Below, in pieces: positions 1-64,000 of a DNA stretch of 64,000 nucleotides. The stretch lies in contig NZ_JAGKSQ010000007.1 in NCBI RefSeq assembly GCF_017939705.1, forward strand, positions 124,001-188,000. Reading direction: 5' to 3'. Each line of letters starts with the position of its first letter. Within the stretch, counting starts at the first letter, position 1. The notes beneath the pieces were generated by a model, which searched no databases, was not told the DNA's origin, and saw only the letters and a program-made list of their open reading frames with translations. Source of the stretch: Halalkalibacter suaedae. GTDB lineage: Bacteria; Bacillota; Bacilli; Bacillales; Bacillaceae_D. A program made the position numbers and the translations under genes.

Positions 1-183
1 ATTAAAAATCAGCGTCAGGTAGCTCTATCTAAACATATAGAAAGATGGTTAGGTGAGCGGGAGATGGTCAATGAGGAGTATCCACTTGGTGTTGATATGA
101 TTTTTGTTAATTCCGTTGGCGAGCTTCTTGCTCTCCCTCGAACGACAAAAGTAGAGAGGGTGGATGAACAGTGGGTTATGTAG
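1..183 (+). CDS. phnH: PhnH, C-P lyase subunit (3' end only)
   Basis: The open frame runs in from the left edge and stops at a TAG at 181-183, giving 60 residues. The segment PLGVDMIFV...LLALPRTT is the typical C-terminus of PhnH, a subunit of the PhnGHIJ carbon-phosphorus lyase core that makes ribose 1-methylphosphonate 5-triphosphate from ATP and alkylphosphonate. The next gene, phnI, starts inside it with a 13-bp overlap, which supports translational coupling. The N-terminal two thirds, and presumably phnG, lie outside the window. Confidence 0.85.
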   Translation: MKNQRQVALSKHIERWLGEREMVNEEYPLGVDMIFVNSVGELLALPRTTKVERVDEQWVM

Positions 184-1298
184 CTGTAACAGGTGGCCAG
201 ACAGCGATAGAGCATGCTGAGAAGCTTGTGAAGGCCTATCGTCTTAAAGGCTCAGAACAATCGTTGGATGTAGATGATATTAGGCAGCAAATGCGATTAC
301 TTATTGATAAGGTGATGGGAGAAGGTGGACTGTATTCTCCTGATTATGCAGCCATTGCTCTGAAGCAATCAGAGGGAGATCCTGCTGAGGCAGCATTTCT
401 ACTAAGAGCCTATCGGTCAACATTGCCGAGAAACCATTATTCCTTAACGGTTGAGCCTAGTGAAATGAGAGTGATACGACGTATTTCATCCTCTTTCAAA
501 GACATTCCAGGCGGGCAGGTTCTTGGGCCAACATATGATTACACGCATCGTCTATTAAACTTTGATATGCGTAATCAGAAAGAGTCATTTACAGATTTTC
601 TAAAAGAGTTAGATCTTGAAGGAATGGACGAGACTGGTCCACAAACCTTTCAGAAGGTAACAGACTTGTTGAGAGAGCAGAATTTACTTGGAAACACACA
701 AGCCTCAGAGACAGAGCCATTTGATATCACAAGGGAGAAGCTAACGTTTCCAACAACTAGATCAGCCAGGCTCCAAATGCTCACTAGGGGTGAAACCGGG
801 ACTATGACTGCTCTAGCCTATAGCAGCATGCGAGGGTATGGTGTTGTTCATCCAACAATCGGAGAATTACGAGTTGGCTATACCGAAGTTTATCTTCCTT
901 ACCCATTTAGTGATCAAGCTGACGATGATTCTATCTATATTGGTGAAATGCTGTTGACTGAGGTCGAAACGATTAACTCCTTTACACAGAATAAGCAAGG
1001 AGAGGTTGAGTTTGAGCTTGGTTATGGTCTGACATTTGGCCAAAACGAAGCTAAGGCGATTGCTATGGCCATCTTAGAAAGAAGTTTAGAGACGGAAGGT
1101 AGCACACCAACACAGGACGAGGAGTTCGTGCTACTACACATCGATAGTGTTGAAGCAAATGGATTTGTCTCACACCTGAAGCTTCCTCATTATATTACCT
1201 TTCAGTCAATGCTTGATCGAATCCGTCAAACGAAGCAATCTGATAAAAAGCCGAGTCCGAGCACAGCAGCGAATCCAGTTCGTTTTAGTCATTCATAA
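171..1298 (+). CDS. phnI: PhnI, C-P lyase core subunit
   Basis: 375 residues from a GTG start. GAGAGGG about 10 bases upstream fits the ribosome-binding site, and the N-terminus GYVAVTGGQTAIEHA matches the family start. PhnI is the nucleosidase-like subunit that displaces adenine from ATP with phosphonate inside the PhnGHIJ complex. Length is normal for the family. It overlaps phnH by 13 bp and is followed after 24 bp by phnJ. Identification is from family resemblance and operon order. Confidence 0.9.
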   Translation: MGYVAVTGGQTAIEHAEKLVKAYRLKGSEQSLDVDDIRQQMRLLIDKVMGEGGLYSPDYAAIALKQSEGDPAEAAFLLRAYRSTLPRNHYSLTVEPSEMRVIRRISSSFKDIPGGQVLGPTYDYTHRLLNFDMRNQKESFTDFLKELDLEGMDETGPQTFQKVTDLLREQNLLGNTQASETEPFDITREKLTFPTTRSARLQMLTRGETGTMTALAYSSMRGYGVVHPTIGELRVGYTEVYLPYPFSDQADDDSIYIGEMLLTEVETINSFTQNKQGEVEFELGYGLTFGQNEAKAIAMAILERSLETEGSTPTQDEEFVLLHIDSVEANGFVSHLKLPHYITFQSMLDRIRQTKQSDKKPSPSTAANPVRFSHS

Positions 1299-1322
1299 TC
1301 TAATAGAAAGGAATGAGTTCAC

Positions 1323-2192
1323 TTGCCGCAATCAAATTATAATTATGCCTTTTTAGATGAAGGTTCAAAAAAGGAAATACGTCGTAGTGCCTTAAAGGCT
1401 GTTGCGATTCCAGGTTATCAGGTTCCGTTTGCTTCAAGGGAGCTCCCGATTGGCAGAGGCTGGGGCACAGGCGGATTACAATTGACGCTATCTCTTATTG
1501 GGAAACAGGATACGTTAAAGGTCATCGATCAAGGTCATGATGATAGTGTTAATGCCGTCAGTATTAAGAAATTAGTTGAGAGTTGTTCAGAGGTTGAGAC
1601 AACAACTAACTCAGAAGAAGCAACGATTATTCAAACTAGGCATCGTATTCCAGAAATTCCTCTACGTGAGGATCAGATTCTAGTACTACAAGTACCGATG
1701 CCAGAACCTCTTAGAAGAGTAGAGGCGAAAGAAAAGGAAACAAAACGTCTGCATGCGGAGATGGATTATAGTACGATGTGGCTCAGGCTTTATGAGGATA
1801 TCGTTCGATGGGGGAAAATTACGATTGGTGCTGATTATCCAAGTATGGCCAATCATCGTTATATCTTTAATCCAAGTCCAATTCCTCGCTACGACCTATT
1901 GAAGCTTCATCAGTCAGATGGTTTATATCTATTTGGGGCAGGAAGAGAAAAGAAAATTTATGCCATTCCTCCACACACTGATGTTATTCCTTTGCAATTT
2001 GAGGATTATCCTTTTGAAGTGGAGAGCTTCTCAGGACTTTCATGCCATCTATGCGGTAGTCAAGAATCTTATTTGGATGAAGTGTACGAATCAGGAACGA
2101 AGAAGCATCAGTGTTCTGATACGGGCTATTGCCAAGCGAGGCAAAAGGAAAGGAGTACTGACGATGAACAAACCGTTGCTGCAAGTAACTAA
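1323..2192 (+). CDS. phnJ: PhnJ, radical-SAM C-P lyase
   Basis: 289 residues with a TTG start; AAAGG lies about 11 bases upstream and the ATG at 1313 is in another frame. PhnJ cleaves the C-P bond of ribose 1-methylphosphonate 5-phosphate, giving the alkane and the 1,2-cyclic phosphate. The N-terminal block YNYAFLDEGSKKEIRR and the later GRGWGTGGLQ are characteristic. Four conserved cysteines are at about 241, 244, 264 and 270 (C-x2-C-x19-C-x5-C). The E. coli spacing I recall is x2-x21-x5, so the central loop is two residues shorter here. The last 29 bp overlap phnK. Confidence 0.93.
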   Translation: MPQSNYNYAFLDEGSKKEIRRSALKAVAIPGYQVPFASRELPIGRGWGTGGLQLTLSLIGKQDTLKVIDQGHDDSVNAVSIKKLVESCSEVETTTNSEEATIIQTRHRIPEIPLREDQILVLQVPMPEPLRRVEAKEKETKRLHAEMDYSTMWLRLYEDIVRWGKITIGADYPSMANHRYIFNPSPIPRYDLLKLHQSDGLYLFGAGREKKIYAIPPHTDVIPLQFEDYPFEVESFSGLSCHLCGSQESYLDEVYESGTKKHQCSDTGYCQARQKERSTDDEQTVAASN

Positions 2193-3006
2193 TGTGAACA
2201 AACGCTATGGAGCTGGTTGTTCACATTGTGAAGATTCTAAATCTATCAGCGTTGAGGATAATCGTTGTACTGTTTGTGGAAGTATTTGGGCATGTCTTGA
2301 TGTTTCTCTTGACCTTCATAAGGGAGAGATACTTGGAATTGTTGGTGAAAGTGGGTCTGGAAAAAGCTCACTAGTGAAAAGTCTCTATTTTGATGATGAG
2401 ATTACGAGCGGTATCGCGACAATTTCTACTTATAAACAAGGGGAAGAAAATATCTTTACTGAATCAGCTCAACAGAAGCGCTACATTCGGAATCACTTAA
2501 TGGGCATGGTCTACCAGAATCCTTGGCTTGGCTTAAAGATGTCCTTTTCAAGTGGAGGGAATATTGCTGAGAAGCTAATTGCCTCAGGGACTTACCATGT
2601 TGGAGCGATTCGCGAGCGTGCAACAGAACTTTTAGATCATATGGAAATTCCACTACCACGGATGGATGAACTTCCACGAACCTTTAGTGGTGGGATGCAG
2701 CAAAGGGTTCAGATCTCAAAGGCACTTGCAAACAACCCTCCGATTCTGCTCTTAGATGAGGTGACGACAGGGCTTGATTTATCAGTCCAGGCAAAGGTCC
2801 TTGATCTAATTCGAAAAATACAACGAGAATTACATATTGCGATGATTGTTGTTTCACATGATCTTGGCGTAATCCGAATGCTTGCTGATCGAACGCTTGT
2901 AATGAGGCATGGACGAGTGGTGGAGCAAGGCTTAACAGATCAGATTCTAGAAGATCCACAGCATCCATACACACAGCAGTTAGTTCATTCGCTCTTGCAC
3001 GTCTAA
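2164..3006 (+). CDS. phnK: PhnK, C-P lyase-associated ABC ATPase
   Basis: 280 residues from the ATG at 2164, preceded by AAAGGAAAGGAG. The same frame is open further upstream to about 1918, but that part lies entirely inside phnJ. Walker A GESGSGKSS, Q-loop region, signature FSGGMQQR, Walker B ILLLDE and switch His in VVSHD are all present. PhnK binds the PhnGHIJ core. Between the first strand and Walker A there is an insertion with C19-x2-C22-x12-C35-x2-C38, which looks like a small zinc-binding knuckle absent from E. coli PhnK. It overlaps phnJ by 29 bp; phnM follows after 20 bp. Confidence 0.9.
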   Translation: MNKPLLQVTNVNKRYGAGCSHCEDSKSISVEDNRCTVCGSIWACLDVSLDLHKGEILGIVGESGSGKSSLVKSLYFDDEITSGIATISTYKQGEENIFTESAQQKRYIRNHLMGMVYQNPWLGLKMSFSSGGNIAEKLIASGTYHVGAIRERATELLDHMEIPLPRMDELPRTFSGGMQQRVQISKALANNPPILLLDEVTTGLDLSVQAKVLDLIRKIQRELHIAMIVVSHDLGVIRMLADRTLVMRHGRVVEQGLTDQILEDPQHPYTQQLVHSLLHV

Positions 3007-3026
3007 AAAATAATAGAGGTGATCAA

Positions 3027-4208
3027 ATGAGTCAGCTTACTTATATTTATAATGCGAATATCGTTACCCCGTCAAAGGTGATTGAGAATGGATCGATTGT
3101 GATAGATGGTGAGACGATTATCGCGATTGAGGAGCATTCAAATCATGAAATAGAAGGAATTAATGCAAATGGGAGCTGGGTCTTGCCAGGTCTAGTCGAC
3201 TCTCATAGTGATGCAATTGAAATGGAGATGGAACCAAGGCCGAGCAGTGCATTTCCAATTGAAGTTTCTTTTTACGAATTGGAGAAAAAGTTAGTCGGTG
3301 AAGGGATTACAACAATCTATCATTCAATGAGTCTCTATGAAGAGAATGCACAAAAATGGATAAGACGGAATGATACAGTACTAAATGCGATCAAAGATAT
3401 TAAAAGACTAGCACAAGGACAGCATCTTATTCGTCATAAAACCCACTTACGTTATGAGATCACCAATGTAAGTGCAGTGAAAGCTGTTCAAGAATTAATT
3501 GAACAGAAACTAATTGATCAGCTTTCCTTCATGGATCATACGCCAGGCCAGGGCCAATTCAGGGATATGGAGGTTCATAAGAAGCTCTTAATTGAACATC
3601 GACGTTATACAGAGGAGCAGGCAAACGAATTGATTAATGAGAGCAAGCAGCTAGCGAAGATCGAGCCCGCTGTTCTCCAGCAACTAGCAGCTCTTGCGAC
3701 TCAATACGGAATTGCCCTCGCTTCCCATGATGATGACACGGTAGAGAAGTTAGTATTAGTGAAAAGCTGGAATGCCTCGATTAGTGAATTTCCAATTGAA
3801 CTCGAGGTAGCAAGAAAGGCGAAAGAGTTAGGACTCTATGTAGTGATGGGTGCTCCAAATGTCTTACTCGGGAAATCTCACAGCAATAATCTATCTGCAA
3901 TGGAGGCAATTGAAGCTGGACTTGTTGATATTTTATGCTCGGACTACTACCCTTCTTCATTGCTGCATACAGTCTTTAAGCTGTATCACCTTGGAATGCC
4001 AATCAATCAAGCTGTAAATATGGTTTCATTGAACCCGGCAAGAGCACTGAATATAGATTATGAGGTTGGCTCGATTGAAGTTGGCAAGAAGGCAGATTTG
4101 CTAGTAATCAGTGAAATGGATCAGCGTCCAGTGTTGGAAAAGGTCCTCCTAAATGGACAAATTGTTTGTGAAATGAAATACCACACTCCTCTATTGGTTA
4201 ACCAGTAG
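3027..4208 (+). CDS. phnM: PhnM, ribose 1-methylphosphonate 5-triphosphate diphosphatase
   Basis: 393 residues with an amidohydrolase-type layout. The N-terminal beta domain leads into [15 protein letters not shown], where the usual HxH is HSD as in other PhnM proteins. Later metal-site segments are MDHTPGQGQ and ASHDDDT, and LCSDYYPSS marks the C-terminal part of the barrel. PhnM removes pyrophosphate from the phosphonate-ribose triphosphate to give the PhnJ substrate. The ATG is preceded by AGAGGTGATC. In the operon between phnK and the hexapeptide transferase. Confidence 0.9.
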
Positions 4209-4222
4209 AAAGGAGCTACGCT

Positions 4223-4846
4223 ATGAGCCGAAAGATGTTAAGTGAAGAGCCGACGATTCATCCAACTAGTACGGTCAAGGAAAGCGAGCTAGGCAAATGG
4301 ACAGAATTAGGACCGAATACACATATAGAAGAATCATCATTTGGCGATTATAGCTATACAGCAGGTGATGCCCAAATTATCTATGCGACGATCGGGAAAT
4401 TCTGCTCAATTGCCTCGCATGTCAGAATTAATCCAGGCAACCATCCGATGTGGCGAGTGACCCAACACCATTTAACCTATCGCAGGGAGCAATATGGTTT
4501 TGCGGAATGTAATGATCATGAGTTCTTTCAATGGAGAAAAGAAAACTCGGTTACAATTGGCCATGATGTCTGGATTGGTCATGGAGCAATAATCATGCCT
4601 GGAGTTGAAATTGGCACAGGTGCAGTGATTGGAGCTGGGGCCGTTGTGACGAAGGACATTCCCCCATATACGATTGCCGTCGGTGTGCCGGCAAAACCGA
4701 TCAAAGAAAGATTTCCGGTGGATATTGCCAATGAATTAATAAACATCAAATGGTGGAACTGGGATCGTGAAAAAATAGAGCAGTACTTTGAGCAATTAAA
4801 TGATGTTGAAAGCTTTCTCAAAAAAGTGAAGGAGGCTAGCCAATGA
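4223..4846 (+). CDS. phosphonate-operon hexapeptide-repeat acyltransferase
   Basis: 207 residues. Left-handed beta-helix hexads run through much of the protein ([43 protein letters not shown]), followed by the PAKPIKERF tail typical of xenobiotic or chloramphenicol acetyltransferase-like proteins. A family of such transferases occurs in C-P lyase operons; its acceptor is not established to my knowledge. It starts after AAAGGAGC and overlaps phnL by 4 bp (ATGA), so it is a translationally coupled operon member. Confidence 0.85.
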
Positions 4847-5556
4847 AAGAGCTAATCATGGTCGACAATTTGGAAAAAACGTTTACCCTGCACCATAGTC
4901 AAGGAAAACAGATTACTGGCTGTAAGGACATTAGCTTCTCGATTAATCATGGTGAGTTTATGGGGATTACAGGAAAAAGTGGTGCTGGCAAATCAACCAT
5001 TTTGAAAAGCTTGTATCGTACATACAAACCTACCTCAGGGAGGATGGTGTACAATTCCACTCAGTTCGGGCCGATTGATCTCGTATCTGCTTCAGACAGA
5101 GAGATCCTGAGTATCCGGAAAAATGAAATTGGCTACGTTTCGCAGTTTTTGAATGTAATGCCACGAGTAACCGCTATTGATGTTGTGTTAGAAGCAATTA
5201 TTGAAATGGGAAGCGATGGAGTAAAGGCTCGGGAGCAAGCGAAAGACATGCTTGCCCATTTTAAACTTCCTGAGACATTATGGGATTCCTTTCCTAGGAC
5301 ATTTAGTGGTGGAGAAAAGCTACGTCTAAATTTGGCTCAGGCTATGGTAAAAAGACCGAAGCTTCTCCTACTCGATGAGCCAACTGCATCTCTTGATCAA
5401 AAATCAAAGGAAGCAGTTAAGGATATGATGATTGAATTGAAGCAAGGAGGTACTAGTATGATTGGTATCTTTCATGATTTAGAGTTTATGGAGACCGTTG
5501 TCGATGTGGAATATCATCTAGCAGATGGTCAATTTAAAAAGGTTGAAAAAGTATGA
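4843..5556 (+). CDS. phnL: PhnL, C-P lyase-associated ABC ATPase
   Basis: 237 residues. Walker [10 protein letters not shown], signature FSGGEKLR, Walker [13 protein letters not shown] and switch histidine IFHDLEF. The [11 protein letters not shown] segment is typical of PhnL. It is the second ATPase of the C-P lyase assembly and has no transporter permease partner in this operon. Unlike PhnK here it has no cysteine insertion. ATGA overlap with the preceding gene and a 4-bp overlap with the following acetyltransferase. Confidence 0.9.
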
Positions 5557-5999
5557 TCAATATCATGGAGCTAGAAAAGAGTGATTTATCTTTGTATCTA
5601 GTTTTGTTAAAGGAGCTAGATGAGGAAAATAATCTTACCCTCCATGATAGCGAGGAGTTACTAAAAAAGACGAGGCAGTACCCTTTTTATAAAGTGTATA
5701 AAATGGTTCTTGATGAGATAATGGTCGGGACATTTTCGCTCCTAATCTGCGATAGCTTTAGTCATGGTGGGAAACGCTTTGCAATTGTTGAGAATGTCGT
5801 TGTTCATCCTAATTTCCATCGTCGTGGAATCGGGAAGGAAATGATGAGAAAAGCGATAGAGATTGCAGGCTTGAATAATTGCTATAAGCTGATGCTATCA
5901 AGTAATGAAAAGCGTAAAGAGGCACATGCGTTTTACGAGGCACTTGGCTTTCAAAAGCATGGAGTAAGCTACCAAACGGAGGTGATCCAAAATGATTGA
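5553..5999 (+). CDS. phnO: GNAT acetyltransferase, PhnO-like
   Basis: 148 residues, GNAT fold. The acetyl-CoA loop is HRRGIGKEMM and the C-terminal part SNEKRKEAHAFYEALGF resembles the NVKRHDAHRFY segment of E. coli PhnO, which acetylates aminoalkylphosphonates. Size (PhnO about 144 residues) and location inside the operon, with overlaps on both sides, support PhnO. Sequence similarity outside the core looks modest, so an acetylase of another phosphonate intermediate is possible. Confidence 0.65.
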   Translation: MINIMELEKSDLSLYLVLLKELDEENNLTLHDSEELLKKTRQYPFYKVYKMVLDEIMVGTFSLLICDSFSHGGKRFAIVENVVVHPNFHRRGIGKEMMRKAIEIAGLNNCYKLMLSSNEKRKEAHAFYEALGFQKHGVSYQTEVIQND

Positions 6000-6849
6000 T
6001 CTTCATTGTCATACAGCTATTTCAGATAATTCTTTTACAATTGAGCAAGTCATTCAAATGGCAAAGCAAAACGGCATCAAACACTTAGCAATTACCGACC
6101 ATGATACGACGGTTGGACTCGAGCGAGCAATACAGATTGGAAAAGAATTAGCTGTGAACATTATCCCGGGTATTGAAATCTCAGCATATGACTACAAAAG
6201 AGGTCGTCGTGCTCATATTCTTGGCTTAAATATTATTCCAGGACATGAAGCAATTACGAAGCTTTGTCAGCCACTTATTGAAAGAAGACATCAAGCATCC
6301 TTTCAAATGGTTCAGAAGTTACGTGAGAACGGCTATACCCTAACTTGGGAAGAGGTTGAACACCTAGCGAGCGGGGGAACTGGTGTCTATAAGCAACATA
6401 TCATGCATGTCCTTTTGAACAAAGGCTATACGGATCGAATATATGGTGAACTGTATAAAAAATTATTCGCTAAAGGAACGAACATAGAAAATCAAGGCCT
6501 AGCTTATGTCTCCATTGATTACATCGATGTTTACGATGCCATTCGTGTGATTAAAGAAGCCGGGGGTGTTGCAGTGCTCGCTCACCCAGGTCAATTCAAT
6601 AATTTTGAAGCAGTAAGCGAGTGGACAAAGGAAGGTCTAGAAGGGATCGAGGTTAAGCATCCCCTCCACACAAAGATTGATGAAGAGAAGGCTCTAGCGT
6701 TGGCAGAACAGTATAACCTAGTTAAAACAGGGGGCTCTGATTTTCACGGCTTCTATAGCGACACCGGTTCTGACGTCGGATCTGTAACGATAGCTGAAGC
6801 TTGGTTAGAGGAATTAATGGTACGACAAGAAAAAACGCAAAGAATATAA
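5992..6849 (+). CDS. PHP-domain phosphoesterase, probable cyclic-phosphate processing enzyme of the C-P lyase pathway (PhnPP-like)
   Basis: 285 residues, start overlapping the preceding gene by 8 bp. PHP metal motifs: HCH at 5-7, DHD at 36-38, GIEIS, AHPGQF and GGSDFHG near the C-terminus. PHP enzymes hydrolyse phosphoesters with two or three metals. An enzyme of this superfamily, PhnPP, is known to convert 5-phosphoribosyl 1,2-cyclic phosphate (the PhnJ product) to ribose 5-phosphate and phosphate, bypassing PhnP and PhnN. Neither phnP nor phnN is visible here, and this is the last gene of the operon. The substrate assignment is inference from position. Confidence 0.75.
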   Translation: MIDLHCHTAISDNSFTIEQVIQMAKQNGIKHLAITDHDTTVGLERAIQIGKELAVNIIPGIEISAYDYKRGRRAHILGLNIIPGHEAITKLCQPLIERRHQASFQMVQKLRENGYTLTWEEVEHLASGGTGVYKQHIMHVLLNKGYTDRIYGELYKKLFAKGTNIENQGLAYVSIDYIDVYDAIRVIKEAGGVAVLAHPGQFNNFEAVSEWTKEGLEGIEVKHPLHTKIDEEKALALAEQYNLVKTGGSDFHGFYSDTGSDVGSVTIAEAWLEELMVRQEKTQRI

Positions 6850-6852
6850 GCA

Positions 6853-7258
6853 AAAAAAGAGACTGGGACATAACTAAAGTGTCTAACTGAAATACCGAAT
6901 AAAGCAGTCATGTAGCGGATGAAATATACGTAGACTCCTGCGGGATCAAAAGAGGCCAATGAAAAAGGTATGATTTTCACCTTTTTATATTGGCCTTTAA
7001 GCAATGAGCGGAACCGTTGCATTCTTTTAAGCTTGCTATGAGTGGGTTTTTCATAGCAAGCGTGCAACGTGTGGAGCCATTGCTGCTTCCTAGAATCTGC
7101 TCAAAGGGGCTTTTTCAGTGGCCTCATACAAAGCACGAGGAGGCTCACCGGCTTCCCGCGGAAAGCGAAGTATATTTCAGGAGCGGTGTCCCCACACTAT
7201 CTATCTTTGTTCGGGTTTTGAGTCGGTTCAGATACTTTTTCGCCGACCTCTTTCATAG
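6853..7258. repeat. R1 repeat copy a, with nested R7 and R6 modules
   Basis: This fills the 411-bp convergent gap after the phn operon. The left R1 half runs from GACTGGGACAT to GACTCCTGCGGGA (about 6860-6943). It is interrupted by an R7 hairpin (6950-6995, GGCCAATGAAAAAGG arm), an R6 hairpin (7001-7083) and a further R7-like half (7101-7125). The right half GAGGCTCACCGGCTTCCCGCGG resumes at about 7139 and ends near 7258. No coding signal is convincing. It is the most mosaic R1 copy. Confidence 0.8.
7001..7083. repeat. R6 hairpin repeat copy 1
   Basis: The ends are complementary: GCAATGAGCGG at the left and GAGCCATTGC at the right. The middle also pairs (CTTGCTATGA with TCATAGCAAG). A second copy with the same ends and ATTCTTTTAAGC-like middle is at 32047-32128, and a partial inverted relative of the inner stem is at about 9797-9835. 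Here it is embedded in R1 copy a. Confidence 0.7.
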
Positions 7259-7260
7259 TT

Positions 7261-7785
7261 TCATCGCTTTTCAAGTTGCTGTAACTGACTAACTAACGAT
7301 TTAAACAAATGCTCATCTCGTTGATCTAATGCCTCATTTATTCTTTCCTTCAACAAGGCAATGTCAATGATGGTATCAGCATCCTCTGAATCCCTCTTGA
7401 ATTGTTTGTAGCGTTTGAATGAATCCCTACGTGGTGTTTCAACGAGCTGTTGATAGCGATGGTTTAACTGTTTTCCGTAGAAATGTAGAATGAGATACAC
7501 CTTATCTGCCGGATTAGCCATTAGATCTCCCATCGCTTTTGAGATATCTTCTGTCTTCTGGTTATGATAGTAATACACAAATCCAACCTCATCGGAATTG
7601 ACACTAGAAATCACGATGGTTCGTTCCTTTACTTGAATCGTCTCAGTTAAAGAAAGGTTCTCTAGAATATGGTGCTTTTTTAATATGTGTTCTAGAAGCA
7701 TTCGTGCATCTTTATGTTTGAGTTGATGTTGATCAAGAAACCATCTTAAAAACTGACCCTTTTCTACGTTCGATACCCAGTTCAT
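7261..7785 (-). CDS. YpiB-like protein with C-terminal IDEAL domain
   Basis: 174 residues from the ATG at 7785, chosen because GGGTGGGG precedes it at good spacing; the in-frame ATG 12 codons upstream has no ribosome-binding site. The first half (QFLRWFLDQHQLKHKDARMLLEHIL) matches the UPF0302/YpiB family and the tail LKERINEALDQRDEHLFKSLVSQL is an IDEAL domain. B. subtilis YpiB is about the same size. Its biochemical role is not settled. Monocistronic; the stop codon lies next to the end of repeat R1a. Confidence 0.75.
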   Translation of the reverse strand: MNWVSNVEKGQFLRWFLDQHQLKHKDARMLLEHILKKHHILENLSLTETIQVKERTIVISSVNSDEVGFVYYYHNQKTEDISKAMGDLMANPADKVYLILHFYGKQLNHRYQQLVETPRRDSFKRYKQFKRDSEDADTIIDIALLKERINEALDQRDEHLFKSLVSQLQQLEKR

Positions 7786-7912
7786 AGAACCCCACCCTAT
7801 ATGATTCTTTTTATCTATCATAACATGCTAGCAACAGGGAGGGGGAATAAGACGATAACAAACTTCTCTCTTTTTGAATATTGTAAAAGGAGAAAAGAGA
7901 GGAGCGTCAACT

Positions 7913-8335
7913 ATGATCATACGAGTAGCGACAGAGGAAGATCTTACTTATATAAATAGCTTTGCAACCATTGTCCAAAATGAAGCAACAGGAGGCTATT
8001 TAAAAGGGATAGACGGTTCTAAATTAAATGGGCCTGGGATAAAGGAATATTGGGTATTAGAAGAAACAAATCAGGTGTGTGGTTGGATCCTCGTTGGTGA
8101 ATCGAGGGCCCCTTTTACAGGTGAAGCTACGGCCATGATCTTTGAACTATACGTTCTGCCTCAGTTTAGAGGAAATGGATACGCCACGTTTTTAATGAAT
8201 GCAGCAATAAATCATTTTAAAATAAGAGGCTACACTAAAGCCCATTTAAATGTATTTGCACAAAATCCTGCAAAGCGTATTTACGATAAATTAGGATTTT
8301 ATGATGTTGCAACTGTAATGGAAAAAATTTTATAA
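7913..8335 (+). CDS. GNAT family N-acetyltransferase
   Basis: 140 residues from the ATG at 7913, preceded by GAGAGGAG at about 10 bases. A TTG start 13 codons earlier is possible but has no good ribosome-binding site. The GNAT acetyl-CoA loop is QFRGNGYATFLMN, followed by NPAKRIYDKLGF. Substrate cannot be told. Stand-alone, 93 bp before the oxidoreductase. Confidence 0.75.
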   Translation: MIIRVATEEDLTYINSFATIVQNEATGGYLKGIDGSKLNGPGIKEYWVLEETNQVCGWILVGESRAPFTGEATAMIFELYVLPQFRGNGYATFLMNAAINHFKIRGYTKAHLNVFAQNPAKRIYDKLGFYDVATVMEKIL

Positions 8336-8428
8336 AAAAACGAAAAGGAGTGCTTGCAATCAAAGGACTCCTCCCTCATCATAAAATGTAATGATAGCGC
8401 TACCAAAAAAGGTTGGAGGGGAAACATA

Positions 8429-9403
8429 ATGACTTTAATGATTGGGATTGTTGGGACAGGTGGGTTCAGTAAGCTACACGCAGACCTCTTGGATAATATG
8501 AATGATGTAATGATCAAGGCTATTTGTGGTACAAGTGCAGAAAAGGCTGGTAAATTAGCATTGAATTACAAGAACGCCAAGGGATATGACGATTTTGGCC
8601 AAATGATTGACAACGAAAAGTTAGATGCTGTTTATATTTGTGTACCGCCATTTGCCCACGGTGAGATTGAAAAGAAGGCAGTGGAAGCTGGAATCCCCTT
8701 TTTTGTTGAAAAACCTCTAGGCGTTCAACTTCAAGAACCGTTAGACATTCTCGCAAAGGTAAAAGAACGAGACCTCATTACATCAGTCGGCTATCACTTT
8801 CGCTATCAGCCAACGATTCAATACATAAAAGAGCAATTACAGTCGAAGAAAATAGGGATGATTAGTGGAAAATGGATGGGGAGTATGCCAAAGGTTGGAT
8901 GGTGGCGGAAACAAGCAGGCTCTGGTGGTCAATTTATTGAGCAAACGACACATATTGTTGATTTGCTTCGCTATGTTGCTGGCGAAGTAGATGAGGTGTA
9001 TGCAGCCTTTGCCAATCGGGTTGTTCATGAGCAATATGATGGTGTGTCTGTTCATGATGTTGGAGCTGTAACGCTCAAGTTTAAAAACGGCTGTATTGCT
9101 TCTCTAATCAACACCTGTGTCCTACCTGGAACGAACTTTGAAGCAGGATTTTCCATTTATACAGATCAAGGCGTGTACGATTGGGATTTGAACCGTCTTG
9201 AGGAGCGGATAAATGGTAAGGTGAAAGAGCAACAGCATTTCTTAAACCCTTATCAACTCGAGAGTGAAGCCTTTATTCATGCGGTTAGGACGGGAGACAG
9301 GTCAAAAATCCGCTCAAGCTATGAGGATGCCTTTAAGACCTTTCAGGTGACGTATAAGGCGTTACAATCTGCGGAGGAAGGCAGACCGATAGAGATAGAA
9401 TAG
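8429..9403 (+). CDS. Gfo/Idh/MocA family NAD(P)-dependent oxidoreductase
   Basis: 324 residues from the ATG at 8429, with TTGGAGGGG upstream; the longer frame from 8354 lacks a site. The N-terminal Rossmann motif is GIVGTGGFSKLH, the nicotinamide-site lysine is in VEKPLG, and the C-terminal domain carries FIEQTTHIVDLLRY with the usual catalytic-region histidine. The family oxidises or reduces sugars, inositols and related compounds; the substrate is not evident. A Rho-independent terminator at 9452-9480 ends the unit. Confidence 0.85.
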   Translation: MTLMIGIVGTGGFSKLHADLLDNMNDVMIKAICGTSAEKAGKLALNYKNAKGYDDFGQMIDNEKLDAVYICVPPFAHGEIEKKAVEAGIPFFVEKPLGVQLQEPLDILAKVKERDLITSVGYHFRYQPTIQYIKEQLQSKKIGMISGKWMGSMPKVGWWRKQAGSGGQFIEQTTHIVDLLRYVAGEVDEVYAAFANRVVHEQYDGVSVHDVGAVTLKFKNGCIASLINTCVLPGTNFEAGFSIYTDQGVYDWDLNRLEERINGKVKEQQHFLNPYQLESEAFIHAVRTGDRSKIRSSYEDAFKTFQVTYKALQSAEEGRPIEIE

Positions 9404-9451
9404 GAAGAGTTAGGTAGGTGTCTGACTAGGCTATGAATGAAGTTAATAATG

Positions 9452-9480
9452 AAAGCTTGTCGACATTCGACAAGCTTTTT
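9452..9480 (+). terminator. Rho-independent terminator after the oxidoreductase
   Basis: Stem AAGCTTGTCGA / TCGACAAGCTT with a CAT loop and a following T run. The same GCTTGTCGAC core is used in the terminator after glnA at 38232. Confidence 0.85.
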
Positions 9481-9490
9481 GAGTATGGTC

Positions 9491-9560
9491 ATGATAAGGT
9501 GCTTCGAATCCGCTACCGGGATGGGGGCACACTTTTTGCAGGTGGAAGAGCCTCATACGG
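9491..9560. repeat. R2-like relic, inverted
   Basis: CGCTACCGGGATGGGGGCAC followed by a degenerate GCTTTTTGCAGG is the reverse complement of the right arm of R2 (compare 36285-36440 and 41635-41775). Only about half of the element remains. It lies in a 548-bp convergent gap (9404-9951) together with an R4 element and an R1 copy. Confidence 0.6.
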
Positions 9561-9569
9561 TTTGTAGAA

Positions 9570-9765
9570 TTCTTTATGGACATATGATCCCTTAAATCTC
9601 AATAATTCCGCTTCCTTAACATGTTTACGGACATCTGATCCGTTATTTCATATAAATCGTAAAGAAATGCCAGTCATAATGGTGAATAACGGATCAGATG
9701 TCCGTTACTACACAATTTTTCGTTTTTTTCATTGTTTAGCGGAACCAATGTCCGTAAGCAAGTTT
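9570..9765. repeat. R4 repeat copy a (four GGACAT-GATCC motifs)
   Basis: Two forward motifs (ATGGACATATGATCCCTTAA at about 9576; ACGGACATCTGATCCGTTAT at about 9628) are followed by two inverted ones (ATAACGGATCAGATGTCCG at about 9685; TAGCGGAACCAATGTCCG at about 9738). The inner pair is a near-perfect inverted repeat of about 23 bp. Same layout as the copies at 44290 and 61464. Confidence 0.75.
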
Positions 9766-9794
9766 TATAAATTTGAGAAAAAATAAGGTCTCCA

Positions 9795-9972
9795 CACGCT
9801 GCACGCCTGCTATGAGAAAGCTACTCATAGCAGAACTCAAGTGGTCTCAAACAAAAGACATTGGTGAGACACCGTAGTGCAAAGCACAAGAAGGCTCTCC
9901 GGCTTCCCGCGGAAAGCGAAGTATATTTCAGTAGCGGTTTACCTCCGTCAACTATCGATTTTTTGTCCTGGC
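9795..9972. repeat. R1 repeat copy b (right half) with R6-like inner stem
   Basis: The right arm of R1 is clear: GGCTCTCCGGCTTCCCGCGG then AAAGCGAAGTATATTTCAG. The left arm is missing and replaced by an inverted R6-like inner stem (CTGCTATGAG...CTCATAGCAG, about 9808-9833). The right end overlaps the last few codons and the stop of the PhoD-like gene on the other strand. Confidence 0.7.
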
Positions 9973-11847
9973 CTCTTGGTCGTTAAAATAAATTGGCGGA
10001 TAAGTCTTAAAAGGAGTCTTTTCATCTGCTGTAAGAAGACGAAGAACAGCCCTCTTATGATCCATTGATAATAAGCTAATATGGTTATTTGTATGAAGGA
10101 GATCGCCTTCTGTAGTTAGCAAATAATCTACATGCTCATTTACTAGCTGGTCATCGACGATGGTTTTCTTTTCAAATGAACGTTCATTTGAGGCAATTAA
10201 TTTAAATAATGTTGAGACGATTCCACGAAAGCTTTTATTATGGATAGGACTACTAGTGAATTGATACAGCTGATGCTCGGTCTGTTCACTTGAGATCGTT
10301 GAATGCAATGAATAGGAACAATGGGCATCTCCTGATAGGATAAAGCAGTGACTGGTGTTAAGGTTTTTCACAAATTGAAGGAATTCATAAAAGCCTGCCT
10401 CGTTATAGCTCCATGATTCCAGATCGAACTTTTCGTGAACGGGTAAGCCTAATTGACGCAGTGGATAAATGGACTCATTTAAGAATGAACCAATCGATGG
10501 TACCCCGTATAAAGGAGCAGGTGAAACAATAATGAACGGTTTTCCTTCCTTCCATCCACTTTCCTTCACTTTCTCGGAAACAACCTTCCAAGCAGATTGC
10601 TTTAATAATTTTGCCCCCTTTTTTAGAGTCTTTTGATCGGTTGACCGCTGTGTTCTTGTGTCTAGAAAGAGAGCAGCTGGGTTGGTTGGGGTCGTGAAGT
10701 GCCATTGGTTAAATTCAAGCAGCTGTTTCTGCCAATCTCTATATTTTCGTCCTTTTATTTTAAAGGAGCTAAAATAAAGGCGCATTTTGTGGATGAACTC
10801 CTGATTAAAACAATCAGGGTCATTCCCCCAGCCTTGGAATAGCCAGTAAGCGGCTAATCCATTTGACACAACATGCGTCCCGAGCGGGGATTGTGCTACT
10901 TGCTCCTTCCACTTTTGCGTGAGATTCCAATCATCGGTTGTATCATGATCATCGAAAATCATATACGTAGGAATATTGGCTAAGACCCTTCGTACTTGCG
11001 GCAATGCTTCAATAAAATCTTCAATATCAGTCTCTGAGTCAATAGCATCAATCCACAGATCAGGATTCCAATTTAACAAATACATCGCTGCAAATTCGCG
11101 GAAACGAATTAAGTGATTCGTTGCAGCGGTGGATGTGAATGAGCAAAGGTCGTGTATAAGGTCTTTTCTGCTACCAATTTGATCGAGTGAGGAAGCATAA
11201 GGTTCATCAAGTAATTGCGGTTCAATTTTAGCTAAAGATTCGCGTAACTGATTCCCAAAAATAGTTGAGACTAAGCTCTGTATCGTTGTCATAACAGAAT
11301 CAGCGATATCATCAGCATAAATTTGATCACCAATAAAAAACAAATCACTTGGACGTTCAGTTAGATTCATACTTGTTTCATTAAGTAATGCATCGACATT
11401 GGCGAGTGAATCCTTTCCTTTCCCATGTGGTTTACGACAGGAGCCAAATAAAATGTTTGATTTGTTGCCTTCACTAGGAATAGAGAAAGTAGGATAGGCT
11501 AAACCATCATAGGTAATGGATCGCTGACTGTCTGATGATAATAAATTAAAGCTATCTAAATTAAGAACAGTGTCTTCATCCTCAAAGTACAAATTGTAGC
11601 CAAGCAGTTGATCTGTTGGAAGTGTGCCTGTTTCAGTTGTAAGTTTAACTAAGCTTACAAACAATCTGTCATCAACAGCAATGGTTTCATAGCTTGAATT
11701 AGTATTTAACTCCTTATTTTCATCAGTTCCCATTTCGTAAAGCTGGCCATGTATCGGGATTTCATTACTTAGTGCAATCCAAATATAAATATGTGATTGT
11801 TCAGCCCGGCGAAGAATCGGTCCTGATAAAATTGTAGGAATACTCAT
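9952..11847 (-). CDS. PhoD-like metallophosphatase
   Basis: 631 residues. The metallophosphoesterase core is visible: FGSCRKP, FFIGDQIYADD, MIFDDHDTTDDW, LFLDTRTQR, SPAPLYGVP and LSGDAHCSYS, as in alkaline phosphatase D-like proteins. No signal peptide or Tat motif is visible at the N-terminus, so it is probably cytoplasmic, unlike secreted PhoD. An N-terminal beta-rich domain of about 120 residues precedes the core. Phosphomonoester or diester hydrolysis is likely but the substrate is unknown. Its C-terminal codons overlap the end of repeat R1b. Confidence 0.8.
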   Translation of the reverse strand: MSIPTILSGPILRRAEQSHIYIWIALSNEIPIHGQLYEMGTDENKELNTNSSYETIAVDDRLFVSLVKLTTETGTLPTDQLLGYNLYFEDEDTVLNLDSFNLLSSDSQRSITYDGLAYPTFSIPSEGNKSNILFGSCRKPHGKGKDSLANVDALLNETSMNLTERPSDLFFIGDQIYADDIADSVMTTIQSLVSTIFGNQLRESLAKIEPQLLDEPYASSLDQIGSRKDLIHDLCSFTSTAATNHLIRFREFAAMYLLNWNPDLWIDAIDSETDIEDFIEALPQVRRVLANIPTYMIFDDHDTTDDWNLTQKWKEQVAQSPLGTHVVSNGLAAYWLFQGWGNDPDCFNQEFIHKMRLYFSSFKIKGRKYRDWQKQLLEFNQWHFTTPTNPAALFLDTRTQRSTDQKTLKKGAKLLKQSAWKVVSEKVKESGWKEGKPFIIVSPAPLYGVPSIGSFLNESIYPLRQLGLPVHEKFDLESWSYNEAGFYEFLQFVKNLNTSHCFILSGDAHCSYSLHSTISSEQTEHQLYQFTSSPIHNKSFRGIVSTLFKLIASNERSFEKKTIVDDQLVNEHVDYLLTTEGDLLHTNNHISLLSMDHKRAVLRLLTADEKTPFKTYPPIYFNDQEARTKNR

Positions 11848-11945
11848 AATGCCTCACCACCCGTAATTTTTAGAAGGTACAATAGTCTATTCATTTATTG
11901 GGCACATTGTGTGTAAACGAGTTTCGAAGGGAGGCGGATGTTGAA

Positions 11946-12527
11946 ATGAACCCAATTAACGAGTCCTTTTATCAGAAACCAACACTAGAATTGGCTAAGT
12001 CTTTTCTCGGAATGTTGCTAGTTCATGAAGCTGAGGATGGAATCACTGCAGGCTGGATTGTTGAAACAGAGGCGTATATAGGACCTGAAGACCGGGCTGC
12101 TCATAGCTTTAATAACCGGCGGACAAAGAGAACTGAGGTCATGTTTGGGAAAGCTGGATACGTCTATACGTATGTAATGCATACACATTGTCTCGTCAAT
12201 ATCGTTAGTGGTGAGGTCGGTCATCCTGAGGCTGTGTTGATTCGGGCGATAGAACCATATATCGGCCTAGAGAAAATGTACGAGCGAAGAGGGTTTGATA
12301 AGAAAGAGCAACAGTTGACTAATGGTCCTGGGAAACTAACGAAGGCGATGGCGATTACTCAAGAATTATATGGGCATCCTATTTTCCAAAACCCTCTCTA
12401 CCTCGTTGAAGGAAATGTTCCTAAAACGATCGAATCTGGACCGCGAATTGGGATTGGAAATAGTGGGGAAGCGAGAGAATACCCTTGGCGTTTTTGGATT
12501 AGTGAAAATCAGTTCATTTCTAGATAA
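11946..12527 (+). CDS. DNA-3-methyladenine glycosylase (AAG/MPG family)
   Basis: 193 residues from the ATG at 11946, with AAGGGAGG about 10 bases upstream; a TTG 16 codons earlier is less likely. Family signatures: LAKSFLGMLLVHE, VETEAYIGPEDRAAHSFNNRRT, GKAGYVYTYVMHTHCLVNIV (active-site region) and NGPGKLTKAMAI. It removes alkylated purines in base excision repair. Stand-alone ahead of the aguAB pair. Confidence 0.9.
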   Translation: MNPINESFYQKPTLELAKSFLGMLLVHEAEDGITAGWIVETEAYIGPEDRAAHSFNNRRTKRTEVMFGKAGYVYTYVMHTHCLVNIVSGEVGHPEAVLIRAIEPYIGLEKMYERRGFDKKEQQLTNGPGKLTKAMAITQELYGHPIFQNPLYLVEGNVPKTIESGPRIGIGNSGEAREYPWRFWISENQFISR

Positions 12528-12614
12528 AAAACAGGATTGTTACTAGGATTATTATTGAGAGAATTGCTAAATTAGTATAAGATGATGCTTGCAAGTATTT
12601 AATGAAAGAAAGAG

Positions 12615-13634
12615 ATGAATGGAATGACATTAACATACAAAATGCCGGCAGAATGGACGCCACATAAAAGAACACTAATTTCATGGCCAGTACAAGATTC
12701 AATGGTCTTTCCAGAAGATTATGAGACCGTTACGCACGGATATAAAGAATTAATCAAGGCAATTGCTGAATTTGAACCAGTTGCTGTCTTAGTTAATTCA
12801 AATGAAATTGAGAAGGTTAAGTCTTTTTTCGCAGAAAAGAACATTGAGTTTCTACCAATTGATCATAATGATGCTTGGTTACGTGATAATGGACCAACCT
12901 TTATAACTACTGATACAGGTGAGGTTGCAGGAATCAACTGGAGTTTTAATGCATGGGGCGAAAAGTATTCCCCGTGGGATCTAGATGATGAGGTCGCAGC
13001 GAAGGTTCTTGATCACTATAATGTTAAGCGTATCGATGTACCCCTTTTTATGGAGGGTGGCTCGCTACACGTCGACGGCGAAGGAACGTTACTAACAACG
13101 GAAGAATGTCTGCTAAACCCAAACCGCAATCCGGAATTAACAAGGGAACAAATTGAGGATTATTTAAAAAAATACTTAGGCGTTAGTCAGGTGATCTGGC
13201 TGAAGCGTGGCTTAAGTGGCGATGAGACAGATGGACATGTCGACAATGTCGCTTGTTTTGCTGAACCAGGTAAAGTCATTATTCAAGTGTGTGAAGACCC
13301 TGAGGATGACAATTACGAGATTACCCAGGAAAATCTTGAGATTCTCGAAAAGGCAACAGATGCTCGTGGAAGAAAGCTAGAAATTATTAAAATTGAACAG
13401 CCGCCAGCTGATTATTTTGAAGACAGTCGTTTAACATTAAGTTATTTAAATTTCTACTTTGTCAACGACGGGATCATCCTGCCTGTATTTGGCGGAACTG
13501 CTAGTGAAACTGATCAGCGAGCAGAAGTGGTTCTGAAAAAGGCATTTCCAGATAAGCGGATTCGAACAATAGATGGACGAGCCATTATTAAAGAAGGCGG
13601 AAATGTCCACTGCACGACACAACAAATGATCTAA
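12615..13634 (+). CDS. aguA: agmatine deiminase
   Basis: 339 residues; the ATG at 12615 or 12624 may be used. N-terminal MPAEWTPHKRTLISWP, HNDAWLRDNGPTF, GDETDGHVDN and C-terminal GGNVHCTTQQ (nucleophile Cys about 333) are the agmatine deiminase/porphyromonas-type peptidylarginine deiminase signatures. It converts agmatine to N-carbamoylputrescine and ammonia. It is followed after 14 bp by aguB, forming a two-gene operon for putrescine formation. Confidence 0.93.
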   Translation: MNGMTLTYKMPAEWTPHKRTLISWPVQDSMVFPEDYETVTHGYKELIKAIAEFEPVAVLVNSNEIEKVKSFFAEKNIEFLPIDHNDAWLRDNGPTFITTDTGEVAGINWSFNAWGEKYSPWDLDDEVAAKVLDHYNVKRIDVPLFMEGGSLHVDGEGTLLTTEECLLNPNRNPELTREQIEDYLKKYLGVSQVIWLKRGLSGDETDGHVDNVACFAEPGKVIIQVCEDPEDDNYEITQENLEILEKATDARGRKLEIIKIEQPPADYFEDSRLTLSYLNFYFVNDGIILPVFGGTASETDQRAEVVLKKAFPDKRIRTIDGRAIIKEGGNVHCTTQQMI

Positions 13635-13648
13635 AAAGAGGTGAAAGA

Positions 13649-14524
13649 ATGAGAAAAGTCAAAGTAGCAGCAACGCAAATGAGTTGCTCTAACAATATTG
13701 ATGAAAACATTAAAAATGCAGAAGCAATGGTTCGAGAAGCCGCATCAAAAGGAGCACAGATCATCTTGCTGCAGGAGCTTTTTGAGACATTGTATTTCTG
13801 TCAAAAAGAAAAGCCAGAGTATTACGCAATGGCAACAGAACTAGAAAAGAATAAAGCCATTGCTCATTTTAAAGAAATTGCAAAGGAATTGAATGTAGTC
13901 CTTCCGATTAGTTACTACGAGAAGAAGAACAATGCTCGTTACAATTCTTTAGCCGTTATTGATGCAGATGGAACGATTCTTGGTAGCTATCGTAAAAGTC
14001 ATATCCCAGATGGTCCGGGCTATGAGGAAAAGTATTATTTTAATCCAGGTGACACAGGCTTTAAAGTGTGGGATACGAAATACGGAAAAATTGGTGTCGG
14101 TATTTGTTGGGATCAATGGTACCCAGAAGCAGCCCGCAGCATGGTATTAATGGGAGCAGAAATTCTATTCTATCCAACTGCGATTGGCTCTGAGCCTCAG
14201 GATTCATCAATTGATTCCAAGGATCACTGGCAAATGTGCATGCTAGGACATGCTGCGTGTAATCTTGTGCCAGTGATTGCATCGAACCGAATTGGTATAG
14301 AAGAGGATGATGATTCAGCAATAACCTTCTATGGTTCTTCCTTCATTGCTGGTCCACAAGGTAATAAAATTCAGGAAGCGAACCGCACTGATCAAACGAT
14401 ATTAATTGAAGAGTTCGATTTGGATGAGCTAGATGCAATCCGTGCTGAATGGGGAATTTTCCGCGACCGCAGACCTGAGCTTTATAAAATTATTACATCG
14501 TATGATGGTGAATTACGATTATAG
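13649..14524 (+). CDS. aguB: N-carbamoylputrescine amidase
   Basis: 291 residues, nitrilase superfamily. The Glu-Lys-Cys triad sits in LLQELFE (E43), YRKSHIPDG and GICWDQWYPE. PTAIGSEPQDSSIDSKDHW is typical of the carbamoylputrescine branch. It releases putrescine, CO2 and ammonia from the AguA product. The GAGGTGAAAG site precedes the ATG and a terminator follows at 14542. Confidence 0.93.
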   Translation: MRKVKVAATQMSCSNNIDENIKNAEAMVREAASKGAQIILLQELFETLYFCQKEKPEYYAMATELEKNKAIAHFKEIAKELNVVLPISYYEKKNNARYNSLAVIDADGTILGSYRKSHIPDGPGYEEKYYFNPGDTGFKVWDTKYGKIGVGICWDQWYPEAARSMVLMGAEILFYPTAIGSEPQDSSIDSKDHWQMCMLGHAACNLVPVIASNRIGIEEDDDSAITFYGSSFIAGPQGNKIQEANRTDQTILIEEFDLDELDAIRAEWGIFRDRRPELYKIITSYDGELRL

Positions 14525-14541
14525 ATTAGGATAGGAAACTG

Positions 14542-14572
14542 CTGAGAGGGTTTACTCTCAGTGGTTTTTTTG
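14542..14572 (+). terminator. terminator after aguAB
   Basis: Stem CTGAGAG / CTCTCAG with a six-base loop, followed by GTGGTTTTTTTG. It lies 17 bp after the aguB stop and upstream of the R3 arrays, so the arrays are not expected to be in the main aguAB message. Confidence 0.85.
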
Positions 14573-14615
14573 TTTGGATTTGTGGAGGTGGTGGGCTGAG
14601 CTGAGTAGCGGATTC

Positions 14616-15190
14616 GCTTCGGCTGAGGCTCATAATAGTGTTGTTTTGGCTCATAATACAGCTAATTCGGCTCATAAGTTGCTGGCATTGGCTCATAAAA
14701 TAGCAAATCCCGCTCATAAAGAGCCCCCCTCATGAAAAAAGTAAGTTCTGGCCGCTGCTGAGACCCGCTTCGCCGAGAAAATGTGAGAAGTTGGCTGAGA
14801 TTTGGGTCAATTAGTACTTTTTAAGAGAGCATATTGAATAAAAAGCCATCCACTAAGTGAAAGATCATAATCTAAATTAACAAAATTCAGATTTTTAATT
14901 AATCCAACGGCTAACTGTCAGCTTGTGTATCAGGAAAGATGGTGGTTCGGCTGAGGCTCATAATAGTGTTGTTTTGGCTCATAATACAGCTAATTTGGCT
15001 CATAAGTTGCTGGCATTGGCTCATAAAATAACAAATCCCGCTCATAAAGAGCCCCCCCCTCATGAAAAAAGTAAGTTCTGGCCGCTGCTGAGACCCGCTT
15101 CGCCGAGAAAACGTGAGAAATCGGCTGGAATTTGAGTCACTTAGCTCTTTTTAAGAGGGCATATTGAATAAAAGCCATCCACTAAGTGAA
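14616..15190 (+). repeat. R3 locus 1: two blocks of 21-bp-period GCTCATAA arrays
   Basis: Most of the 746-bp convergent gap between aguB and opuAC. Two near-identical blocks (14616-14863 and 14944-15190, offset 328 bp) each hold five copies of SGCTCATAA at exact 21-bp steps (for example 14627, 14648, 14669, 14690, 14711) with 12 variable bases between. A shared flank follows (CTGGCCGCTGCTGAGACCCG ... TAAAAGCCATCCACTAAGTG). Because 21 is a multiple of three, frames stay open and read as heptads containing AHN/AHK, but no ribosome-binding site is present. Confidence 0.85.
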
Positions 15191-15230
15191 AATCACCCTT
15201 TCTAGCGTTTAAATATGAAGTTACTGCCCA

Positions 15231-15260
15231 AAACAAAAGCCCTCACACAAGGTGAGGGCT
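15231..15260 (-). terminator. terminator of the opuA operon
   Basis: Stem GCCCTCAC / GTGAGGGC (15239-15259). On the minus strand it is followed by TTTTGTTTTG. It lies 11 bp beyond the opuAC stop codon. Confidence 0.85.
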
Positions 15261-15270
15261 CTAAACTTAA

Positions 15271-16200
15271 TTACTCTGCATCTGTTAAATCTTCAATTGA
15301 ATCAATATCCATATACGTTGGAACAACTAGACCAAGTGCTGTACCGTGTAGGTTAGAACCTAGGTCCTCGAATTGACCTTCAAATTCAGCATAGTAGTCA
15401 GCATGTGTTGTTGGTAACCAAGCACCAACTAGTGCATCACCACTACCACTAGCAACACCAGCCCACATTGGACCTGCATCAACTTGTACTAGCTCTACTT
15501 CATAACCAACTGATTCTAGAACGTTTGCGACAACATTTGTACCTGCAATTACATCATCCCAAGCAACATAAAGAAGGGAAAGTTCTTCACCGTCAACTGA
15601 ATTTACACCTTCAGTCCAAGTGCTTACTAGTTCTTCATTTTCTCCAACCCATTGTGCTGCTGCTTCTTCTGGGTCCATTCCATCATTAATTAATGCCATA
15701 ACATCTTCAATATTGTTTGGCTCCCATTGGAACTGATCAAGAAGTGTATAAGCATCAGGATGATCCTCAGCCAATCCTAGACGAGCGATTGTATGAACAT
15801 CCTCAGCTCCACCGTAAACACCTTGTGGATCTTCTAAATATTTCAGATCAAAAGCTGAGAACTTCCAGTGTGGGCTCCAGCCTGTTACGATAATTGGCTC
15901 TTCATTTTCATAAGCACTTGTTAGAGCCGCGGCCATTGCTGCACCTGAACCTTCAACAATTGTCCAGTCCTCTAAACCATAAGCTGGTACAGCGTCATTA
16001 ATAGTGATATTCATTAAACCTGCACCAGGATCAATCCCGATAATCGTGTGATCAACCTGTTCTCCAACTGAAACCGTTTCAGTCTCTGTCTCAGTACCTG
16101 TTTCTGTATTCGTATCTGTTCCTGCTTCTTCTTCCCCACAAGCTGTTAAACCTAATGCTAATGTAGCTGCTGCTGTAAAACCTAAAATTTTCTTAAACAT
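15271..16200 (-). CDS. opuAC: glycine betaine/proline ABC transporter, substrate-binding lipoprotein
   Basis: 309 residues. Signal peptide with lipobox LTAC (Cys21), then an acidic Thr/Glu linker (about residues 22-45) before the binding domain. OpuAC/ProX features include GWSPHWKFSAFDLKYLEDP, AYGLEDW and the duplicated bilobal fold typical of quaternary-amine binders. It delivers glycine betaine or related solutes to the OpuAB-OpuAA importer for osmoprotection. It overlaps the opuAB stop by one base (TAATG). The long acidic linker fits an extracellular protein of a salt- or alkali-tolerant bacterium. Confidence 0.9.
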   Translation of the reverse strand: MFKKILGFTAAATLALGLTACGEEEAGTDTNTETGTETETETVSVGEQVDHTIIGIDPGAGLMNITINDAVPAYGLEDWTIVEGSGAAMAAALTSAYENEEPIIVTGWSPHWKFSAFDLKYLEDPQGVYGGAEDVHTIARLGLAEDHPDAYTLLDQFQWEPNNIEDVMALINDGMDPEEAAAQWVGENEELVSTWTEGVNSVDGEELSLLYVAWDDVIAGTNVVANVLESVGYEVELVQVDAGPMWAGVASGSGDALVGAWLPTTHADYYAEFEGQFEDLGSNLHGTALGLVVPTYMDIDSIEDLTDAE

Positions 16201-17045
16201 TAATGTGTTCCCCCTTGTTTTTTCTTTCCTATATTTTGAGTAATCCGGTCTAAAATGATTGCAATAATAACAATCGCTAGACCAGCTTCAAAACCAACAC
16301 CAGTCTTAATTTGTGTAACGGCACGGTATACTTCTGTTCCTAGACCAGGTGCACCGACCATTGCAGCAATAACAACCATTGATAGTGCTAACATGATACT
16401 TTGGTTGATTCCCGCCATGATTGTCGGCATTGCTAGTGGAAGCTGAACTTTTCTTAACCGTTGCCCAGTTGTTGAACCGAAAGCCTCTGTGGCTTCGATA
16501 AGGTCACCTGGGACTTGCTGAATGCCAAGAATCGTTAGACGAATCGTTGGCGGCATTGCAAAAATAACTGATGCAAATACCCCTGGTACCACTCCAATAC
16601 TAAAGAAGAAGATGGCTGGAATTAAATAGACGAAAGCAGGCAATGTCTGCATGACATCTAAAATAGGTGTGAGTACCTGTTGCACCATTTTTTTCTGTGA
16701 TGCCCATATGCCAAGTGGAATTCCAATGACAATGGTTACTACAACGGCTGTAAGCACGAGTGATAATGTTTGTAACATGCCTTCCCAATAACCAAGATTC
16801 CAAATAAGCAAGAGTCCGATTACAGAGAACAAGGCAATTCTCCATCTACTTGTCTTCCATGCTATGAGTCCAATTACTAGAATTAATAGAATGGGTGGAA
16901 ATAAGACTAATACCCATTCAATTCCATCAACAACACCTTTGAGCCCGACACTAATGACATCAAAAAATCCACCTAGATTATTTGTTAGCCATTTGACAAA
17001 GGCATCAATCCAATCAGCTAAAGGAAGCTTTGGGATATTCTCCAT
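16200..17045 (-). CDS. opuAB: glycine betaine ABC transporter permease
   Basis: 281 residues with an N-terminal amphipathic stretch (LADWIDAFVKWLTNN) and about six or seven membrane segments. The ABC permease EAA loop is EATEAFGSTTGQRLRKVQLPLAMPTI, and IMLALSMVVIAAMVGAPGLG is typical of ProW/OpuAB. It forms the channel with OpuAA and OpuAC. Junctions on both sides are TAATG one-base overlaps, so translation of the three genes is coupled. Confidence 0.93.
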   Translation of the reverse strand: MENIPKLPLADWIDAFVKWLTNNLGGFFDVISVGLKGVVDGIEWVLVLFPPILLILVIGLIAWKTSRWRIALFSVIGLLLIWNLGYWEGMLQTLSLVLTAVVVTIVIGIPLGIWASQKKMVQQVLTPILDVMQTLPAFVYLIPAIFFFSIGVVPGVFASVIFAMPPTIRLTILGIQQVPGDLIEATEAFGSTTGQRLRKVQLPLAMPTIMAGINQSIMLALSMVVIAAMVGAPGLGTEVYRAVTQIKTGVGFEAGLAIVIIAIILDRITQNIGKKKQGGTH

Positions 17046-18280
17046 TACAGCACCTCCTTAGCATCCGGTTGATCTAACATGTTGATATATTCTTCGTTTC
17101 CAGCAAGTGCGCCAATAACTGCACCTTTAACAAGAATTCCTTTTAAGCGGTTTTTCTCATCCATAACGGCAACAGGGATGATTGCATCTGACACTTTATC
17201 AAATAAATCTGTTAGCACCGTTTCAGGATCTACAGTTGTAAAGTCTGTTGTCATGATCTCTTGAATAGAAAGATTCTTATCAGCAGCCTCTTTCGCATCA
17301 CTTGCAGAGATAAAGCCAAGCAGGGTCTTCTGCTTATCAACAACATAGATTGAAGAAATCCCTAGATCTCTCATAAGCTTAAGGGCAACACGAGGACCTT
17401 TGTCAATTTGTACTGATTCTGCTCTCTTCATTACATGCTTAGCTGTAAGGACCTTCGCTAAATCGACATCTTCAACAAATCGTTCAACATACTGATTTGA
17501 AGGATTCATAAGAATTTCTTCAGGTGTGCCAATTTGAACAATGTTTCCATCCTTCATTAAGGCAATTCGATCACCAATGCGTAAGGCTTCATCTAAATCA
17601 TGCGTGATAAAGATAATTGTCTTTTCCATTGTTGATTGAAGCTGTAGTAGCTCATCTTGCATATCTTTACGAATTAATGGATCAAGTGCACTAAATGCTT
17701 CATCCATTAAGAGAACATCGGGATCGTTAGCAAGAGCACGTGCTAAACCTACACGCTGCTGCATTCCACCACTCAGTTGGCTTGGATATTGATTCTCATA
17801 TCCTTTTAGACCAACTAGCTCTAACGACTCCATTGCTTGCTTCGTGCGTTCTTCCTTCGGGATCCCCTGAATCTCAAGTCCGTATTCAGTATTTTCAAGA
17901 ACGGTATAGTGCGGTAGCAATGCAAACTTCTGAAAGACCATACTGATTTTCTTTCGACGAACGTTACGCAATTGCTCCTTTGACATTTGTACGACATCTT
18001 TGTCATCAATTAATACCTGACCAGAGGTTGGATCAATCAGTCTGTTAAGTAAGCGAACAAGTGTTGATTTTCCACTTCCTGATAATCCCATAATGACAAA
18101 AATCTCTCCCGAATGAACATCAAAGCTTGCTTGGTTGACTCCGACGGTACAACCTGTTTCCTTTAAAATCTCAGACTTCGACTTTCCGCTTTCTAGCTTT
18201 TGAAGAGCCTGTTTAACATTTTTACCAAAGATTTTGGTGACATTGTCTACTTTTATTTTGATTGTTGACGCTGTTTCCAT
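17045..18280 (-). CDS. opuAA: glycine betaine ABC transporter ATPase with CBS domains
   Basis: 411 residues, first gene of the operon. The OpuAA/ProV N-terminal extension (KIFGKNVKQALQ) is followed by Walker A GLSGSGKST, signature LSGGMQQRVGLARAL and Walker B VLLMDEAFSALDP. Two C-terminal CBS motifs (about 280-400) in this family sense ionic strength or nucleotides. The start codon follows GCGAGGTGAGAGA. A possible promoter on the minus strand has TTGTGT and TATAAT separated by 18 bp at about 18305-18340. Confidence 0.93.
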   Translation of the reverse strand: METASTIKIKVDNVTKIFGKNVKQALQKLESGKSKSEILKETGCTVGVNQASFDVHSGEIFVIMGLSGSGKSTLVRLLNRLIDPTSGQVLIDDKDVVQMSKEQLRNVRRKKISMVFQKFALLPHYTVLENTEYGLEIQGIPKEERTKQAMESLELVGLKGYENQYPSQLSGGMQQRVGLARALANDPDVLLMDEAFSALDPLIRKDMQDELLQLQSTMEKTIIFITHDLDEALRIGDRIALMKDGNIVQIGTPEEILMNPSNQYVERFVEDVDLAKVLTAKHVMKRAESVQIDKGPRVALKLMRDLGISSIYVVDKQKTLLGFISASDAKEAADKNLSIQEIMTTDFTTVDPETVLTDLFDKVSDAIIPVAVMDEKNRLKGILVKGAVIGALAGNEEYINMLDQPDAKEVL

Positions 18281-18360
18281 TCTCTCACCTCGCTGACTTA
18301 ATTAATTATAGAGATAACTCATACAATTACACAAAGCCCATAATCAAGCAAAAACCGAAC

Positions 18361-18396
18361 GTATTAAACGTACAGTAAAAACTGTACGTTTAATAC
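18361..18396. promoter_or_regulatory. perfect 36-bp palindrome, likely operator for the GbsR-like regulator
   Basis: GTATTAAACGTACAGT, a four-base AAAA centre, then the exact reverse complement. It lies between the divergent opuAA and gbsR-like starts, about 80 bp from opuAA and 118 bp from the regulator. GbsR/OpcR-type repressors are known to control betaine uptake from such divergent sites; assignment to this regulator is inference. There is no T tail, so it is not a terminator. Confidence 0.7.
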
Positions 18397-18513
18397 AGAT
18401 GGTATGCGTACAATTCCTCAAGAATACGCTTTAATCCTATACTTTTGTTATTTTTACTTTTAAATTTAGTGTGATAATCTATTATTATAAGATCACATAG
18501 GGAAGTGATAGGG

Positions 18514-19056
18514 ATGAAAGAGGAAGAGAAATTAGAACAAGCTAGATCCCGATGTATTGATTCTTGGGCCCAAAATATGAACCTTTATGGAATTACACCC
18601 TCGGTTGGAAGACTGTATGGTCTTCTATATTTCAATGAGGAGTCAATGACATTAGATACAATGAAGGATGAACTCGGTATGAGTAAAACGAGTATGAGCA
18701 CATCAGTAAGGCAGTTACAAGAGCTTAAAATGGTAGAAAAGGTTTGGAAAAAGGGGAACAGGAAGGACCATTATCAGTCATTGGATGATTGGTATCAAAC
18801 ATTTAGTGACTTATTCTCAGTGAAATGGCGCATTGGAATTTCCAATAATATAAGTACAATTGAAAAATCATTAGCTGATATTGAAGAAATTATTAATAGT
18901 CCCGGTGTGTCAAAAGAGACAAAGGAAGCAGCTGAAATTGACCAGAAGAAGCTTCAGTACTCTTTAGAATATTATGATTGGTTAAATAGGTTTGTTGATA
19001 GTATAGAAAGCAAAGAGATCTTTGAATTCATACCGAGGAACAAAAAAGATGAGTAA
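18514..19056 (+). CDS. GbsR/MarR-family transcriptional regulator of opuA
   Basis: 180 residues from the ATG at 18514 (AGGGAAGTGA upstream; a GTG three codons earlier is too close to the site). The N-terminal part GITPSVGRLYGLLYFNEESMTL and the winged helix DELGMSKTSMSTSVRQLQELKMVEKVWKKGNRKD are GbsR-family signatures. Relatives in B. subtilis (GbsR, OpcR) repress choline or betaine uptake genes. Divergent from opuA with a perfect palindrome between, so probably its repressor. Confidence 0.85.
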   Translation: MKEEEKLEQARSRCIDSWAQNMNLYGITPSVGRLYGLLYFNEESMTLDTMKDELGMSKTSMSTSVRQLQELKMVEKVWKKGNRKDHYQSLDDWYQTFSDLFSVKWRIGISNNISTIEKSLADIEEIINSPGVSKETKEAAEIDQKKLQYSLEYYDWLNRFVDSIESKEIFEFIPRNKKDE

Positions 19057-19118
19057 GTTGTAAGTAGTTACGCTCTTTGTTAATTCATATAAATCAAGCG
19101 ACAGACTTAGTGTTTTAA

Positions 19119-19161
19119 ATAGCGGTGTGGCAATTCTTTTGTCATGCTGCTATTTTTTTTG
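19119..19161 (+). terminator. terminator of the gbsR-like gene
   Basis: Stem AATAGCGGTGTGGC / GTCATGCTGCTATT with G-T pairs, followed by eight T. It lies upstream of the repeats in the 575-bp convergent gap 19057-19631. Confidence 0.8.
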
Positions 19162-19263
19162 TAAATGTAATTATATTTGGATTTTATGTTGATATTGATG
19201 GGGTATACCAAAATATATGCAATTATCTTTTAAAGGAAGGTTAAGTGGAAGTTAATATTGCAG

Positions 19264-19334
19264 TGATAAGGTGCTTCGACAAGCTACCGGGAAGGGGAGC
19301 ACACACCCGCCGGAGGGCGTTGAACTAATCGCAC
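19264..19334. repeat. R2-like relic, inverted
   Basis: GCTACCGGGAAGGGGAGCAC, then CGGAGGGCGTTGAACTAATC, aligns with the reverse complement of R2 over about 65 bp. It directly abuts R1 copy c. Same arrangement of R2 relic and R1 as at 9491-9972. Confidence 0.6.
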
Positions 19335-19630
19335 AAAAGGCTAGGACATCTAAAGTGTCTAACTAGAATATTGAATAAAGTAACAAGTAGCGGATGAAAT
19401 ATACGTAGACTTCTGCGGGATCAAAAAGAGACCACTAAAAAAGGTGAAAATCATACCTTTTTCAGTGGCCTCATCAAAAAGCCAAAGGTGAGACCCCACA
19501 GTCGTAGACGAGGAGGCTCACCGGCTTCCCGCGGAAAGCGAAGTATATTTCAGGAGCCGCTTACGTCCGCCAACCATCTTTGTTCGGATTTTCTATTAGT
19601 TAAATCACTTTTTTCCCGGCCTCGTTTTTT
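19335..19630. repeat. R1 repeat copy c with an R7 hairpin inside
   Basis: Left end AAAAGGCTAGGACAT and right end TCCCGGCCTCGTTTT are imperfect inverted repeats. Both inner arms are present (GCGGATGAAATATACGTAGA and AAAGCGAAGTATATTTCAGG). An R7 hairpin (GACCACTAAAAAAGG ... CCTTTTTCAGTGGCC, 19429-19469) sits in the middle. It fills the gap up to the stop of the DUF3817 gene at 19632. Confidence 0.85.
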
Positions 19631-19631
19631 A

Positions 19632-19937
19632 TTATAAAGCTCGTGTTGGTGGAGCTTCGTCGTTGAGCATTTTTTTATCGAAAATGAATGGTCCAAATGG
19701 GACGACAGAAGCGATGACAGCTAGAAGCCCTTTCGCGAATGACCATTTAAATGCGATCATCATATAACCGACGGCAAGGATATACAAAACAAAAAGTCCA
19801 CCATGAAGTGCACCTGTAATTGTAACAGGTAATGGCATATCGAGTAGGTATTTTAATGGCATGGCAATTCCAAGTAGGACAAGGAATGATAAGCCTTCTA
19901 GATAGCTAATGAGACGGAATGCTTTTAATGTTTTCAT
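19632..19937 (-). CDS. DUF3817 family small membrane protein
   Basis: 101 residues with three hydrophobic segments. The opening FRLISYLEGLSFLVLLGIAMPLKY and ALHGGLFVLYILAV are the DUF3817 signature (B. subtilis YdzA-like). Function is unknown. AAGGAGG precedes the ATG. Single gene; its stop lies beside R1c. Confidence 0.8.
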   Translation of the reverse strand: MKTLKAFRLISYLEGLSFLVLLGIAMPLKYLLDMPLPVTITGALHGGLFVLYILAVGYMMIAFKWSFAKGLLAVIASVVPFGPFIFDKKMLNDEAPPTRAL

Positions 19938-20130
19938 AATAGCCTCCTTATTTAAATCATACTTCTACTAGTATATCAAAAGAGTGGACAAAACTTACCA
20001 TCAAATTATGAACAACCTTTTAACATTTTATTGCGACACATATCCTCCTCATTTTTCATAGTCTATACGGTTAACAGCCTAGTTAATTTGAGATCACTGA
20101 AAAAGGTAGTGAAAAGAGGAGGTTTTTTAT

Positions 20131-21030
20131 TTGTATCCGATGTATCCATATTATGATAAAGAATTAAACTGTGAGGAGCAGCTAATTTCGTTCCCACCAC
20201 AGGAGCAGCCGAGACAGCCAGGCTTGGAGTATGTGATGGAACCAAACCCCATTTCTGAAAATCCTCATTATCAAGGTGCGGGGAAGCTTGAGAATAAAGT
20301 AGCGATTATTACCGGCGGGGATAGTGGAATTGGCCGAGCGACAGCCATTGCCTTTGCAAAGGAAGGGGCAGATGTAGTAATCGTCTATTTAGATGAACAT
20401 GAAGATGCACTTTCAACGAAGAAAAGAGTCGAAGAGCTTGGTCGAAAATGCCTGCCTATTGCTGCTGACTTAAGAGTGGAGGGTAATTCAAGAAAGGTTG
20501 TTGAACAAACAATTGACAATTTTAATCGAATTGATATTTTGGTAAATAATATTGCGATTCAGATTGTTCAAGAGTCCATTTTGGATATTACAAGTGAACA
20601 GCTAGAAAATACGTTTATGACAAATGTCTTCTCTTATTTTTATATGACTAAAGCGGTTCTCCCTTACTTACAAGAAGGTGACTCAATTATAAATACAACC
20701 TCTATTACATCGTATGAAGGACATGAAAAGCTAATTGATTACTCTGCGACAAAAGGGGCAATAACGACATTTACACGTTCACTATCTCAGTCTTTAGTTG
20801 ATAAAGGCATTAGAGTGAATGCAGTTGCTCCTGGACCTATTTGGACGCCGCTTATTCCTTCATCCTTTTCAGCTGAAGAGGTGAAAGTGTTTGGTACAGA
20901 TACACCAATGAAACGAGCGGGCCAACCGTTTGAATTAGCACCGACGTATGTCTACTTAGCCTCAAGTGACTCAAGCTATGTGACTGGTCAAGTTCTCCAT
21001 GTTAATGGTGGAGTGATGGTCAGTTCATAA
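20131..21030 (+). CDS. short-chain dehydrogenase/reductase (general stress type)
   Basis: 299 residues with a TTG start; GAGGAGG is about 8 bases upstream. A 50-residue N-terminal extension (FPPQEQPRQPGLEYVMEP) precedes the Rossmann motif TGGDSGIGRA. The catalytic region is NTTSITSYEG ... YSATKGA, with NNIA in place of the usual NNAG. The extension and overall shape match the YhdF/YhxC/YdaD group of bacillar SDRs, several of which are general stress proteins. Substrate unknown. A terminator follows. Confidence 0.85.
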   Translation: MYPMYPYYDKELNCEEQLISFPPQEQPRQPGLEYVMEPNPISENPHYQGAGKLENKVAIITGGDSGIGRATAIAFAKEGADVVIVYLDEHEDALSTKKRVEELGRKCLPIAADLRVEGNSRKVVEQTIDNFNRIDILVNNIAIQIVQESILDITSEQLENTFMTNVFSYFYMTKAVLPYLQEGDSIINTTSITSYEGHEKLIDYSATKGAITTFTRSLSQSLVDKGIRVNAVAPGPIWTPLIPSSFSAEEVKVFGTDTPMKRAGQPFELAPTYVYLASSDSSYVTGQVLHVNGGVMVSS

Positions 21031-21037
21031 GTTCTGA

Positions 21038-21077
21038 AACATTCCTAAAAAGTCTCTCCTGACCTTTTAGGAATGTT
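21038..21077 (+). terminator. terminator after the SDR gene
   Basis: Stem AACATTCCTAAAA / TTTTAGGAATGTT, followed by an AT-rich tail (ATTATTTATAT) rather than a clean T run. Confidence 0.7.
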
Positions 21078-21131
21078 ATTATTTATATAGAAGCAAGTTT
21101 TTTAATATAAAAAGAGGCGAGGTGGATAGTA

Positions 21132-21476
21132 GTGTTAATAAATGGAATAACTATAAAGGGGATTGACGTTGACTCTGAAACAAGATGTGCACATTACCAC
21201 ACGAATAAAGATATCATTGCAATTAAGTTTGCCTGCTGTCAGACCTATTACCCTTGTTACCAATGTCATGATCAATTAGTAAATCACGAAAGAACGGTCT
21301 GGCAAAAGGAACAATATGATAGTAAGGCTGTTCTCTGCGGAGTTTGTGGAACGGAGCTAACGATACAAGAGTACTTCTCTTCTGCCTCGATATGTCCGCA
21401 TTGCTCTTCTGTATTCAATGAAGGATGTAAAAATCATTATCATTTGTATTTCGCGACAGATACTCTTACAAAATAG
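21132..21476 (+). CDS. CHY-type zinc finger protein
   Basis: 114 residues from a GTG start with GAGGTGG upstream. Cysteine/histidine pattern: TRCAHYH, KFACCQTYYPCYQCHDQ, CGVCG, ICPHCSSVFN and C-x4-H near the C-terminus, which is the CHY zinc-finger arrangement. Small stand-alone CHY proteins are common in Firmicutes with no defined role. No partner gene is apparent. Confidence 0.8.
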   Translation: MLINGITIKGIDVDSETRCAHYHTNKDIIAIKFACCQTYYPCYQCHDQLVNHERTVWQKEQYDSKAVLCGVCGTELTIQEYFSSASICPHCSSVFNEGCKNHYHLYFATDTLTK

Positions 21477-21570
21477 AGAGTTTATTAAATATGCTGATAT
21501 CATGCTAAAATAATATAACCTTTGGGTTTAAGATAGACAGGCTTCTTAGGGGTTAAAAGGGAGTTGGTAC

Positions 21571-23232
21571 ATGTTGATTGAAATACCTATTCAAACACTA
21601 CTTAAATCGTTTGAACATTTATATAATGTTGTTTTTCTAATGAAAGAAAGCAATGGACAATTTATATATGAGTATGTAAGCCCAGATGCTCAAAAGCTAG
21701 CTTCGTTAGATCAATCGTGCATTGGCAAAACTCTTGAAGATATGTACCCAAGCTATATGGCTGACCATGTAAGCTCCTACTATCGAGAAGCAAAAGAAAA
21801 GAGAAGCCCTGTTATCATCCAGGATAAGTTTAATATGGAAACCCAAAACGAGACAGCGAATCATGTCGTCATTCCGATTATTGAGGCTGATCAACAGATA
21901 CGATACTACATTTGCTACACTCAGCAAATATACACCCAAAATACCGCATATGTTGATGTATCAACTGGGTTTCATAGTCTGCCATCCTTTAGTAGCTATG
22001 TTCAGCATCATTTGCTTAAAATGAAGGCTTCAGCAACTCCTAATATGATCTGTTATATAAAAGTTCGTTTGAATAAAATTGCAATGGATCAGCGTACCCT
22101 CTATTTAAATGAAATCGCTAGACGAATGAAACAGTGGTTTTCAAATGGACAATACATAGCACGTGCAGTGGAAGATGAATTTATTATTTATATGTCCTCC
22201 GAAGAGGCTAAGCAAAGAATTCATGAACTTCAAGCTTGGTTATCAAAACCTGTGTACTTAGGAGAAAGTGAGACTGTTCTTACTACAGCAGTTGGGACAA
22301 CAAATGTTGAGAATGATGGAAAGCCAATTAGCACGGTCATTAACGAAGCATATCACGCCATGCTAAGAGCTAAACAGCAAGAAGGCAACTCCTTAGTGTG
22401 CTTCGATATCGACAGCCAGTCCAAGGACGTGAAACAAAATACAGAGCAAGAGCTTAAGAAGGCAATCAGTAATAATGAATTTGTCCTCTATTTCCAACCG
22501 ATTGTACATATGAGTACGGGTGATGTTCACTATGAAGTGTTACTTCGTTGGTTTAGTTCGAAGCTCGGTCCTGTTCCACCAGATGTATTTATTGTCGTCG
22601 CAGAAAATTGTGGATTTATCGAGGAAATTGATATGTGGGTATTTGAAAGAGTATGCGAGAAATTAGCATCTGAAACAAATGAACTCAAACGAGTCTCTAT
22701 AAATATGTCGACCAAAACCTTTGGATTACCTGAACTTGAGCGAGAGCTGGCTGCGATATGTAAGAAAAACGATATTGATCCGAAGCGAATTGAGCTTGAG
22801 CTAACAGAGCACTCATTGCTTGAAAATGCAGATGATTTCACGGAAAAGCTTATTAGGTTGAGGAAATCTGGATTCAGTGTTGCGATTGATGATTTTGGGA
22901 TGAGTCATTCGTCCTTTAATTATTTACGAGTCTTACCTGTTGATAAAATTAAAATTGATAAAGCTTTTATAAAAAACCTCAAAAAAGATTCTAGAGAGTT
23001 TCATATTGTTTCCTCGATTCTTTCACTTGCTGAAAAAATCGGTGTTACGGTTACGGCAGAAGGAGTGGAAACGAGCGAACAAGCCCTTTTATTAATGGGG
23101 ACAACTTGTGAAGAACTACAGGGGTACTTCTTTAGTAAACCTTCTTCGTATGAGACGATTGTAAAAGTTAATAAAGAAACACATGAGAAATGGCAGCAGT
23201 TGTTGCTTGATTGGGAGAGTAATAAGAAATAA
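21571..23232 (+). CDS. PAS-GGDEF-EAL protein, probable c-di-GMP phosphodiesterase
   Basis: 553 residues. A PAS-like sensor (about 10-120) is followed by a degenerate GGDEF domain (about 125-270; the signature reads VEDEF, so cyclase activity is unlikely). The EAL domain (about 285-535) has EVL in place of EAL, then NMST, ELTEHSLLE, IDDFGMSHSSFNYL, KIDKAF, AEGVET and LQGYFF, so the main metal and catalytic residues are kept. Predicted to hydrolyse c-di-GMP in response to an unknown ligand. No membrane segments. Confidence 0.85.
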   Translation: MLIEIPIQTLLKSFEHLYNVVFLMKESNGQFIYEYVSPDAQKLASLDQSCIGKTLEDMYPSYMADHVSSYYREAKEKRSPVIIQDKFNMETQNETANHVVIPIIEADQQIRYYICYTQQIYTQNTAYVDVSTGFHSLPSFSSYVQHHLLKMKASATPNMICYIKVRLNKIAMDQRTLYLNEIARRMKQWFSNGQYIARAVEDEFIIYMSSEEAKQRIHELQAWLSKPVYLGESETVLTTAVGTTNVENDGKPISTVINEAYHAMLRAKQQEGNSLVCFDIDSQSKDVKQNTEQELKKAISNNEFVLYFQPIVHMSTGDVHYEVLLRWFSSKLGPVPPDVFIVVAENCGFIEEIDMWVFERVCEKLASETNELKRVSINMSTKTFGLPELERELAAICKKNDIDPKRIELELTEHSLLENADDFTEKLIRLRKSGFSVAIDDFGMSHSSFNYLRVLPVDKIKIDKAFIKNLKKDSREFHIVSSILSLAEKIGVTVTAEGVETSEQALLLMGTTCEELQGYFFSKPSSYETIVKVNKETHEKWQQLLLDWESNKK

Positions 23233-23273
23233 ACAACATTGCTCTCCTCATAATTCACACTAGTAAGTAATTT

Positions 23274-23306
23274 ACATGTCTCCGTGCTATTGGGGGACAT
23301 GTTTTC
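23274..23306 (+). terminator. hairpin terminator after the EAL gene
   Basis: Stem ACATGTCTCC / GGGGGACATGT, loop GTGCTATT, then TTTTCC. Confidence 0.65.
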
Positions 23307-23439
23307 CTGTCTATATTTATCCTCATCGATCATACATATTACTTCATTCTACTAAAAGAGAACTTTTACTAAAGTTTAGTTCAATGTTAACATGAAAGGA
23401 AACAAGCGTTATCAATTCAAAAAAAATGAGAGTGGAAAA

Positions 23440-24132
23440 ATGAAATATTTAAAATTGATACCTAATACGATGACATTAGGAAATTTGTATTGCGGTTTCT
23501 TGTCTATTGGTTATGCGGCTAATGGCCAATATAAAAATGCTGCTATTTTAATTTTGATCGGTATGATGTTAGATAGTATGGATGGATGGCTTGCTAGAAA
23601 GTTAGATGCTGATAGTGACCTTGGGAAGGAGCTTGATTCGTTAGCTGACATTGTAACATTCGGTGTAGCACCATCATTTTTAGTGTATTACACACACTTT
23701 TTTCAATATGACATATTAGGATTTGCAATCGCTGGGTTATTTCCTTTATTTGGAGCCTACCGCTTAGCTCGGTTTAATATCAGTGCGAGTAGCAATCAGG
23801 TAAATTACTTTACGGGAGTACCTATTACAGCTGCTGGTGGTATTGTTGCATTGCTAACATTATTTGGTGCGTTCATTCCTAATATATTGATAAGTGTTAT
23901 ATTTACAGCTTTGTGTTTTCTAATGGTCAGTAATATCAAAGTACCAAGCTTAAAAGAAGTTCCACTTCCAAAATATGGGACGATTATTACTGTATTTATC
24001 GCATCTGCAATATTTATGGTGTTCGTTGGTAAATACGGTCAATTTCCATATTTAATATACATTGCAACCCCAGTTTATATTGGTTATTTATCTTATTATT
24101 TTATAAAGAAGAAAGGAAAAGATGAGAATTAA
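23440..24132 (+). CDS. pssA: CDP-diacylglycerol-serine O-phosphatidyltransferase
   Basis: 230 residues from the ATG at 23440, which has GAGAGTGG upstream; the ATG at 23392 lacks a site. The CDP-alcohol phosphotransferase motif is DG-x2-AR-x8-G-x3-D-x3-D, read as DGWLARKLDADSDLGKELDSLAD. LIPNTMTLGNLYCGFLSI and VTFGVAPSFL are typical of PssA. Seven or eight membrane segments. It makes phosphatidylserine for phosphatidylethanolamine synthesis. In B. subtilis pssA is next to psd; no psd is seen here. Confidence 0.9.
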   Translation: MKYLKLIPNTMTLGNLYCGFLSIGYAANGQYKNAAILILIGMMLDSMDGWLARKLDADSDLGKELDSLADIVTFGVAPSFLVYYTHFFQYDILGFAIAGLFPLFGAYRLARFNISASSNQVNYFTGVPITAAGGIVALLTLFGAFIPNILISVIFTALCFLMVSNIKVPSLKEVPLPKYGTIITVFIASAIFMVFVGKYGQFPYLIYIATPVYIGYLSYYFIKKKGKDEN

Positions 24133-24189
24133 AAGGGTGAATTACAAGAGCTCCTTTTAAGAGTAATAAATTTATCTAGCTATTTGAAA

Positions 24190-24233
24190 GGCCACTGAAA
24201 AGGGGATGTTCAACCATCCCTCTTTCAGTAGCC
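24190..24233. repeat. stand-alone R7 hairpin between convergent genes
   Basis: Arms GGCCACTGAAAAGGGGATG / CATCCCTCTTTCAGTAGCC with a six-base loop. Related hairpins occur inside R1 copies a and c. It lies between pssA and the CBO0543-like gene and could act as a bidirectional terminator, though no T tail follows. Confidence 0.65.
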
Positions 24234-24301
24234 TTGACGACTGATAAATGAAGATTTTGTCGTTTAAAGACAGCACATAAAATCCATTTATCTAGTGATT
24301 A

Positions 24302-24811
24302 TTATTGGTTCGCTGCGTATTGATTTATCATTTGTTTTTTATCTATAGCTCTTACCAATCCGATAAATAATCTGGTTACCGAAGACTTAATCGTAATACT
24401 AATTAAGGTATGGTACCATGCCCATCCCTTTTTCCAATCAACTAAATCTGTTTTTTTTGCAGCCCAAAGCTCAACAAATAGCATCGGAATTGAAAAAAAT
24501 AACAATTTGTAAAATATGGTAATAGGTTTATCTTTAGACGTTACTTGATTATAGAAAATTGTTATCGTTGGATACACTAAATAGTCAAATACTATATGTT
24601 TTTTAAATAGCTTTGGTAATAAACGTACAGGATACTTAACGATTTTTTGCTTTGCTATAATTTGATCAATGAATCCGTTCGAGATTGCATTAAAGAAGTA
24701 AACGAGCAACCAATCCTTTATAGGTGGTTTCCTTAGAAACAATGGCAATAAACCTATAGTCACTGCAACCAATATTCTCAAGAAAACCTTCTGAGTTTGA
24801 TAATTATTCAT
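24302..24811 (-). CDS. CBO0543-like integral membrane protein
   Basis: 169 residues with about four hydrophobic segments. WLLVYFFNAISNGFIDQII and the middle block VFDYLVYPTITIFYNQ resemble the CBO0543 family of unknown function, widespread in spore-formers. GGAAGGA lies about 10 bases before the ATG. An isolated gene; the next operon starts at 26135 on the same strand. Confidence 0.55.
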   Translation of the reverse strand: MNNYQTQKVFLRILVAVTIGLLPLFLRKPPIKDWLLVYFFNAISNGFIDQIIAKQKIVKYPVRLLPKLFKKHIVFDYLVYPTITIFYNQVTSKDKPITIFYKLLFFSIPMLFVELWAAKKTDLVDWKKGWAWYHTLISITIKSSVTRLFIGLVRAIDKKQMINQYAANQ

Positions 24812-24898
24812 GGAGGATCAATCCTTCCTTTCCGTTGGATAAATACTAAGAACAACATGTAGTTAAATTCGAACTTTCCATCCCTTCCATTGTGAAAA

Positions 24899-25360
24899 TC
24901 AATCTACTGTTGCAACCCCAAGAGCGAGGTTTTCCCATAGAATCTTTTCGACTTTTTCAACTTGGTCCTTTGTGCAATTTATAATCAATACTACTTCTGA
25001 TTTCTTCCCTCTTATTTGTCTTTTCCTTTTATGAATTACTTTAAAGATAAGATAATCAATGATAAATCCAAGCATAAATCCACTTGCTGCGCCAATTAAT
25101 CCCCAATAAATTGGCCCCCATTCTAATTTAAATCCAACACTTGCCCCTATGACTGAAAAGGCAGTTCCAATCGCTGCACCTTTGTCGAATAGACTAATTC
25201 CATCTGCACGATGTAACGTGTCAAATAAACGTCTTTCCTCTACTCGATTGTTGAGAGATACGGCAAGTATCTTTTCATTTTCGATGCCGATTTCCTCCAA
25301 TGCTGTAATAGCTAGTTCTAGATATGTAGAGTGTTCATAAGTTGAAAAAATCTGCAACAT
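24899..25360 (-). CDS. membrane protein with central glycine-zipper segment
   Basis: 153 residues from the ATG at 25360 (GAGGTGA site; a GTG two codons upstream is also open). Two soluble alpha/beta flanks (LQIFSTYEHSTYLELAITALEEIGI and SEVVLIINCTKDQVEKVEKIL) surround a hydrophobic, glycine-rich core with about two membrane segments (AAIGTAFSVIGASVGFKL, LIGAASGFMLGFIIDYLIF). I do not recognise a named family. It begins 8 bp after the TM2-like gene, so the two probably act together. Confidence 0.6.
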   Translation of the reverse strand: MLQIFSTYEHSTYLELAITALEEIGIENEKILAVSLNNRVEERRLFDTLHRADGISLFDKGAAIGTAFSVIGASVGFKLEWGPIYWGLIGAASGFMLGFIIDYLIFKVIHKRKRQIRGKKSEVVLIINCTKDQVEKVEKILWENLALGVATVD

Positions 25361-25367
25361 TCTCACC

Positions 25368-26135
25368 TCAAACTTTCACTCTGTACTGTTGGTAATTTTC
25401 AGTTAAGAATTTTTTTTGTTCTCTTTCGTATAGTTTGTTATTTTCCACTGTATTTACATAAGAGTCATACATGGCAAATCCAATATGGGATGGAATGAAC
25501 AGTAACCATTGGGGATCAAGTACTTGTGTTGCTTGAGCTATTTCTCCTAAAAAAAGATAGTAGACAGCGACAAGTAGGTTTGAAAAATAAACAAAAACAA
25601 TCGTCCATATAGTAGTAAATAAAGCTGTCACGATACGATGAATGTAGAGTTGTCCTAGCCCTGGTGTGAACAATGACCATAAAACGGCCATAATTGGCCT
25701 TCTTTTATCTAAGTAGTTTATTTCTAAGGCTCCTATGCTGTATGTATTGAAATCAGCATTCTCCCGATCGGCAAGGATATAAACTCTATTCATATCAACC
25801 GTTGTTCGATAACTATCCCATATCCCAAATAGATAGACAGGGATATAGAGCAAGAACCACTGGGGGTCAAGAACTTCTTTAGCCATATCGATATTTCCTG
25901 TAAAGGAATGAACCATTGATAGGTTTAGATTTGTCATGTTGTTAATGAGAATTTCCCAAATAAATAAGGTGAAACCTCTAAGGTATTTAGACAGTAGTAA
26001 ATGACCAAAACCAGGAAAGGCAGCTGACCACCATGCAATGATATACGGATTTCTCAGATGTAGTTGCGTTGTACCTAATGTGCTCACGTGAGCAATATAC
26101 CGTCGTTCCTGATTTGTTGCTTTGAAGTTTTTCAT
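25368..26135 (-). CDS. membrane protein made of two tandem TM2-like halves
   Basis: 255 residues with an internal duplication. The first half has AWWSAAFPGFGHLLLSKYLRG then DPQWFLLYIPVYLFGIWDSY; the second has AVLWSLFTPGLGQLYIHR then DPQWLLFIPSHIGFAMYDSY. Each half has a TM2-like Pro-Gly-x-Gly helix hairpin and ends with an Asn-x-x-Tyr motif. Four to six membrane segments. Function unknown. First gene of a two-gene operon with the glycine-zipper protein. Confidence 0.65.
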   Translation of the reverse strand: MKNFKATNQERRYIAHVSTLGTTQLHLRNPYIIAWWSAAFPGFGHLLLSKYLRGFTLFIWEILINNMTNLNLSMVHSFTGNIDMAKEVLDPQWFLLYIPVYLFGIWDSYRTTVDMNRVYILADRENADFNTYSIGALEINYLDKRRPIMAVLWSLFTPGLGQLYIHRIVTALFTTIWTIVFVYFSNLLVAVYYLFLGEIAQATQVLDPQWLLFIPSHIGFAMYDSYVNTVENNKLYEREQKKFLTENYQQYRVKV

Positions 26136-26229
26136 GCTCCAAGTCCTTATCTATTTTTGATTTACTCTTATTATTAGGATTTGCAACTTCTGGGATTTTA
26201 TTTAGTTATTTATTTGCTTTTATAGAAAT

Positions 26230-26262
26230 AGAAAGAGACCAAATATGATTTGGTCTCTTTCT
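26230..26262 (-). terminator. perfect 14-bp hairpin after the TPR gene
   Basis: AGAAAGAGACCAAA / TTTGGTCTCTTTCT with a five-base loop. It lies 40 bp beyond the stop of the minus-strand TPR gene. The minus-strand tail is ATTTCTATAAAAG, not a pure T run, so its strength is uncertain. Confidence 0.65.
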
Positions 26263-26301
26263 ACAGACAAGGAGTGCCTGGTTTGAGAACGATATTAGTT
26301 C

Positions 26302-27681
26302 CTATGACGTACGCTGTAATTGTGTCATCAATTGCTGATAAGCTAGGGCGTCATCCTGTTTTCCTGCTTGCTGATAAGCCTTGATAAGCCAACGTAAAGG
26401 TTCTTGTGATTGTGGTGCTAGCTCTGTTTCCCAAACAAAGCAATCAATGGCACGTTCGAAATCATTAAGCTCATAATATAGCTTTCCAAGCTCGAATTGC
26501 TGCTCTGGTTCATCAATAAGCATTTGAATTCGTTTTAGCTTTTGGTAGCTCGCAAGTTCAGTTGTCTCTGCTAATTGCTTTTCTAACCAGATAAGCAGTT
26601 GCTGTAAGCCAAGTGATTTGTTGAGGTATGGCAAAACGGTTTGAATGACTTGGTCGAGTAAAATGGGTTGTTTATCTAAAAGGAGGATGCGTTCTAATAG
26701 TATGGTTGGTGGGACGGATATTGTTGATAAATCAACAGATTTGATTAATGAAGGAAACTGTTGCTTTTGTTGCTCGGTTAATGGGAAGGAGTATGTTAGT
26801 AAGAAATTTAGAGCTTGCTCAGAGTGCTGTTGCTCAAGAAGCAATTGGTATACATTTTCATGTAAAGTTGTCGCTGGATCAACTTGTGCGCAAAGTGGTA
26901 GTAAACATTGAATAACTTCCTCTTTTGATAAATGCAAAGAGAGTTCCTCAAGAAGGTCTACAAAGGAATAAGGCTTTTTGGACCAGCCGGATAGAGCTAG
27001 AGCGATTGCATCAACATGACGAGATTCGTTTTTGTAGATCGTTGAAAGAATGAGCTTTGAAGGAGTACTGGCATGCTTAGTAAAAGCTTTTTGCTCAGCG
27101 TAGATTGGATTTATTGTTAGGAGTTGATCTTGGTCTGTTTTGTAAAGCTTGGTTACTTTCGCATAGTCGAGATGTTTAGTGACATCCTTCACCCAGCTTT
27201 CTTTATACCCGGCGGCATATAGAGTGATTGCCAGATGATAAGCAAGTGCAAGCTGACCATTACGACGATAAGCTATGTGGAAGTCTTTAAGCAGTCGATC
27301 TAATTTGGCAGCTGAAAGATACGCATCAAAGTAACTGAAAATTAATGCAGTCTCTTGAATCGAGTAGTTTTTCTTTAGGTTAGCTAGTAGTTGATTAAAT
27401 GGAATCATCTCTAATTTGGATACAGGCTCTAGCAACATAGAAATCAGCGAACTAGCTCCTTCGAAATGAACACCTTTTTTCTCAGCAACGGCAAGAAACG
27501 TTGAGGGCTCAGCTTTCTTCCATTCTCTAGCTGTTAGAAACTCGTTTTTATAAAAAAAGAGTCGATAACGCGTGTTTGTCTCACTGACACATTCAACTAC
27601 CTTGCATTGTTGGAACCAAATTAACTTAGTCGGTTGCACGATATGCTTTTCGTTACGGTCAAACAACGTCCATTCGGTCAT
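26302..27681 (-). CDS. TPR-containing protein of unknown function
   Basis: 459 residues from the ATG at 27681 (AAGGAGG seven bases upstream; the TTG two codons earlier is too close). The N-terminal 70 residues look like a small beta domain (WTLFDRNEKHIVQPTKLIWF). The remainder is helical, and the last 80 residues form clear tetratricopeptide repeats (QQFELGKLYYELNDFERAIDCFVWETELAPQS). No membrane segments or catalytic motif. Probably a soluble scaffold protein. Divergent from the methyltransferase gene. Confidence 0.6.
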   Translation of the reverse strand: MTEWTLFDRNEKHIVQPTKLIWFQQCKVVECVSETNTRYRLFFYKNEFLTAREWKKAEPSTFLAVAEKKGVHFEGASSLISMLLEPVSKLEMIPFNQLLANLKKNYSIQETALIFSYFDAYLSAAKLDRLLKDFHIAYRRNGQLALAYHLAITLYAAGYKESWVKDVTKHLDYAKVTKLYKTDQDQLLTINPIYAEQKAFTKHASTPSKLILSTIYKNESRHVDAIALALSGWSKKPYSFVDLLEELSLHLSKEEVIQCLLPLCAQVDPATTLHENVYQLLLEQQHSEQALNFLLTYSFPLTEQQKQQFPSLIKSVDLSTISVPPTILLERILLLDKQPILLDQVIQTVLPYLNKSLGLQQLLIWLEKQLAETTELASYQKLKRIQMLIDEPEQQFELGKLYYELNDFERAIDCFVWETELAPQSQEPLRWLIKAYQQAGKQDDALAYQQLMTQLQRTS

Positions 27682-27799
27682 AACCAAGCCTCCTTTTTTC
27701 TAATTGTAACATAAATGAAAGGTCGCCGTTGTTTTCTGGTTTTCTGGGGAGCATGATATACTCTAATTATATTAAGACGTAGCAAATAGGATGATGATA

Positions 27800-28993
27800 A
27801 TGACAAATGAATTTACAATTAAATTGAACGAACGTGAAAGTGAGAAGGTGAGAAAGGGCTATCCATTAATTGAGAAGGATGCCGTGAAAAGCCAAGCATT
27901 ACCTAATGAAGAAGGTGCCTTACTCAAGATTGTTGACCAATCTGGAGCCTTTTTAGCCAAGGGATATTATGGAATACAAAATAAAGGAATTGGATGGATC
28001 TTATCAACTAGAAAAGAAGAGATCATTGACAGAGATTTTTTCGTCAGAAGAATAAATGAGGCATTTTCAAAACGAGAGCAGCTTTTCGAAGATGGGAACA
28101 CTACGGCCTTTCGGGTGTTTAACGGGGATGGCGATGGTATTGGTGGGATTACGATTGATTACTACGATGGCTACTATGTCTTCACATGGTACAGTGAAGG
28201 CATATATCATTTTCATAAGCAACTCTACGCAGCATTTGAACAAGTAACTTCCTTTAAAGCAATTTATGAAAAGAAGCGATTTGCAAAGCAGGGCAAATAT
28301 GTAGAAGATGATGATTTTGTTATGGGCTCAAGAGGACAATTTCCACTTCTCGTCAAAGAAAATGGCATTCATTTTGCAGTCTACTTAAATGATGGTCCAA
28401 TGGTGGGAGTGTTCTTAGACCAACGCCAGGTGAGAAAACGGATTCACGATCAGTATTCGGAAGGGAAGACCGTGTTAAACACCTTCTCTTACACAGGAGC
28501 ATTTTCGGCCGCGGCTGCTCTAGGTGGGGCAGTTAAGACAACGAGTGTCGATCTTGCTAAACGCAGTCTGCCAAAAACAATTGAACAATTTAGTGTGAAT
28601 GGAATTGACTATGAAGCACAAGACATTGTTGTGATGGATGTGTTTAATTATTTTTCCTATGCTAAGAAAAAGAATAAGCGGTTTGACCTTATTGTCCTTG
28701 ATCCGCCTAGCTTTGCACGTTCGAAGAAGCATACATTCAGTGCTGCAAAGGATTATACAGGGCTTCTTCAGGAAGCGATCGAGATTACCGAGCGACAAGG
28801 AGTGATTGTTGCTTCAACAAATTCTAGTGCCTTTTCAATGAAGAAATTTAAGGGCTTCATTAAGGAAGCCTTTCGTCAAAATGGAAGGAAGTATAAAATC
28901 GCCGAGGAGTATAGTCTACCTGATGATTTCAAAACAACGAACCATTTTCCTGAAGGTGATTATTTAAAGGTGTGCTTCATTCAGCTTGATTAA
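27800..28993 (+). CDS. class I rRNA cytosine methyltransferase, RlmI-like
   Basis: About 397 residues; ATGs at 27791, 27794 and 27800 are all in frame and 27800 gives the best spacing to AGGATG. An N-terminal PUA-like region (GYPLIEKDAV, GWILSTRKEE) precedes a Rossmann methyltransferase with VLNTFSYTGAFSAAAALGGA (SAM loop) and FDLIVLDPPSFARSK (catalytic loop). The layout matches the RlmI/YwbD group that methylates cytosine C5 in 23S rRNA. Target base not proven. Confidence 0.8.
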   Translation: MTNEFTIKLNERESEKVRKGYPLIEKDAVKSQALPNEEGALLKIVDQSGAFLAKGYYGIQNKGIGWILSTRKEEIIDRDFFVRRINEAFSKREQLFEDGNTTAFRVFNGDGDGIGGITIDYYDGYYVFTWYSEGIYHFHKQLYAAFEQVTSFKAIYEKKRFAKQGKYVEDDDFVMGSRGQFPLLVKENGIHFAVYLNDGPMVGVFLDQRQVRKRIHDQYSEGKTVLNTFSYTGAFSAAAALGGAVKTTSVDLAKRSLPKTIEQFSVNGIDYEAQDIVVMDVFNYFSYAKKKNKRFDLIVLDPPSFARSKKHTFSAAKDYTGLLQEAIEITERQGVIVASTNSSAFSMKKFKGFIKEAFRQNGRKYKIAEEYSLPDDFKTTNHFPEGDYLKVCFIQLD

Positions 28994-29011
28994 AATTAAG
29001 GAGAGAAAAAG

Positions 29012-29839
29012 GTGACTGAACGTCCACTAGTTTCAATCATTATTCCTACCTATAACAGGCATAGTCTTTTAGCTGAATTACTAGAATGTCTTGTTAGACA
29101 AACGTTTATAAATTTCGAAGTAATTATTGTAAACGATGGTGGACGTACTGTTGATGAGATTGTACGTCTTTATCATGAATTGAACTGTACAATTATTGAC
29201 TTCCCAATTAACCAAGACCATGTTCATGCAAGGAATACGGGTGTAGAGATTGCCCGTGGTGAGTACATCATGCCAATTGATGATGATGACTTAATTGTGC
29301 CATCACATCTTGCACGAATGCTCTTGAACATTCAAGAGGCAGATCTCGTCTATTCTGATGTCGAAATCATTGACTATGAGCAGCTCGGTGGAAATAGGAA
29401 CGTACGGAGTAGACAGTTATTTGCCTATCACCATTCATACGCTCATATGAGAACATTTTCAACCTTTGTTCCGTCAGGCTGTTTGTACAGACGTGTTATA
29501 CATGAGCAAATTGGTTTATTTGATCCAGAGGTCAAGAATTATTGGGACTGGGATTTTTATTTAAGGGTCGCACAAACGTTTCGTATAAAAAGAGTCGAGG
29601 TTGCAGGCGTCCTTTATAATTTTTCAACTACAACAAATAATGCTTCAAAGGACCTTTCAAGTATGCGAATGTACCTAGACCGTCTTAGTGCCAAGCACGG
29701 TCTAGGTGAGCTACCTACAAAGAATTTTTTCCTTTTATTAGAAGAACCAGAGATGAAGGCAAGAGAAGCTAAGAGTGAAGTCATCTGGGATGGCATTGTT
29801 CATTCCTCGAGACTTACACAAGAACCATTAGAGATGTAA
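29012..29839 (+). CDS. family 2 glycosyltransferase
   Basis: 275 residues from a GTG with AAGGAG upstream. GT-A motifs: VSIIIPTYNRHSLLAELLE, NQDHVHARNTGVEIARGEYIMPIDDDD (the DxD region) and NYWDWDFYLRV near the acceptor site. No membrane segments. It lies 18 bp after the methyltransferase and 15 bp before topB, so the three may be co-transcribed although functionally unrelated. Sugar donor unknown. Confidence 0.8.
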   Translation: MTERPLVSIIIPTYNRHSLLAELLECLVRQTFINFEVIIVNDGGRTVDEIVRLYHELNCTIIDFPINQDHVHARNTGVEIARGEYIMPIDDDDLIVPSHLARMLLNIQEADLVYSDVEIIDYEQLGGNRNVRSRQLFAYHHSYAHMRTFSTFVPSGCLYRRVIHEQIGLFDPEVKNYWDWDFYLRVAQTFRIKRVEVAGVLYNFSTTTNNASKDLSSMRMYLDRLSAKHGLGELPTKNFFLLLEEPEMKAREAKSEVIWDGIVHSSRLTQEPLEM

Positions 29840-29854
29840 TTAGGAGTTGTCATA

Positions 29855-32035
29855 ATGAAAAAAGCAGTTGTATTAGCAGAAAAGCCCTCCGTTGCACGTG
29901 ATATTGCAAAGGTATTAGATTGTCATCATAAAGGAAATGGATTTATTGAAGGTGACAAGTATATTGTTACGTGGGCACTAGGTCATCTAGTTACCTTAGC
30001 AGAACCAGAAAGCTATGGTGAGAACTACAAGACATGGGATTTGAGTGAACTCCCGATGCTTCCGAAATTGAACACTGTCGTTATTAAGCAGACGAGCAAG
30101 CAGTTCCATGCAGTGAAATCACAGCTACTTCGACCAGATGTAGGGGAAGTGATCATTGCTACAGATGCTGGAAGAGAAGGTGAGCTTGTCGCAAGGTGGA
30201 TTCTTGATAAAGTTCATAATAAAAAGCCGCTGAAAAGATTATGGATTTCCTCTGTAACAGACAAAGCCATCAAAGAAGGCTTTCAAAAGCTACAGGACGC
30301 AAAAAAATATGAGGGTTTGTATCATTCAGCTGTTGCACGAGCAGAGGCTGACTGGTATGTCGGAATCAATGGAACGAGAGCACTTACGACTAAGTTTAAT
30401 GCCCAGCTTTCCTGCGGACGGGTTCAAACACCGACACTTACGATGATTGCTAAGAGAGAGCAAGAAATTCGCTCATTTACGCCAGTTTCCTTTTCGCAAC
30501 TATCGGTTGAAACGAAACAGGGTGTTCGCTTGCAGTGGCAGGACAAAGTAACACAGGAAAAACGACTATTTAGTGAAGCGAAGGTAGATGAATTACGTAC
30601 AAAGCTTGAGAAGGGCAACGTTCTTGTTGATGATGTAAAAACAGTGAACAAGCAGATCCCTGCACCGCTTTTGTATGATTTAACAGAGCTTCAAAGAGAA
30701 GCGAATCAACGTTTTGGCTACTCGGCTAAAGAGACCCTCTCAACAATCCAACGTCTATACGAACAACATAAAGTGATTACATACCCACGTACAGATTCAA
30801 GATATCTGTCATCAGATTTAGTTGAATCTCTTGCTGAAAGAGTGAAGGCATGTGATGTTCAGCCGTTTAGAAAAGTAGTTTTACAACTTAAAAATAAAAC
30901 CTATTCGTCAAGGCTTGCCTTTATCAACGACCAAAAAGTTTCGGACCATCATGCCATAATTCCGACAGAACAAGCAGCTGTTTCACAGTTAAGTGAAAAG
31001 GAAGCAAAGCTATACCGCATGATTGTGCGACGTTTCTTAGCTAATCTGCTACCTGCCTATGAGTATGAGCAAACGACCGTCGTTGGAACGATTGCAGGTG
31101 AAACAGTAGTTGCTAAAGGACAAAGACCACTAGCACAGGGCTGGAAAGCTGCTTACCAGGATGATCCTAGTCTCGATGATGAAAAGGCCGAATCAGCTCT
31201 GCCAAAGCTAGAAAAGGGGCAAGAGTTCGCAGTGGCTCGCATGGAGATACACGCAGGTCAGACGAAGCCCCCGGCGAGACTTACAGAAGGTACACTATTA
31301 TCGGCAATGGAAAAACCAGCAACATTCTTGGAAAAGCAAGATAAGCAGCTTGCTCAAACATTAGGGAAAACAGGTGGAATTGGTACAGTTGCAACAAGGG
31401 CAGATATTATTGAGAAGCTGTTGAACACGCATCTTATTGATAAAAAGGGAAAAGAGCTTTTTCTGACAAACAAAGGAAAGCAATTGCTTGAGCTAGTACC
31501 TGAGGATTTGAAATCGCCTGCATTAACAGCAGAATGGGAGCAAAAGCTCGAGCAAATCGCAAATAACCAATTGCGTAAGGATACCTTTGTCGGAGAAATG
31601 AAGGATTATGCGACTTCAATTGTATCTGCAATCAAACAAAGTAACCAAACATTCAAACATGATAATGTGACAGGCTCACCATGCCCGGATTGCGGAAAGC
31701 TACTTCTTGAGCTTGATTCAAAACATGGAAAACGAAGAGTGTGTCAGGACCCAGCATGTGGATATAAGAAAAACATCTCGAAAGTCACAAACGCCCGCTG
31801 TCCAAAATGTAAAAAGAAGCTTGAATTACGAGGAGAAGGCGAAGGGCAAATGTTCGCATGTGTCTGTGGTCATAGAGAAAAGCTCTCCACCTTCCAAGAA
31901 CGTAAAAAGAACAACCAACACAAAAAAGTATCAAAACGAGAAGTAAACAACTACATGAAAAAACAAAACAATGACGACAACTTCACAAACTCCGCCCTAG
32001 CCGACGCCCTAGCCAAACTGAAGGGCGACTTATAA
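29855..32035 (+). CDS. topB: DNA topoisomerase III
   Basis: 726 residues. TOPRIM AEKPSVARDIAKVL and TDAGREGELVARWI; the active-site tyrosine region is TYPRTDSRYLSSDL; GGIGTVATRADIIEKLL follows. Two C-terminal zinc-ribbon pairs (CPDCGKLLLE, RCPKCKKKLELRGEG) and a basic Lys/Asn-rich tail complete a Bacillus TopB. A type IA enzyme that relaxes or decatenates DNA. A nine-bp perfect hairpin (GGGCGACTT / AAGTCGCCC, 32023-32043) straddles the stop codon. Confidence 0.95.
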   Translation: MKKAVVLAEKPSVARDIAKVLDCHHKGNGFIEGDKYIVTWALGHLVTLAEPESYGENYKTWDLSELPMLPKLNTVVIKQTSKQFHAVKSQLLRPDVGEVIIATDAGREGELVARWILDKVHNKKPLKRLWISSVTDKAIKEGFQKLQDAKKYEGLYHSAVARAEADWYVGINGTRALTTKFNAQLSCGRVQTPTLTMIAKREQEIRSFTPVSFSQLSVETKQGVRLQWQDKVTQEKRLFSEAKVDELRTKLEKGNVLVDDVKTVNKQIPAPLLYDLTELQREANQRFGYSAKETLSTIQRLYEQHKVITYPRTDSRYLSSDLVESLAERVKACDVQPFRKVVLQLKNKTYSSRLAFINDQKVSDHHAIIPTEQAAVSQLSEKEAKLYRMIVRRFLANLLPAYEYEQTTVVGTIAGETVVAKGQRPLAQGWKAAYQDDPSLDDEKAESALPKLEKGQEFAVARMEIHAGQTKPPARLTEGTLLSAMEKPATFLEKQDKQLAQTLGKTGGIGTVATRADIIEKLLNTHLIDKKGKELFLTNKGKQLLELVPEDLKSPALTAEWEQKLEQIANNQLRKDTFVGEMKDYATSIVSAIKQSNQTFKHDNVTGSPCPDCGKLLLELDSKHGKRRVCQDPACGYKKNISKVTNARCPKCKKKLELRGEGEGQMFACVCGHREKLSTFQERKKNNQHKKVSKREVNNYMKKQNNDDNFTNSALADALAKLKGDL

Positions 32036-32046
32036 AGTCGCCCGAA

Positions 32047-32128
32047 GCAATGAGCGAAGCCGCTACATCTTTTAAGCAAATTAAGAGTGCCCTTCTCATA
32101 AATTGCGTGTAGCGAGCGTAGCCATTGC
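32047..32128. repeat. R6 hairpin repeat copy 2
   Basis: GCAATGAGCGAAGCCGCTACA at the left pairs with TGTAGCGAGCGTAGCCATTGC at the right, giving a stem of about 20 bp with few mismatches. Same ends and layout as 7001-7083. It stands alone between topB and the VOC gene. Confidence 0.75.
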
Positions 32129-32205
32129 AACCGGTTCTGAGCAAGCCAAGGCTCAAGATTATTAGGAAATACTCGTAAACTCTATTTTAAGAAGGAGTGT
32201 TAAGT

Positions 32206-32601
32206 ATGTTTAAAGTAGTTAAGCTTCATCACGTTAGTCTAGTAAGCTCTAATATAGAGAAATCGAAGACGTTTTATCGTGATATCCTTGGATTAAAGGA
32301 ACTAGAAAGGCCTAATTTTGGCTTTGACGGGGCTTGGTTTGCAATAGGAGACGAACAATTGCATCTCATTGTTGATAAAGAGATGAACAGTCGACCAGAT
32401 CGAGAGTTGAATTCAAGGGAGGCTCATTTCGCGATTAGGGTAGCAGATTATCACGAGACAATTAAATGGCTTAAGGATAACAACGTGAGAATTATAGAAA
32501 AGCCCGATAGTCAAAGTGGATTTGCTCAGATCTTTTGCAGTGATCCAGATGGCAATTTAATCGAACTTCATGTTGAACAGAAGGATTTTAAAAAGCAATA
32601 A
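32206..32601 (+). CDS. VOC-superfamily (glyoxalase/bleomycin resistance-like) protein
   Basis: 131 residues from the ATG at 32206; GAAGGAG lies 8 bases upstream and the in-frame GTG at 32197 is too close. Paired beta-alpha-beta-beta-beta modules: LHHVSLVSSNIEKSKTFYRDILGL, then AHFAIRVADYHETIKWL and FCSDPDGNLIELH. The metal ligands His (HHVS) and Glu (IELH) are present. The substrate could be methylglyoxal-glutathione-like, a fosfomycin-type thiol adduct, or something else. Confidence 0.75.
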   Translation: MFKVVKLHHVSLVSSNIEKSKTFYRDILGLKELERPNFGFDGAWFAIGDEQLHLIVDKEMNSRPDRELNSREAHFAIRVADYHETIKWLKDNNVRIIEKPDSQSGFAQIFCSDPDGNLIELHVEQKDFKKQ

Positions 32602-32602
32602 T

Positions 32603-32840
32603 AAAAGGCTGGGACATACAAAAGTGTCTAACTGCAATACCGAACAAAGCAATCACATAGCGGATGAAATATACGTAGACTCCTGCGGGATGCAAAGCCA
32701 AGGGTGAGACCCCACAGGCGTAGCCGAGGAGGCTCACCGGCTTCCCGCGGAAAGCGTAGTATATTTCAGGAGCGGTTTACGTCCGCTAACGATTATTGTT
32801 CGGATTTTCTATTAGTTAAATCGCTTTTTCCCAGCCTTTT
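32603..32840. repeat. R1 repeat copy d, the cleanest full-length copy
   Basis: 238 bp with perfect 12-bp inverted ends AAAAGGCTGGGA / TCCCAGCCTTTT. Inside are AGTGTCTAACTG, GCGGATGAAATATACG, GACTCCTGCGGGA, GGTGAGACCCCACAGGCG, GAGGAGGCTCACCGGC, TTCCCGCGGAAAGCG and TATATTTCAGGAGCGG, so the halves can pair over most of their length. It begins two bases after the VOC stop and ends 12 bp before the stop of the convergent Rieske gene. No ORF with a ribosome-binding site. Confidence 0.9.
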
Positions 32841-32852
32841 TATTAAGACAAC

Positions 32853-34397
32853 TTAATAATCAACCTTCTTAAGTGGTTTCTTTGCTGGTCCTTCAACAAC
32901 TTCACCTGTATAGGAGAAGCGAGAGCCGTGACAAGGGCAATCCCATGTGTGTTCACCTTTGTTCCAATGAACCTCACAGCCCAAGTGGGTACATGTCGTA
33001 TCTAGTACATGGAGGGTACCTTCTTTATCTCGATAGGCACCAGCTCGCATACCGGAGATCGAAACAACGGCAACCTCTTCTTTCTTTAGATCCTCTGGAT
33101 GACGGCTTTCTCGATCAAACTTCCCTTTGAGAAATTCTTTTGCGACATCGGCATTTTGACTAATGAAATGTCTGATGCTTGGATCAGCAATAAAACGAGA
33201 AGGACGGTAAAGTGCTTCAAATTTATTCTTCTTACCTAAAATAAGGTTTGTTAATAGAAGAGCAGAAGCTGTTCCGTTCGTCATCCCCCATTTACGGTAG
33301 CCTGTTGCGACAAAAATAGATGGATGCTGCTTTGAGATCTGGCCAATGTATGGGACTTTGTCTAATGTAGTGAGATCTTGTGCTGACCATTTATAATCCA
33401 CCTTGAAATTCGAAAACATATCCATTCCGAATTGTTCCAAGGCATCATAGTGGTAATCGGTGTCAACCTCTTGACCGGTCTTATGCGACTCTCCACTTAT
33501 AATCGCCATTTTTTCCCCATCGACCATCGTGTACCTTAATGATCTAGTTGGTGTATCAACACTATAGTACATCCCGTCAGGACATTCTTCTTGGCTAACC
33601 TTCCCGGCAACAATATAGGAGCGTTCAGCATACATTCTTGAGAAATAGAAGCCACCCCCATCGAAAAATGGGAAATGTGAAGCGGTAATGACAGAATTGG
33701 CTTTAATGAGATGTCCCTCTCTAGTTACAACGGTTGGACCATCCTTATCTTGTATATCTTTTGCGACAGTGTGTTCATAAATGGAAGCACCGTTTCTTTT
33801 TGCTTCTGTTAGTAAAAAGGAAAGGTACTTCAATGGATGAAATTGAACTTGGTTTTTCATCGCTAATGCTGCCTTAACAGGAACATTTCGTAGAGGCACA
33901 GAATCTAACCATTCGCACTCAATTCCAAGCTTTTGATATGCCTCATGTTCTTTTTTCAGTTTTCTTATTCCGTTGTCGGTTGTTGTATATAAAAATGAGT
34001 CCTCAACAGATAAATCGCAATCAATATTTTCCTTTTCAACAAGCTGTTTAACGAAATTCATTGCATCAGTTGTAGCTTCATAATAGTTCCTGGCTCCGTC
34101 CTCACCTAAATGGGAGATGAACTCATCATAAATAAATCCATGCTGTGCCGTAACCTTTGCAGTCGTATGGCCGGTTGTCCCGTTTAAAACGACGTCTGCT
34201 TCAAGTAAGGCGACCTTCTTTCCTTCCTTTGATAAAAGATAAGCAGCAGTGATGCCGCTAATTCCCCCACCAACGATCGCAACGTCGACATTAATATCTT
34301 CATTTAACGCTGGATAGGACTCTAGATCTACCGAACTTCTCCAGTAAGGCTCCGGTTGGTTTGGCATCGTTGAATCATGTATATGTGCATCTGTCAC
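32853..34397 (-). CDS. FAD-dependent oxidoreductase with C-terminal Rieske domain (YhfW-like)
   Basis: 514 residues from a GTG with GAAGGAGG seven bases upstream. The dinucleotide motif [23 protein letters not shown] opens a DAO-type flavoprotein. The last 90 residues form a Rieske domain, CTHLGC ... [19 protein letters not shown], with the two Cys-x-His pairs for a [2Fe-2S] cluster. Domain order and length match B. subtilis YhfW. The cluster probably passes electrons to or from the flavin; substrate unknown. Confidence 0.88.
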
Positions 34398-34650
34398 AAA
34401 AAGGCCTCCTTCAATTCATTTACTCCTTCTAATGTAACCAATCAAAAAAATTCCATGTATAAAGATATGATAAAAAATGAGTAAGGTCAGCGGAAAGTCA
34501 GTGTATGCCATTAGCTAAAAAGGATAAAATAATTAATGAAACATCCTTAATTAATAATAGCTATTGTTACTTACCTAAATACGTGTTATTATTAAAGATG
34601 TTTTAAATTTTGAAAACTGGTGAAAATCACCAATAAAGGAGATTATATAT

Positions 34651-36168
34651 TTGGCAACTTTTTATGATTTTAACTTGGACGCTAAGGTAGTCCGAGCCGT
34701 TACAGAAATGGGTTTTGAAGAAGCGACGCCGATTCAAACAGCGACGATTCCTACAGCTCTTGAAGGTAAAGACATAATCGGGCAAGCTCAGACTGGTACT
34801 GGTAAGACGGGTGCATTTGGAATTCCGTTAGTTAACCGTATCAACACTGAGGAAGCACATGTTCAAGCACTTATCCTTGCCCCTACACGAGAGCTTGCGA
34901 ATCAAGTCGCAGAGTCACTCGTTACTTTTGGTAAGCATAAAGGCGTTCGTACGGTTGTCGTGTATGGTGGCCAGGACATGCGTAAGCAAATCACTGATTT
35001 GAAACGCAAGCCACATGTGGTTGTAGCAACACCTGGTCGTTTAATGGATCATATGAGACGTAAAACGATTCGTCTTCAGCAAGTCGAAATGGTTGTTCTA
35101 GATGAAGCAGATGAAATGTTAAATATGGGCTTCATTGAAGACATCGAAACAATTCTAAAAGAAGTACCAAACGAGCGCCAAACATTATTGTTCTCAGCAA
35201 CAATGCCAAAGCGTATCGAAAAGCTTGCTCAAACGTTCATGAAAAATCCTGAGACGATTGCAGTTAAGTCAGCAGAAGTAACAATGGAGAATATTGAACA
35301 AGGCTATGTTGAAGTTCACGAAAAAGAGAAGTTCGATGTTCTTAGTCGCATGATTGATATTCACACACCAGAGCTTGCAATCGTCTTCGGTCGTACAAAG
35401 CGCCGTGTAGATGAACTAGCAGAAGCTCTTGGTAAGCGTGGATACCGTGCAGAAGGAATTCACGGTGACTTAAATCAAGCGAAGCGTGATAGTGTTCTTC
35501 GTAAGTTTAAGAGTGGTCTTATCGATGTACTTGTTGCGACAGATGTAGCAGCTCGTGGATTAGATATTAGTGGAGTAACACATGTATATAACTTTGATCT
35601 TCCACAAGATCCAGAAAGCTATGTTCACCGTATCGGTCGTACAGGTCGTGCTGGTAAGTCCGGTGTTGCGGTAACATTTGCAACTCCAAGAGAAATGGAT
35701 CATGTAAAAGCGATTGAACAACTGTCAAAGAAGAAAATGACGAAGCTTAAGAAGCCAACTCATACAGAAGCAATGGAAGGTCAACAGCAATTAGTTCTTG
35801 AGCAACTAAAAGAGCTAATTGGTAATGGAGATGCCGACAGCTACCGTGTTGCTGCAAAGGATCTTCTGCAAGAGACAGACGCAACTACAGCATTAGCTGC
35901 TGCCCTAAAGCTATTAACGAAAGAGCCTGACACAACACCAGTACGCCTAACAGCAGAAGCACCATTACGTGTGAAGAAGCGTCAAGGTAGTGGCGGTGGA
36001 AGCGGAAGTGGGAAGCCATACCGCGGAGGAGGTCGTCAACGTGACGATCGTCGTCGCTCACAATACCGCAAAGATGACCGCAGCACAGGCGGAGGACGCC
36101 GTCCAAGCAACGCAAGCGGCCCACGCCCAGGCGGAAGCCAACGCAGCAAGCCATCAAAACACGCATAA
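34651..36168 (+). CDS. cshA: DEAD-box RNA helicase CshA
   Basis: 505 residues from a TTG with AAAGGAG eight bases upstream. Helicase motifs in order: Q motif ([14 protein letters not shown]), [30 protein letters not shown] and HRIGRTGR. A Gly/Arg/Ser-rich basic tail (about 445-505) follows the RecA domains, as in CshA, which works with the RNA degradosome and ribosome assembly. A 250-bp leader precedes the gene, with a small hairpin (TGGTGAAAATCACCA, 34619-34633) just before the ribosome-binding site, possibly cold-responsive. Confidence 0.92.
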
Positions 36169-36178
36169 ATAAAAAATG

Positions 36179-36217
36179 AACACCTTTGAGAAAAGTTTTC
36201 TCGAAGGTGTTTTTTTG
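36179..36217 (+). terminator. terminator after cshA
   Basis: Stem AACACCTTTGAGAAAA / TTTTCTCGAAGGTGTT with a two-base centre, followed by TTTTTG. It starts ten bases after the cshA stop. Confidence 0.9.
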
Positions 36218-36284
36218 TTGTTGAAACAAAATAATTTAGACATTAAAGACAGTTCTAATTTCAAGAATTTAAAAAAAGAAATTA

Positions 36285-36440
36285 GATTCCGATGTTCCTC
36301 TCATAAAGCGGACGGGATGGGGGGCCGACTCCTGCAGGAAATAAGGGCAAAATGGAAATCCACCGGCAAAGCCGGTTAGTTCCATGCCCTCCTGCGGAAA
36401 GCGTGCCCCCCATCCCGGTAGCGAAATCGGAGCCTCTCAA
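36285..36440. repeat. R2 GC-rich repeat copy a
   Basis: Outer arms GCGGACGGGATGGGGGGC and GCCCCCCATCCCGGTAGC are inverted repeats. The middle holds another hairpin (GGGC, ATGGAA, ACCGGC / GCCGGT, TTCCAT, GCCC). GC content is far above the flanks. It occupies the first half of the 686-bp gap 36169-36854 that ends with the glnA promoter. Confidence 0.85.
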
Positions 36441-36585
36441 TCTCGCTATGTGTTTAAATAACTACTTTTTCCTTTTGTAAAGATAATTGAGTTATTGTTA
36501 AGAAATAGGACAATCGGTTGTAGAAGCTCCAAGTTACTGATACATTGTACGTATGGTGCGAAACATCGTATCCCCCTTACCTTTT

Positions 36586-36615
36586 GAACTGGACAAGTTG
36601 TTCAGTTCTTTTTTT
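36586..36615 (+). terminator. orphan Rho-independent terminator
   Basis: GAACTGGACAA / TTGTTCAGTTC forms a near-perfect stem, followed by seven T. No reading frame ends just before it; the nearest upstream gene already has its own terminator 370 bp away, with R2 between. It may end an unannotated small transcript from about 36480, or premature transcripts. The stretch 36616-36740 holds nothing I recognise. Confidence 0.6.
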
Positions 36616-36749
36616 GTTCACATTTCAGACACAATTGAGGTTGTAATTAGCGAAATAAAGTAAGCCTTTTCATTGGCATAACTATGCGGTTCTTTCGGCG
36701 CTATATTCTGAATCTTTCAATAGTATATAAAATTATAACGATATTTCTT

Positions 36750-36766
36750 TGTCAGATTATCTTACA
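36750..36766. promoter_or_regulatory. TnrA/GlnR box 1 of glnA
   Basis: TGTCAGATTATCTTACA fits the consensus TGTNA-N7-TNACA at every fixed position. Its centre is about 50 bp upstream of the predicted transcription start (about 36808). Confidence 0.8.
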
Positions 36767-36772
36767 TACTCA

Positions 36773-36801
36773 TTGCGAAAAAATGGTGAAAATCATAAAG
36801 T
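36773..36801 (+). promoter_or_regulatory. candidate sigma-A promoter of glnA
   Basis: TTGCGA (36773-36778), 17-bp spacer, TAAAGT (36796-36801). It lies between the two TnrA/GlnR boxes, as expected for repression by a pair of bound dimers. Confidence 0.5.
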
Positions 36802-36817
36802 AGACATAACAAGTTGA

Positions 36818-36834
36818 TGTCACAAAACATTACA
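36818..36834. promoter_or_regulatory. TnrA/GlnR box 2 of glnA
   Basis: TGTCACAAAACATTACA is again a perfect TGTNA-N7-TNACA. It lies just downstream of the predicted transcription start and 68 bp from box 1. The ATG at 36834 overlaps its last base, which argues that translation starts at the later ATG (36855). Confidence 0.8.
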
Positions 36835-36854
36835 TGAAAAGGAAGTGTTTGGGG

Positions 36855-38216
36855 ATGGCAAGTGTATCTACACCAACAAGAGAGAGCTTAGTTGAATCAA
36901 TAAAAGAGACAATCAAGGAAAAAAATGTAGAGCTTCTACACGTTCAGTTTGTTGATATCGAAGGAACGTTAAAGCATGTAACAGTTACAGCTGAGCAAAT
37001 CGACCAAGTGGTAGAAGGAAGAGTTATGTTCGACGGTTCTTCTATTGCAGGTTTTACACCTATTAATCAATCAGATCTATACTTAGATCCAGATCTAACA
37101 ACATTCGCAGTTTTACCATGGACTGAACAAGAAGGTTATTCTGAAGCTCGTTTCATTTGTAGCGTAAAGAAGCCTGATGGTTCTGACTTTGCTGGAGATC
37201 CGCGTAATGTTCTAAAAAAAACAGTTAAGCGTGCTGCAGACCAAGGCTATTCAATCAGCGTAGGTCCTGAGCTAGAATTCTTCTTATTCGAAACAGATGA
37301 TTACGGACAACCAACACTACGCACTCAAGATGTAGGTGGTTACTTTGAAACATCACCAAAGGATTTTGGTGAAAAAGTTCGTCTTGAAATCTATAAAGCT
37401 TTGAAAATGATGGGCTTCACAATTGAAGCATCTCACCACGAAGTAGCAATTGGTCAACATGAAATTAACTTTAAGTATTCAGATGCTCTAGGAGCTGCTG
37501 ATGCTGCAACAACATATAAGTGGGTCGTTAAAACAGTTGCACAACAATTTGGCTACTTTGCGACATTCATGCCTAAGCCACTTGCTGGTGAAAACGGTAG
37601 TGGAATGCACGTTAACATCTCTTTATTTGATACAGAGAAGCAAGAAAATGCATTCTATGATGAGTCTGATGAGCTTGCATTATCAGAAAAGGCTTACCAA
37701 TTTATAGCTGGTCTTATGGACAATGTAAAGGATTTTGTTGCTGTAACAAACCCATTAATTAACTCATATAAGCGTCTAGTGCCTGGTTATGAAGCACCTT
37801 GCTATATCGCTTGGTCTGCATCAAACCGTTCAGCATTAATTCGTATCCCGGCTTCACGCGGGGCAGGTACTCGTGTTGAAATTCGTTGCCCAGATCCATC
37901 TGCAAACCCGTACTTTGCATATGCAATCATCGCAGCTGCAGGTCTTGATGGGGTTGAACGTGAGTTAACACCGGTTCCATCTGTAAATGCAGATATTTTC
38001 CACATGACTAAGGATGAGTTAGATTCTCGTGGGATTGAAAACCTACCAACTAGCTTAGAAGCAGCGGTTAATCGTTTCGAGGCAGGAGAAATTGGCTTGA
38101 AAACATTAGGTGAGCATTCATTTGGTGAGTACGTTGCACTTAAGCGTGCAGAATGTGATGCATACCGTCTTGCTGTAACAGATTGGGAAGTTAAGAGATA
38201 CCAATCTAAGTTTTAA
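36855..38216 (+). CDS. glnA: glutamine synthetase type I (divergent copy)
   Basis: 453 residues from the ATG at 36855 (AAGGAAGTG upstream; the ATG seven codons earlier lies in an operator). GS-I motifs: VMFDGSSIAGF, GPELEFFLFE, NGSGMHVNISLF, NPLINSYKRLVPGYEAPCYIAWSASNRS and RGAGTRVEIRCPDPSANPY. The residue equivalent to Arg62 of B. subtilis GS, which mediates glutamine feedback, is Pro69. No glnR lies directly upstream, unlike the usual glnRA operon. Two TnrA/GlnR boxes precede it. It makes glutamine from glutamate and ammonia. Confidence 0.9.
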   Translation: MASVSTPTRESLVESIKETIKEKNVELLHVQFVDIEGTLKHVTVTAEQIDQVVEGRVMFDGSSIAGFTPINQSDLYLDPDLTTFAVLPWTEQEGYSEARFICSVKKPDGSDFAGDPRNVLKKTVKRAADQGYSISVGPELEFFLFETDDYGQPTLRTQDVGGYFETSPKDFGEKVRLEIYKALKMMGFTIEASHHEVAIGQHEINFKYSDALGAADAATTYKWVVKTVAQQFGYFATFMPKPLAGENGSGMHVNISLFDTEKQENAFYDESDELALSEKAYQFIAGLMDNVKDFVAVTNPLINSYKRLVPGYEAPCYIAWSASNRSALIRIPASRGAGTRVEIRCPDPSANPYFAYAIIAAAGLDGVERELTPVPSVNADIFHMTKDELDSRGIENLPTSLEAAVNRFEAGEIGLKTLGEHSFGEYVALKRAECDAYRLAVTDWEVKRYQSKF

Positions 38217-38231
38217 TAATCAAATTAGTTT

Positions 38232-38278
38232 AGCTTGTCGACAAGTCTCTATTATGAGAAGTCGACAAGCTTTTTTTT
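38232..38278 (+). terminator. terminator after glnA
   Basis: Stem AGCTTGTCGAC / GTCGACAAGCT with an 18-base loop, followed by eight T. Confidence 0.9.
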
Positions 38279-38481
38279 ATTGATGAGAATTGCGGTGAGA
38301 GGTGTTTCGAAATCCTTATTAGGTAAAATAGTTTCCCTTGATTACCGGTTTCTAATGTAGGTCATCTGTGTTTCCAATACTATCTTTAATTCTATGAACA
38401 GTGTCCTAATATTTTCAAGAATACTATAGAGAAAATATCTATATTATTCAAAGTAAATATGCTACATTTTGAAGAAGTGTA

Positions 38482-38518
38482 ATAAAAGGAAAGAAGTTGA
38501 AGCCTTCTCCTTTTATTT
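38482..38518 (+). terminator. hairpin in the leader of the RodA-like gene
   Basis: ATAAAAGGA ... TCCTTTTAT with a partly paired interior, about 45 bp before the gene start. It may be a weak terminator or attenuator. The rest of the 346-bp gap 38217-38562 holds the glnA terminator and AT-rich sequence. Confidence 0.4.
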
Positions 38519-38562
38519 GAATGTTAGGAATCATACTTGAGAGGTTTTAGGTGGAGGGTGCA

Positions 38563-39741
38563 ATGGACACTGGCAAAACATATATGCAAAAAATTGATTA
38601 TTCGATTTTATTTTTTATTTTCCTATTAATGTGTTTTAGTCTGTTAGCGATAAATAGTGGTTCTGGTCAATACTATAGCAATGATCCAACGTTCTTTGTT
38701 AAAAGACAAGTGATTTGGTTCGTAATTGGTTTCTTTGCTGTTGCCGGGATGATGATATTTGACTATGACTTGTACAAAAACCTTACATACACAATGTATG
38801 GGGTTGGCTTGTTGTTATTGCTTCTCGTCGCCTTTTCTCCACTCGGTGTCTATCAAAATGGTGCACAGTCATGGCTTGATATTGGGATTGGGACATTTCA
38901 ACCATCGGAGTTTATGAAGATATTTCTTATACTGGCATTAGCTAAAGTAATGAGCTCGATCACACGGCGGAAGGAAATAAGCTTCAAGTCAGATGTAATG
39001 ATTGTTATGAAAATTATGGCATTGTTTATTCCGCCTTTCTTATTAGTGTTGAGAGAACCAGACCTTGGAACGGCATTAGTGCTCACAAGTATTGTTGCAA
39101 CAATGCTGCTCATGTCAGGTATTACTTGGAGAATGTTAACGTTACTATTTACACTTGTCATTGCTGGGCTAGGAACTTTAGTGTGGTTGTTTTTTTATAG
39201 GATTGATCTCTTTTCTCTATTTATTAAAAAGCATCAGCTCGATCGTTTCTATGGATGGCTTAGTCCTGAAGAACATTCGGCTGGCTATGGCTATCAGTTA
39301 GTCGAAGCGATGAAGGGGATTGGCTCTGGTCAGCTTTATGGGAGTGGCTATTTACAAGGGATTCAAACTCAGACTAATCGTGTTCCTGAATTGCATACTG
39401 ACTTTATCTTCACAGTGATTGGAGAAGAATTTGGTTTCGTTGGTGCGACAGTCTTAATTATCATTTACTTCCTAATGTTTTATCGAATGATTATCATTGC
39501 TGCGACCTGCAATAATCTATACGGAACATACCTTGTTTCAGGGATTATTGGCTTTCTAGTTTTTCAAGTATTTGAGAACATAGCGATGACAATTGGGCTG
39601 ATGCCAATTACCGGTCTTCCGTTGCCGTTTGTTAGCTATGGTGGAACCTCCTTGTTGACGAATATGGTTGCGATTGGCCTTGTTTTAAATGTAGGAATGA
39701 GGACGAAGCATTATATGTTTCAGGTTGATGAGGACAACTAA
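38563..39741 (+). CDS. FtsW/RodA/SpoVE family glycosyltransferase
   Basis: 392 residues from the ATG at 38563, preceded by GGAGGGTG. About ten membrane segments. SEDS motifs: GAQSWLDIGIGTFQPSEFMKI, LREPDLGTALV, LDRFYGWLSPEEHSAGYGYQ, HTDFIFTVIGEEFGF and LPFVSYGGTSLL. SEDS proteins polymerise peptidoglycan from lipid II with a partner class B PBP. The closest type appears to be RodA (elongation), but the lack of a neighbouring PBP leaves a paralogue role open. Confidence 0.85.
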   Translation: MDTGKTYMQKIDYSILFFIFLLMCFSLLAINSGSGQYYSNDPTFFVKRQVIWFVIGFFAVAGMMIFDYDLYKNLTYTMYGVGLLLLLLVAFSPLGVYQNGAQSWLDIGIGTFQPSEFMKIFLILALAKVMSSITRRKEISFKSDVMIVMKIMALFIPPFLLVLREPDLGTALVLTSIVATMLLMSGITWRMLTLLFTLVIAGLGTLVWLFFYRIDLFSLFIKKHQLDRFYGWLSPEEHSAGYGYQLVEAMKGIGSGQLYGSGYLQGIQTQTNRVPELHTDFIFTVIGEEFGFVGATVLIIIYFLMFYRMIIIAATCNNLYGTYLVSGIIGFLVFQVFENIAMTIGLMPITGLPLPFVSYGGTSLLTNMVAIGLVLNVGMRTKHYMFQVDEDN

Positions 39742-39869
39742 GTTGGTTTAGGTCAAACTTTTTGTATGTACACAATGTTTTCATTTGGTATTAGGGATAT
39801 TTTGTATTACAATAGAGATAAGCTAGGTATTACTTAGCATTATTAAAACAAAACACTGGAGGAATATCG

Positions 39870-41201
39870 TTGTCTATTGAAGTTTTTATACTTGTTTTTC
39901 TGATTATCCTTAATGCATTTTTTGCGGCGTCTGAGATTGCTTTAATTTCATTAAATGATAATAAAGTAAGACTAATGGCGGAATCAGGAGATAAAAAGGC
40001 AATCTTACTACAAAATCTATTATCTGAACCAAGCCGTTTTTTAGCAACAATTCAAGTAGGTATCACGTTAGCTGGATTTTTAGCGAGTGCTTTTGCTGCA
40101 GGTAGCTTTGCCGGTCAATTAGCAACTTTTCTTTATGACTTAGGTATACCACTTTCATTACATTGGTTGGAAAACATTTCCGTGGTATTGATTACCTTAG
40201 TGTTATCCTATTTCACATTAGTCATCGGAGAATTGGTTCCGAAAAGAATCGCGATGCAAAAGCCAGAACCGATAGCAATGTTTGTTGTTAGACCGCTAAC
40301 TGTTTTATCTAAAGTTACAGCTCCTTTTGTGAAATTACTGACACTATCTACAAATGGAATTGTACGATTATTTGGAATTGATCCAAATGCAAATGATGAA
40401 CAAGTGACAGAGGAAGAAATCAGGATGATGGTTGATGTAGGTGAAGAAAGAGGAGCCATTCAAGATAATGAAAAACGAATGATTAATAATATCTTTGACT
40501 TCGATAATACGACGGTGTCGAGCATCATGATTCACCGCACAAATATTACAGCTATTCCTGTTACCTCAACCTTAAAAGAGGTAGTGCGCTTCATCAATAT
40601 TGAAAAATACACAAGATTTCCTGTCTATGATGAGCATATTGATAATATAATCGGTGTTCTTCATGTTAAGGATGTTCTACAATACATGGAAAATGGAATT
40701 GAGGAAGACTTTAGTTTAGAGAAGCTAATTAGGGATCCGTATTTTGTTAACGAATCTAAAGTCGCTGGTGATCTTTTTAATGATCTCCAAAAAGACAAAA
40801 TCCATCTAGCTGTTGTCATTGATGAGTTTGGTGGAACGGCAGGGATTGTCACACTCGAAGATCTATTAGAGGAACTAGTTGGTAATATTTTTGATGAACA
40901 TGACGAAGAGATATTTGAATACAGTCAATTAGATGAGAATACGTTGCTAATTAATGGGACATTGAGCCTGCACGAGGTAGGAAAGCTTTTGCGAGTTCAG
41001 TTTCCAACAGAGGACTTTGATACACTAAGTGGATTTATTGTAGGGCAGCTTGGTTATATCCCAGTTGAACCTGAGGATAATAAGAGATCAATTGAATTCA
41101 AAGACTATCTTCTCACCGTTGAGGAAGCTGATGAGAAAAAAATTACTAAAGTTAAAATAACAAAAGTCACATCCCCACAAATCGACCCTGAAGAAGAGTA
41201 G
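39870..41201 (+). CDS. CNNM/CorC-HlyC family membrane protein (hemolysin-like)
   Basis: 443 residues from a TTG with TGGAGGAA upstream. An N-terminal DUF21 domain of three to four helices (LNAFFAASEIALISLND, LATIQVGITLAGFLASAFA, LGELVPKRIA) is followed by two CBS motifs (about 205-330, MIHRTNITAIP and VIDEFGGTAGIVTLEDLLEELVGNI) and a CorC-HlyC C-terminal domain. Relatives act in Mg2+ export or homeostasis, such as B. subtilis MpfA/YhdP. Its terminator lies 320 bp away, beyond an R1 repeat. Confidence 0.85.
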   Translation: MSIEVFILVFLIILNAFFAASEIALISLNDNKVRLMAESGDKKAILLQNLLSEPSRFLATIQVGITLAGFLASAFAAGSFAGQLATFLYDLGIPLSLHWLENISVVLITLVLSYFTLVIGELVPKRIAMQKPEPIAMFVVRPLTVLSKVTAPFVKLLTLSTNGIVRLFGIDPNANDEQVTEEEIRMMVDVGEERGAIQDNEKRMINNIFDFDNTTVSSIMIHRTNITAIPVTSTLKEVVRFINIEKYTRFPVYDEHIDNIIGVLHVKDVLQYMENGIEEDFSLEKLIRDPYFVNESKVAGDLFNDLQKDKIHLAVVIDEFGGTAGIVTLEDLLEELVGNIFDEHDEEIFEYSQLDENTLLINGTLSLHEVGKLLRVQFPTEDFDTLSGFIVGQLGYIPVEPEDNKRSIEFKDYLLTVEEADEKKITKVKITKVTSPQIDPEEE

Positions 41202-41273
41202 CAAACTAAGATGAGCAATGATCTTAATATTTCAGGAGAACCTTATTACACTTAAGGTAACTAAAAATAAAAT

Positions 41274-41516
41274 AAAAAAAACAGGCTGGGACAAAAGTGA
41301 TTTGATAAAAGAAAACCGAACAATGATAGTTGGCGGAAGCAAACCGCTCCTGAAATACACTTCGCTTTCCGTGGGAAGCCGGTGAGCCTCCTCGTCTACG
41401 CCTGTGGGGTCTCACCTTTGGCTTTTTAATCCCACAGGAGTCTACGTGTATTTCATCCGCTACGTGAGTGCCTTGTTCGGTATTTCAGTTAGATACTTTA
41501 GTTATTCTCAACCTGA
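41274..41516. repeat. R1 repeat copy e (inverted)
   Basis: Complementary in orientation to copy d: AACAGGCTGGGACAA at the left, then GCTCCTGAAATACACTTCG, TTTCCGTGGGAAGCCGG, TGTGGGGTCTCACC, GACTCC-type arm and CGTGTATTTCATCCGC, ending in TTAGATACTTTAGTTATTC. The right outer end is degenerate. It lies between the CNNM stop and that gene's terminator, so it should be part of the 3' untranslated region. The convergent gap 41202-41794 holds R1e, the terminator and R2b. Confidence 0.85.
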
Positions 41517-41518
41517 AT

Positions 41519-41556
41519 AAACCACCTTTAAGAAATACTTGAAGGTGGTTTTTATT
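41519..41556 (+). terminator. terminator downstream of R1 copy e
   Basis: Stem AAACCACCTT / AAGGTGGTTT, loop of about 12, then TTTATTTAG. It presumably serves the CNNM gene, 318 bp upstream. Confidence 0.8.
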
Positions 41557-41634
41557 TAGTTTTATCATTGTAAAAAATAGTAGAAGTTGTATGAGTTTTA
41601 TAAGTAAAAGAAAAGAAGTAGATTCCTCGTTTCT

Positions 41635-41775
41635 CCTCTAACAAAGCGGACGGGATGGGAGGGCCGACTCCTGCAGGAAAAAAGGGCAGATGGAAATCCA
41701 CCGGCGGAGCCGGTTAGTTCCATGCCCTCCTGCGGAAAGCGTGCCCCCCATCCCGGTAGCGAAGCCGAAGTTTCT
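41635..41775. repeat. R2 GC-rich repeat copy b
   Basis: Nearly identical to 36285-36440: GCGGACGGGATGGGAGGGCC, the inner hairpin ATGGAA..ACCGGCGGAGCCGGT..TTCCAT, CTCCTGCGGAAAGCGTG and CCCCCCATCCCGGTAGCG. Same orientation as copy a. It lies immediately downstream of rarD. Confidence 0.85.
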
Positions 41776-41794
41776 TATCGTAGATTCTAACTAG

Positions 41795-42742
41795 CTAAAC
41801 AGCCTTCTTTATCTTAGTTGATGCCTTAGAAAATCGATTAACGAATCTCTGAAATACTTGAGTTTTAGCAGTCGTAAAAATCAATAACCCGATCCAAATA
41901 AACAGAAAAGCGATAAATTGAATCCCGCTAAACGGTTCTTTATATAAGAAGATTCCCAGAAAAAGCATAATAGTCGGACCGATATACTGTAAAAATCCAA
42001 TAAGTGACAGGGTAATGCGTCTCGCCCCGATTGCAAATAGTAGCAAAGGAATCGCAGTTACTGCCCCTGCCCCGATCAAAAGCATTGTCACATCTATTTG
42101 CTCTACGCCAAATGAGCTAGAATTAGCAGGTTGCCCGTAGAACCACATTAGAAACAAGAGAGCAAATGGAGTCATAAGTAATGTCTCGATGGTAAGGCCT
42201 GTCATTGCACCAGCATTGACTAGTTTCTTCATTAAACCATACACACCAAAGGAGAAAGCTAGAATAAAGGCCACCCATGGTACGACACCGTAATAAACTG
42301 TCAGAATCAACACACCGATTGAAGCAAAAACCATGGCAATTGTCTGCCAACGTGTGAAGCGTTCCTTTAGGAAGAGCAGTGCGAGTAAGACATTGAGAAG
42401 GGGATTAATATAATAGCCTAAGCTAGCTTCAATCACCCGATCATGGCTAACTGCCCAAATAAAGACAAACCAATTTAATGTAATAAAGCAAGAAGCGAAA
42501 ATCATTCCGAGTGCTGGTTTTAAATGAGAAAAAATATAGCGAAATTCAGTAAAGGCTACTCGTAACTGGCCTCTACATGCTAAGATAATGATCATAAAGA
42601 CAAGCGACCAAATGATTCGGTGGGCTAGAACCTCACTAGCAGAAACTGATTCAAGCAGCTTCCAGTAAAGAGGGAGTACACCCCAGAGGATATAGGCGCC
42701 GATCGCCGCAAATACACCTAATTTGTAATCCGATTGTTGCAT
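41795..42742 (-). CDS. rarD: RarD-type EamA family transporter
   Basis: 315 residues from the ATG at 42742 (AAAGGACG upstream). Ten hydrophobic segments in two EamA halves. YKLGVFAAIGAYILWGVLPLYWKLL, SHDRVIEASLGYYINPLLNVLLA and FLQYIGPTIMLFLGIFLYKEPFSG are the RarD signature. It is a drug/metabolite exporter-like protein; substrate unknown (chloramphenicol sensitivity is the name-giving phenotype in pseudomonads). Stand-alone. Confidence 0.85.
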   Translation of the reverse strand: MQQSDYKLGVFAAIGAYILWGVLPLYWKLLESVSASEVLAHRIIWSLVFMIIILACRGQLRVAFTEFRYIFSHLKPALGMIFASCFITLNWFVFIWAVSHDRVIEASLGYYINPLLNVLLALLFLKERFTRWQTIAMVFASIGVLILTVYYGVVPWVAFILAFSFGVYGLMKKLVNAGAMTGLTIETLLMTPFALLFLMWFYGQPANSSSFGVEQIDVTMLLIGAGAVTAIPLLLFAIGARRITLSLIGFLQYIGPTIMLFLGIFLYKEPFSGIQFIAFLFIWIGLLIFTTAKTQVFQRFVNRFSKASTKIKKAV

Positions 42743-42832
42743 GTTAGACGTCCTTTCTAATGACAATATTTCCATCTTACACAACTATACAGAAAAAGCC
42801 TAACGTATATACTTGGAAAAAGGAGAATTAAT

Positions 42833-43510
42833 ATGAAAAAAATAAACGCAGTTATTTTCGATATGGATGGTGTCATTTCAAACACCGTGCCACTTCACTT
42901 TGAAGTAAATAAAAAGGTCGCAGATGAAGTGGAGATTGCCTATACAACGGAATGGAATCAACAGCTACAGGGCTTAAGTCGCCGAGAAACAGTCAAACAG
43001 ATTGTTGAGAAATCTGGCAAACAACTAACAATAGAAGAATTCGATCAACTATGTGAAAAGAAAAATACATACTATCGAACATTACTAGAGTCGCTCACCG
43101 TGAGCGATGCCCAACCGGGGATGCCTTCTTTTATTAAAAGCTTGTATGAAATGGGAATGCCAATGGTTGTTGCCTCAGCAAGTCAAAATGCCTCATTTGT
43201 GCTCTCGCAGCTTGACCTCCTTCAGTATTTCAAGGCGGTTGTTGATGTAACGAAGCTAAAGAAGGGAAAGCCTGATCCTGAAATCTTTTTGAAAGCTGCA
43301 AGTCTAGCTGGGGTAAATTCTGATGAATGTGTTGCAATTGAAGACGGAGAACCAGGCCTAACCGGAATCCTGCAAACAGATATGTATTCAGTTGGAATTG
43401 GTCAGGAAGAGCATCTCAAACGAGCGAATGCGCATTTCTTATCCACTCAAGAATTAACGATTCCATCATTAGAAAGCAAGCTAAACGAGAAGAATATGAC
43501 ACTGTATTAG
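42833..43510 (+). CDS. HAD-superfamily phosphatase, beta-phosphoglucomutase-like
   Basis: 225 residues. HAD motif I FDMDGVISNT, motif II VVASAS, motif III lysine in KKGKPDPEIFLKA, and motif IV IEDGEPGL, where the second acidic residue is moved relative to the common EDSxxG. The cap domain lies between about 15 and 85. Most similar in layout to beta-phosphoglucomutase or small sugar-phosphate phosphatases. AAGGAG precedes the ATG. The next gene follows after 6 bp. Confidence 0.75.
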   Translation: MKKINAVIFDMDGVISNTVPLHFEVNKKVADEVEIAYTTEWNQQLQGLSRRETVKQIVEKSGKQLTIEEFDQLCEKKNTYYRTLLESLTVSDAQPGMPSFIKSLYEMGMPMVVASASQNASFVLSQLDLLQYFKAVVDVTKLKKGKPDPEIFLKAASLAGVNSDECVAIEDGEPGLTGILQTDMYSVGIGQEEHLKRANAHFLSTQELTIPSLESKLNEKNMTLY

Positions 43511-43516
43511 GAAGGT

Positions 43517-44248
43517 GTGGGGAAGTTGACGTTACTACCAGATCAGATTCATGAATCCTGGGTTCCATTTTTAACAAAGGCTAGACAAGAGGAGATCGCC
43601 GAAATTGAACAAAAGATAGGCGATAACTACAATCCAACAGATCCAAGTGTTATTTTGCGCTTCCTCACCGTTAATTTGGATCAAGTCTCAGTTGTGTGGC
43701 TTGGACAAGACGTCTATCCGATGGAGGGCGTTGCAACTGGTCGTGCCTTCGAGGTAGGGGGATTAGCGAGCTGGAATCGACCATTTCGTCAAGTTTCATT
43801 GAAGAATATTATTCGATTAATCCATAAAACAACAAATGATATTGCTAACTATGAAGAAATCAAATCATTTAAAGAGATTCAAAAGGAGCTCGAGGAAAAG
43901 AGATTTTCACTAGCCGCACCCAATAAGTGGTTTAATAAGCTGGAAGAACAGGGTGTCCTATTCTTAAATACCTCCTTTACTTGTGAGGTAGGTATACCAA
44001 ATAGTCACAAGGATATTTGGGCCAACTTTTCTCAAGCAGTGTTACAGTACATTTCAAACAGAAACCCAAACATTATCTGGTTCCTATGGGGGAAAGAAGC
44101 GATCTCGAATAAGCAATACATTAAAGCTGGTATCTTTTATGAAAGTAGACATCCAATGATGTGTAGCTCAAAATATCCAGACGACTTCCTTAAATTCGAA
44201 GGGTTCAAGGCGACGAAAGAAAAAATAGACTGGTTAGGAAATGTGTAA
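43517..44248 (+). CDS. divergent uracil-DNA glycosylase family protein
   Basis: 243 residues from a GTG (a TTG three codons later is also possible). Family-1 landmarks are altered: GQDVYP (63-68) stands for GQDPYH, FLNTSFTCEVGIPNSH matches the LLNTxLTV block, IIWFLWG matches LLWG, and HPMM stands for HPSP. The catalytic-water Asp and the minor-groove His are retained. It could excise uracil or another base, or be a non-standard paralogue of Ung. Followed by a 555-bp gap. Confidence 0.7.
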   Translation: MGKLTLLPDQIHESWVPFLTKARQEEIAEIEQKIGDNYNPTDPSVILRFLTVNLDQVSVVWLGQDVYPMEGVATGRAFEVGGLASWNRPFRQVSLKNIIRLIHKTTNDIANYEEIKSFKEIQKELEEKRFSLAAPNKWFNKLEEQGVLFLNTSFTCEVGIPNSHKDIWANFSQAVLQYISNRNPNIIWFLWGKEAISNKQYIKAGIFYESRHPMMCSSKYPDDFLKFEGFKATKEKIDWLGNV

Positions 44249-44289
44249 CCGAAGGCAACCCCCAAAACGCTAATAAGTGTGTTCTAAAG

Positions 44290-44480
44290 ACCTATGCGGA
44301 CATATGATCCCTTAATTTCGGGTAAACTCTCATTCTAGTATTTTAAAGGACATATGATCCGTTATTTCATATAAATCTTGAGAAAAAGACTGTTATGGAA
44401 CCGAATAACGGATTGGATGTCCGATCACTCCATTCTAACCCGCCCTTTTCATTGATTAGCGGATCATATGTCCGCAACTA
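44290..44480. repeat. R4 repeat copy b
   Basis: Forward motifs GCGGACATATGATCCCTTAA (44296) and AAGGACATATGATCCGTTAT (44346), then inverted motifs ATAACGGATTGGATGTCCG (44405) and TAGCGGATCATATGTCCGC (44457). Outer motifs pair with each other over about 20 of 22 positions and the inner motifs also pair, so the element can fold into one long hairpin. TTATTTCATATAAATC after the second motif is shared with copy a. Confidence 0.8.
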
Positions 44481-44684
44481 ACCATGTCACAGGATTACTA
44501 GCTCTCTTCTTCCCTTTCTCAAAAATCATCCCCCCTTTAAGACTCGATATTTAACCAAACCCTCTTTTTGACACCACCCAACCAATAAAAAAACAACCTA
44601 AACTATAGTTATCTGAAAATTCCGCTATCCATACTCTCCCTTTGAAGTAAGCCTTTTCAGCCCAAAAGCCGTAGTTAATTAGTA

Positions 44685-44701
44685 TGTAAGCTAATCTTAC
44701 A
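44685..44701. promoter_or_regulatory. TnrA/GlnR box upstream of amt
   Basis: TGTAAGCTAATCTTACA, a perfect TGTNA-N7-TNACA. Its centre (44693) is about 49 bp upstream of the start predicted from the TATAAT at 44730-44735, the distance at which TnrA is known to activate nrgAB in B. subtilis. The -35 region is poor, as expected for an activated promoter. Confidence 0.85.
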
Positions 44702-44729
44702 ACAAGGTGGATTCAGAAAATTTAGAACG

Positions 44730-44735
44730 TATAAT
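44730..44735 (+). promoter_or_regulatory. -10 element of the amt promoter
   Basis: Consensus TATAAT with no recognisable -35 at 16-18 bp (nearest TGGATT). Together with the upstream TnrA box this suggests positive control. Confidence 0.6.
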
Positions 44736-44803
44736 AAAGACTAACAAGAGATGTTAGCTTCTCTGACGCTGACATGTCTAACATTCGAGGGGAGAGATTT
44801 TAC

Positions 44804-46072
44804 ATGCCGGAATTAGCACTTATGGATAACGTATGGATTATGATTTGTGCAGTACTTGTACTTTTTATGCAAGGTGGATTTATTCTTTTAGAAGCAGGTT
44901 CAACAAGAATGAAAAATGCTGGACATATTGCTGGTAAAACAATTTTCACTTTAGGGATTGGCTCTCTGGTCTACTGGGCAGTTGGTTGGGGCTTTTCATA
45001 TGGTGAAGGAAATGCCTTCATCGGATTATCAGATTTCTTCTTTGGAAACTATGAAACAGCAGATGAAGGATTAGTTGGTTCAGTTGATTTCTTCTTCCAA
45101 ATGATGTTCGCACTCATTGCTTTAACAATTGCGTTTGGTGGATTTGCAGAACGTGCAAAGTTATCTGCTTATGTGATTTTCGCAGTTTTATTCTCAGCTT
45201 TTGTATACCCAGTTGTTGCTCACTGGATTTGGGGTGGCGGTTGGATTTCAGAACTTGGTAAGCAGGATTTTGCAGGTTCAACGGTTGTGCATTTAACAGG
45301 GGCTGCAGCAGCACTTGCAGCGACAATTCTATTAAAGCCGCGTCTTGGTAAATACAACAAAGACGGTTCATCAAATGATTTAGCTGGACATAACCAAGTA
45401 TTCACAGCTCTTGGTGTATTGATCCTATGGGTAGGTTGGTTTGGATTTAACGCAGGTAGTACATTAGGGGTAGCCGATGCATTCTTTGGTTATGTTGCTC
45501 TTAATACGCAATTAGGTGCAGCTGGTGGTGCTGTCGCAGCATTATTTATTGCTTGGGCACTTACAGGGAAATCAGATGTTCCAACAATGTTAAATGGAGC
45601 ATTAGCAGGTCTTGTAGCAATCACTGCATCTTGTGCATTCGTAGCACCTTGGGCAGCGGTCGTTATCGGTCTTGTTGGTGGATTAATCGTATTCTTCAGT
45701 ATGAAATTATTTGACAAAGCTAGAATTGATGATCCAATCTTCGCATTATCTGTTCATGGTGTTGCAGGGGTTTGGGGTACAATTTCAACAGGTTTCTTCG
45801 CAACTCCAGAATTGTCTGAAATGGTTGCTGGTCGTCCGGGATTATTCTACGGTGGTGGTTTTACACAGCTTGGGGTTCAGATCATCAGTGTTGTAGCAGT
45901 AGCGGTTTTCGCTTTCGTTGTATCTTACATTCTATTAAAAATTACAAGTGCAATCACTGGCGGTCTTCGTGTATCTGAAGAAGAAGAGATTGTTGGTCTA
46001 GACCTTAGTGAGCACGGTAGCTATGGTTATCCTGAAAGCATGCCAGGTCAAGACACAAAGACAGGCGCATAA
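44804..46072 (+). CDS. ammonium transporter (Amt family)
   Basis: 422 residues from the ATG at 44804, preceded by GAGGGGAGAG; an ATG ten codons earlier lacks a site. Eleven membrane segments. FMQGGFILLEAGSTRMKNAGHI, the first pore His in VVHLTGAAAALAA, WVGWFGFNAGSTL and the second pore His in SVHGVAGVWGT identify Amt. The C-terminal cytosolic tail (RVSEEEEIVGLDLSEHG) is the segment that touches PII proteins in other bacteria. No glnK follows; instead a GlnD-like nucleotidyltransferase starts 3 bp after the stop. Confidence 0.93.
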   Translation: MPELALMDNVWIMICAVLVLFMQGGFILLEAGSTRMKNAGHIAGKTIFTLGIGSLVYWAVGWGFSYGEGNAFIGLSDFFFGNYETADEGLVGSVDFFFQMMFALIALTIAFGGFAERAKLSAYVIFAVLFSAFVYPVVAHWIWGGGWISELGKQDFAGSTVVHLTGAAAALAATILLKPRLGKYNKDGSSNDLAGHNQVFTALGVLILWVGWFGFNAGSTLGVADAFFGYVALNTQLGAAGGAVAALFIAWALTGKSDVPTMLNGALAGLVAITASCAFVAPWAAVVIGLVGGLIVFFSMKLFDKARIDDPIFALSVHGVAGVWGTISTGFFATPELSEMVAGRPGLFYGGGFTQLGVQIISVVAVAVFAFVVSYILLKITSAITGGLRVSEEEEIVGLDLSEHGSYGYPESMPGQDTKTGA

Positions 46073-46075
46073 GAA

Positions 46076-47092
46076 ATGAGAGAGGCAAAGGATTATACTA
46101 CCTACGGAGATCAAGAGTGGAATAAACGTTATCAAGAACTTTATGAAGAACGTCTAAGCGTCATTCATGATCGGGAGCATACCTCGGCCTCATTGCAAAA
46201 AAGTCATGATCTATTGATAAAGAAAGCGGTATGTCTCGCTCTTAAAAAGACTGAAAGTGAGTGGGGAACAGCTCCCACTCACTTTGCTTTCTTTTTAATG
46301 GGTAGCGGTGCAAGGCTTGAGCAATCGTTTTGGAGTGATCAGGATCATGGAATCATATTTGAAAGTTCGGGTGCAGAAGAGGAAGAATCTTATTTTCTTC
46401 ATGTCGGGAAAGAAATTGTCTATGCACTGAAACGAGTAGGGTACGAACCTTGTGATGGGAAAGTAATGGCGTCTAACCCAAAATGGTGTCGCTCGTACGA
46501 TCAATGGGAAAAGCAAATCAAAGGCTGGTTAAAAGACAACAAATGGGAGACCTTGCGTTATACCCTTACCTTTTTTGATTCAAGGACTCTTATCGGAGAT
46601 CCGGAGCTGCTTGAACGACTTAAGCGACTTTTATTTAATGCAGTTGACATGGAACCATATTTACTCGAACGTTTTACTGAAAACACAGGCAGGCTTCGCA
46701 AGGGAGTAGGTCTCTTCAATCAATTATTGGTTGAAACAAAAGGAAAGCAGCAAGGCAAGTTTGATTTTAAACAGACGGTATTGTTTCCATATGTAAATGG
46801 TTTACGATTACTCGCAATTGAGCAGCATATTTATGCATCTTCAACGATTGAGAGATTCGAGCAATTACCTGAAAAATATCATCATATTAAGAAATTAAAG
46901 CCTTCATTTGAAAAGTTACTTGAAAAGCGAGTTGACTGGCAGAAGGACGTACAAAGCTATGAGCATGTTCATCATCTTGCTTTGGATCAATTAAGTCAGT
47001 CTGAAAAGAAGCAATTAAAAGAATGGATCAAAGAAGGACATCAGCTCTATCAAGATATTGAGAGAATCTTCAAGAAAGGTGAATCCACATGA
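46076..47092 (+). CDS. DUF294 nucleotidyltransferase-like protein (GlnD-type NTase fold)
   Basis: 338 residues. The nucleotidyltransferase motif GSGARLEQSFWSDQDHG (76-92; Gly-Ser, Glu-Gln and Asp-x-Asp) belongs to the DUF294 branch related to the N-terminal domain of GlnD uridylyltransferase. The C-terminal helical part (about 180-335) fits the DUF294 substrate-binding domain. The CBS and cyclic-nucleotide domains often fused to DUF294 are absent. It lies 3 bp after amt and overlaps the exonuclease by 4 bp. Role inferred: nucleotidylation of an unknown partner in ammonium signalling. Confidence 0.75.
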   Translation: MREAKDYTTYGDQEWNKRYQELYEERLSVIHDREHTSASLQKSHDLLIKKAVCLALKKTESEWGTAPTHFAFFLMGSGARLEQSFWSDQDHGIIFESSGAEEEESYFLHVGKEIVYALKRVGYEPCDGKVMASNPKWCRSYDQWEKQIKGWLKDNKWETLRYTLTFFDSRTLIGDPELLERLKRLLFNAVDMEPYLLERFTENTGRLRKGVGLFNQLLVETKGKQQGKFDFKQTVLFPYVNGLRLLAIEQHIYASSTIERFEQLPEKYHHIKKLKPSFEKLLEKRVDWQKDVQSYEHVHHLALDQLSQSEKKQLKEWIKEGHQLYQDIERIFKKGEST

Positions 47093-47838
47093 TCATGAAT
47101 AACATGGTTCAATTGGTAAAGCAGCTATCAGGAAAATTGAGTCCAAATGTCTACACGTCACTTCAGCAGAAGTCTGGTGCAGCTAGGCTATCACAGCTCC
47201 GTCAAATTCAACGTGAATTAAAGCAGGAAGACATCCTAGATAGTCCTCTTACTGAACTACCATTTGTTATTTTTGATTTAGAGACGAGTGGGTTTTATCC
47301 AGATAAGGGAGATTGTATTCTTTCAATAGGTGCCGTGAAGATGAAAGGTGAGCAAATTCTCGATGAAGAAACTTACTATTCCACCGTTCACTGTCTCAAT
47401 CCTTCAGAAGAGATTCTCGAATTAACAGGACTCACTTCGGAGGAACTTGAGCAATCTCCAGCTTTAGAGGATGTGCTTGGTGATTTCTATAAATATATCG
47501 GGAAATCGACCTTAGTTGCCCACCATGCTAGTCATGAAAAGAAATTTATGTCCCATGCGACATGGCAAACATTGCGTGCGACATTTCAGCATCGAATCAT
47601 TGATACTTCTTTTTTAACGAAGGTTGTCCATCCAGAATTAAAATTGGTCACGCTCGATGAGTGCTGCGAACATTATGAGATTCCTATTTCTATTCGTCAT
47701 CATGCGAAAGAGGACGCAATGGTGACGGCACAGCTATGGCAAAAGAACATTCAACTGGCAAAGGAATTAGGGTTCGAAACATTAAGAGATGTCTACACAT
47801 ATTTAGCGAAAGGACATCAAGCGGGCTCAACCCAATAA
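47089..47838 (+). CDS. DEDDh-family 3'-5' exonuclease (DnaQ-like)
   Basis: 249 residues. Exo I FDLETSG (D63, E65), Exo II region VAHHASHEKKF, where the usual Asp appears to be Glu150, and Exo III HHAKED (H204, D209). An N-terminal helical region of about 50 residues precedes the fold. Such exonuclease genes are, to my recollection, often paired with DUF294 genes. ATGA overlap with the upstream gene shows coupling. Its substrate (DNA, RNA or an oligonucleotide) is unknown. Confidence 0.75.
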   Translation: MIMNNMVQLVKQLSGKLSPNVYTSLQQKSGAARLSQLRQIQRELKQEDILDSPLTELPFVIFDLETSGFYPDKGDCILSIGAVKMKGEQILDEETYYSTVHCLNPSEEILELTGLTSEELEQSPALEDVLGDFYKYIGKSTLVAHHASHEKKFMSHATWQTLRATFQHRIIDTSFLTKVVHPELKLVTLDECCEHYEIPISIRHHAKEDAMVTAQLWQKNIQLAKELGFETLRDVYTYLAKGHQAGSTQ

Positions 47839-47864
47839 AAATACAAATCGAAGGAGGGGCGGAA

Positions 47865-48140
47865 GTGAAGTCAAATATTCCTCGCAGACAAGCATGTTTA
47901 CCCATCAGAGTTGTGATGGAAATGACGAACTTGACAGCCCGACAAATTCGGTATTATGAAGAGCACGGGTTGGTGAAGCCGAGTCGTAACGATGGAAATC
48001 AGCGGATGTTTTCGTTGGAGGATATCGAAAAGTTTTTGGAAATAAAGGCTTTAATCAAACAAGGTGTGAACATAGCCGGGGTCAAAGCAATTTTTGCTTC
48101 TCGTCAAAAAGAAAAGGGGTCTGACCAACAACATGGTTAG
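47865..48140 (+). CDS. short GlnR/TnrA-like MerR-family regulator
   Basis: 91 residues from a GTG with GGAGGGG upstream; a longer open frame to 47736 lies inside the exonuclease gene. IRVVMEMTNLTARQIRYYEEHGLVKPSR, GNQRMFSLEDIEKFLEIKALIKQGVNIAGVKAIF matches GlnR almost segment by segment. GlnR has about 50-60 further residues and TnrA about 35-40, which contact feedback-inhibited glutamine synthetase; here only about 13 remain. Last gene of the amt unit; a terminator overlaps its stop codon. Confidence 0.85.
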   Translation: MKSNIPRRQACLPIRVVMEMTNLTARQIRYYEEHGLVKPSRNDGNQRMFSLEDIEKFLEIKALIKQGVNIAGVKAIFASRQKEKGSDQQHG

Positions 48141-48150
48141 TCCTTTTTTT
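48118..48150 (+). terminator. terminator of the amt operon
   Basis: GGTCTGACCA / TGGTTAGTCC with a six-base loop and seven T. The stem contains the last codons and the stop of the GlnR-like gene. Confidence 0.85.
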
Positions 48151-48195
48151 CTGTGCTACTATAGAGGGAAATGAGAGGCGAGGAGGTTCACTGTT

Positions 48196-48465
48196 TTGAA
48201 CATACCAGCAAAACAAATTGTTGAGCAATTAGAAGAGCAGCTCGAATATTTAAAAAGAGCGATTGATGACAATCAGTCAGGACTTGTAAAAGAAAAGGCG
48301 GCTGTCATTGAAGCTTATTGTCAGCTGTTAAAAGGTACGAACGCGGGTCGAGTGGAACAAAAGGAAGTCATAACTCAACCGGTCCGACCGATTGCACAAG
48401 TGCAATCCTATCAAGGTCAAGAGGAAGCGGTTGTGCCACCAAAGTCAAGCTTACTTGATTTCTAA
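48196..48465 (+). CDS. ywdI: YwdI family protein (DUF5327)
   Basis: 89 residues from a TTG with GAGGAGG nine bases upstream. A helical N-terminal half (AKQIVEQLEEQLEYLKRAID) and a Gln/Pro/Val-rich linker end in PPKSSLLDF, as in YwdI. Function unknown. Order with ywdK and gerQ matches B. subtilis. Confidence 0.75.
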   Translation: MNIPAKQIVEQLEEQLEYLKRAIDDNQSGLVKEKAAVIEAYCQLLKGTNAGRVEQKEVITQPVRPIAQVQSYQGQEEAVVPPKSSLLDF

Positions 48466-48510
48466 AAGAGTATTTCATTTTGAATAGTAGGTACATAAGG
48501 AGTGAAGAAC

Positions 48511-48879
48511 GTGGCAAAGATTTTTTTATTAATTGGGTGTATTGTTATGGGATTATCTGTCGTGATTGGTGCATTTGGAGCACACGGTCTTGAATCAAGA
48601 TTGTCCGAGAAAATGATGAAGAATTATCAAACAGGCGTTCAATACCATATGATACATGGAATTGGCTTGTTGACTGTCGGTATTATTGCAATGAAAGTAA
48701 CAAATTCAGCATTATTAAATGGAGCCGGCTGGAGCTTTTTAATTGGAATTATCTTATTCTCAGGAAGTCTCTACGTGATGGCACTCACAGGCATAACGAA
48801 GCTCGGAGCTATTACACCAATTGGTGGATTAGCTTTCATCGTTGGGTGGGTATTATTAGCGATTGCGGTTATTAAATAA
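48511..48879 (+). CDS. ywdK: DUF423 membrane protein (YwdK)
   Basis: 122 residues from the GTG at 48511, eight bases after AAGGAG; the GTG three codons earlier is too close. Four hydrophobic segments and the DUF423 signature GAFGAHGLESRLSEKMMKNYQTGVQYHMIHG. Function unknown. It follows ywdI and converges on gerQ, with a shared terminator between. Confidence 0.85.
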   Translation: MAKIFLLIGCIVMGLSVVIGAFGAHGLESRLSEKMMKNYQTGVQYHMIHGIGLLTVGIIAMKVTNSALLNGAGWSFLIGIILFSGSLYVMALTGITKLGAITPIGGLAFIVGWVLLAIAVIK

Positions 48880-48884
48880 AAGGA

Positions 48885-48911
48885 AGCGAGGGGATCATCC
48901 CCTCGCTTTTT
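48885..48911. terminator. bidirectional terminator between ywdK and gerQ
   Basis: AGCGAGGGGAT / ATCCCCTCGCT with a one-base centre, T run on the plus side and A run on the other. The only gene-to-gene junction of this kind in the window that is compact (44 bp) and repeat-free. Confidence 0.9.
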
Positions 48912-48922
48912 GCTAAGTATTT

Positions 48923-49447
48923 TTATTCCTGCCCTTGTCTAGGCGGATATTGTGTTAATTGGAAGGGTGTTGACCCGCCATATGAATAATCATAATCAAT
49001 TGGCTCATCAAACTCAACGTAATCAAGATTGACCATCAAAAGAAGATAGTGAGTTTGATCCTGAAGATCACCAACAACAATATGGTCGCGACCAGCTTCC
49101 TCAACAACTCCTCTAAAGATTTTGGCATTCCACTCTGAGTTGTTTTCAAATGTCATATAAAACGAGGCTACTTTACCTCGGTTAAGTCTTAAAATGTTTT
49201 CAATGTAGGATTGTTCAAGTGGCAGCATATCTTGCCCACCTAATTGAGGCTGCTGATAGCCAGGTACTGGCCCTCCTAAAGGTGGGTATTGCTGTGCTTG
49301 CACAAATCCAGGTGTTTGATAGGCCTGAGAAGAGTAATAAGGTACACTTCCCTGTGTCTGTGAAGTTGGTGCTTGTGTCTGAGCTTGTGGCTGTGCCTGA
49401 CCTGCTTGCGTTTGCCCATATTGTGGATACCATTGTTGTTGATTCAT
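48923..49447 (-). CDS. gerQ: spore coat/germination protein GerQ
   Basis: 174 residues. An N-terminal Gln/Pro/Tyr-rich low-complexity region (1-70) is followed by the conserved domain LPLEQSYIENILRLNRGKVASFYMTFENNSEWNAKIF. GerQ is a coat protein cross-linked by transglutaminase and needed for CwlJ localisation. It lies 97 bp downstream of cwlJ on the same strand, which fits co-expression in the mother cell. Confidence 0.9.
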   Translation of the reverse strand: MNQQQWYPQYGQTQAGQAQPQAQTQAPTSQTQGSVPYYSSQAYQTPGFVQAQQYPPLGGPVPGYQQPQLGGQDMLPLEQSYIENILRLNRGKVASFYMTFENNSEWNAKIFRGVVEEAGRDHIVVGDLQDQTHYLLLMVNLDYVEFDEPIDYDYSYGGSTPFQLTQYPPRQGQE

Positions 49448-49544
49448 GCTGATCGCCCCTTTTTTTTAAAAGTGATTAAGTACTAAAATAGAGGGCTGTG
49501 CTCCTTACAGTTAAGTGCAAAGAGCCGAGCCGTCTTTTCTCACA

Positions 49545-49976
49545 TTAGTAAGTTCTAAAAACATCAGGACATTCTGAAGCGAGTGGGCTGTAGAAGCAAT
49601 GTGCTTTATAACGCCCGGTATTCCATTGTCCCCACCACTGGGCAGGGCAAGTTCCTTCAGGTCTGAAAAACCATAGTGAATTCTCCGCCGGATGAAATCT
49701 TTCACCATCAATCACACGTTTGGCTAACCGTTTATCGCGCTCTCTTGCGTGTTGGTAAAAGTAACTTTTCTGAACGGCTTCAAAGCCACCGGGTGACTGG
49801 AACGCCATATTAGGTACAGAGTTCACATTTTCAAAATCTAAGCAACGTGTACGTACGCGATTGACCATTACATTTCCTGCCGTAAGCATACCGAGTTCAC
49901 CATCACCCTCAGCTTCGGCACGCATCAGCCTTGCCAGCATATCAACATCACTTGATGAAACATTTATAACAGCCAT
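49545..49976 (-). CDS. cwlJ: spore cortex-lytic enzyme CwlJ
   Basis: 143 residues with an AGGAGGTGAA site. The hydrolase-2 (SleB catalytic) fold: DVDMLARLMRAEAEGDGELGMLTAGNVMVNRV carries the catalytic Glu, followed by PSPGGFEAV-like and AENSLWFFRPEGTCPAQWWGQWN. No signal peptide, as usual for CwlJ, which is placed in the coat by the mother cell. It degrades cortex muramic-lactam peptidoglycan during germination. Its partner gerQ follows. Confidence 0.93.
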   Translation of the reverse strand: MAVINVSSSDVDMLARLMRAEAEGDGELGMLTAGNVMVNRVRTRCLDFENVNSVPNMAFQSPGGFEAVQKSYFYQHARERDKRLAKRVIDGERFHPAENSLWFFRPEGTCPAQWWGQWNTGRYKAHCFYSPLASECPDVFRTY

Positions 49977-50079
49977 CCGTTCACCTCCTAATCAAAGTTG
50001 AAAATCTTAGTTGTTTTTAAGTATGACGTAGGCTGTGCAGTTACTTCACTATATGTGCCCAGTGAAGCGTGTATGATAG

Positions 50080-50132
50080 TTATTTTTAAAAAAATAACCC
50101 CCTCTTCCTATATAGAATAGGAAAAGGAGGTT
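50080..50132 (-). terminator. terminator of hemQ
   Basis: On the plus strand AACCCCCTCTTCCTAT / ATAGGAAAAGGAGGTT (50096-50132), with an A run at 50086-50094 that is the T tail for the minus-strand gene. Confidence 0.85.
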
Positions 50133-50137
50133 ATGAA

Positions 50138-50887
50138 TTAGATCTGGAAATAGCTTGCTACATGGTCAGTATCGAGTAAATTTCCTACGTAAAAGGAACC
50201 GAATTCCCCGTAACGTGCAGATACTTCATCGAAACGCATCTCATAAACGAGCTTTTTAAATTGGAGCACATCATCCGCGAATAAAGTAACGCCCCATTCC
50301 CAATCATCAAAGCCAACAGAGCCGGTAATGATTTGTTTTACCTTCCCTGCATACGTTCGCCCGATCATCCCGTGACTACGCATAAGGGAACGACGGTCTT
50401 CCATTGGGAGCATGTACCAGTTGTCATTCCCCTCGCGTCGCTTGTCCATTGGGTAAAAGCAAACATGATTAGACTTAGGTAGTGTCGGGTAAAGTCTACT
50501 ACGAACATGAGGATTTTGATACGGATCCTCATCGCTTTCGCCAGCCATATAATTACTTAACTCAACGACAGAAACATAGGAATAGGTTGGGATTGTAAAT
50601 TCTGCTAGCTTTGATTTATTAAAAGCATTCTCAATTTCATTAAGCTCTTCCATTGTTGGGCGCAAAATCATCATCATAAAATCTGCCTTTTGGCCAACAA
50701 TCGAATAAAGAGCATGGCTTCCGTTTTCACTTGCTTCGGTTTCTTGCCATAAACCGATCATTGAGTTGAACTCGTCCAATATTTGGTTGCGTTCCTCGTT
50801 CGAAATAGATTTCCATGCAGGCCAATTCATTGTACGAAAATCATGTAGGCAATACCATCCGTCTAGCGTTACTGCAGCTTCACTCAT
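50138..50887 (-). CDS. hemQ: coproheme decarboxylase HemQ (chlorite dismutase family)
   Basis: 249 residues from the ATG at 50887, preceded by GAGGAGTG. Two ferredoxin-like halves; the heme-binding half has [18 protein letters not shown] and [34 protein letters not shown]. HemQ converts coproheme to heme b in Gram-positive bacteria; the catalytic Tyr is in the NWYML segment. It is divergent from pta, as ywfI and pta are adjacent in B. subtilis. Confidence 0.92.
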
Positions 50888-51039
50888 TTTTTGTCCACTC
50901 CTCATTTAGGGTCAATTACCCTTAATATACCATAACTAAAGTGAGACTTAAAATGATGAGCGATTCTGACACATAAGGTTCAAAGCTTTGGTCATCCTAA
51001 AAAACGACGGAATGAAGAAATAATGAGATATAGAGCGTC

Positions 51040-51053
51040 TGAAAGCGTAATCA
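51040..51053. promoter_or_regulatory. candidate CcpA (cre) site upstream of pta
   Basis: TGAAAGCGTAATCA fits the cre consensus TGNAANCGNWWNCA at all fixed positions. It lies about 36 bp upstream of a perfect -35 TTGACA (51089-51094). CcpA activates pta in B. subtilis from an upstream cre, so the arrangement fits activation. Confidence 0.65.
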
Positions 51054-51088
51054 GAAAGATTTTTTCAAAAATTGAAACTTTAACGAAC

Positions 51089-51094
51089 TTGACA
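51089..51094 (+). promoter_or_regulatory. -35 box of the pta promoter
   Basis: Perfect TTGACA. The -10 is weak (TACAGA with an 18-bp spacer, or TACTAC with 15), consistent with a promoter that needs activation. Confidence 0.5.
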
Positions 51095-51179
51095 AAGATG
51101 GTTCCTTTTTACTACAGAGAAGAGTATTCTTATTATAAAGATAAATTAGAGAACGAAAAGGATATGAGGAGGAATTGAC

Positions 51180-52172
51180 GTGAGTGATCTCTTTGCTGAA
51201 ATAAAAAAACAAGTAGAGAAGCATCAGCCTACGATTGTGTTACCTGAAGGAACAGACGAACGTATTTTAGAGGCTGCAGTTAATCTAAAAAAGGATAAGG
51301 TTGTTGAACCTATTCTTATCGGAAGTGAAGAAGAAATTACAGAGAAGGCCGAAGAGCTGAACATTAATATACAGGGTGTAAAAATCATGGACCCATCTAG
51401 CTACGATGGAATGGACGAGATGGTCGCTTCCTTCGTAGAACGGAGAAAAGGAAAAGAGACAGATGAAACAGCGAGAGAAAAGCTAGTTGATGTTAACTAC
51501 TTCGGAACCATGCTTGTCTATATGGGTAAAGCGGATGGTCTCGTAAGTGGTGCTGCACATTCTACTGGAGATACGGTTCGTCCAGCACTACAAATCATTA
51601 AAACACAGCCAGGAATCAAACGAACGTCCGGTGTGTTCGTGATGGTGAAGGATGATAAGAAATTTGTATTTGGTGATTGTGCGATTAATATTGCTCCAAA
51701 TAGTGAAGAGCTAGCGGAAATCGCCATTGCTACAGCTGAAACAGCGAAGGTTTTTGGTATTGATCCAAAAGTAGCAATGCTAAGCTTCTCGACAAAAGGA
51801 TCTGCATCATCGATTGAAACACAAAAGGTGTCTGAGGCGACGAAGCTTGCTCAGACGTCTAGACCAGATTTAGTCATTGATGGAGAGTTCCAATTTGATG
51901 CGGCTTTCGTCCCAGCTGTTGCTCAAAAGAAAGCACCAGACTCACCACTACAAGGGCAAGCAAATGTATTTATTTTCCCGAGTCTTGAATCAGGGAATCT
52001 AGGTTACAAAATTGCTCAACGACTAGGTGGCTATGACGCGATTGGACCGATTCTTCAAGGCTTAAATAAGCCAGTTAATGATCTTTCACGCGGTTGTAAC
52101 GCAGCTGATGTCTATAAGCTCTCATTAATTACTGCAATGCAAGCAATTAACCAGACAGTAACAAGTAAATAA
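51180..52172 (+). CDS. pta: phosphate acetyltransferase
   Basis: 330 residues from a GTG with GAGGAGG upstream. PTA_PTB family: PTIVLPEGTDERILEAA, YFGTMLVYMGKADGLVSGAAHSTGDTVRPALQIIK and QGLNKPVNDLSRGCNAADVYKL. It interconverts acetyl-CoA and acetyl phosphate in overflow metabolism. A cre site upstream suggests catabolite activation. A terminator follows at 52192. Confidence 0.95.
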   Translation: MSDLFAEIKKQVEKHQPTIVLPEGTDERILEAAVNLKKDKVVEPILIGSEEEITEKAEELNINIQGVKIMDPSSYDGMDEMVASFVERRKGKETDETAREKLVDVNYFGTMLVYMGKADGLVSGAAHSTGDTVRPALQIIKTQPGIKRTSGVFVMVKDDKKFVFGDCAINIAPNSEELAEIAIATAETAKVFGIDPKVAMLSFSTKGSASSIETQKVSEATKLAQTSRPDLVIDGEFQFDAAFVPAVAQKKAPDSPLQGQANVFIFPSLESGNLGYKIAQRLGGYDAIGPILQGLNKPVNDLSRGCNAADVYKLSLITAMQAINQTVTSK

Positions 52173-52191
52173 ATACTTACTTATAAAAAGA

Positions 52192-52226
52192 GCATCCCAG
52201 TTCAAATGAGCTAGGATGTTTTTTTT
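52192..52226 (+). terminator. terminator after pta
   Basis: CATCCCAGTTC / GAGCTAGGATG with an AAAT loop and eight T. Confidence 0.85.
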
Positions 52227-52286
52227 GTGTATGAATTGAACATAAACCATCAACACTAAAGAAAACAGTAACTGAGGGGACGCTTG

Positions 52287-53108
52287 ATGAAAAAGCAAAC
52301 GAAGCCATTTGTCATTTTAGGAGTACTTCATTTAATTCTACTCGTTTTTACATTTATGAGAAAAAAGCAAAAAGTGGTGCTTCTTTTATGGAGTGCGATC
52401 GGACCTGCTTATTTATTTGAGTATTTTGTTTTGAATATGTTCAAAATGTACCAATATAAACCAAAAGTCTTCAAAAATAAATGGTTTGATAATGTGTTTG
52501 GGGCATTTCTGTCACAATGTCTCTTTGTGCCTATTAAAGCAACTGCCCTTATTTTATTTAGATTAAGCTGGCAATGGAAGTTAGGGGCAGCTGTCCTGTT
52601 TAGTTTAATTGAGCGTTTCTTTATTTTTAAAGGGATTTACAAAAATGATACTTGGAGAACGTATTATACAGTTACGTTAATGTTTCTATACTTCTTGATA
52701 ATAACTAAGTGGTGGGAAGGTTTAAAAGCAAAAAAGAATGCTTTTTTTCCGATAACTACATTGTTTTTTGCGTACCTAATTAACTATACAAATGCCTTTT
52801 TCTTTATTACTGCCGTTTTTAAAGGTTTTTTATTTCAGGCCGGGTTTGTTAAGAATAAATATCAGGATCACTTCCTTGTTGCACCACTTTATGCGATTTA
52901 CTTAAGTATTCTTGGGACGATCAACTCGCTACTACTTCCGGGCAAGTTTAAGATTATTGGTTTGCTGTTGATGCATGGGTCTGATCATCTCCTTGTGAAA
53001 TGTGGGATTCTTAAATTAAAACGACTAAATATCTTTACTTTTATTCCGATTCATATTGGGGTTCTTTTCATTGGGCAATATACGAAGTCGTTGTTGAAAA
53101 AACTATGA
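52287..53108 (+). CDS. multi-pass membrane protein of unknown function
   Basis: 273 residues from the ATG at 52287, with GAGGGGA seven bases upstream. About seven or eight hydrophobic segments, many Lys/Phe/Tyr residues and no recognised motif; WSAIGPAYLFEYFVLNMFKMYQY is the most distinctive segment. It resembles bacillar CBO0543-type proteins in composition, but I cannot assign a family. It breaks the pta-lipL neighbourhood seen in B. subtilis and is followed by the 1-kb R3 array with no obvious terminator. Confidence 0.6.
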   Translation: MKKQTKPFVILGVLHLILLVFTFMRKKQKVVLLLWSAIGPAYLFEYFVLNMFKMYQYKPKVFKNKWFDNVFGAFLSQCLFVPIKATALILFRLSWQWKLGAAVLFSLIERFFIFKGIYKNDTWRTYYTVTLMFLYFLIITKWWEGLKAKKNAFFPITTLFFAYLINYTNAFFFITAVFKGFLFQAGFVKNKYQDHFLVAPLYAIYLSILGTINSLLLPGKFKIIGLLLMHGSDHLLVKCGILKLKRLNIFTFIPIHIGVLFIGQYTKSLLKKL

Positions 53109-53139
53109 GGGTTATTTGCGGACATTCACTCTGTTATAG

Positions 53140-54120
53140 GGTTTGCTGGACTTTTCGTAATAAATTAGTATTAAAAAAAGACAGTTAACTGAAAAACCAG
53201 CATATGTACGAGCTTTATCAAAGATGAGGTACTTATTACCCTTCATTCAGCTTAGAATCGGTTGATTAGGAGAGGCTTATGAGCCGAAATTTGCTTATTA
53301 TGAGCGGGAATCATCCTTTTATGAGCGGGTTCACCGCACTTATGAGCCAGATCAACACTTTTATGAGCGGATAGCGATGTGGCTGGCCTTTTCGTTAATA
53401 AATCCCTTATTAAAAAGAACATTAACCGAAAAACCAGCATATGTACGAGCTTTTTCAAAGATGAGGTTGCTTTTTACCCTACATTCAGCTGAGAATCGGT
53501 TAATCAGGTGATGCTTATGAGCCGGGATTTGCTTATTATGAGCGGAAATCATCCTATTATGAGCGAGATCAACACTTTTATGAGCGAATAGCGATGTGGC
53601 TGGACTTTTCGTTAATAAATCCCTTATTAAAAAGAACATTAACCGAAAAACCAGCATATGTGCGAGCTTTTTCAAAGATGAGGTTGCTTTTTACCCTTCA
53701 TTCAGCTTAGAATCGGTTGATTAGGAGAGGCTTATGAGCCGAAATTTGCTTATTATGAGCGGGAGTTATCCTTTTATGAGCGAGATCACCGCACTTATGA
53801 GCCAGATCAACACTTTTATGAGCGAATAGCGATTTTGGCTGGCCTTTTCGTTAATAATCTCTTATTAAAAAGAACATTAACCGAAAAACCAGCATATGTG
53901 CGAGCTTTATCAAAGATAAGGTACTATTTCCCCTACATTCAGCTGAGAATCGGTTGATCGGGTGAGGTTTATGAGCCGGAATTTGCTTATTATGAGCGGG
54001 AATCATCCTTTTATGAGCGGGTTCACCGCACTTATGAGCCAGATCAACACTTTTATGAGCGGATAGCGATTTTGGCTGGACTTTCAGTTAATCACTCTCT
54101 TATTAAAAAGGACATTTAAC
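53140..54120. repeat. R3 locus 2: four tandem ~237-bp blocks with 21-bp-period TTATGAGC arrays
   Basis: Blocks begin at GCTGG[A/C]CTTTTCG: 53145, 53382, 53599 and 53838, with a truncated fifth start at 54075 (spacings 237, 217, 239, 237). Each block has a conserved flank of about 130 bp (ATTAACCGAAAAACCAGCAT ... CATTCAGCT...AGAATCGGTT) and then 5, 4, 5 and 5 copies of TTATGAGC[C/G] at 21-bp steps. The short second block lacks one 21-bp unit. It fills the 1061-bp convergent gap. The motif is the reverse complement of that at 14616-15190. A single degenerate R4 motif is at 53114-53133. Confidence 0.9.
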
Positions 54121-54146
54121 CATAGATCATAATGTGAATACGAACA

Positions 54147-54190
54147 AAAGCAATGAACCAAGGTGGAGTTCAACCTAGGTTCATTGCTTT
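54147..54190 (-). terminator. terminator overlapping the lipL stop codon
   Basis: Plus-strand arms AAAGCAATGAACC and GGTTCATTGCTTT around a loop that contains the lipL stop. The minus strand reads into TTTTGTTCG after the stem. Confidence 0.75.
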
Positions 54191-54994
54191 TATATTTCTT
54201 TGATTTATTCGTTCATAATGGGTTTGGAGCATGTTGATTTCGGCGGGTGATAATGCTTGGATGTGTAGTTTGATGCCTTCATCATGTAGGGAGTGTAGAA
54301 TTCGGCCAACGATGTCTGTTATCGTTAATGGTGTGTCTAGAAGGTCGGAGAGGGAGGCCATTGTCGCTGGGACAATTTGTGGATAACTGAACTTTGTCGG
54401 TGCGCCTTGGACTGATTTAGTATAGAAATTCTGAATCAGCTGAGCACGATCCTCTCCGCTTCCATCAACACATAGGTAGATTTGGACAGCTACTCCGCCC
54501 CTAATTCTTCGCTGGGATATTCCCGCAAACTTCTTGCCACCGATACTAAGGTCAAAGCTACCAGGGCAGTAAGACCCGACAATTTCCTTTGCTTCAATGT
54601 GAACAGGGAAGTCCGCAAATAATCGTTGGATAAAGGAATACATCAGCTCGTAGCCTGCATCAATCGTGAATCCTTTTTCTTCTTTAATAATTAATGAAAG
54701 ATTTAAAATGCCTGGATCTAATACAACGGCTAAACCACCGGAATTGCGGACGACGACACGATAGCCCTCTGCTTCGAGATATGCTTGTCCATCCTCGATA
54801 TAGGGTAAGCGGCTATCTTGAATACCTAGAACAACTGTCTTTTCATGAACCCACGGACGAATCGTTGGCGGAGCATCCTGCTGACCGACAACTGTAGATA
54901 ATGTGTCATCATAGGCAAAGGATTGCAGGGCATCGAAATTCAATCCAAGTGTTGAATGATCTAGAAAACGCCATGACGTTGATATATTTTTCAT
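54170..54994 (-). CDS. lipL: octanoyl-[GcvH]:protein N-octanoyltransferase LipL
   Basis: 274 residues, GAGGAGC upstream. BPL/LplA-type fold: VRNSGGLAVVLDPGILNLSLII, and SYCPGSFDLSIGGKKFAGISQRR with the active-site Cys143 and the downstream lysine. LipL moves octanoyl groups from GcvH to E2 subunits in lipoate synthesis. The Cys-containing motif separates it from LipM and LplJ. In B. subtilis (ywfL) it also lies near pta. Confidence 0.9.
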   Translation of the reverse strand: MKNISTSWRFLDHSTLGLNFDALQSFAYDDTLSTVVGQQDAPPTIRPWVHEKTVVLGIQDSRLPYIEDGQAYLEAEGYRVVVRNSGGLAVVLDPGILNLSLIIKEEKGFTIDAGYELMYSFIQRLFADFPVHIEAKEIVGSYCPGSFDLSIGGKKFAGISQRRIRGGVAVQIYLCVDGSGEDRAQLIQNFYTKSVQGAPTKFSYPQIVPATMASLSDLLDTPLTITDIVGRILHSLHDEGIKLHIQALSPAEINMLQTHYERINQRNIKAMNLG

Positions 54995-55138
54995 ACATTA
55001 AGCTCCTCGTAACAAACTTCATTTATTATAACACTATTCTAAATATGAAAGAACATCGTGCAACAACATAACCAATGTGCTATACTATTGCTTGGTTTAA
55101 TGAAACATCCTGATATTATCAATGAAAGGAACCGAGAT

Positions 55139-55363
55139 ATGGCTAATGAATTTCGTATTTGTGATGAGTGTCAAGCAACTAATATTAATTCGCTAGTACC
55201 CAGGTTAAAAAAGCTCGATCCTACTGCAACTATCGATATTCGCTGTCAATCCTATTGCGGTCCTGGTCGAAAAAAATCATTTGCATTTGTAAATAGCCGT
55301 CCATTATCAGCACCAGATGAAGATCAATTGCTTGAAAAGGTCGGTCAGAAAATAAAAGCATAA
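55139..55363 (+). CDS. DUF1450 family small Cys-containing protein (YuzB-like)
   Basis: 74 residues from the ATG at 55139 (GAAAGGAACC upstream; the open frame extends back to 55058 without a site). [10 protein letters not shown] and [23 protein letters not shown] give four cysteines in the DUF1450 pattern, suggestive of a metal or Fe-S site. Function unknown. A terminator follows. Confidence 0.75.
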
Positions 55364-55383
55364 TCGTTTCTGATTCATAGATG

Positions 55384-55420
55384 AGCCTGTAGGAGAACCC
55401 GATTTTTCTATGGGCTTTTT
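55384..55420 (+). terminator. terminator after the DUF1450 gene
   Basis: AGCCTGTAGGAGAA / TTTTTCTATGGGCT with G-T pairs, then TTTTTG. Confidence 0.75.
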
Positions 55421-55520
55421 GTTATGGGAATTTAATGTTCTTCATCCGTTTTTTCCTATGACAGCTGTCCACACTTTCGTTATAATGTAGATACTACTCA
55501 CTGAAACGAGAGGGTTCACT

Positions 55521-56819
55521 ATGACAAAACCACCATATGGTTTATTAGAAGAAGAGAAAGTATTTAAAGATCCTGTTCATCGATATATTCATGTTCGTGA
55601 TGAATTAATCTGGGAATTAATCGGCACGAAGGAATTCCAACGCCTGCGACGAATTCGTCAGCTCGGAACTACCTATGTAACGTTTCACGGGGCTGAGCAT
55701 ACACGCTTCAACCATTCTCTTGGTGTATATGAGATCACAAAACGGATTCTAGAAGTATTTAAAGGACGTCCAGGCTGGGATGAAAAAGACCGGCTGCTAG
55801 CTCTTTCTGCAGCACTTCTTCATGATGTTGGACATGGGCCTTTTTCTCATTCCTTTGAAAAGGTTTTTGATACAGATCATGAGGAATGGACGAGGGAAAT
55901 TGTTCTAGGTGATACCGAAGTGAATAAGGTTCTTTCACATGTAAGTCCGACTTTTCCTAAAGAGGTTGCTGATGTGATCGAGAAGACCTCCCCTAATAAA
56001 TTAGTAACGAGCATGATTTCAAGCCAAATTGACGCCGACAGAATGGATTATCTTCAGCGTGATGCCTATTATACTGGTGTCAGCTACGGTCACTTTGATA
56101 TGGAGCGGATTTTGCGTGTCATGCGTCCAACCGAGGATCAAGTCGTCATTAAGCAGAGTGGGATGCACGCTGTTGAAGACTATATTATGAGCCGATATCA
56201 AATGTATTGGCAGGTCTACTTTCATCCTGTAACTAGAAGTGCAGAAGTCATTCTGACGAAGATTTTAAAAAGGGCAAAAGAGCTTTCTGACCAAGGCTAT
56301 GATTTTAAACAAAAACCAAATCATTTTTATTCGTTTTTTGACGGAAAAGGGAGTTTAGAGGATTATTTACGGTTAGATGAAGCGATAACCATGTATTATT
56401 TTCAAATTTGGCAGGATGAGGAGGATCGCATTTTGAGCGATCTTTGTGTAAGATTCCTTAATAGACACTTATTTAAGTACGTGGAATTCAACCCTAATTT
56501 AAGAATGAATGATTGGCCGATCCTTCAAGATCTTTTCAGACAAGCTGACTTGAATCCGGACTATTATTTAGTGATCGATTCTTCATCAGATTTGCCTTAC
56601 GATTTCTATCGTCCAGGGGAAGAAGAAGAACGATTGCCAATTCATCTTGTTATGCCGAACGGGAAGTTGCGTGAACTTTCACGGGAGTCAGATGTTGTTG
56701 AGGCAATTTCGGGTAAAAAACGTACCGATCATAAACTCTATTTTCCGCTTGATTGCTTAGAGGACGAGCGTGAACATAAAGAAGTGAAACAGAAAATCAG
56801 AGACATACTTAATGTGTAA
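55521..56819 (+). CDS. ywfO: HD-domain phosphohydrolase YwfO
   Basis: 432 residues. FKDPVHRYIHV, then RIRQLGTTYVTFHGAEHTRFNHSLGVYEI and LLHDVGHGPFSHSFE give the H...HD...D metal set of the HD superfamily. YwfO-like proteins hydrolyse nucleoside triphosphates or related nucleotides in Bacillus. GAGAGGG precedes the ATG; ywgA follows after 14 bp. Confidence 0.9.
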   Translation: MTKPPYGLLEEEKVFKDPVHRYIHVRDELIWELIGTKEFQRLRRIRQLGTTYVTFHGAEHTRFNHSLGVYEITKRILEVFKGRPGWDEKDRLLALSAALLHDVGHGPFSHSFEKVFDTDHEEWTREIVLGDTEVNKVLSHVSPTFPKEVADVIEKTSPNKLVTSMISSQIDADRMDYLQRDAYYTGVSYGHFDMERILRVMRPTEDQVVIKQSGMHAVEDYIMSRYQMYWQVYFHPVTRSAEVILTKILKRAKELSDQGYDFKQKPNHFYSFFDGKGSLEDYLRLDEAITMYYFQIWQDEEDRILSDLCVRFLNRHLFKYVEFNPNLRMNDWPILQDLFRQADLNPDYYLVIDSSSDLPYDFYRPGEEEERLPIHLVMPNGKLRELSRESDVVEAISGKKRTDHKLYFPLDCLEDEREHKEVKQKIRDILNV

Positions 56820-56833
56820 AGGAGGAGCAGGCA

Positions 56834-57337
56834 TTGCTTAAGGATCATGCAAATGTAATGGCACTTTTCTTGCAGGCTGGAGAAGTAATTGGACGGAAGA
56901 AGCTCCAGAAAATCATCTATATTGCCAAGAAAATGGACGTGCCTTTTTCCGAGCGTTTTAAGTTCCATATGTTTGGGCCATACTCTGAGGAGTTAAGCTT
57001 GCGAATGGAGGAATTATGTAATTTGGGCTTTGTCGAAGAACAAAAAGAAGACAAAGGAAATTACTATCAATACCGGTATGCACTTTCTGAGGAAGGCAAG
57101 CGCTTTTTGAATTTATACCAGTTTGAAATTCCTCAATCTGAAGCCTTAATAAATGAATTAAACGGACAAAGCTCACGTTTTCTTGAGCTTGTATCGACCC
57201 TACTTTATTTCGAGGATCTCACAAAGGATGAGGTGAAGGAAAAGGTCTTTACACTCAAACGAAAACAAAATTATAGTGAGGAAGATATCGACCTCGCATA
57301 TGCCTTTATCGAAACATTGCGTGATACAAAACAATAG
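56834..57337 (+). CDS. ywgA: YwgA family protein
   Basis: 167 residues from a TTG with AAAGGAGGAGC upstream. The first half has a winged-helix look (AGEVIGRKKLQKIIYIAKKM, FGPYSEELSLRMEELCNLGFVEE) and the rest is helical. Function unknown. The ywfO-ywgA-ywhD order is as in B. subtilis. Confidence 0.8.
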   Translation: MLKDHANVMALFLQAGEVIGRKKLQKIIYIAKKMDVPFSERFKFHMFGPYSEELSLRMEELCNLGFVEEQKEDKGNYYQYRYALSEEGKRFLNLYQFEIPQSEALINELNGQSSRFLELVSTLLYFEDLTKDEVKEKVFTLKRKQNYSEEDIDLAYAFIETLRDTKQ

Positions 57338-57422
57338 TGCGGATCATTTACTGAAAGTAGCATATGTATACGATGTCTGTGTACAATGGAAAGATAGAAC
57401 TGTGTAAGAAAGGGTGAGCGAT

Positions 57423-57953
57423 TTGGATTTACTAAACAGTGACAACTTAAAAAAGAAAAAAGGTAGTGGCTTTACCATTCTTAGTGGCGACTCTACTGAT
57501 GGACATGGTGGATACGGGGCTGGAGTAATGAATTTAGATAATATTTCACCTGTTTTTGTATGTCCAGATGACGATGAAGCATTCGTTGATATGGGTGCTC
57601 TCCATGCTCGCTCGGCCGTTGAAAAGCGAATTAAGTTCCTCCCTGACAAAGAGAAGGTACCTAATGGAAAGCTTTACTGGTTAGTATGGGTGGCCATTCA
57701 GTATAAAGAAAGCAAACCATACTATGCTGGAGTTGCTGCCTGTGAAATGACTGTTGATATAGAGATCCGTAGAGGCTACAAAAGTATGCCAGAGCATGTC
57801 AACCACATGGATCGTGCGTTAAAGGGTAAAATTATTGTTAGTCAAATGGATCAAAAATCAAAGCAAATTCTTGCTCGTTTTCTAAAGGAGCATAATGAAC
57901 AAATGTGGGAGCATTCCGACAAGGAGCTTCATGAATCTTTGCTATCAGAGTAA
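57423..57953 (+). CDS. ywhD: YwhD family protein
   Basis: 176 residues if the TTG at 57423 is used, six bases after AAGGGTGA; the GTG at 57414 lies inside that site. GFTILSGDSTDGHGGYGAGVMNLDNISPVF and AFVDMGALHARSAVEKRIKF are the YwhD signature. No known activity. It converges on pbpG with a shared terminator. Confidence 0.85.
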   Translation: MDLLNSDNLKKKKGSGFTILSGDSTDGHGGYGAGVMNLDNISPVFVCPDDDEAFVDMGALHARSAVEKRIKFLPDKEKVPNGKLYWLVWVAIQYKESKPYYAGVAACEMTVDIEIRRGYKSMPEHVNHMDRALKGKIIVSQMDQKSKQILARFLKEHNEQMWEHSDKELHESLLSE

Positions 57954-58086
57954 AAGCGATTTGTAAATGGCAAATATCATAAACTTTTGAACGATTATTG
58001 AACACTGGCTTCGACTCTTGAGCTTTTCGGTTAGAGCGAGTAAACTGAAAGAAGTATAAACGCACATTTATACTAGGACACGAAGA

Positions 58087-58119
58087 AGCGTGAAGGCAAC
58101 CAAGCCTTCACGCTTTTTC
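58087..58119. terminator. bidirectional terminator between ywhD and pbpG
   Basis: AGCGTGAAGGC / GCCTTCACGCT with a six-base loop and TTTTTC on the plus side; GAAGAAG on the other side gives a weak T-rich tail for pbpG. Confidence 0.85.
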
Positions 58120-58125
58120 AATTTC

Positions 58126-60195
58126 TTAGTTCCCTAACCAACGAAATAAGCGATTAATTAAATTTTCTTTTTCCTTTGTCGCTTCATCAATAACCTCTGT
58201 CTCAGGTTGTCCATCTGCTGCTGGTGGTGGACAAGGCTTAGTAGGCTCGGTTCCTTCAACAAAGTAAGAAACACGATGGGTCGGGCAATCCTCTGTTGCA
58301 AGTAGCCCATTTTCAGGATTCATTTTAACACCAACGACACCGGCTGGAACTGGAAATTCCTTTTTGAGCTGGCCTTTCAAAGCACCCTCTGTAAATTGAG
58401 CCCAAATTCGTTTGGCAATTTGTCCTTCTGCAGGCTTCTGTAGGTTTCCTTTGTCATAACCAACCCAAACACTTGTCACTAATTGCGGTGTAAAGCCAAC
58501 CATCCAACTATCAGATGAGGTAGAGCCTGATTTACCTGCGATTGGACGACTAACTAGATGTGAAACAGAGCCTCCTGTTACTGAGGTGTGAGCATTCAAG
58601 TAAGGATCGAACATCCCTGTCATCAGGTCTGTCATAATAAATGCGAGCTTCGGATCGAGTACTTGCGTCATCTCTGGCTCGGCCTCAAAAAGAACCTCAC
58701 CCTCTGAATCAACAATTTTTCGAATTAACCGTGGTTCGACTCGTTTTCCGCCATTTGCAAACGCACTGTAAGCACGAGCCATCTCAAATGGACTAACTCC
58801 AGAAGTTCCAAGAGCGAGTGATGGATGATTCTTTAGCTTGCTTTCGACCCCTACACGTTCAGCGACCTCGACGAGCTTATCTGTGCCTAGAAGAAGATGT
58901 GTTTTGACAGCATAGATGTTGTCCGAGAAAGCTGTAGCTTGCAGCAGTGTAATAAAATCATCCGCATAATTGTCATTGAAATTACTAGGAGACCAAGAGC
59001 CTCTTCCCTCATCAATAGTAAATGTTGTTTCCTCACTAAGCAGCGTTGTTGCAGCGGTATAGCCGTTTTCTAATGCGGCGTAGTAGAGAAATGGCTTAAA
59101 GGAGGAACCTGGCTGTCTTTTAGCTTCGGTTGCTCGGTTATACGGGCTCTCGGTATAATCCTTTCCACCAACAAGTGCTTTTACATCACCCGTTCGTGGA
59201 TCAATTGCGACTAATGCCGTTTGTAGTTCTGAATCGGGCATTTCACTAGCGACCCATTTCTCAGCTTCCTTTTGCATTTGGGGGTCAAGTGTCGTATAGA
59301 TTTTTAAACCACCAGCCTCAAACAAAGCTTGATCAATACCGATCGTTTGGATCAATTCCTTTTCAACCGTATCCTGAAAATAAGGACCGATCGTTGAAGG
59401 CTGATCAAGCTCGTTTTGAACAAAGGTAAGTTCCTCTAGATGAGCCTCATCAGCTTCAATCTGATTAAGATACCCAGTCGCAACCATTGATTGCAACACA
59501 ACCCCTTGACGCTTCTTGGCACGCTCTAAATCGAATAAAGGAGAATAATAGCTAGGACCTTTCGGGATACCTGCAAGCATGCTTGCTTCAGCTAGATTAA
59601 GTTGTTCAGCTGTTTTACCGAAATAATGCTGGGCTGCTGCTTCAATTCCGTAAGCCCCGTGCCCGTAATAGACCGTATTTAAATAACCTTCAAGAATTTG
59701 ATCCTTGTCATAGTTCATTTCTAGACGTAATGAGTAGAGGAGTTCATTCCATTTTCGCTTCCATGTTTTATCATGACTTAAATAGAGATTTCTAGCATAC
59801 TGCTGCGTAATCGTACTAGCCCCTTGTGATTTTGATCCAGTCTTTAGGTTAGCAAGAACGGCAGCCCCGATTCGAGTAGGGTCAAATCCAAAATGACTAT
59901 AGAATTTTCGGTCCTCAACCGCAAGTGTTGCTTCAATCACTTCAGTGTCAATCGAGGAAATAGGAAGCCAGTGCCGATTCTCGCCTTGATGATGTTCACC
60001 GATGATTGATTGATCTGCCCCGTAATAGACGGTTGTTTGAGTAACATTAAGTGGAGGCGGTCCTTGCATTTTTGTATAGGAGAGTAGACCGACTGCACAA
60101 GCAGCTGCAAAAACCAAACTAATTAATAGTAAGCGAAGAAACAAACGAACAAGTCGTCTCTTTCTCCGATCCTGTCGATTTACAACGACTTCCAT
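58126..60195 (-). CDS. pbpG: class A penicillin-binding protein (PbpG/PBP2d-like)
   Basis: 689 residues from the ATG at 60195 (GGGGGTGG upstream; an ATG 21 codons earlier has no site). A short basic cytosolic end and one membrane anchor (LFLRLLLISLVFAAACAVGLL) precede a GT51 domain (EDRKFYSHFGFD, QGASTITQQYARNLYL, KRKWNELLYSLRLE) and a transpeptidase domain with RQPGSSFKPF (Ser-x-x-Lys), FSDN and GKSGST in place of KTG. In B. subtilis PbpG acts in spore peptidoglycan and also lies between ywhD and speE. Confidence 0.9.
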   Translation of the reverse strand: MEVVVNRQDRRKRRLVRLFLRLLLISLVFAAACAVGLLSYTKMQGPPPLNVTQTTVYYGADQSIIGEHHQGENRHWLPISSIDTEVIEATLAVEDRKFYSHFGFDPTRIGAAVLANLKTGSKSQGASTITQQYARNLYLSHDKTWKRKWNELLYSLRLEMNYDKDQILEGYLNTVYYGHGAYGIEAAAQHYFGKTAEQLNLAEASMLAGIPKGPSYYSPLFDLERAKKRQGVVLQSMVATGYLNQIEADEAHLEELTFVQNELDQPSTIGPYFQDTVEKELIQTIGIDQALFEAGGLKIYTTLDPQMQKEAEKWVASEMPDSELQTALVAIDPRTGDVKALVGGKDYTESPYNRATEAKRQPGSSFKPFLYYAALENGYTAATTLLSEETTFTIDEGRGSWSPSNFNDNYADDFITLLQATAFSDNIYAVKTHLLLGTDKLVEVAERVGVESKLKNHPSLALGTSGVSPFEMARAYSAFANGGKRVEPRLIRKIVDSEGEVLFEAEPEMTQVLDPKLAFIMTDLMTGMFDPYLNAHTSVTGGSVSHLVSRPIAGKSGSTSSDSWMVGFTPQLVTSVWVGYDKGNLQKPAEGQIAKRIWAQFTEGALKGQLKKEFPVPAGVVGVKMNPENGLLATEDCPTHRVSYFVEGTEPTKPCPPPAADGQPETEVIDEATKEKENLINRLFRWLGN

Positions 60196-60433
60196 CATGC
60201 CACCCCCTGTAGTTTTTTCTTGTTTTTTTTGACGATAGGAATCAATTGATAAACTCATTTACATCATTGGTAGAAAGTGAGTATTTTAAACATCGATCCT
60301 CGCTTTTAATTGGTTAGGTTTTCCTTGATTTTTCGATTTGATGTTATATACTTTCACTTGATACATGCAAAGATGGTTTAAGAAAACATAAAAGAGAGAA
60401 CCTATAGATAAGACTGTTCAAAGAGGTGATAGG

Positions 60434-61264
60434 ATGGAGTTATGGTATACAGAGAAGCAAACCGAGCGTTTTGGGATTACAGCAAAAGTTAAACAAACGC
60501 TTCATACCGAGAAAACTGATTTTCAACAATTAGATATGATTGAGACAGAGGAATTTGGAAAGATGCTTGTACTCGACGGAATGGTCATGACAACGGAGAA
60601 GGATGAATTTGTGTATCACGAGATGGTCGCACATGTACCGTTATTTACACATCCAAATCCAAAGCGAGTCTTAGTCGTTGGTGGAGGCGACGGTGGGGTG
60701 ATTCGTGAAATTCTTAAGCACCCTTCTGTTGAGAAGGCCGTCCTCGTTGAAATTGATGGCAAAGTAATTGAATACTCAAAGAAGTACCTCCCAACCATTG
60801 CGAGTGCTCTTGATGATGCAAGAGTCGATGTTCAAGTTGGCGATGGATTTATGCATATTGCCAAATCTGAAAATGAATATGATGTCATTATGGTCGACTC
60901 AACCGAACCAGTTGGACCTGCTGTGAAGCTATTTGAGAAGGGCTTCTATGAAGGAATAGCGAAGGCGCTGAACGATGACGGTATTTTTGTTGCCCAGACC
61001 GATAACCCGTGGTTTCACAGTGAACTGATTACAAAGGTGTACAGTGATGTGAAAGAAATTTTCCCAATCACGAATCTATATACAGCGAATATCCCAACAT
61101 ACCCAAGTGGACTTTGGACATTCACAATTGGTTCAAAGAAGCACGATCCTCTTCAAGTTGAAGAAAGCCGCTTCCATGACATAGAAACGAAGTATTACAC
61201 GAAGGAACTTCATAAGGCAGCATTTGCGTTGCCTAAGTTTGTTGGGGATTTACTTAAGCGTTAG
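60434..61264 (+). CDS. speE: spermidine synthase
   Basis: 276 residues, AGAGGTGAT upstream. [39 protein letters not shown] (dcSAM site), [12 protein letters not shown] (catalytic Asp) and [10 protein letters not shown] are polyamine aminopropyltransferase motifs. It moves the aminopropyl group of decarboxylated SAM to putrescine. The gene speB, which follows speE in B. subtilis, is absent here; repeats R1f and R4c take its place. aguAB at 12.6-14.5 kb could supply putrescine. Confidence 0.93.
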
Positions 61265-61274
61265 TGACCAAGAC

Positions 61275-61455
61275 CAAGAAAGCATGTGGACACCCGCTGC
61301 TGAAATATACTTCGCTTTCCGCGGGAAGCCGGTGAGCCTCCTCGTGCCTTGGCACTGTGGGGTCTCACCTTTGGCTTTTGCATCCCGCAGGAGTCTACGT
61401 ATATTTCATCCGCTATATGAGTGCTTTGTTCGAGATTTCAGTCAACCCCTGCCTT
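61275..61455. repeat. R1 repeat copy f (inverted, ends lost)
   Basis: GCTGAAATATACTTCGCTTT, CCGCGGGAAGCCGGTGAGCC, TGTGGGGTCTCACC, CCCGCAGGAGTCTACG and TATATTTCATCCGC are in inverted orientation. The outer AAAAGGCTGGGA ends are not found. This is the only R1 copy not between convergent genes. It starts just after the speE stop. Confidence 0.85.
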
Positions 61456-61463
61456 TTTATGTT

Positions 61464-61652
61464 GGTTACGGACATTTGTTCCGTTAATCTATCGAAAAGC
61501 GGGAAAACTACGTGCTAACGGACATTTAATCCTTTATTCAGCTCAATAACCGTCTATTTCAAAGGATTTGTATGAAATAAGGGATCATATGTCCGCAAAC
61601 TTGTTAGGATAGGGGTTTTAGACGAAATTAAGGGATCAAATGTCCGTATAAA
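61464..61652. repeat. R4 repeat copy c
   Basis: Forward motifs TACGGACATTTGTTCCGTTA and AACGGACATTTAATCCTTTA, then inverted motifs AAGGGATCATATGTCCGCAA and AAGGGATCAAATGTCCGTAT. The inner flank TGTATGAAATAAGGGATC is the reverse complement of the flank in copies a and b, so this copy is in the other orientation. It abuts R1f; both lie before the speE terminator. Confidence 0.8.
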
Positions 61653-61661
61653 TTCCTGAAC

Positions 61662-61701
61662 AGCATGAGCCACGACTACTTCCTCTCTCATGCTAGTTTT
61701 T
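61662..61701 (+). terminator. terminator, probably of speE
   Basis: AGCATGAG / CTCATGCT with a 17-base loop and AGTTTTTTTC. It lies 400 bp after the speE stop, beyond the two repeats. Confidence 0.75.
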
Positions 61702-61733
61702 TTCTTTAAATAAAAAAATAAAGGAGACATTCA

Positions 61734-62264
61734 ATGGATCTACTATTATTTCGCTTAATTAATAATCTGAGCATGAAAAATGACCTCTTGGACAATATAG
61801 CTATTTTATTATCGAAATATGGAATTATTTTAATGATTATTTGCATTATTTGTCTTACACTTAGTAAACAGAAGCGTCTTATTGGTCTTTATGGCATTCT
61901 TGCCCTTGCGATTTCACTTGGGGTAAACCGACTGCTTAAGATGAGCTTTGATCGGCCGAGGCCTTTCATGGAGCACACGGTCAATCTTGTTATTGAACGA
62001 GCGCCATCACCGTCGTTCCCGAGTGATCAGGCGTTAATTGCTGGGGTCTTTCTTGTCGTTATATTGCTAGCAAGTAAGAAGCTAGCGGCAATTGCATTCA
62101 TTTATTCGTTCGCAGTGATTGTCTCAAGAGTGTATGTCGGACACCATTATCCTAGTGATGTGCTGACTGGATATATGTTAGGGATACTACTCACAATAGT
62201 TGTTTTTTATGTTGTCAAACGAATAAAGAAAGCACCATCACCGAAGCTTACTGTTGATGTTTAA
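61734..62264 (+). CDS. PAP2-family phosphatase, BcrC-like, with altered C2 motif
   Basis: 176 residues, AAGGAGAC upstream. Five or six membrane segments. The C1 motif is KMSFDRPRP (70-78), the C2 motif reads FPSDQ (95-99) where BcrC has SFPSDH, and C3 is SRVYVGHHYPSD (131-142, His138 and Asp142). BcrC-type enzymes dephosphorylate undecaprenyl pyrophosphate. The His to Gln change (codon CAG) removes a usually catalytic residue, so activity may be changed. Confidence 0.75.
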   Translation: MDLLLFRLINNLSMKNDLLDNIAILLSKYGIILMIICIICLTLSKQKRLIGLYGILALAISLGVNRLLKMSFDRPRPFMEHTVNLVIERAPSPSFPSDQALIAGVFLVVILLASKKLAAIAFIYSFAVIVSRVYVGHHYPSDVLTGYMLGILLTIVVFYVVKRIKKAPSPKLTVDV

Positions 62265-62352
62265 TAGGCTAAGTAATCGTCGCGAAAAAGGGCTTCTTGC
62301 AACAATGATACAAACTCGCTAAACTTGATGGATAGAAAGGTGTGCGAGACAC

Positions 62353-62799
62353 ATGAATAAACCAATCAAACGTTTCTTGAAAATGCGGTTCCAAACAAAA
62401 GTTGAACATGAAGATCACACAGATTCCTATGAGTTCACGGCTCGAGGAGAATTATTTCATAAAGGCAGTCAGGATTACCTGCGTTTTGAAGAAGCGTTGT
62501 CTAAGGATGAAACGGTCCAAACGACGATGAAGTGGGATGGACGCGAGCTTATGTTGATCAGACAAGGTGTTATTTTAATGAGACAAGGCTTCGTTGCCGG
62601 TCAACAAACGCTTGGTCGCTACGTCACTCCAGAAGCATCATGGGAAACGGTCGCAACAACAGAAAAGGTCTTAGTTCAATGGCCTCAAGGAAAAAGTCGT
62701 GGCCGAATTGAAATTAAATATCGCTTTACATTACAGGGGCAGGACACGGGCAAACATCAGGTTCGGTTAACGTTAGAGGAGGACAAAGGAAATGAATAG
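62353..62799 (+). CDS. ywiB: DUF1934 family protein YwiB
   Basis: 148 residues. A lipocalin-like all-beta small protein: [32 protein letters not shown] and [22 protein letters not shown], typical of DUF1934. Function unknown. It overlaps argS by 8 bp, as in other bacilli, where the pair is conserved. Confidence 0.85.
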
Positions 62800-64000
62800 T
62801 GTTGAGCAAATGAAACAACAATTAAAGGAAGAAATCATCCTAGCGGTTAAAGCCGCAGAGCTTGCAACGGATGAAACGATACCAGAGGTGACACTTGAGT
62901 CGCCGAAGGATAAGGCACACGGGGATTATGCAACGAATATGGCGATGCAGCTCGCACGTGTGGCAAAGCAGGCACCGCGTGCTATTGCTGAGCAACTAGT
63001 TGCAAAGCTTAACCAAGAGCGTGCTTCCATTGAGAAAGTTGAAATTGCAGGACCTGGATTTATTAATTTTTATATGAATAATAGCTATTTAAGAGAGGTT
63101 ATTCCAACCGTTTTAGCGGCAGGCGAAGCATATGGACAAACGAATGTCGGGCAAGGAAAGAAAATTCAAGTTGAGTTCGTCTCAGCCAATCCAACAGGTA
63201 CGCTTCATTTAGGGCATGCCAGAGGTGCAGCAGTCGGTGATGCACTTTGTAATGTTCTTGCTAAAGCAGGATTTGAAGTAGAACGTGAATATTACATAAA
63301 TGATGCTGGTAACCAGATCAATAACCTAGTGTATTCATTGGAAGCACGTTATTTTCAGGCATTAGGAATTGATAAGGAAATGCCAGAGGATGGCTACCAT
63401 GGCAAAGACATTATTGAATTTGGACAGGCACTTGCAGACCAATATGGGGATCATTATGTGAATGTATCTGAGGAGGAGCGTGCAGCGTTTCTACGTCAAT
63501 ATGGTCTTGAGAAGGAATTAGATAAAATCAAAGTCGACCTAAAGGAATACCGTGTTGAATTTGATCATTGGTTCTCTGAAACCTCTTTATATGAAACAGG
63601 AAAAGTGGTTGAGACACTTGATGTGCTAAAGAATAAAGGTGAAACATATGAAGAAGAAGGAGCGACTTGGTTCCGCTCAACAACGTATGGTGATGATAAA
63701 GATCGTGTATTGATTAAAAATGACGGTAGCTATACGTACTTAACGCCAGATATTGCTTACCATCAGGATAAGATGAGCAGAGGCTTTGAGAAATTAATTA
63801 ATATTTGGGGTGCCGATCATCATGGTTACATACCAAGAATGAGGGCTGCCATTCAAGCACTAGGCTATGGTCCTGAGCAGCTTGAAGTCCAAATTATTCA
63901 AATGGTTAGCTTATTCCAAGGCGGGGAAAAGGTCAAAATGAGTAAGCGTACAGGAAAAGCTGTTACGCTACGAGACTTAATGGAAGAGGTTGGCGTTGAC
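62792..64000 (+). CDS. argS: arginyl-tRNA synthetase (5' part, cut by the window edge)
   Basis: 403 codons are present from the ATG at 62792, with AGGAGGACAAAGG upstream; the frame is open at the right edge. The N-terminal Add-1 domain (about 1-120) is followed by the class I signature as HLGHARG after [20 protein letters not shown] and KMSKRTG near the end of the window. ArgS charges tRNA-Arg. About 150 C-terminal residues, including the anticodon-binding domain, are missing. Confidence 0.95.

Follow-up and report, generated by a model that had tools for sequence, protein, structure and literature searches.

Textbooks pair ammonium transporters with PII, yet many Bacilli have amt without PII, which raises the question of how these bacteria restrain ammonium uptake. 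A case in point is a locus of Halalkalibacter suaedae, an alkaline-loving Bacillus relative (assembly GCF_017939705.1, contig NZ_JAGKSQ010000007.1, positions 124,001-188,000 of the forward strand; coordinates below are positions in this 64,000-nt stretch, hereafter the window), in which amt is followed by genes for a DUF294 nucleotidyltransferase (NTase), a DEDDh exonuclease-like protein and a short GlnR-like protein (Table 1). The first-pass annotation had described these four genes, their spacing, a TnrA box and a terminator, and the ORF list and a reading of the DNA bear out each of them: amt and the DUF294 gene are separated by 3 bases, the latter overlaps the exonuclease gene by 4 bases, and a gap of 26 bases precedes the GlnR-like gene. 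Since the first three genes are kept together in relatives in place of the usual PII partner, the enzyme pair probably controls ammonium uptake. With evenly balanced confidence, we propose that the operon controls uptake independently of PII, by means of an NTase that tags a protein and an exonuclease that takes the tag off again.

Table 1. Features of the amt operon (window positions)
Feature	Position	Strand	Detail
TnrA/GlnR-type box TGTAAGCTAATCTTACA	44685-44701	+	exact TGTNAN7TNACA; 119 bases before ATG 44804
amt, ammonium transporter	44804-46072	+	ORF opens 44774; preferred start ATG 44804
DUF294 nucleotidyltransferase with DUF294_C	46076-47092	+	PF03445, PF10335
DEDDh 3'-5' exonuclease-like protein, PRK07740 type	47089-47838	+	NF005836; Glu at ExoII acid
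MerR/GlnR-like DNA-binding domain, 91 aa	47865-48140	+	GTG start; MerR_1
Terminator-like hairpin and T-run	stem 48121-48140, T-run to 48150	+	consensus scan

The sequence preceding amt is consistent with nitrogen control. By-eye reading of the DNA favors the internal ATG over the ORF opening as the start of amt, with GAGGGGAG just upstream. The window holds 5 sites of the TnrA/GlnR type against 1.48 expected. Of 40 family loci, 26 have a box within 400 bp 5' of amt, and 64 of the 80 named loci (the best 80 among 321 relatives) have one between -400 and +60 relative to the ORF start; the window rate predicts about 0.01 by chance per 460 bases. A consensus scan lists no sigma-70 promoter on the plus strand 5' of amt; TATAAT can be read by eye at 44730-44735. 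Terminator-like stems number 6 in the scanned region versus a mean of 3.1 in shuffles.

The host genome has one amt copy, one DUF294 gene and no match to PII in a search whose control was found in 13 of 14 genomes, in line with the absence of PII assumed in the first-pass annotation. What that annotation had taken as telling against its reading, a normal glnK-amt operon elsewhere together with an arrangement not conserved in relatives, is not what we find. The trio amt-DUF294-exonuclease stands in a row in all 40 family loci and in 79 of the 80 named loci, which as the best 80 of 321 relatives are near kin and overlap the family-locus genomes; these and all counts over related genomes are non-independent. 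Among 150 amt genes listed in 200 genomes of the class, lower-scoring amt genes lying outside this sample, 49 directly precede DUF294, 19 more lie within 3.5 kb of it, 38 sit beside PII, and 44 have neither partner; none of the 150 has both DUF294 and PII at one locus. Both partner types occur, at separate amt genes, in seven of the 200 genomes and in three more of the family. Of the weak P-II matches in family relatives (E 1e-9 or worse), the one cluster scanned (L149) holds a tandem P-II protein that adjoins DUF1538 genes, and so is not a glnK. The operon resembles amtB-glnK in having a regulator gene that adjoins amt and a TnrA/GlnR-type box before it, but differs in that its partner is an enzyme pair.

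The first enzyme of the pair is a single NTase unit of 338 aa in which Pfam finds only DUF294 (117 bits, cut-off 21) and DUF294_C (87 bits, cut-off 22.5), with no signal-binding domain; none of the operon's proteins has an HD or ACT domain. The motif GS..EQ..DQD and a third Asp are present; GS, DQD and the third Asp are kept in the window and 40 family Amt-linked sequences (L094 has a short ORF opening at the motif; in L128 the gene is interrupted), as are the catalytic acids across the class. Searching the PDB with a profile of DUF294 recovers no relative; what comes back is a pair of glycoside hydrolase sequences (E 0.098). For the predicted model (pLDDT 92.3), the nearest solved folds by Foldseek are DrrA (by its structure title a Legionella enzyme that transfers AMP) and the glutamine synthetase adenylyltransferase GlnE (3k7d: E 1e-6, TMq 0.64), at about 14-15% identity over the structural alignment. 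Of the GlnD-type fold put forward in the first-pass annotation, the motif is present and the nearest solved folds are DrrA and GlnE rather than GlnD, which is absent from the 50 matches listed from a library that may or may not hold a GlnD structure. The nucleotidylation chemistry it proposed is suggested by the kept catalytic acids and by the protein-modifying adenylyltransferases nearest in fold. The likeness to GlnE has limits, in that GlnE carries two NTase units per chain and adenylylates glutamine synthetase.

The second enzyme scores 85 bits to RNase_T and 331 bits to PRK07740 (curated cut-off 261), and its model has a DnaQ/RNase T fold (pLDDT 86.3). Its Exo I and Exo III acids are kept, and the Asp position of ExoII, set by alignment to the PolC exonuclease, is Glu in the window protein and in all 40 family sequences. 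We reject a dead exonuclease because relatives in the class carry Asp or Glu there and keep the remaining acids where readable. That the exonuclease is the partner of the NTase is well supported: DUF294 is within 2 kb of all 37 exonucleases above the cut-off and of 39 of the 51 weaker ones, and of the 78 genomes that encode an exonuclease of this kind scoring at least 160 bits, 77 also encode DUF294. As for the earlier idea that the exonuclease acts on a nucleotide product, it might remove a tag or degrade a free nucleotide. (L257 and L278 were left out of the NTase and exonuclease trees.)

We envisage that TnrA, perhaps together with the tail-less GlnR-like protein, would act on the box and thereby make the operon respond to nitrogen supply. 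Either Amt or another protein of the ammonium pathway (glutamine synthetase or TnrA, for instance) could then receive a nucleotide or short chain from the DUF294 enzyme, and the DEDDh enzyme would hydrolyze it off again, the role of the HD domain in GlnD; the two would hold the place that PII (GlnK) has at other amt loci. GlnD shares with this scheme the writer-eraser idea, an NTase and C-domain of related Pfam families (available text of PMC3710099) and, in actinobacteria, a place in the amtB operon (available text of PMC4285133). It differs in its HD (removal) and ACT (glutamine-sensing) domains and its PII substrate, the second enzyme here being of the DEDDh type. A similar NTase/DEDDh pair follows another kind of transporter gene: a longer NTase form (cNMP-CBS-DUF294) plus exonuclease lies behind sodium:solute symporters (SSF), also in other phyla, and differs in transporter family, in its extra CBS and cNMP sensor domains and, among the family sequences, in the residues at the third acid (Ser or Ala) and at ExoII (F-D). 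Tentatively, and a little short of even confidence, we suggest that NTase and DEDDh enzyme form a general nutrient-transporter regulator, a nucleotidylation writer and eraser acting on unrelated carriers (Amt, SSF), which took the place of PII in two Amt clades of Bacilli. The SSF substrates would be of the acetate type, and uptake by both kinds of carrier would risk costly futile cycles.

Other readings of the pair must be weighed. In one, the NTase would produce a small nucleotide signal (either a short oligonucleotide or a metabolite that carries a nucleotide) to regulate Amt or transcription, and the exonuclease would break this signal down; the side-by-side arrangement of nucleotide-making and nuclease-like enzymes, the nucleotide-binding CBS and cNMP domains of the symporter-linked form and the match of the exonuclease to 3'-5' exonuclease folds including Cap18 all fit, but the signal-making CD-NTases fall far behind GlnE and DrrA as fold matches (E about 0.1 and worse), and the short Amt-linked NTase has no domain in Pfam to bind such a signal, so we regard this as unlikely. 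It is quite unlikely that the pair works on RNA, the NTase adding nucleotides to a 3' end and the exonuclease trimming it (on a tRNA, for example, or on the operon transcript), and is only loosely connected with ammonium: the folds nearest the exonuclease act on DNA or RNA, RNase T included, yet RNA-tailing enzymes match the NTase poorly (TUTase E about 0.1, prob 0.16) and the constant transporter neighbors are left unexplained. The two enzymes could also be hitch-hikers in a common operon, functionally untied to Amt, much as DUF5327 and DUF423 neighbors are often kept in the family; against this, and rendering it very improbable, the link persists across the class, survives altered gene order (L347 and L349 have the NTase and exonuclease genes ahead of amt, and L350 has a convergent arrangement) and is seen in two Amt clades, a single clade of DUF294-linked Amts being rejected at p-AU 5e-6 (groups picked from an earlier tree, p not adjusted; 25 main and 6 clade-2 DUF294 sequences kept, without L365, L366, the neither-partner sequences and part of the DUF294 sequences; duplicates L251, L257, L263 and L273 left out of the Amt tree). 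Finally, modification of a small molecule is scarcely credible, since the aminoglycoside nucleotidyltransferases that suggest it match the fold at E 0.06 at best, far behind GlnE and DrrA, and it gives no reason for the amt operon or the exonuclease partner.

If the pair does tag and untag a protein, what might the target be? Amt (PF00909, 403 bits; TIGR00836, 425 bits, above cut-off) ends in ...HGSYGYPE..., and the first-pass annotation had named the Amt tail, along with glutamine synthetase, for a test of nucleotidylation. Tails were read, among the Amts listed, for 48 of 49 directly before DUF294, 17 of 19 near it, 30 of 38 linked to PII and 32 of 44 with neither partner: YPE is present in all 65 DUF294-near Amts, in none of the 30 PII-linked ones and in 16 of the 32 others, and the extra Tyr (xYGYPE) is absent from 7 of 47 sequences (L277-L281, L283, L304). 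We rejected the Tyr as a marker of the NTase target: of the 16 YPE Amts with neither partner, compared by hand, 8 come from genomes that carry a short DUF294 at another place and 8 from genomes that lack one, so the tail marks Amt clades, not the enzyme. A Tyr also occupies the matching position in 30 of 30 PII-linked Amts read, and the tail is not supported as a specific target. The earlier interpretation is partly supported: the missing PII, the conservation and the separation of DUF294 and PII at individual amt genes speak for it, whereas the tail as a specific target finds no support.

Glutamine synthetase is another candidate. At the alignment column that we take to be the adenylylated Tyr of the E. 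coli enzyme, the synthetase in the window has Phe and the second one in the genome Tyr; a glutamine synthetase gene lies between amt and NTase in two clade-2 loci, and both of these enzymes lack the Tyr. Their presence inside these loci is a point for the tag-and-removal reading, as is a TnrA-like fourth gene in one relative (L233). Points against it are the loose tracking of the NTase by the Amt tail, the Phe in the window synthetase, the 14 of 39 NTase loci with no adjoining exonuclease (one at a contig end), the 44 listed amt genes with neither partner and the nucleic acids for which the exonuclease group is otherwise known. A further point against it comes from P. fluorescens, in which mutation of a cNMP-CBS-NTase gene gave no phenotype according to the available text of PMC5715377.

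The amtB-DUF294-dnaQ operon itself is already present in Table 1, footnote d, of a 2012 paper (PMC3412718) for Anoxybacillus, Geobacillus, Paenibacillus and Brevibacillus. The three genes are the same; function, PII exclusion and the fourth gene are absent from the discussion in its available text, and the table leaves unmarked B. halodurans and B. pseudofirmus OF4, whereas an H. halodurans strain (L184) and OF4 (L183) carry the trio here. Our literature search, which took in few subscription journals and no bioRxiv preprints, found no functional study of the operon; passages of papers that seemed to concern DUF294 dealt with DUF2946/DUF2947. A conserved pair, absent from all PII-linked amt loci sampled and with the predicted fold of a protein adenylyltransferase, offers concrete candidates for the restraint of uptake; since the pair also stands behind SSF symporters in other phyla, a single biochemical result could account for an uncharacterized gene pair that is widespread among bacteria.

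An optional part of the operon is its fourth gene, which encodes a tail-less GlnR-type DNA-binding domain. This domain matches MerR_1 at 67 bits and, in the PDB, best GlnR (E 1.2e-26) and TnrA (E 4.8e-11), and the protein stops before the GlnR-type C-terminal tail, an autoinhibitory element that contacts glutamine synthetase according to the reference list of PMC3412718. The gene adjoins the trio in 25 of 40 family loci, 24 of them encoding an equally short protein and one (L097) a protein about 25 aa longer, and in 47 of the 80 named loci (best 80 of 321), of which 38 are as short and 8 have about 20-30 more residues; the end of the L233 protein resembles that of TnrA.

The amt operon (Table) is a real, conserved unit. 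Rereading its ORFs and DNA bore out the intergenic spacings of 3, -4 and 26 described in the first-pass annotation, and the unit ends in a terminator-like hairpin. The box upstream of amt is an exact TGTNAN7TNACA, and a TATAAT read by eye puts its centre ~49 bases 5′ of the likely transcription start, a spacing found at TnrA-activated promoters. The host genome, a 4.32-Mb draft that is 98.7% complete, carries a single amt and a single DUF294 gene, and a PF00543 search of it for PII returned zero matches, the control being positive in 13 of 14 genomes. A TnrA-like gene is present elsewhere (locus L161); with the fourth-gene product as query (E 0.01), the search returned the query itself, this TnrA-like gene and one distant match in a 278-aa frame, so no full-length GlnR was seen in the host genome.

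Table. Features of the operon and its surroundings (window positions).
Feature	Position	Pfam/NCBIfam match
amt	ORF from 44774; ribosome site favours ATG 44804	Ammonium_transp
DUF294 protein	46076-47092	DUF294 + DUF294_C
Exonuclease	47089-47838	RNase_T/PRK07740
GlnR-like domain gene	GTG 47865 to 48140	MerR
Box upstream of amt	44685	
TATAAT	44730-44735	
Glutamine synthetase gene	36834-38216	
Boxes upstream of glutamine synthetase	36750-36766 and 36818-36834	
243-aa protein	43517-44248	none in Pfam

In the 41-genome family sample, amt and DUF294 are each present in 40 genomes, the same single genome having neither, and amt, DUF294 and exonuclease are consecutive in 40 of 40 loci (from 39 other genomes), with the DUF294 gene interrupted in L128; a GlnR-like gene accompanies 25 of the 40 and the box 26. 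Among the best 80 of 321 named loci, the top matches being Halalkalibacter species, amt adjoins in 80 and the exonuclease in 79, the one other stretch stopping shortly past DUF294; a GlnR/TnrA-like gene occurs in 47 and the box in 64. PF00543 matches appear in 15 of the 41 family genomes and are strong in three only (G013, G024, G025), where each adjoins a second amt; the others are weak (E 1e-9 or worse). The single weak cluster scanned (L149, 3463-5595) encodes a tandem protein with two P-II domains next to DUF1538 genes, and so not a GlnK. Five family genomes (G008, G018, G020, G023, G027) have a second amt whose open frame runs to 767-861 aa; at that length it is perhaps an Amt fused to a signalling domain.

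The relation to PII was counted in 200 genomes drawn from the class, in which 150 amt genes among the matches listed were set against DUF294 and PII matches: DUF294 lies directly downstream of 49 and within 3.5 kb of 19 more, PII lies within 600 bp of 38, and 44 have neither partner, counts whose weight is reduced by kinship among the genomes. Because none of these 150 amt genes has both, and seven genomes carry both partner types, each at a separate amt, DUF294 seems to replace PII instead of accompanying it. The operon very probably fills the role of PII at this locus through a different mechanism. The pairing with Amt is double: on a 127-Amt tree the DUF294 and PII labels require two switches, neither-partner rows being left out, and confining DUF294-linked Amts to one clade is rejected (p-AU 5e-6) on 59 chosen rows and for a grouping seen beforehand. 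In a quick, midpoint-rooted tree the nucleotidyltransferases (NTases) belonging to the second Amt clade group separately (support 100), distinct from the main Amt-linked and the symporter-linked NTases, while the symporter-linked NTases fall among the main Amt-linked ones. The second-clade NTases have DLD instead of DQD. At two second-clade loci, glutamine synthetase separates amt from the NTase or exonuclease on the other strand. Other genes occur near amt in class relatives (L345 4867-5559 and 2774-3358, L348 4833-5483), namely an MgtC-ACT gene placed between amt and DUF294, and ANTAR-domain genes adjoining amt. Separate merR-DUF294-exonuclease clusters headed by the GlnR-like gene occur in L350 (4841-6907, convergent with amt) and L380 (3175-5268, a stretch without amt).

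The NTase and exonuclease also travel together away from amt. In all 15 family loci fetched, a longer paralog, cNMP-CBS-CBS-DUF294-DUF294_C (domain order taken from one locus, L142), sits downstream of a DUF4212 gene and a gene for an SSF symporter, and in 14 an exonuclease comes next, L137 stopping at a contig end. The two are clustered in all nine plasmid stretches, chosen for spread, with a symporter gene ahead in five; in the Marivivens (L152) and Paracoccus (L153) plasmids response regulator genes, joined in the latter by a sensor kinase gene, separate DUF294 from a longer exonuclease-domain protein of ~690 aa. At 39 class loci where DUF294 is away from a listed amt, BLAST (1e-5) found the exonuclease in 25 and a symporter in 18; in seven it found the NTase and an ActP-type symporter but not the exonuclease, and in another seven, including one at a contig end, the NTase was accompanied by neither. 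Of the PRK07740-type exonucleases, 37 of 37 over the curated cut-off have DUF294 within 2 kb; so do 39 of the 51 that score lower (160-261 bits), and 11 of the remaining 12 are in genomes that have DUF294. DUF294 is present in 77 of 78 genomes with an exonuclease of at least 160 bits; 17 of the 94 genomes with DUF294 have none of 160 bits or more, and in some of these a lower-scoring exonuclease adjoins the NTase.

Aligned family and class NTases keep GS, R-x-E and D-x-D; the third acid is Asp in Amt-linked rows (family, and class where readable, L278 being masked) and Ser or Ala in symporter-linked family rows. In the exonucleases Exo I is conserved, as is Exo III wherever it can be read; the Exo II residue, at the catalytic Asp position by alignment to PolC exonuclease, is Glu in the window and 40 family rows and Asp or Glu in other class rows. 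The NTase model (pLDDT 92.3) is nearest in fold to DrrA (E 6e-8), followed by both halves of the E. coli glutamine synthetase adenylyltransferase (E 1e-6, 1e-5) and, more weakly, aminoglycoside nucleotidyltransferases (E 0.06), CD-NTases and TUTase (~0.1); the exonuclease model (pLDDT 86.3) has a DnaQ/RNase T fold. The kept active sites and predicted folds favour, without proving, a protein-modifying NTase for which the exonuclease would serve as phosphodiesterase partner. Reversible nucleotidylation is the best-supported chemistry of the operon, with about an even chance of being correct.

The gene set is already known, from a table footnote recording an amtB-DUF294-dnaQ operon (PMC3412718, Table 1). 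In other papers, a mutant in a cAMP-binding/CBS/NTase gene is reported to have no phenotype and a prediction of nucleotidylation is cited (PMC5715377), DUF294_C is grouped with GlnD and HEPN C-domains (PMC3710099), and the UTase and HD domains of GlnD are described (PMC4285133). The literature searched yielded no functional study of the operon and no statement of DUF294/PII mutual exclusion; within it, this exclusion, the double Amt pairing and the module common to symporters are new.

The fourth-gene product is closer to GlnR than to TnrA and stops after the DNA-binding domain; lacking the tail that acts as sensor, it may recognise the same boxes yet not respond to glutamine synthetase. Adjacent fourth genes in 47 named loci are equally short in 38, have some 20-30 extra residues in eight, and in one (L233, Thalassobacillus pellis) end in a TnrA-like tail, not the GlnR-like domain end. 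The Amt tail reads ...YPE in 65 of 65 DUF294-near Amts read, none of 30 PII-linked Amts and 16 of 32 with neither partner, half of these 16 in genomes with a short DUF294 elsewhere and half in genomes without; this ending marks Amt clades in which the NTase is usually present and does not prove contact. The glutamine synthetase gene in the window is closely preceded by two exact TGTNAN7TNACA boxes, with no glnR in front; its product has Phe in the alignment column of E. coli adenylylation, where the genome's second glnA has Tyr. The 243-aa protein at 43517-44248 resembles uracil-DNA glycosylase only below curated cut-offs.
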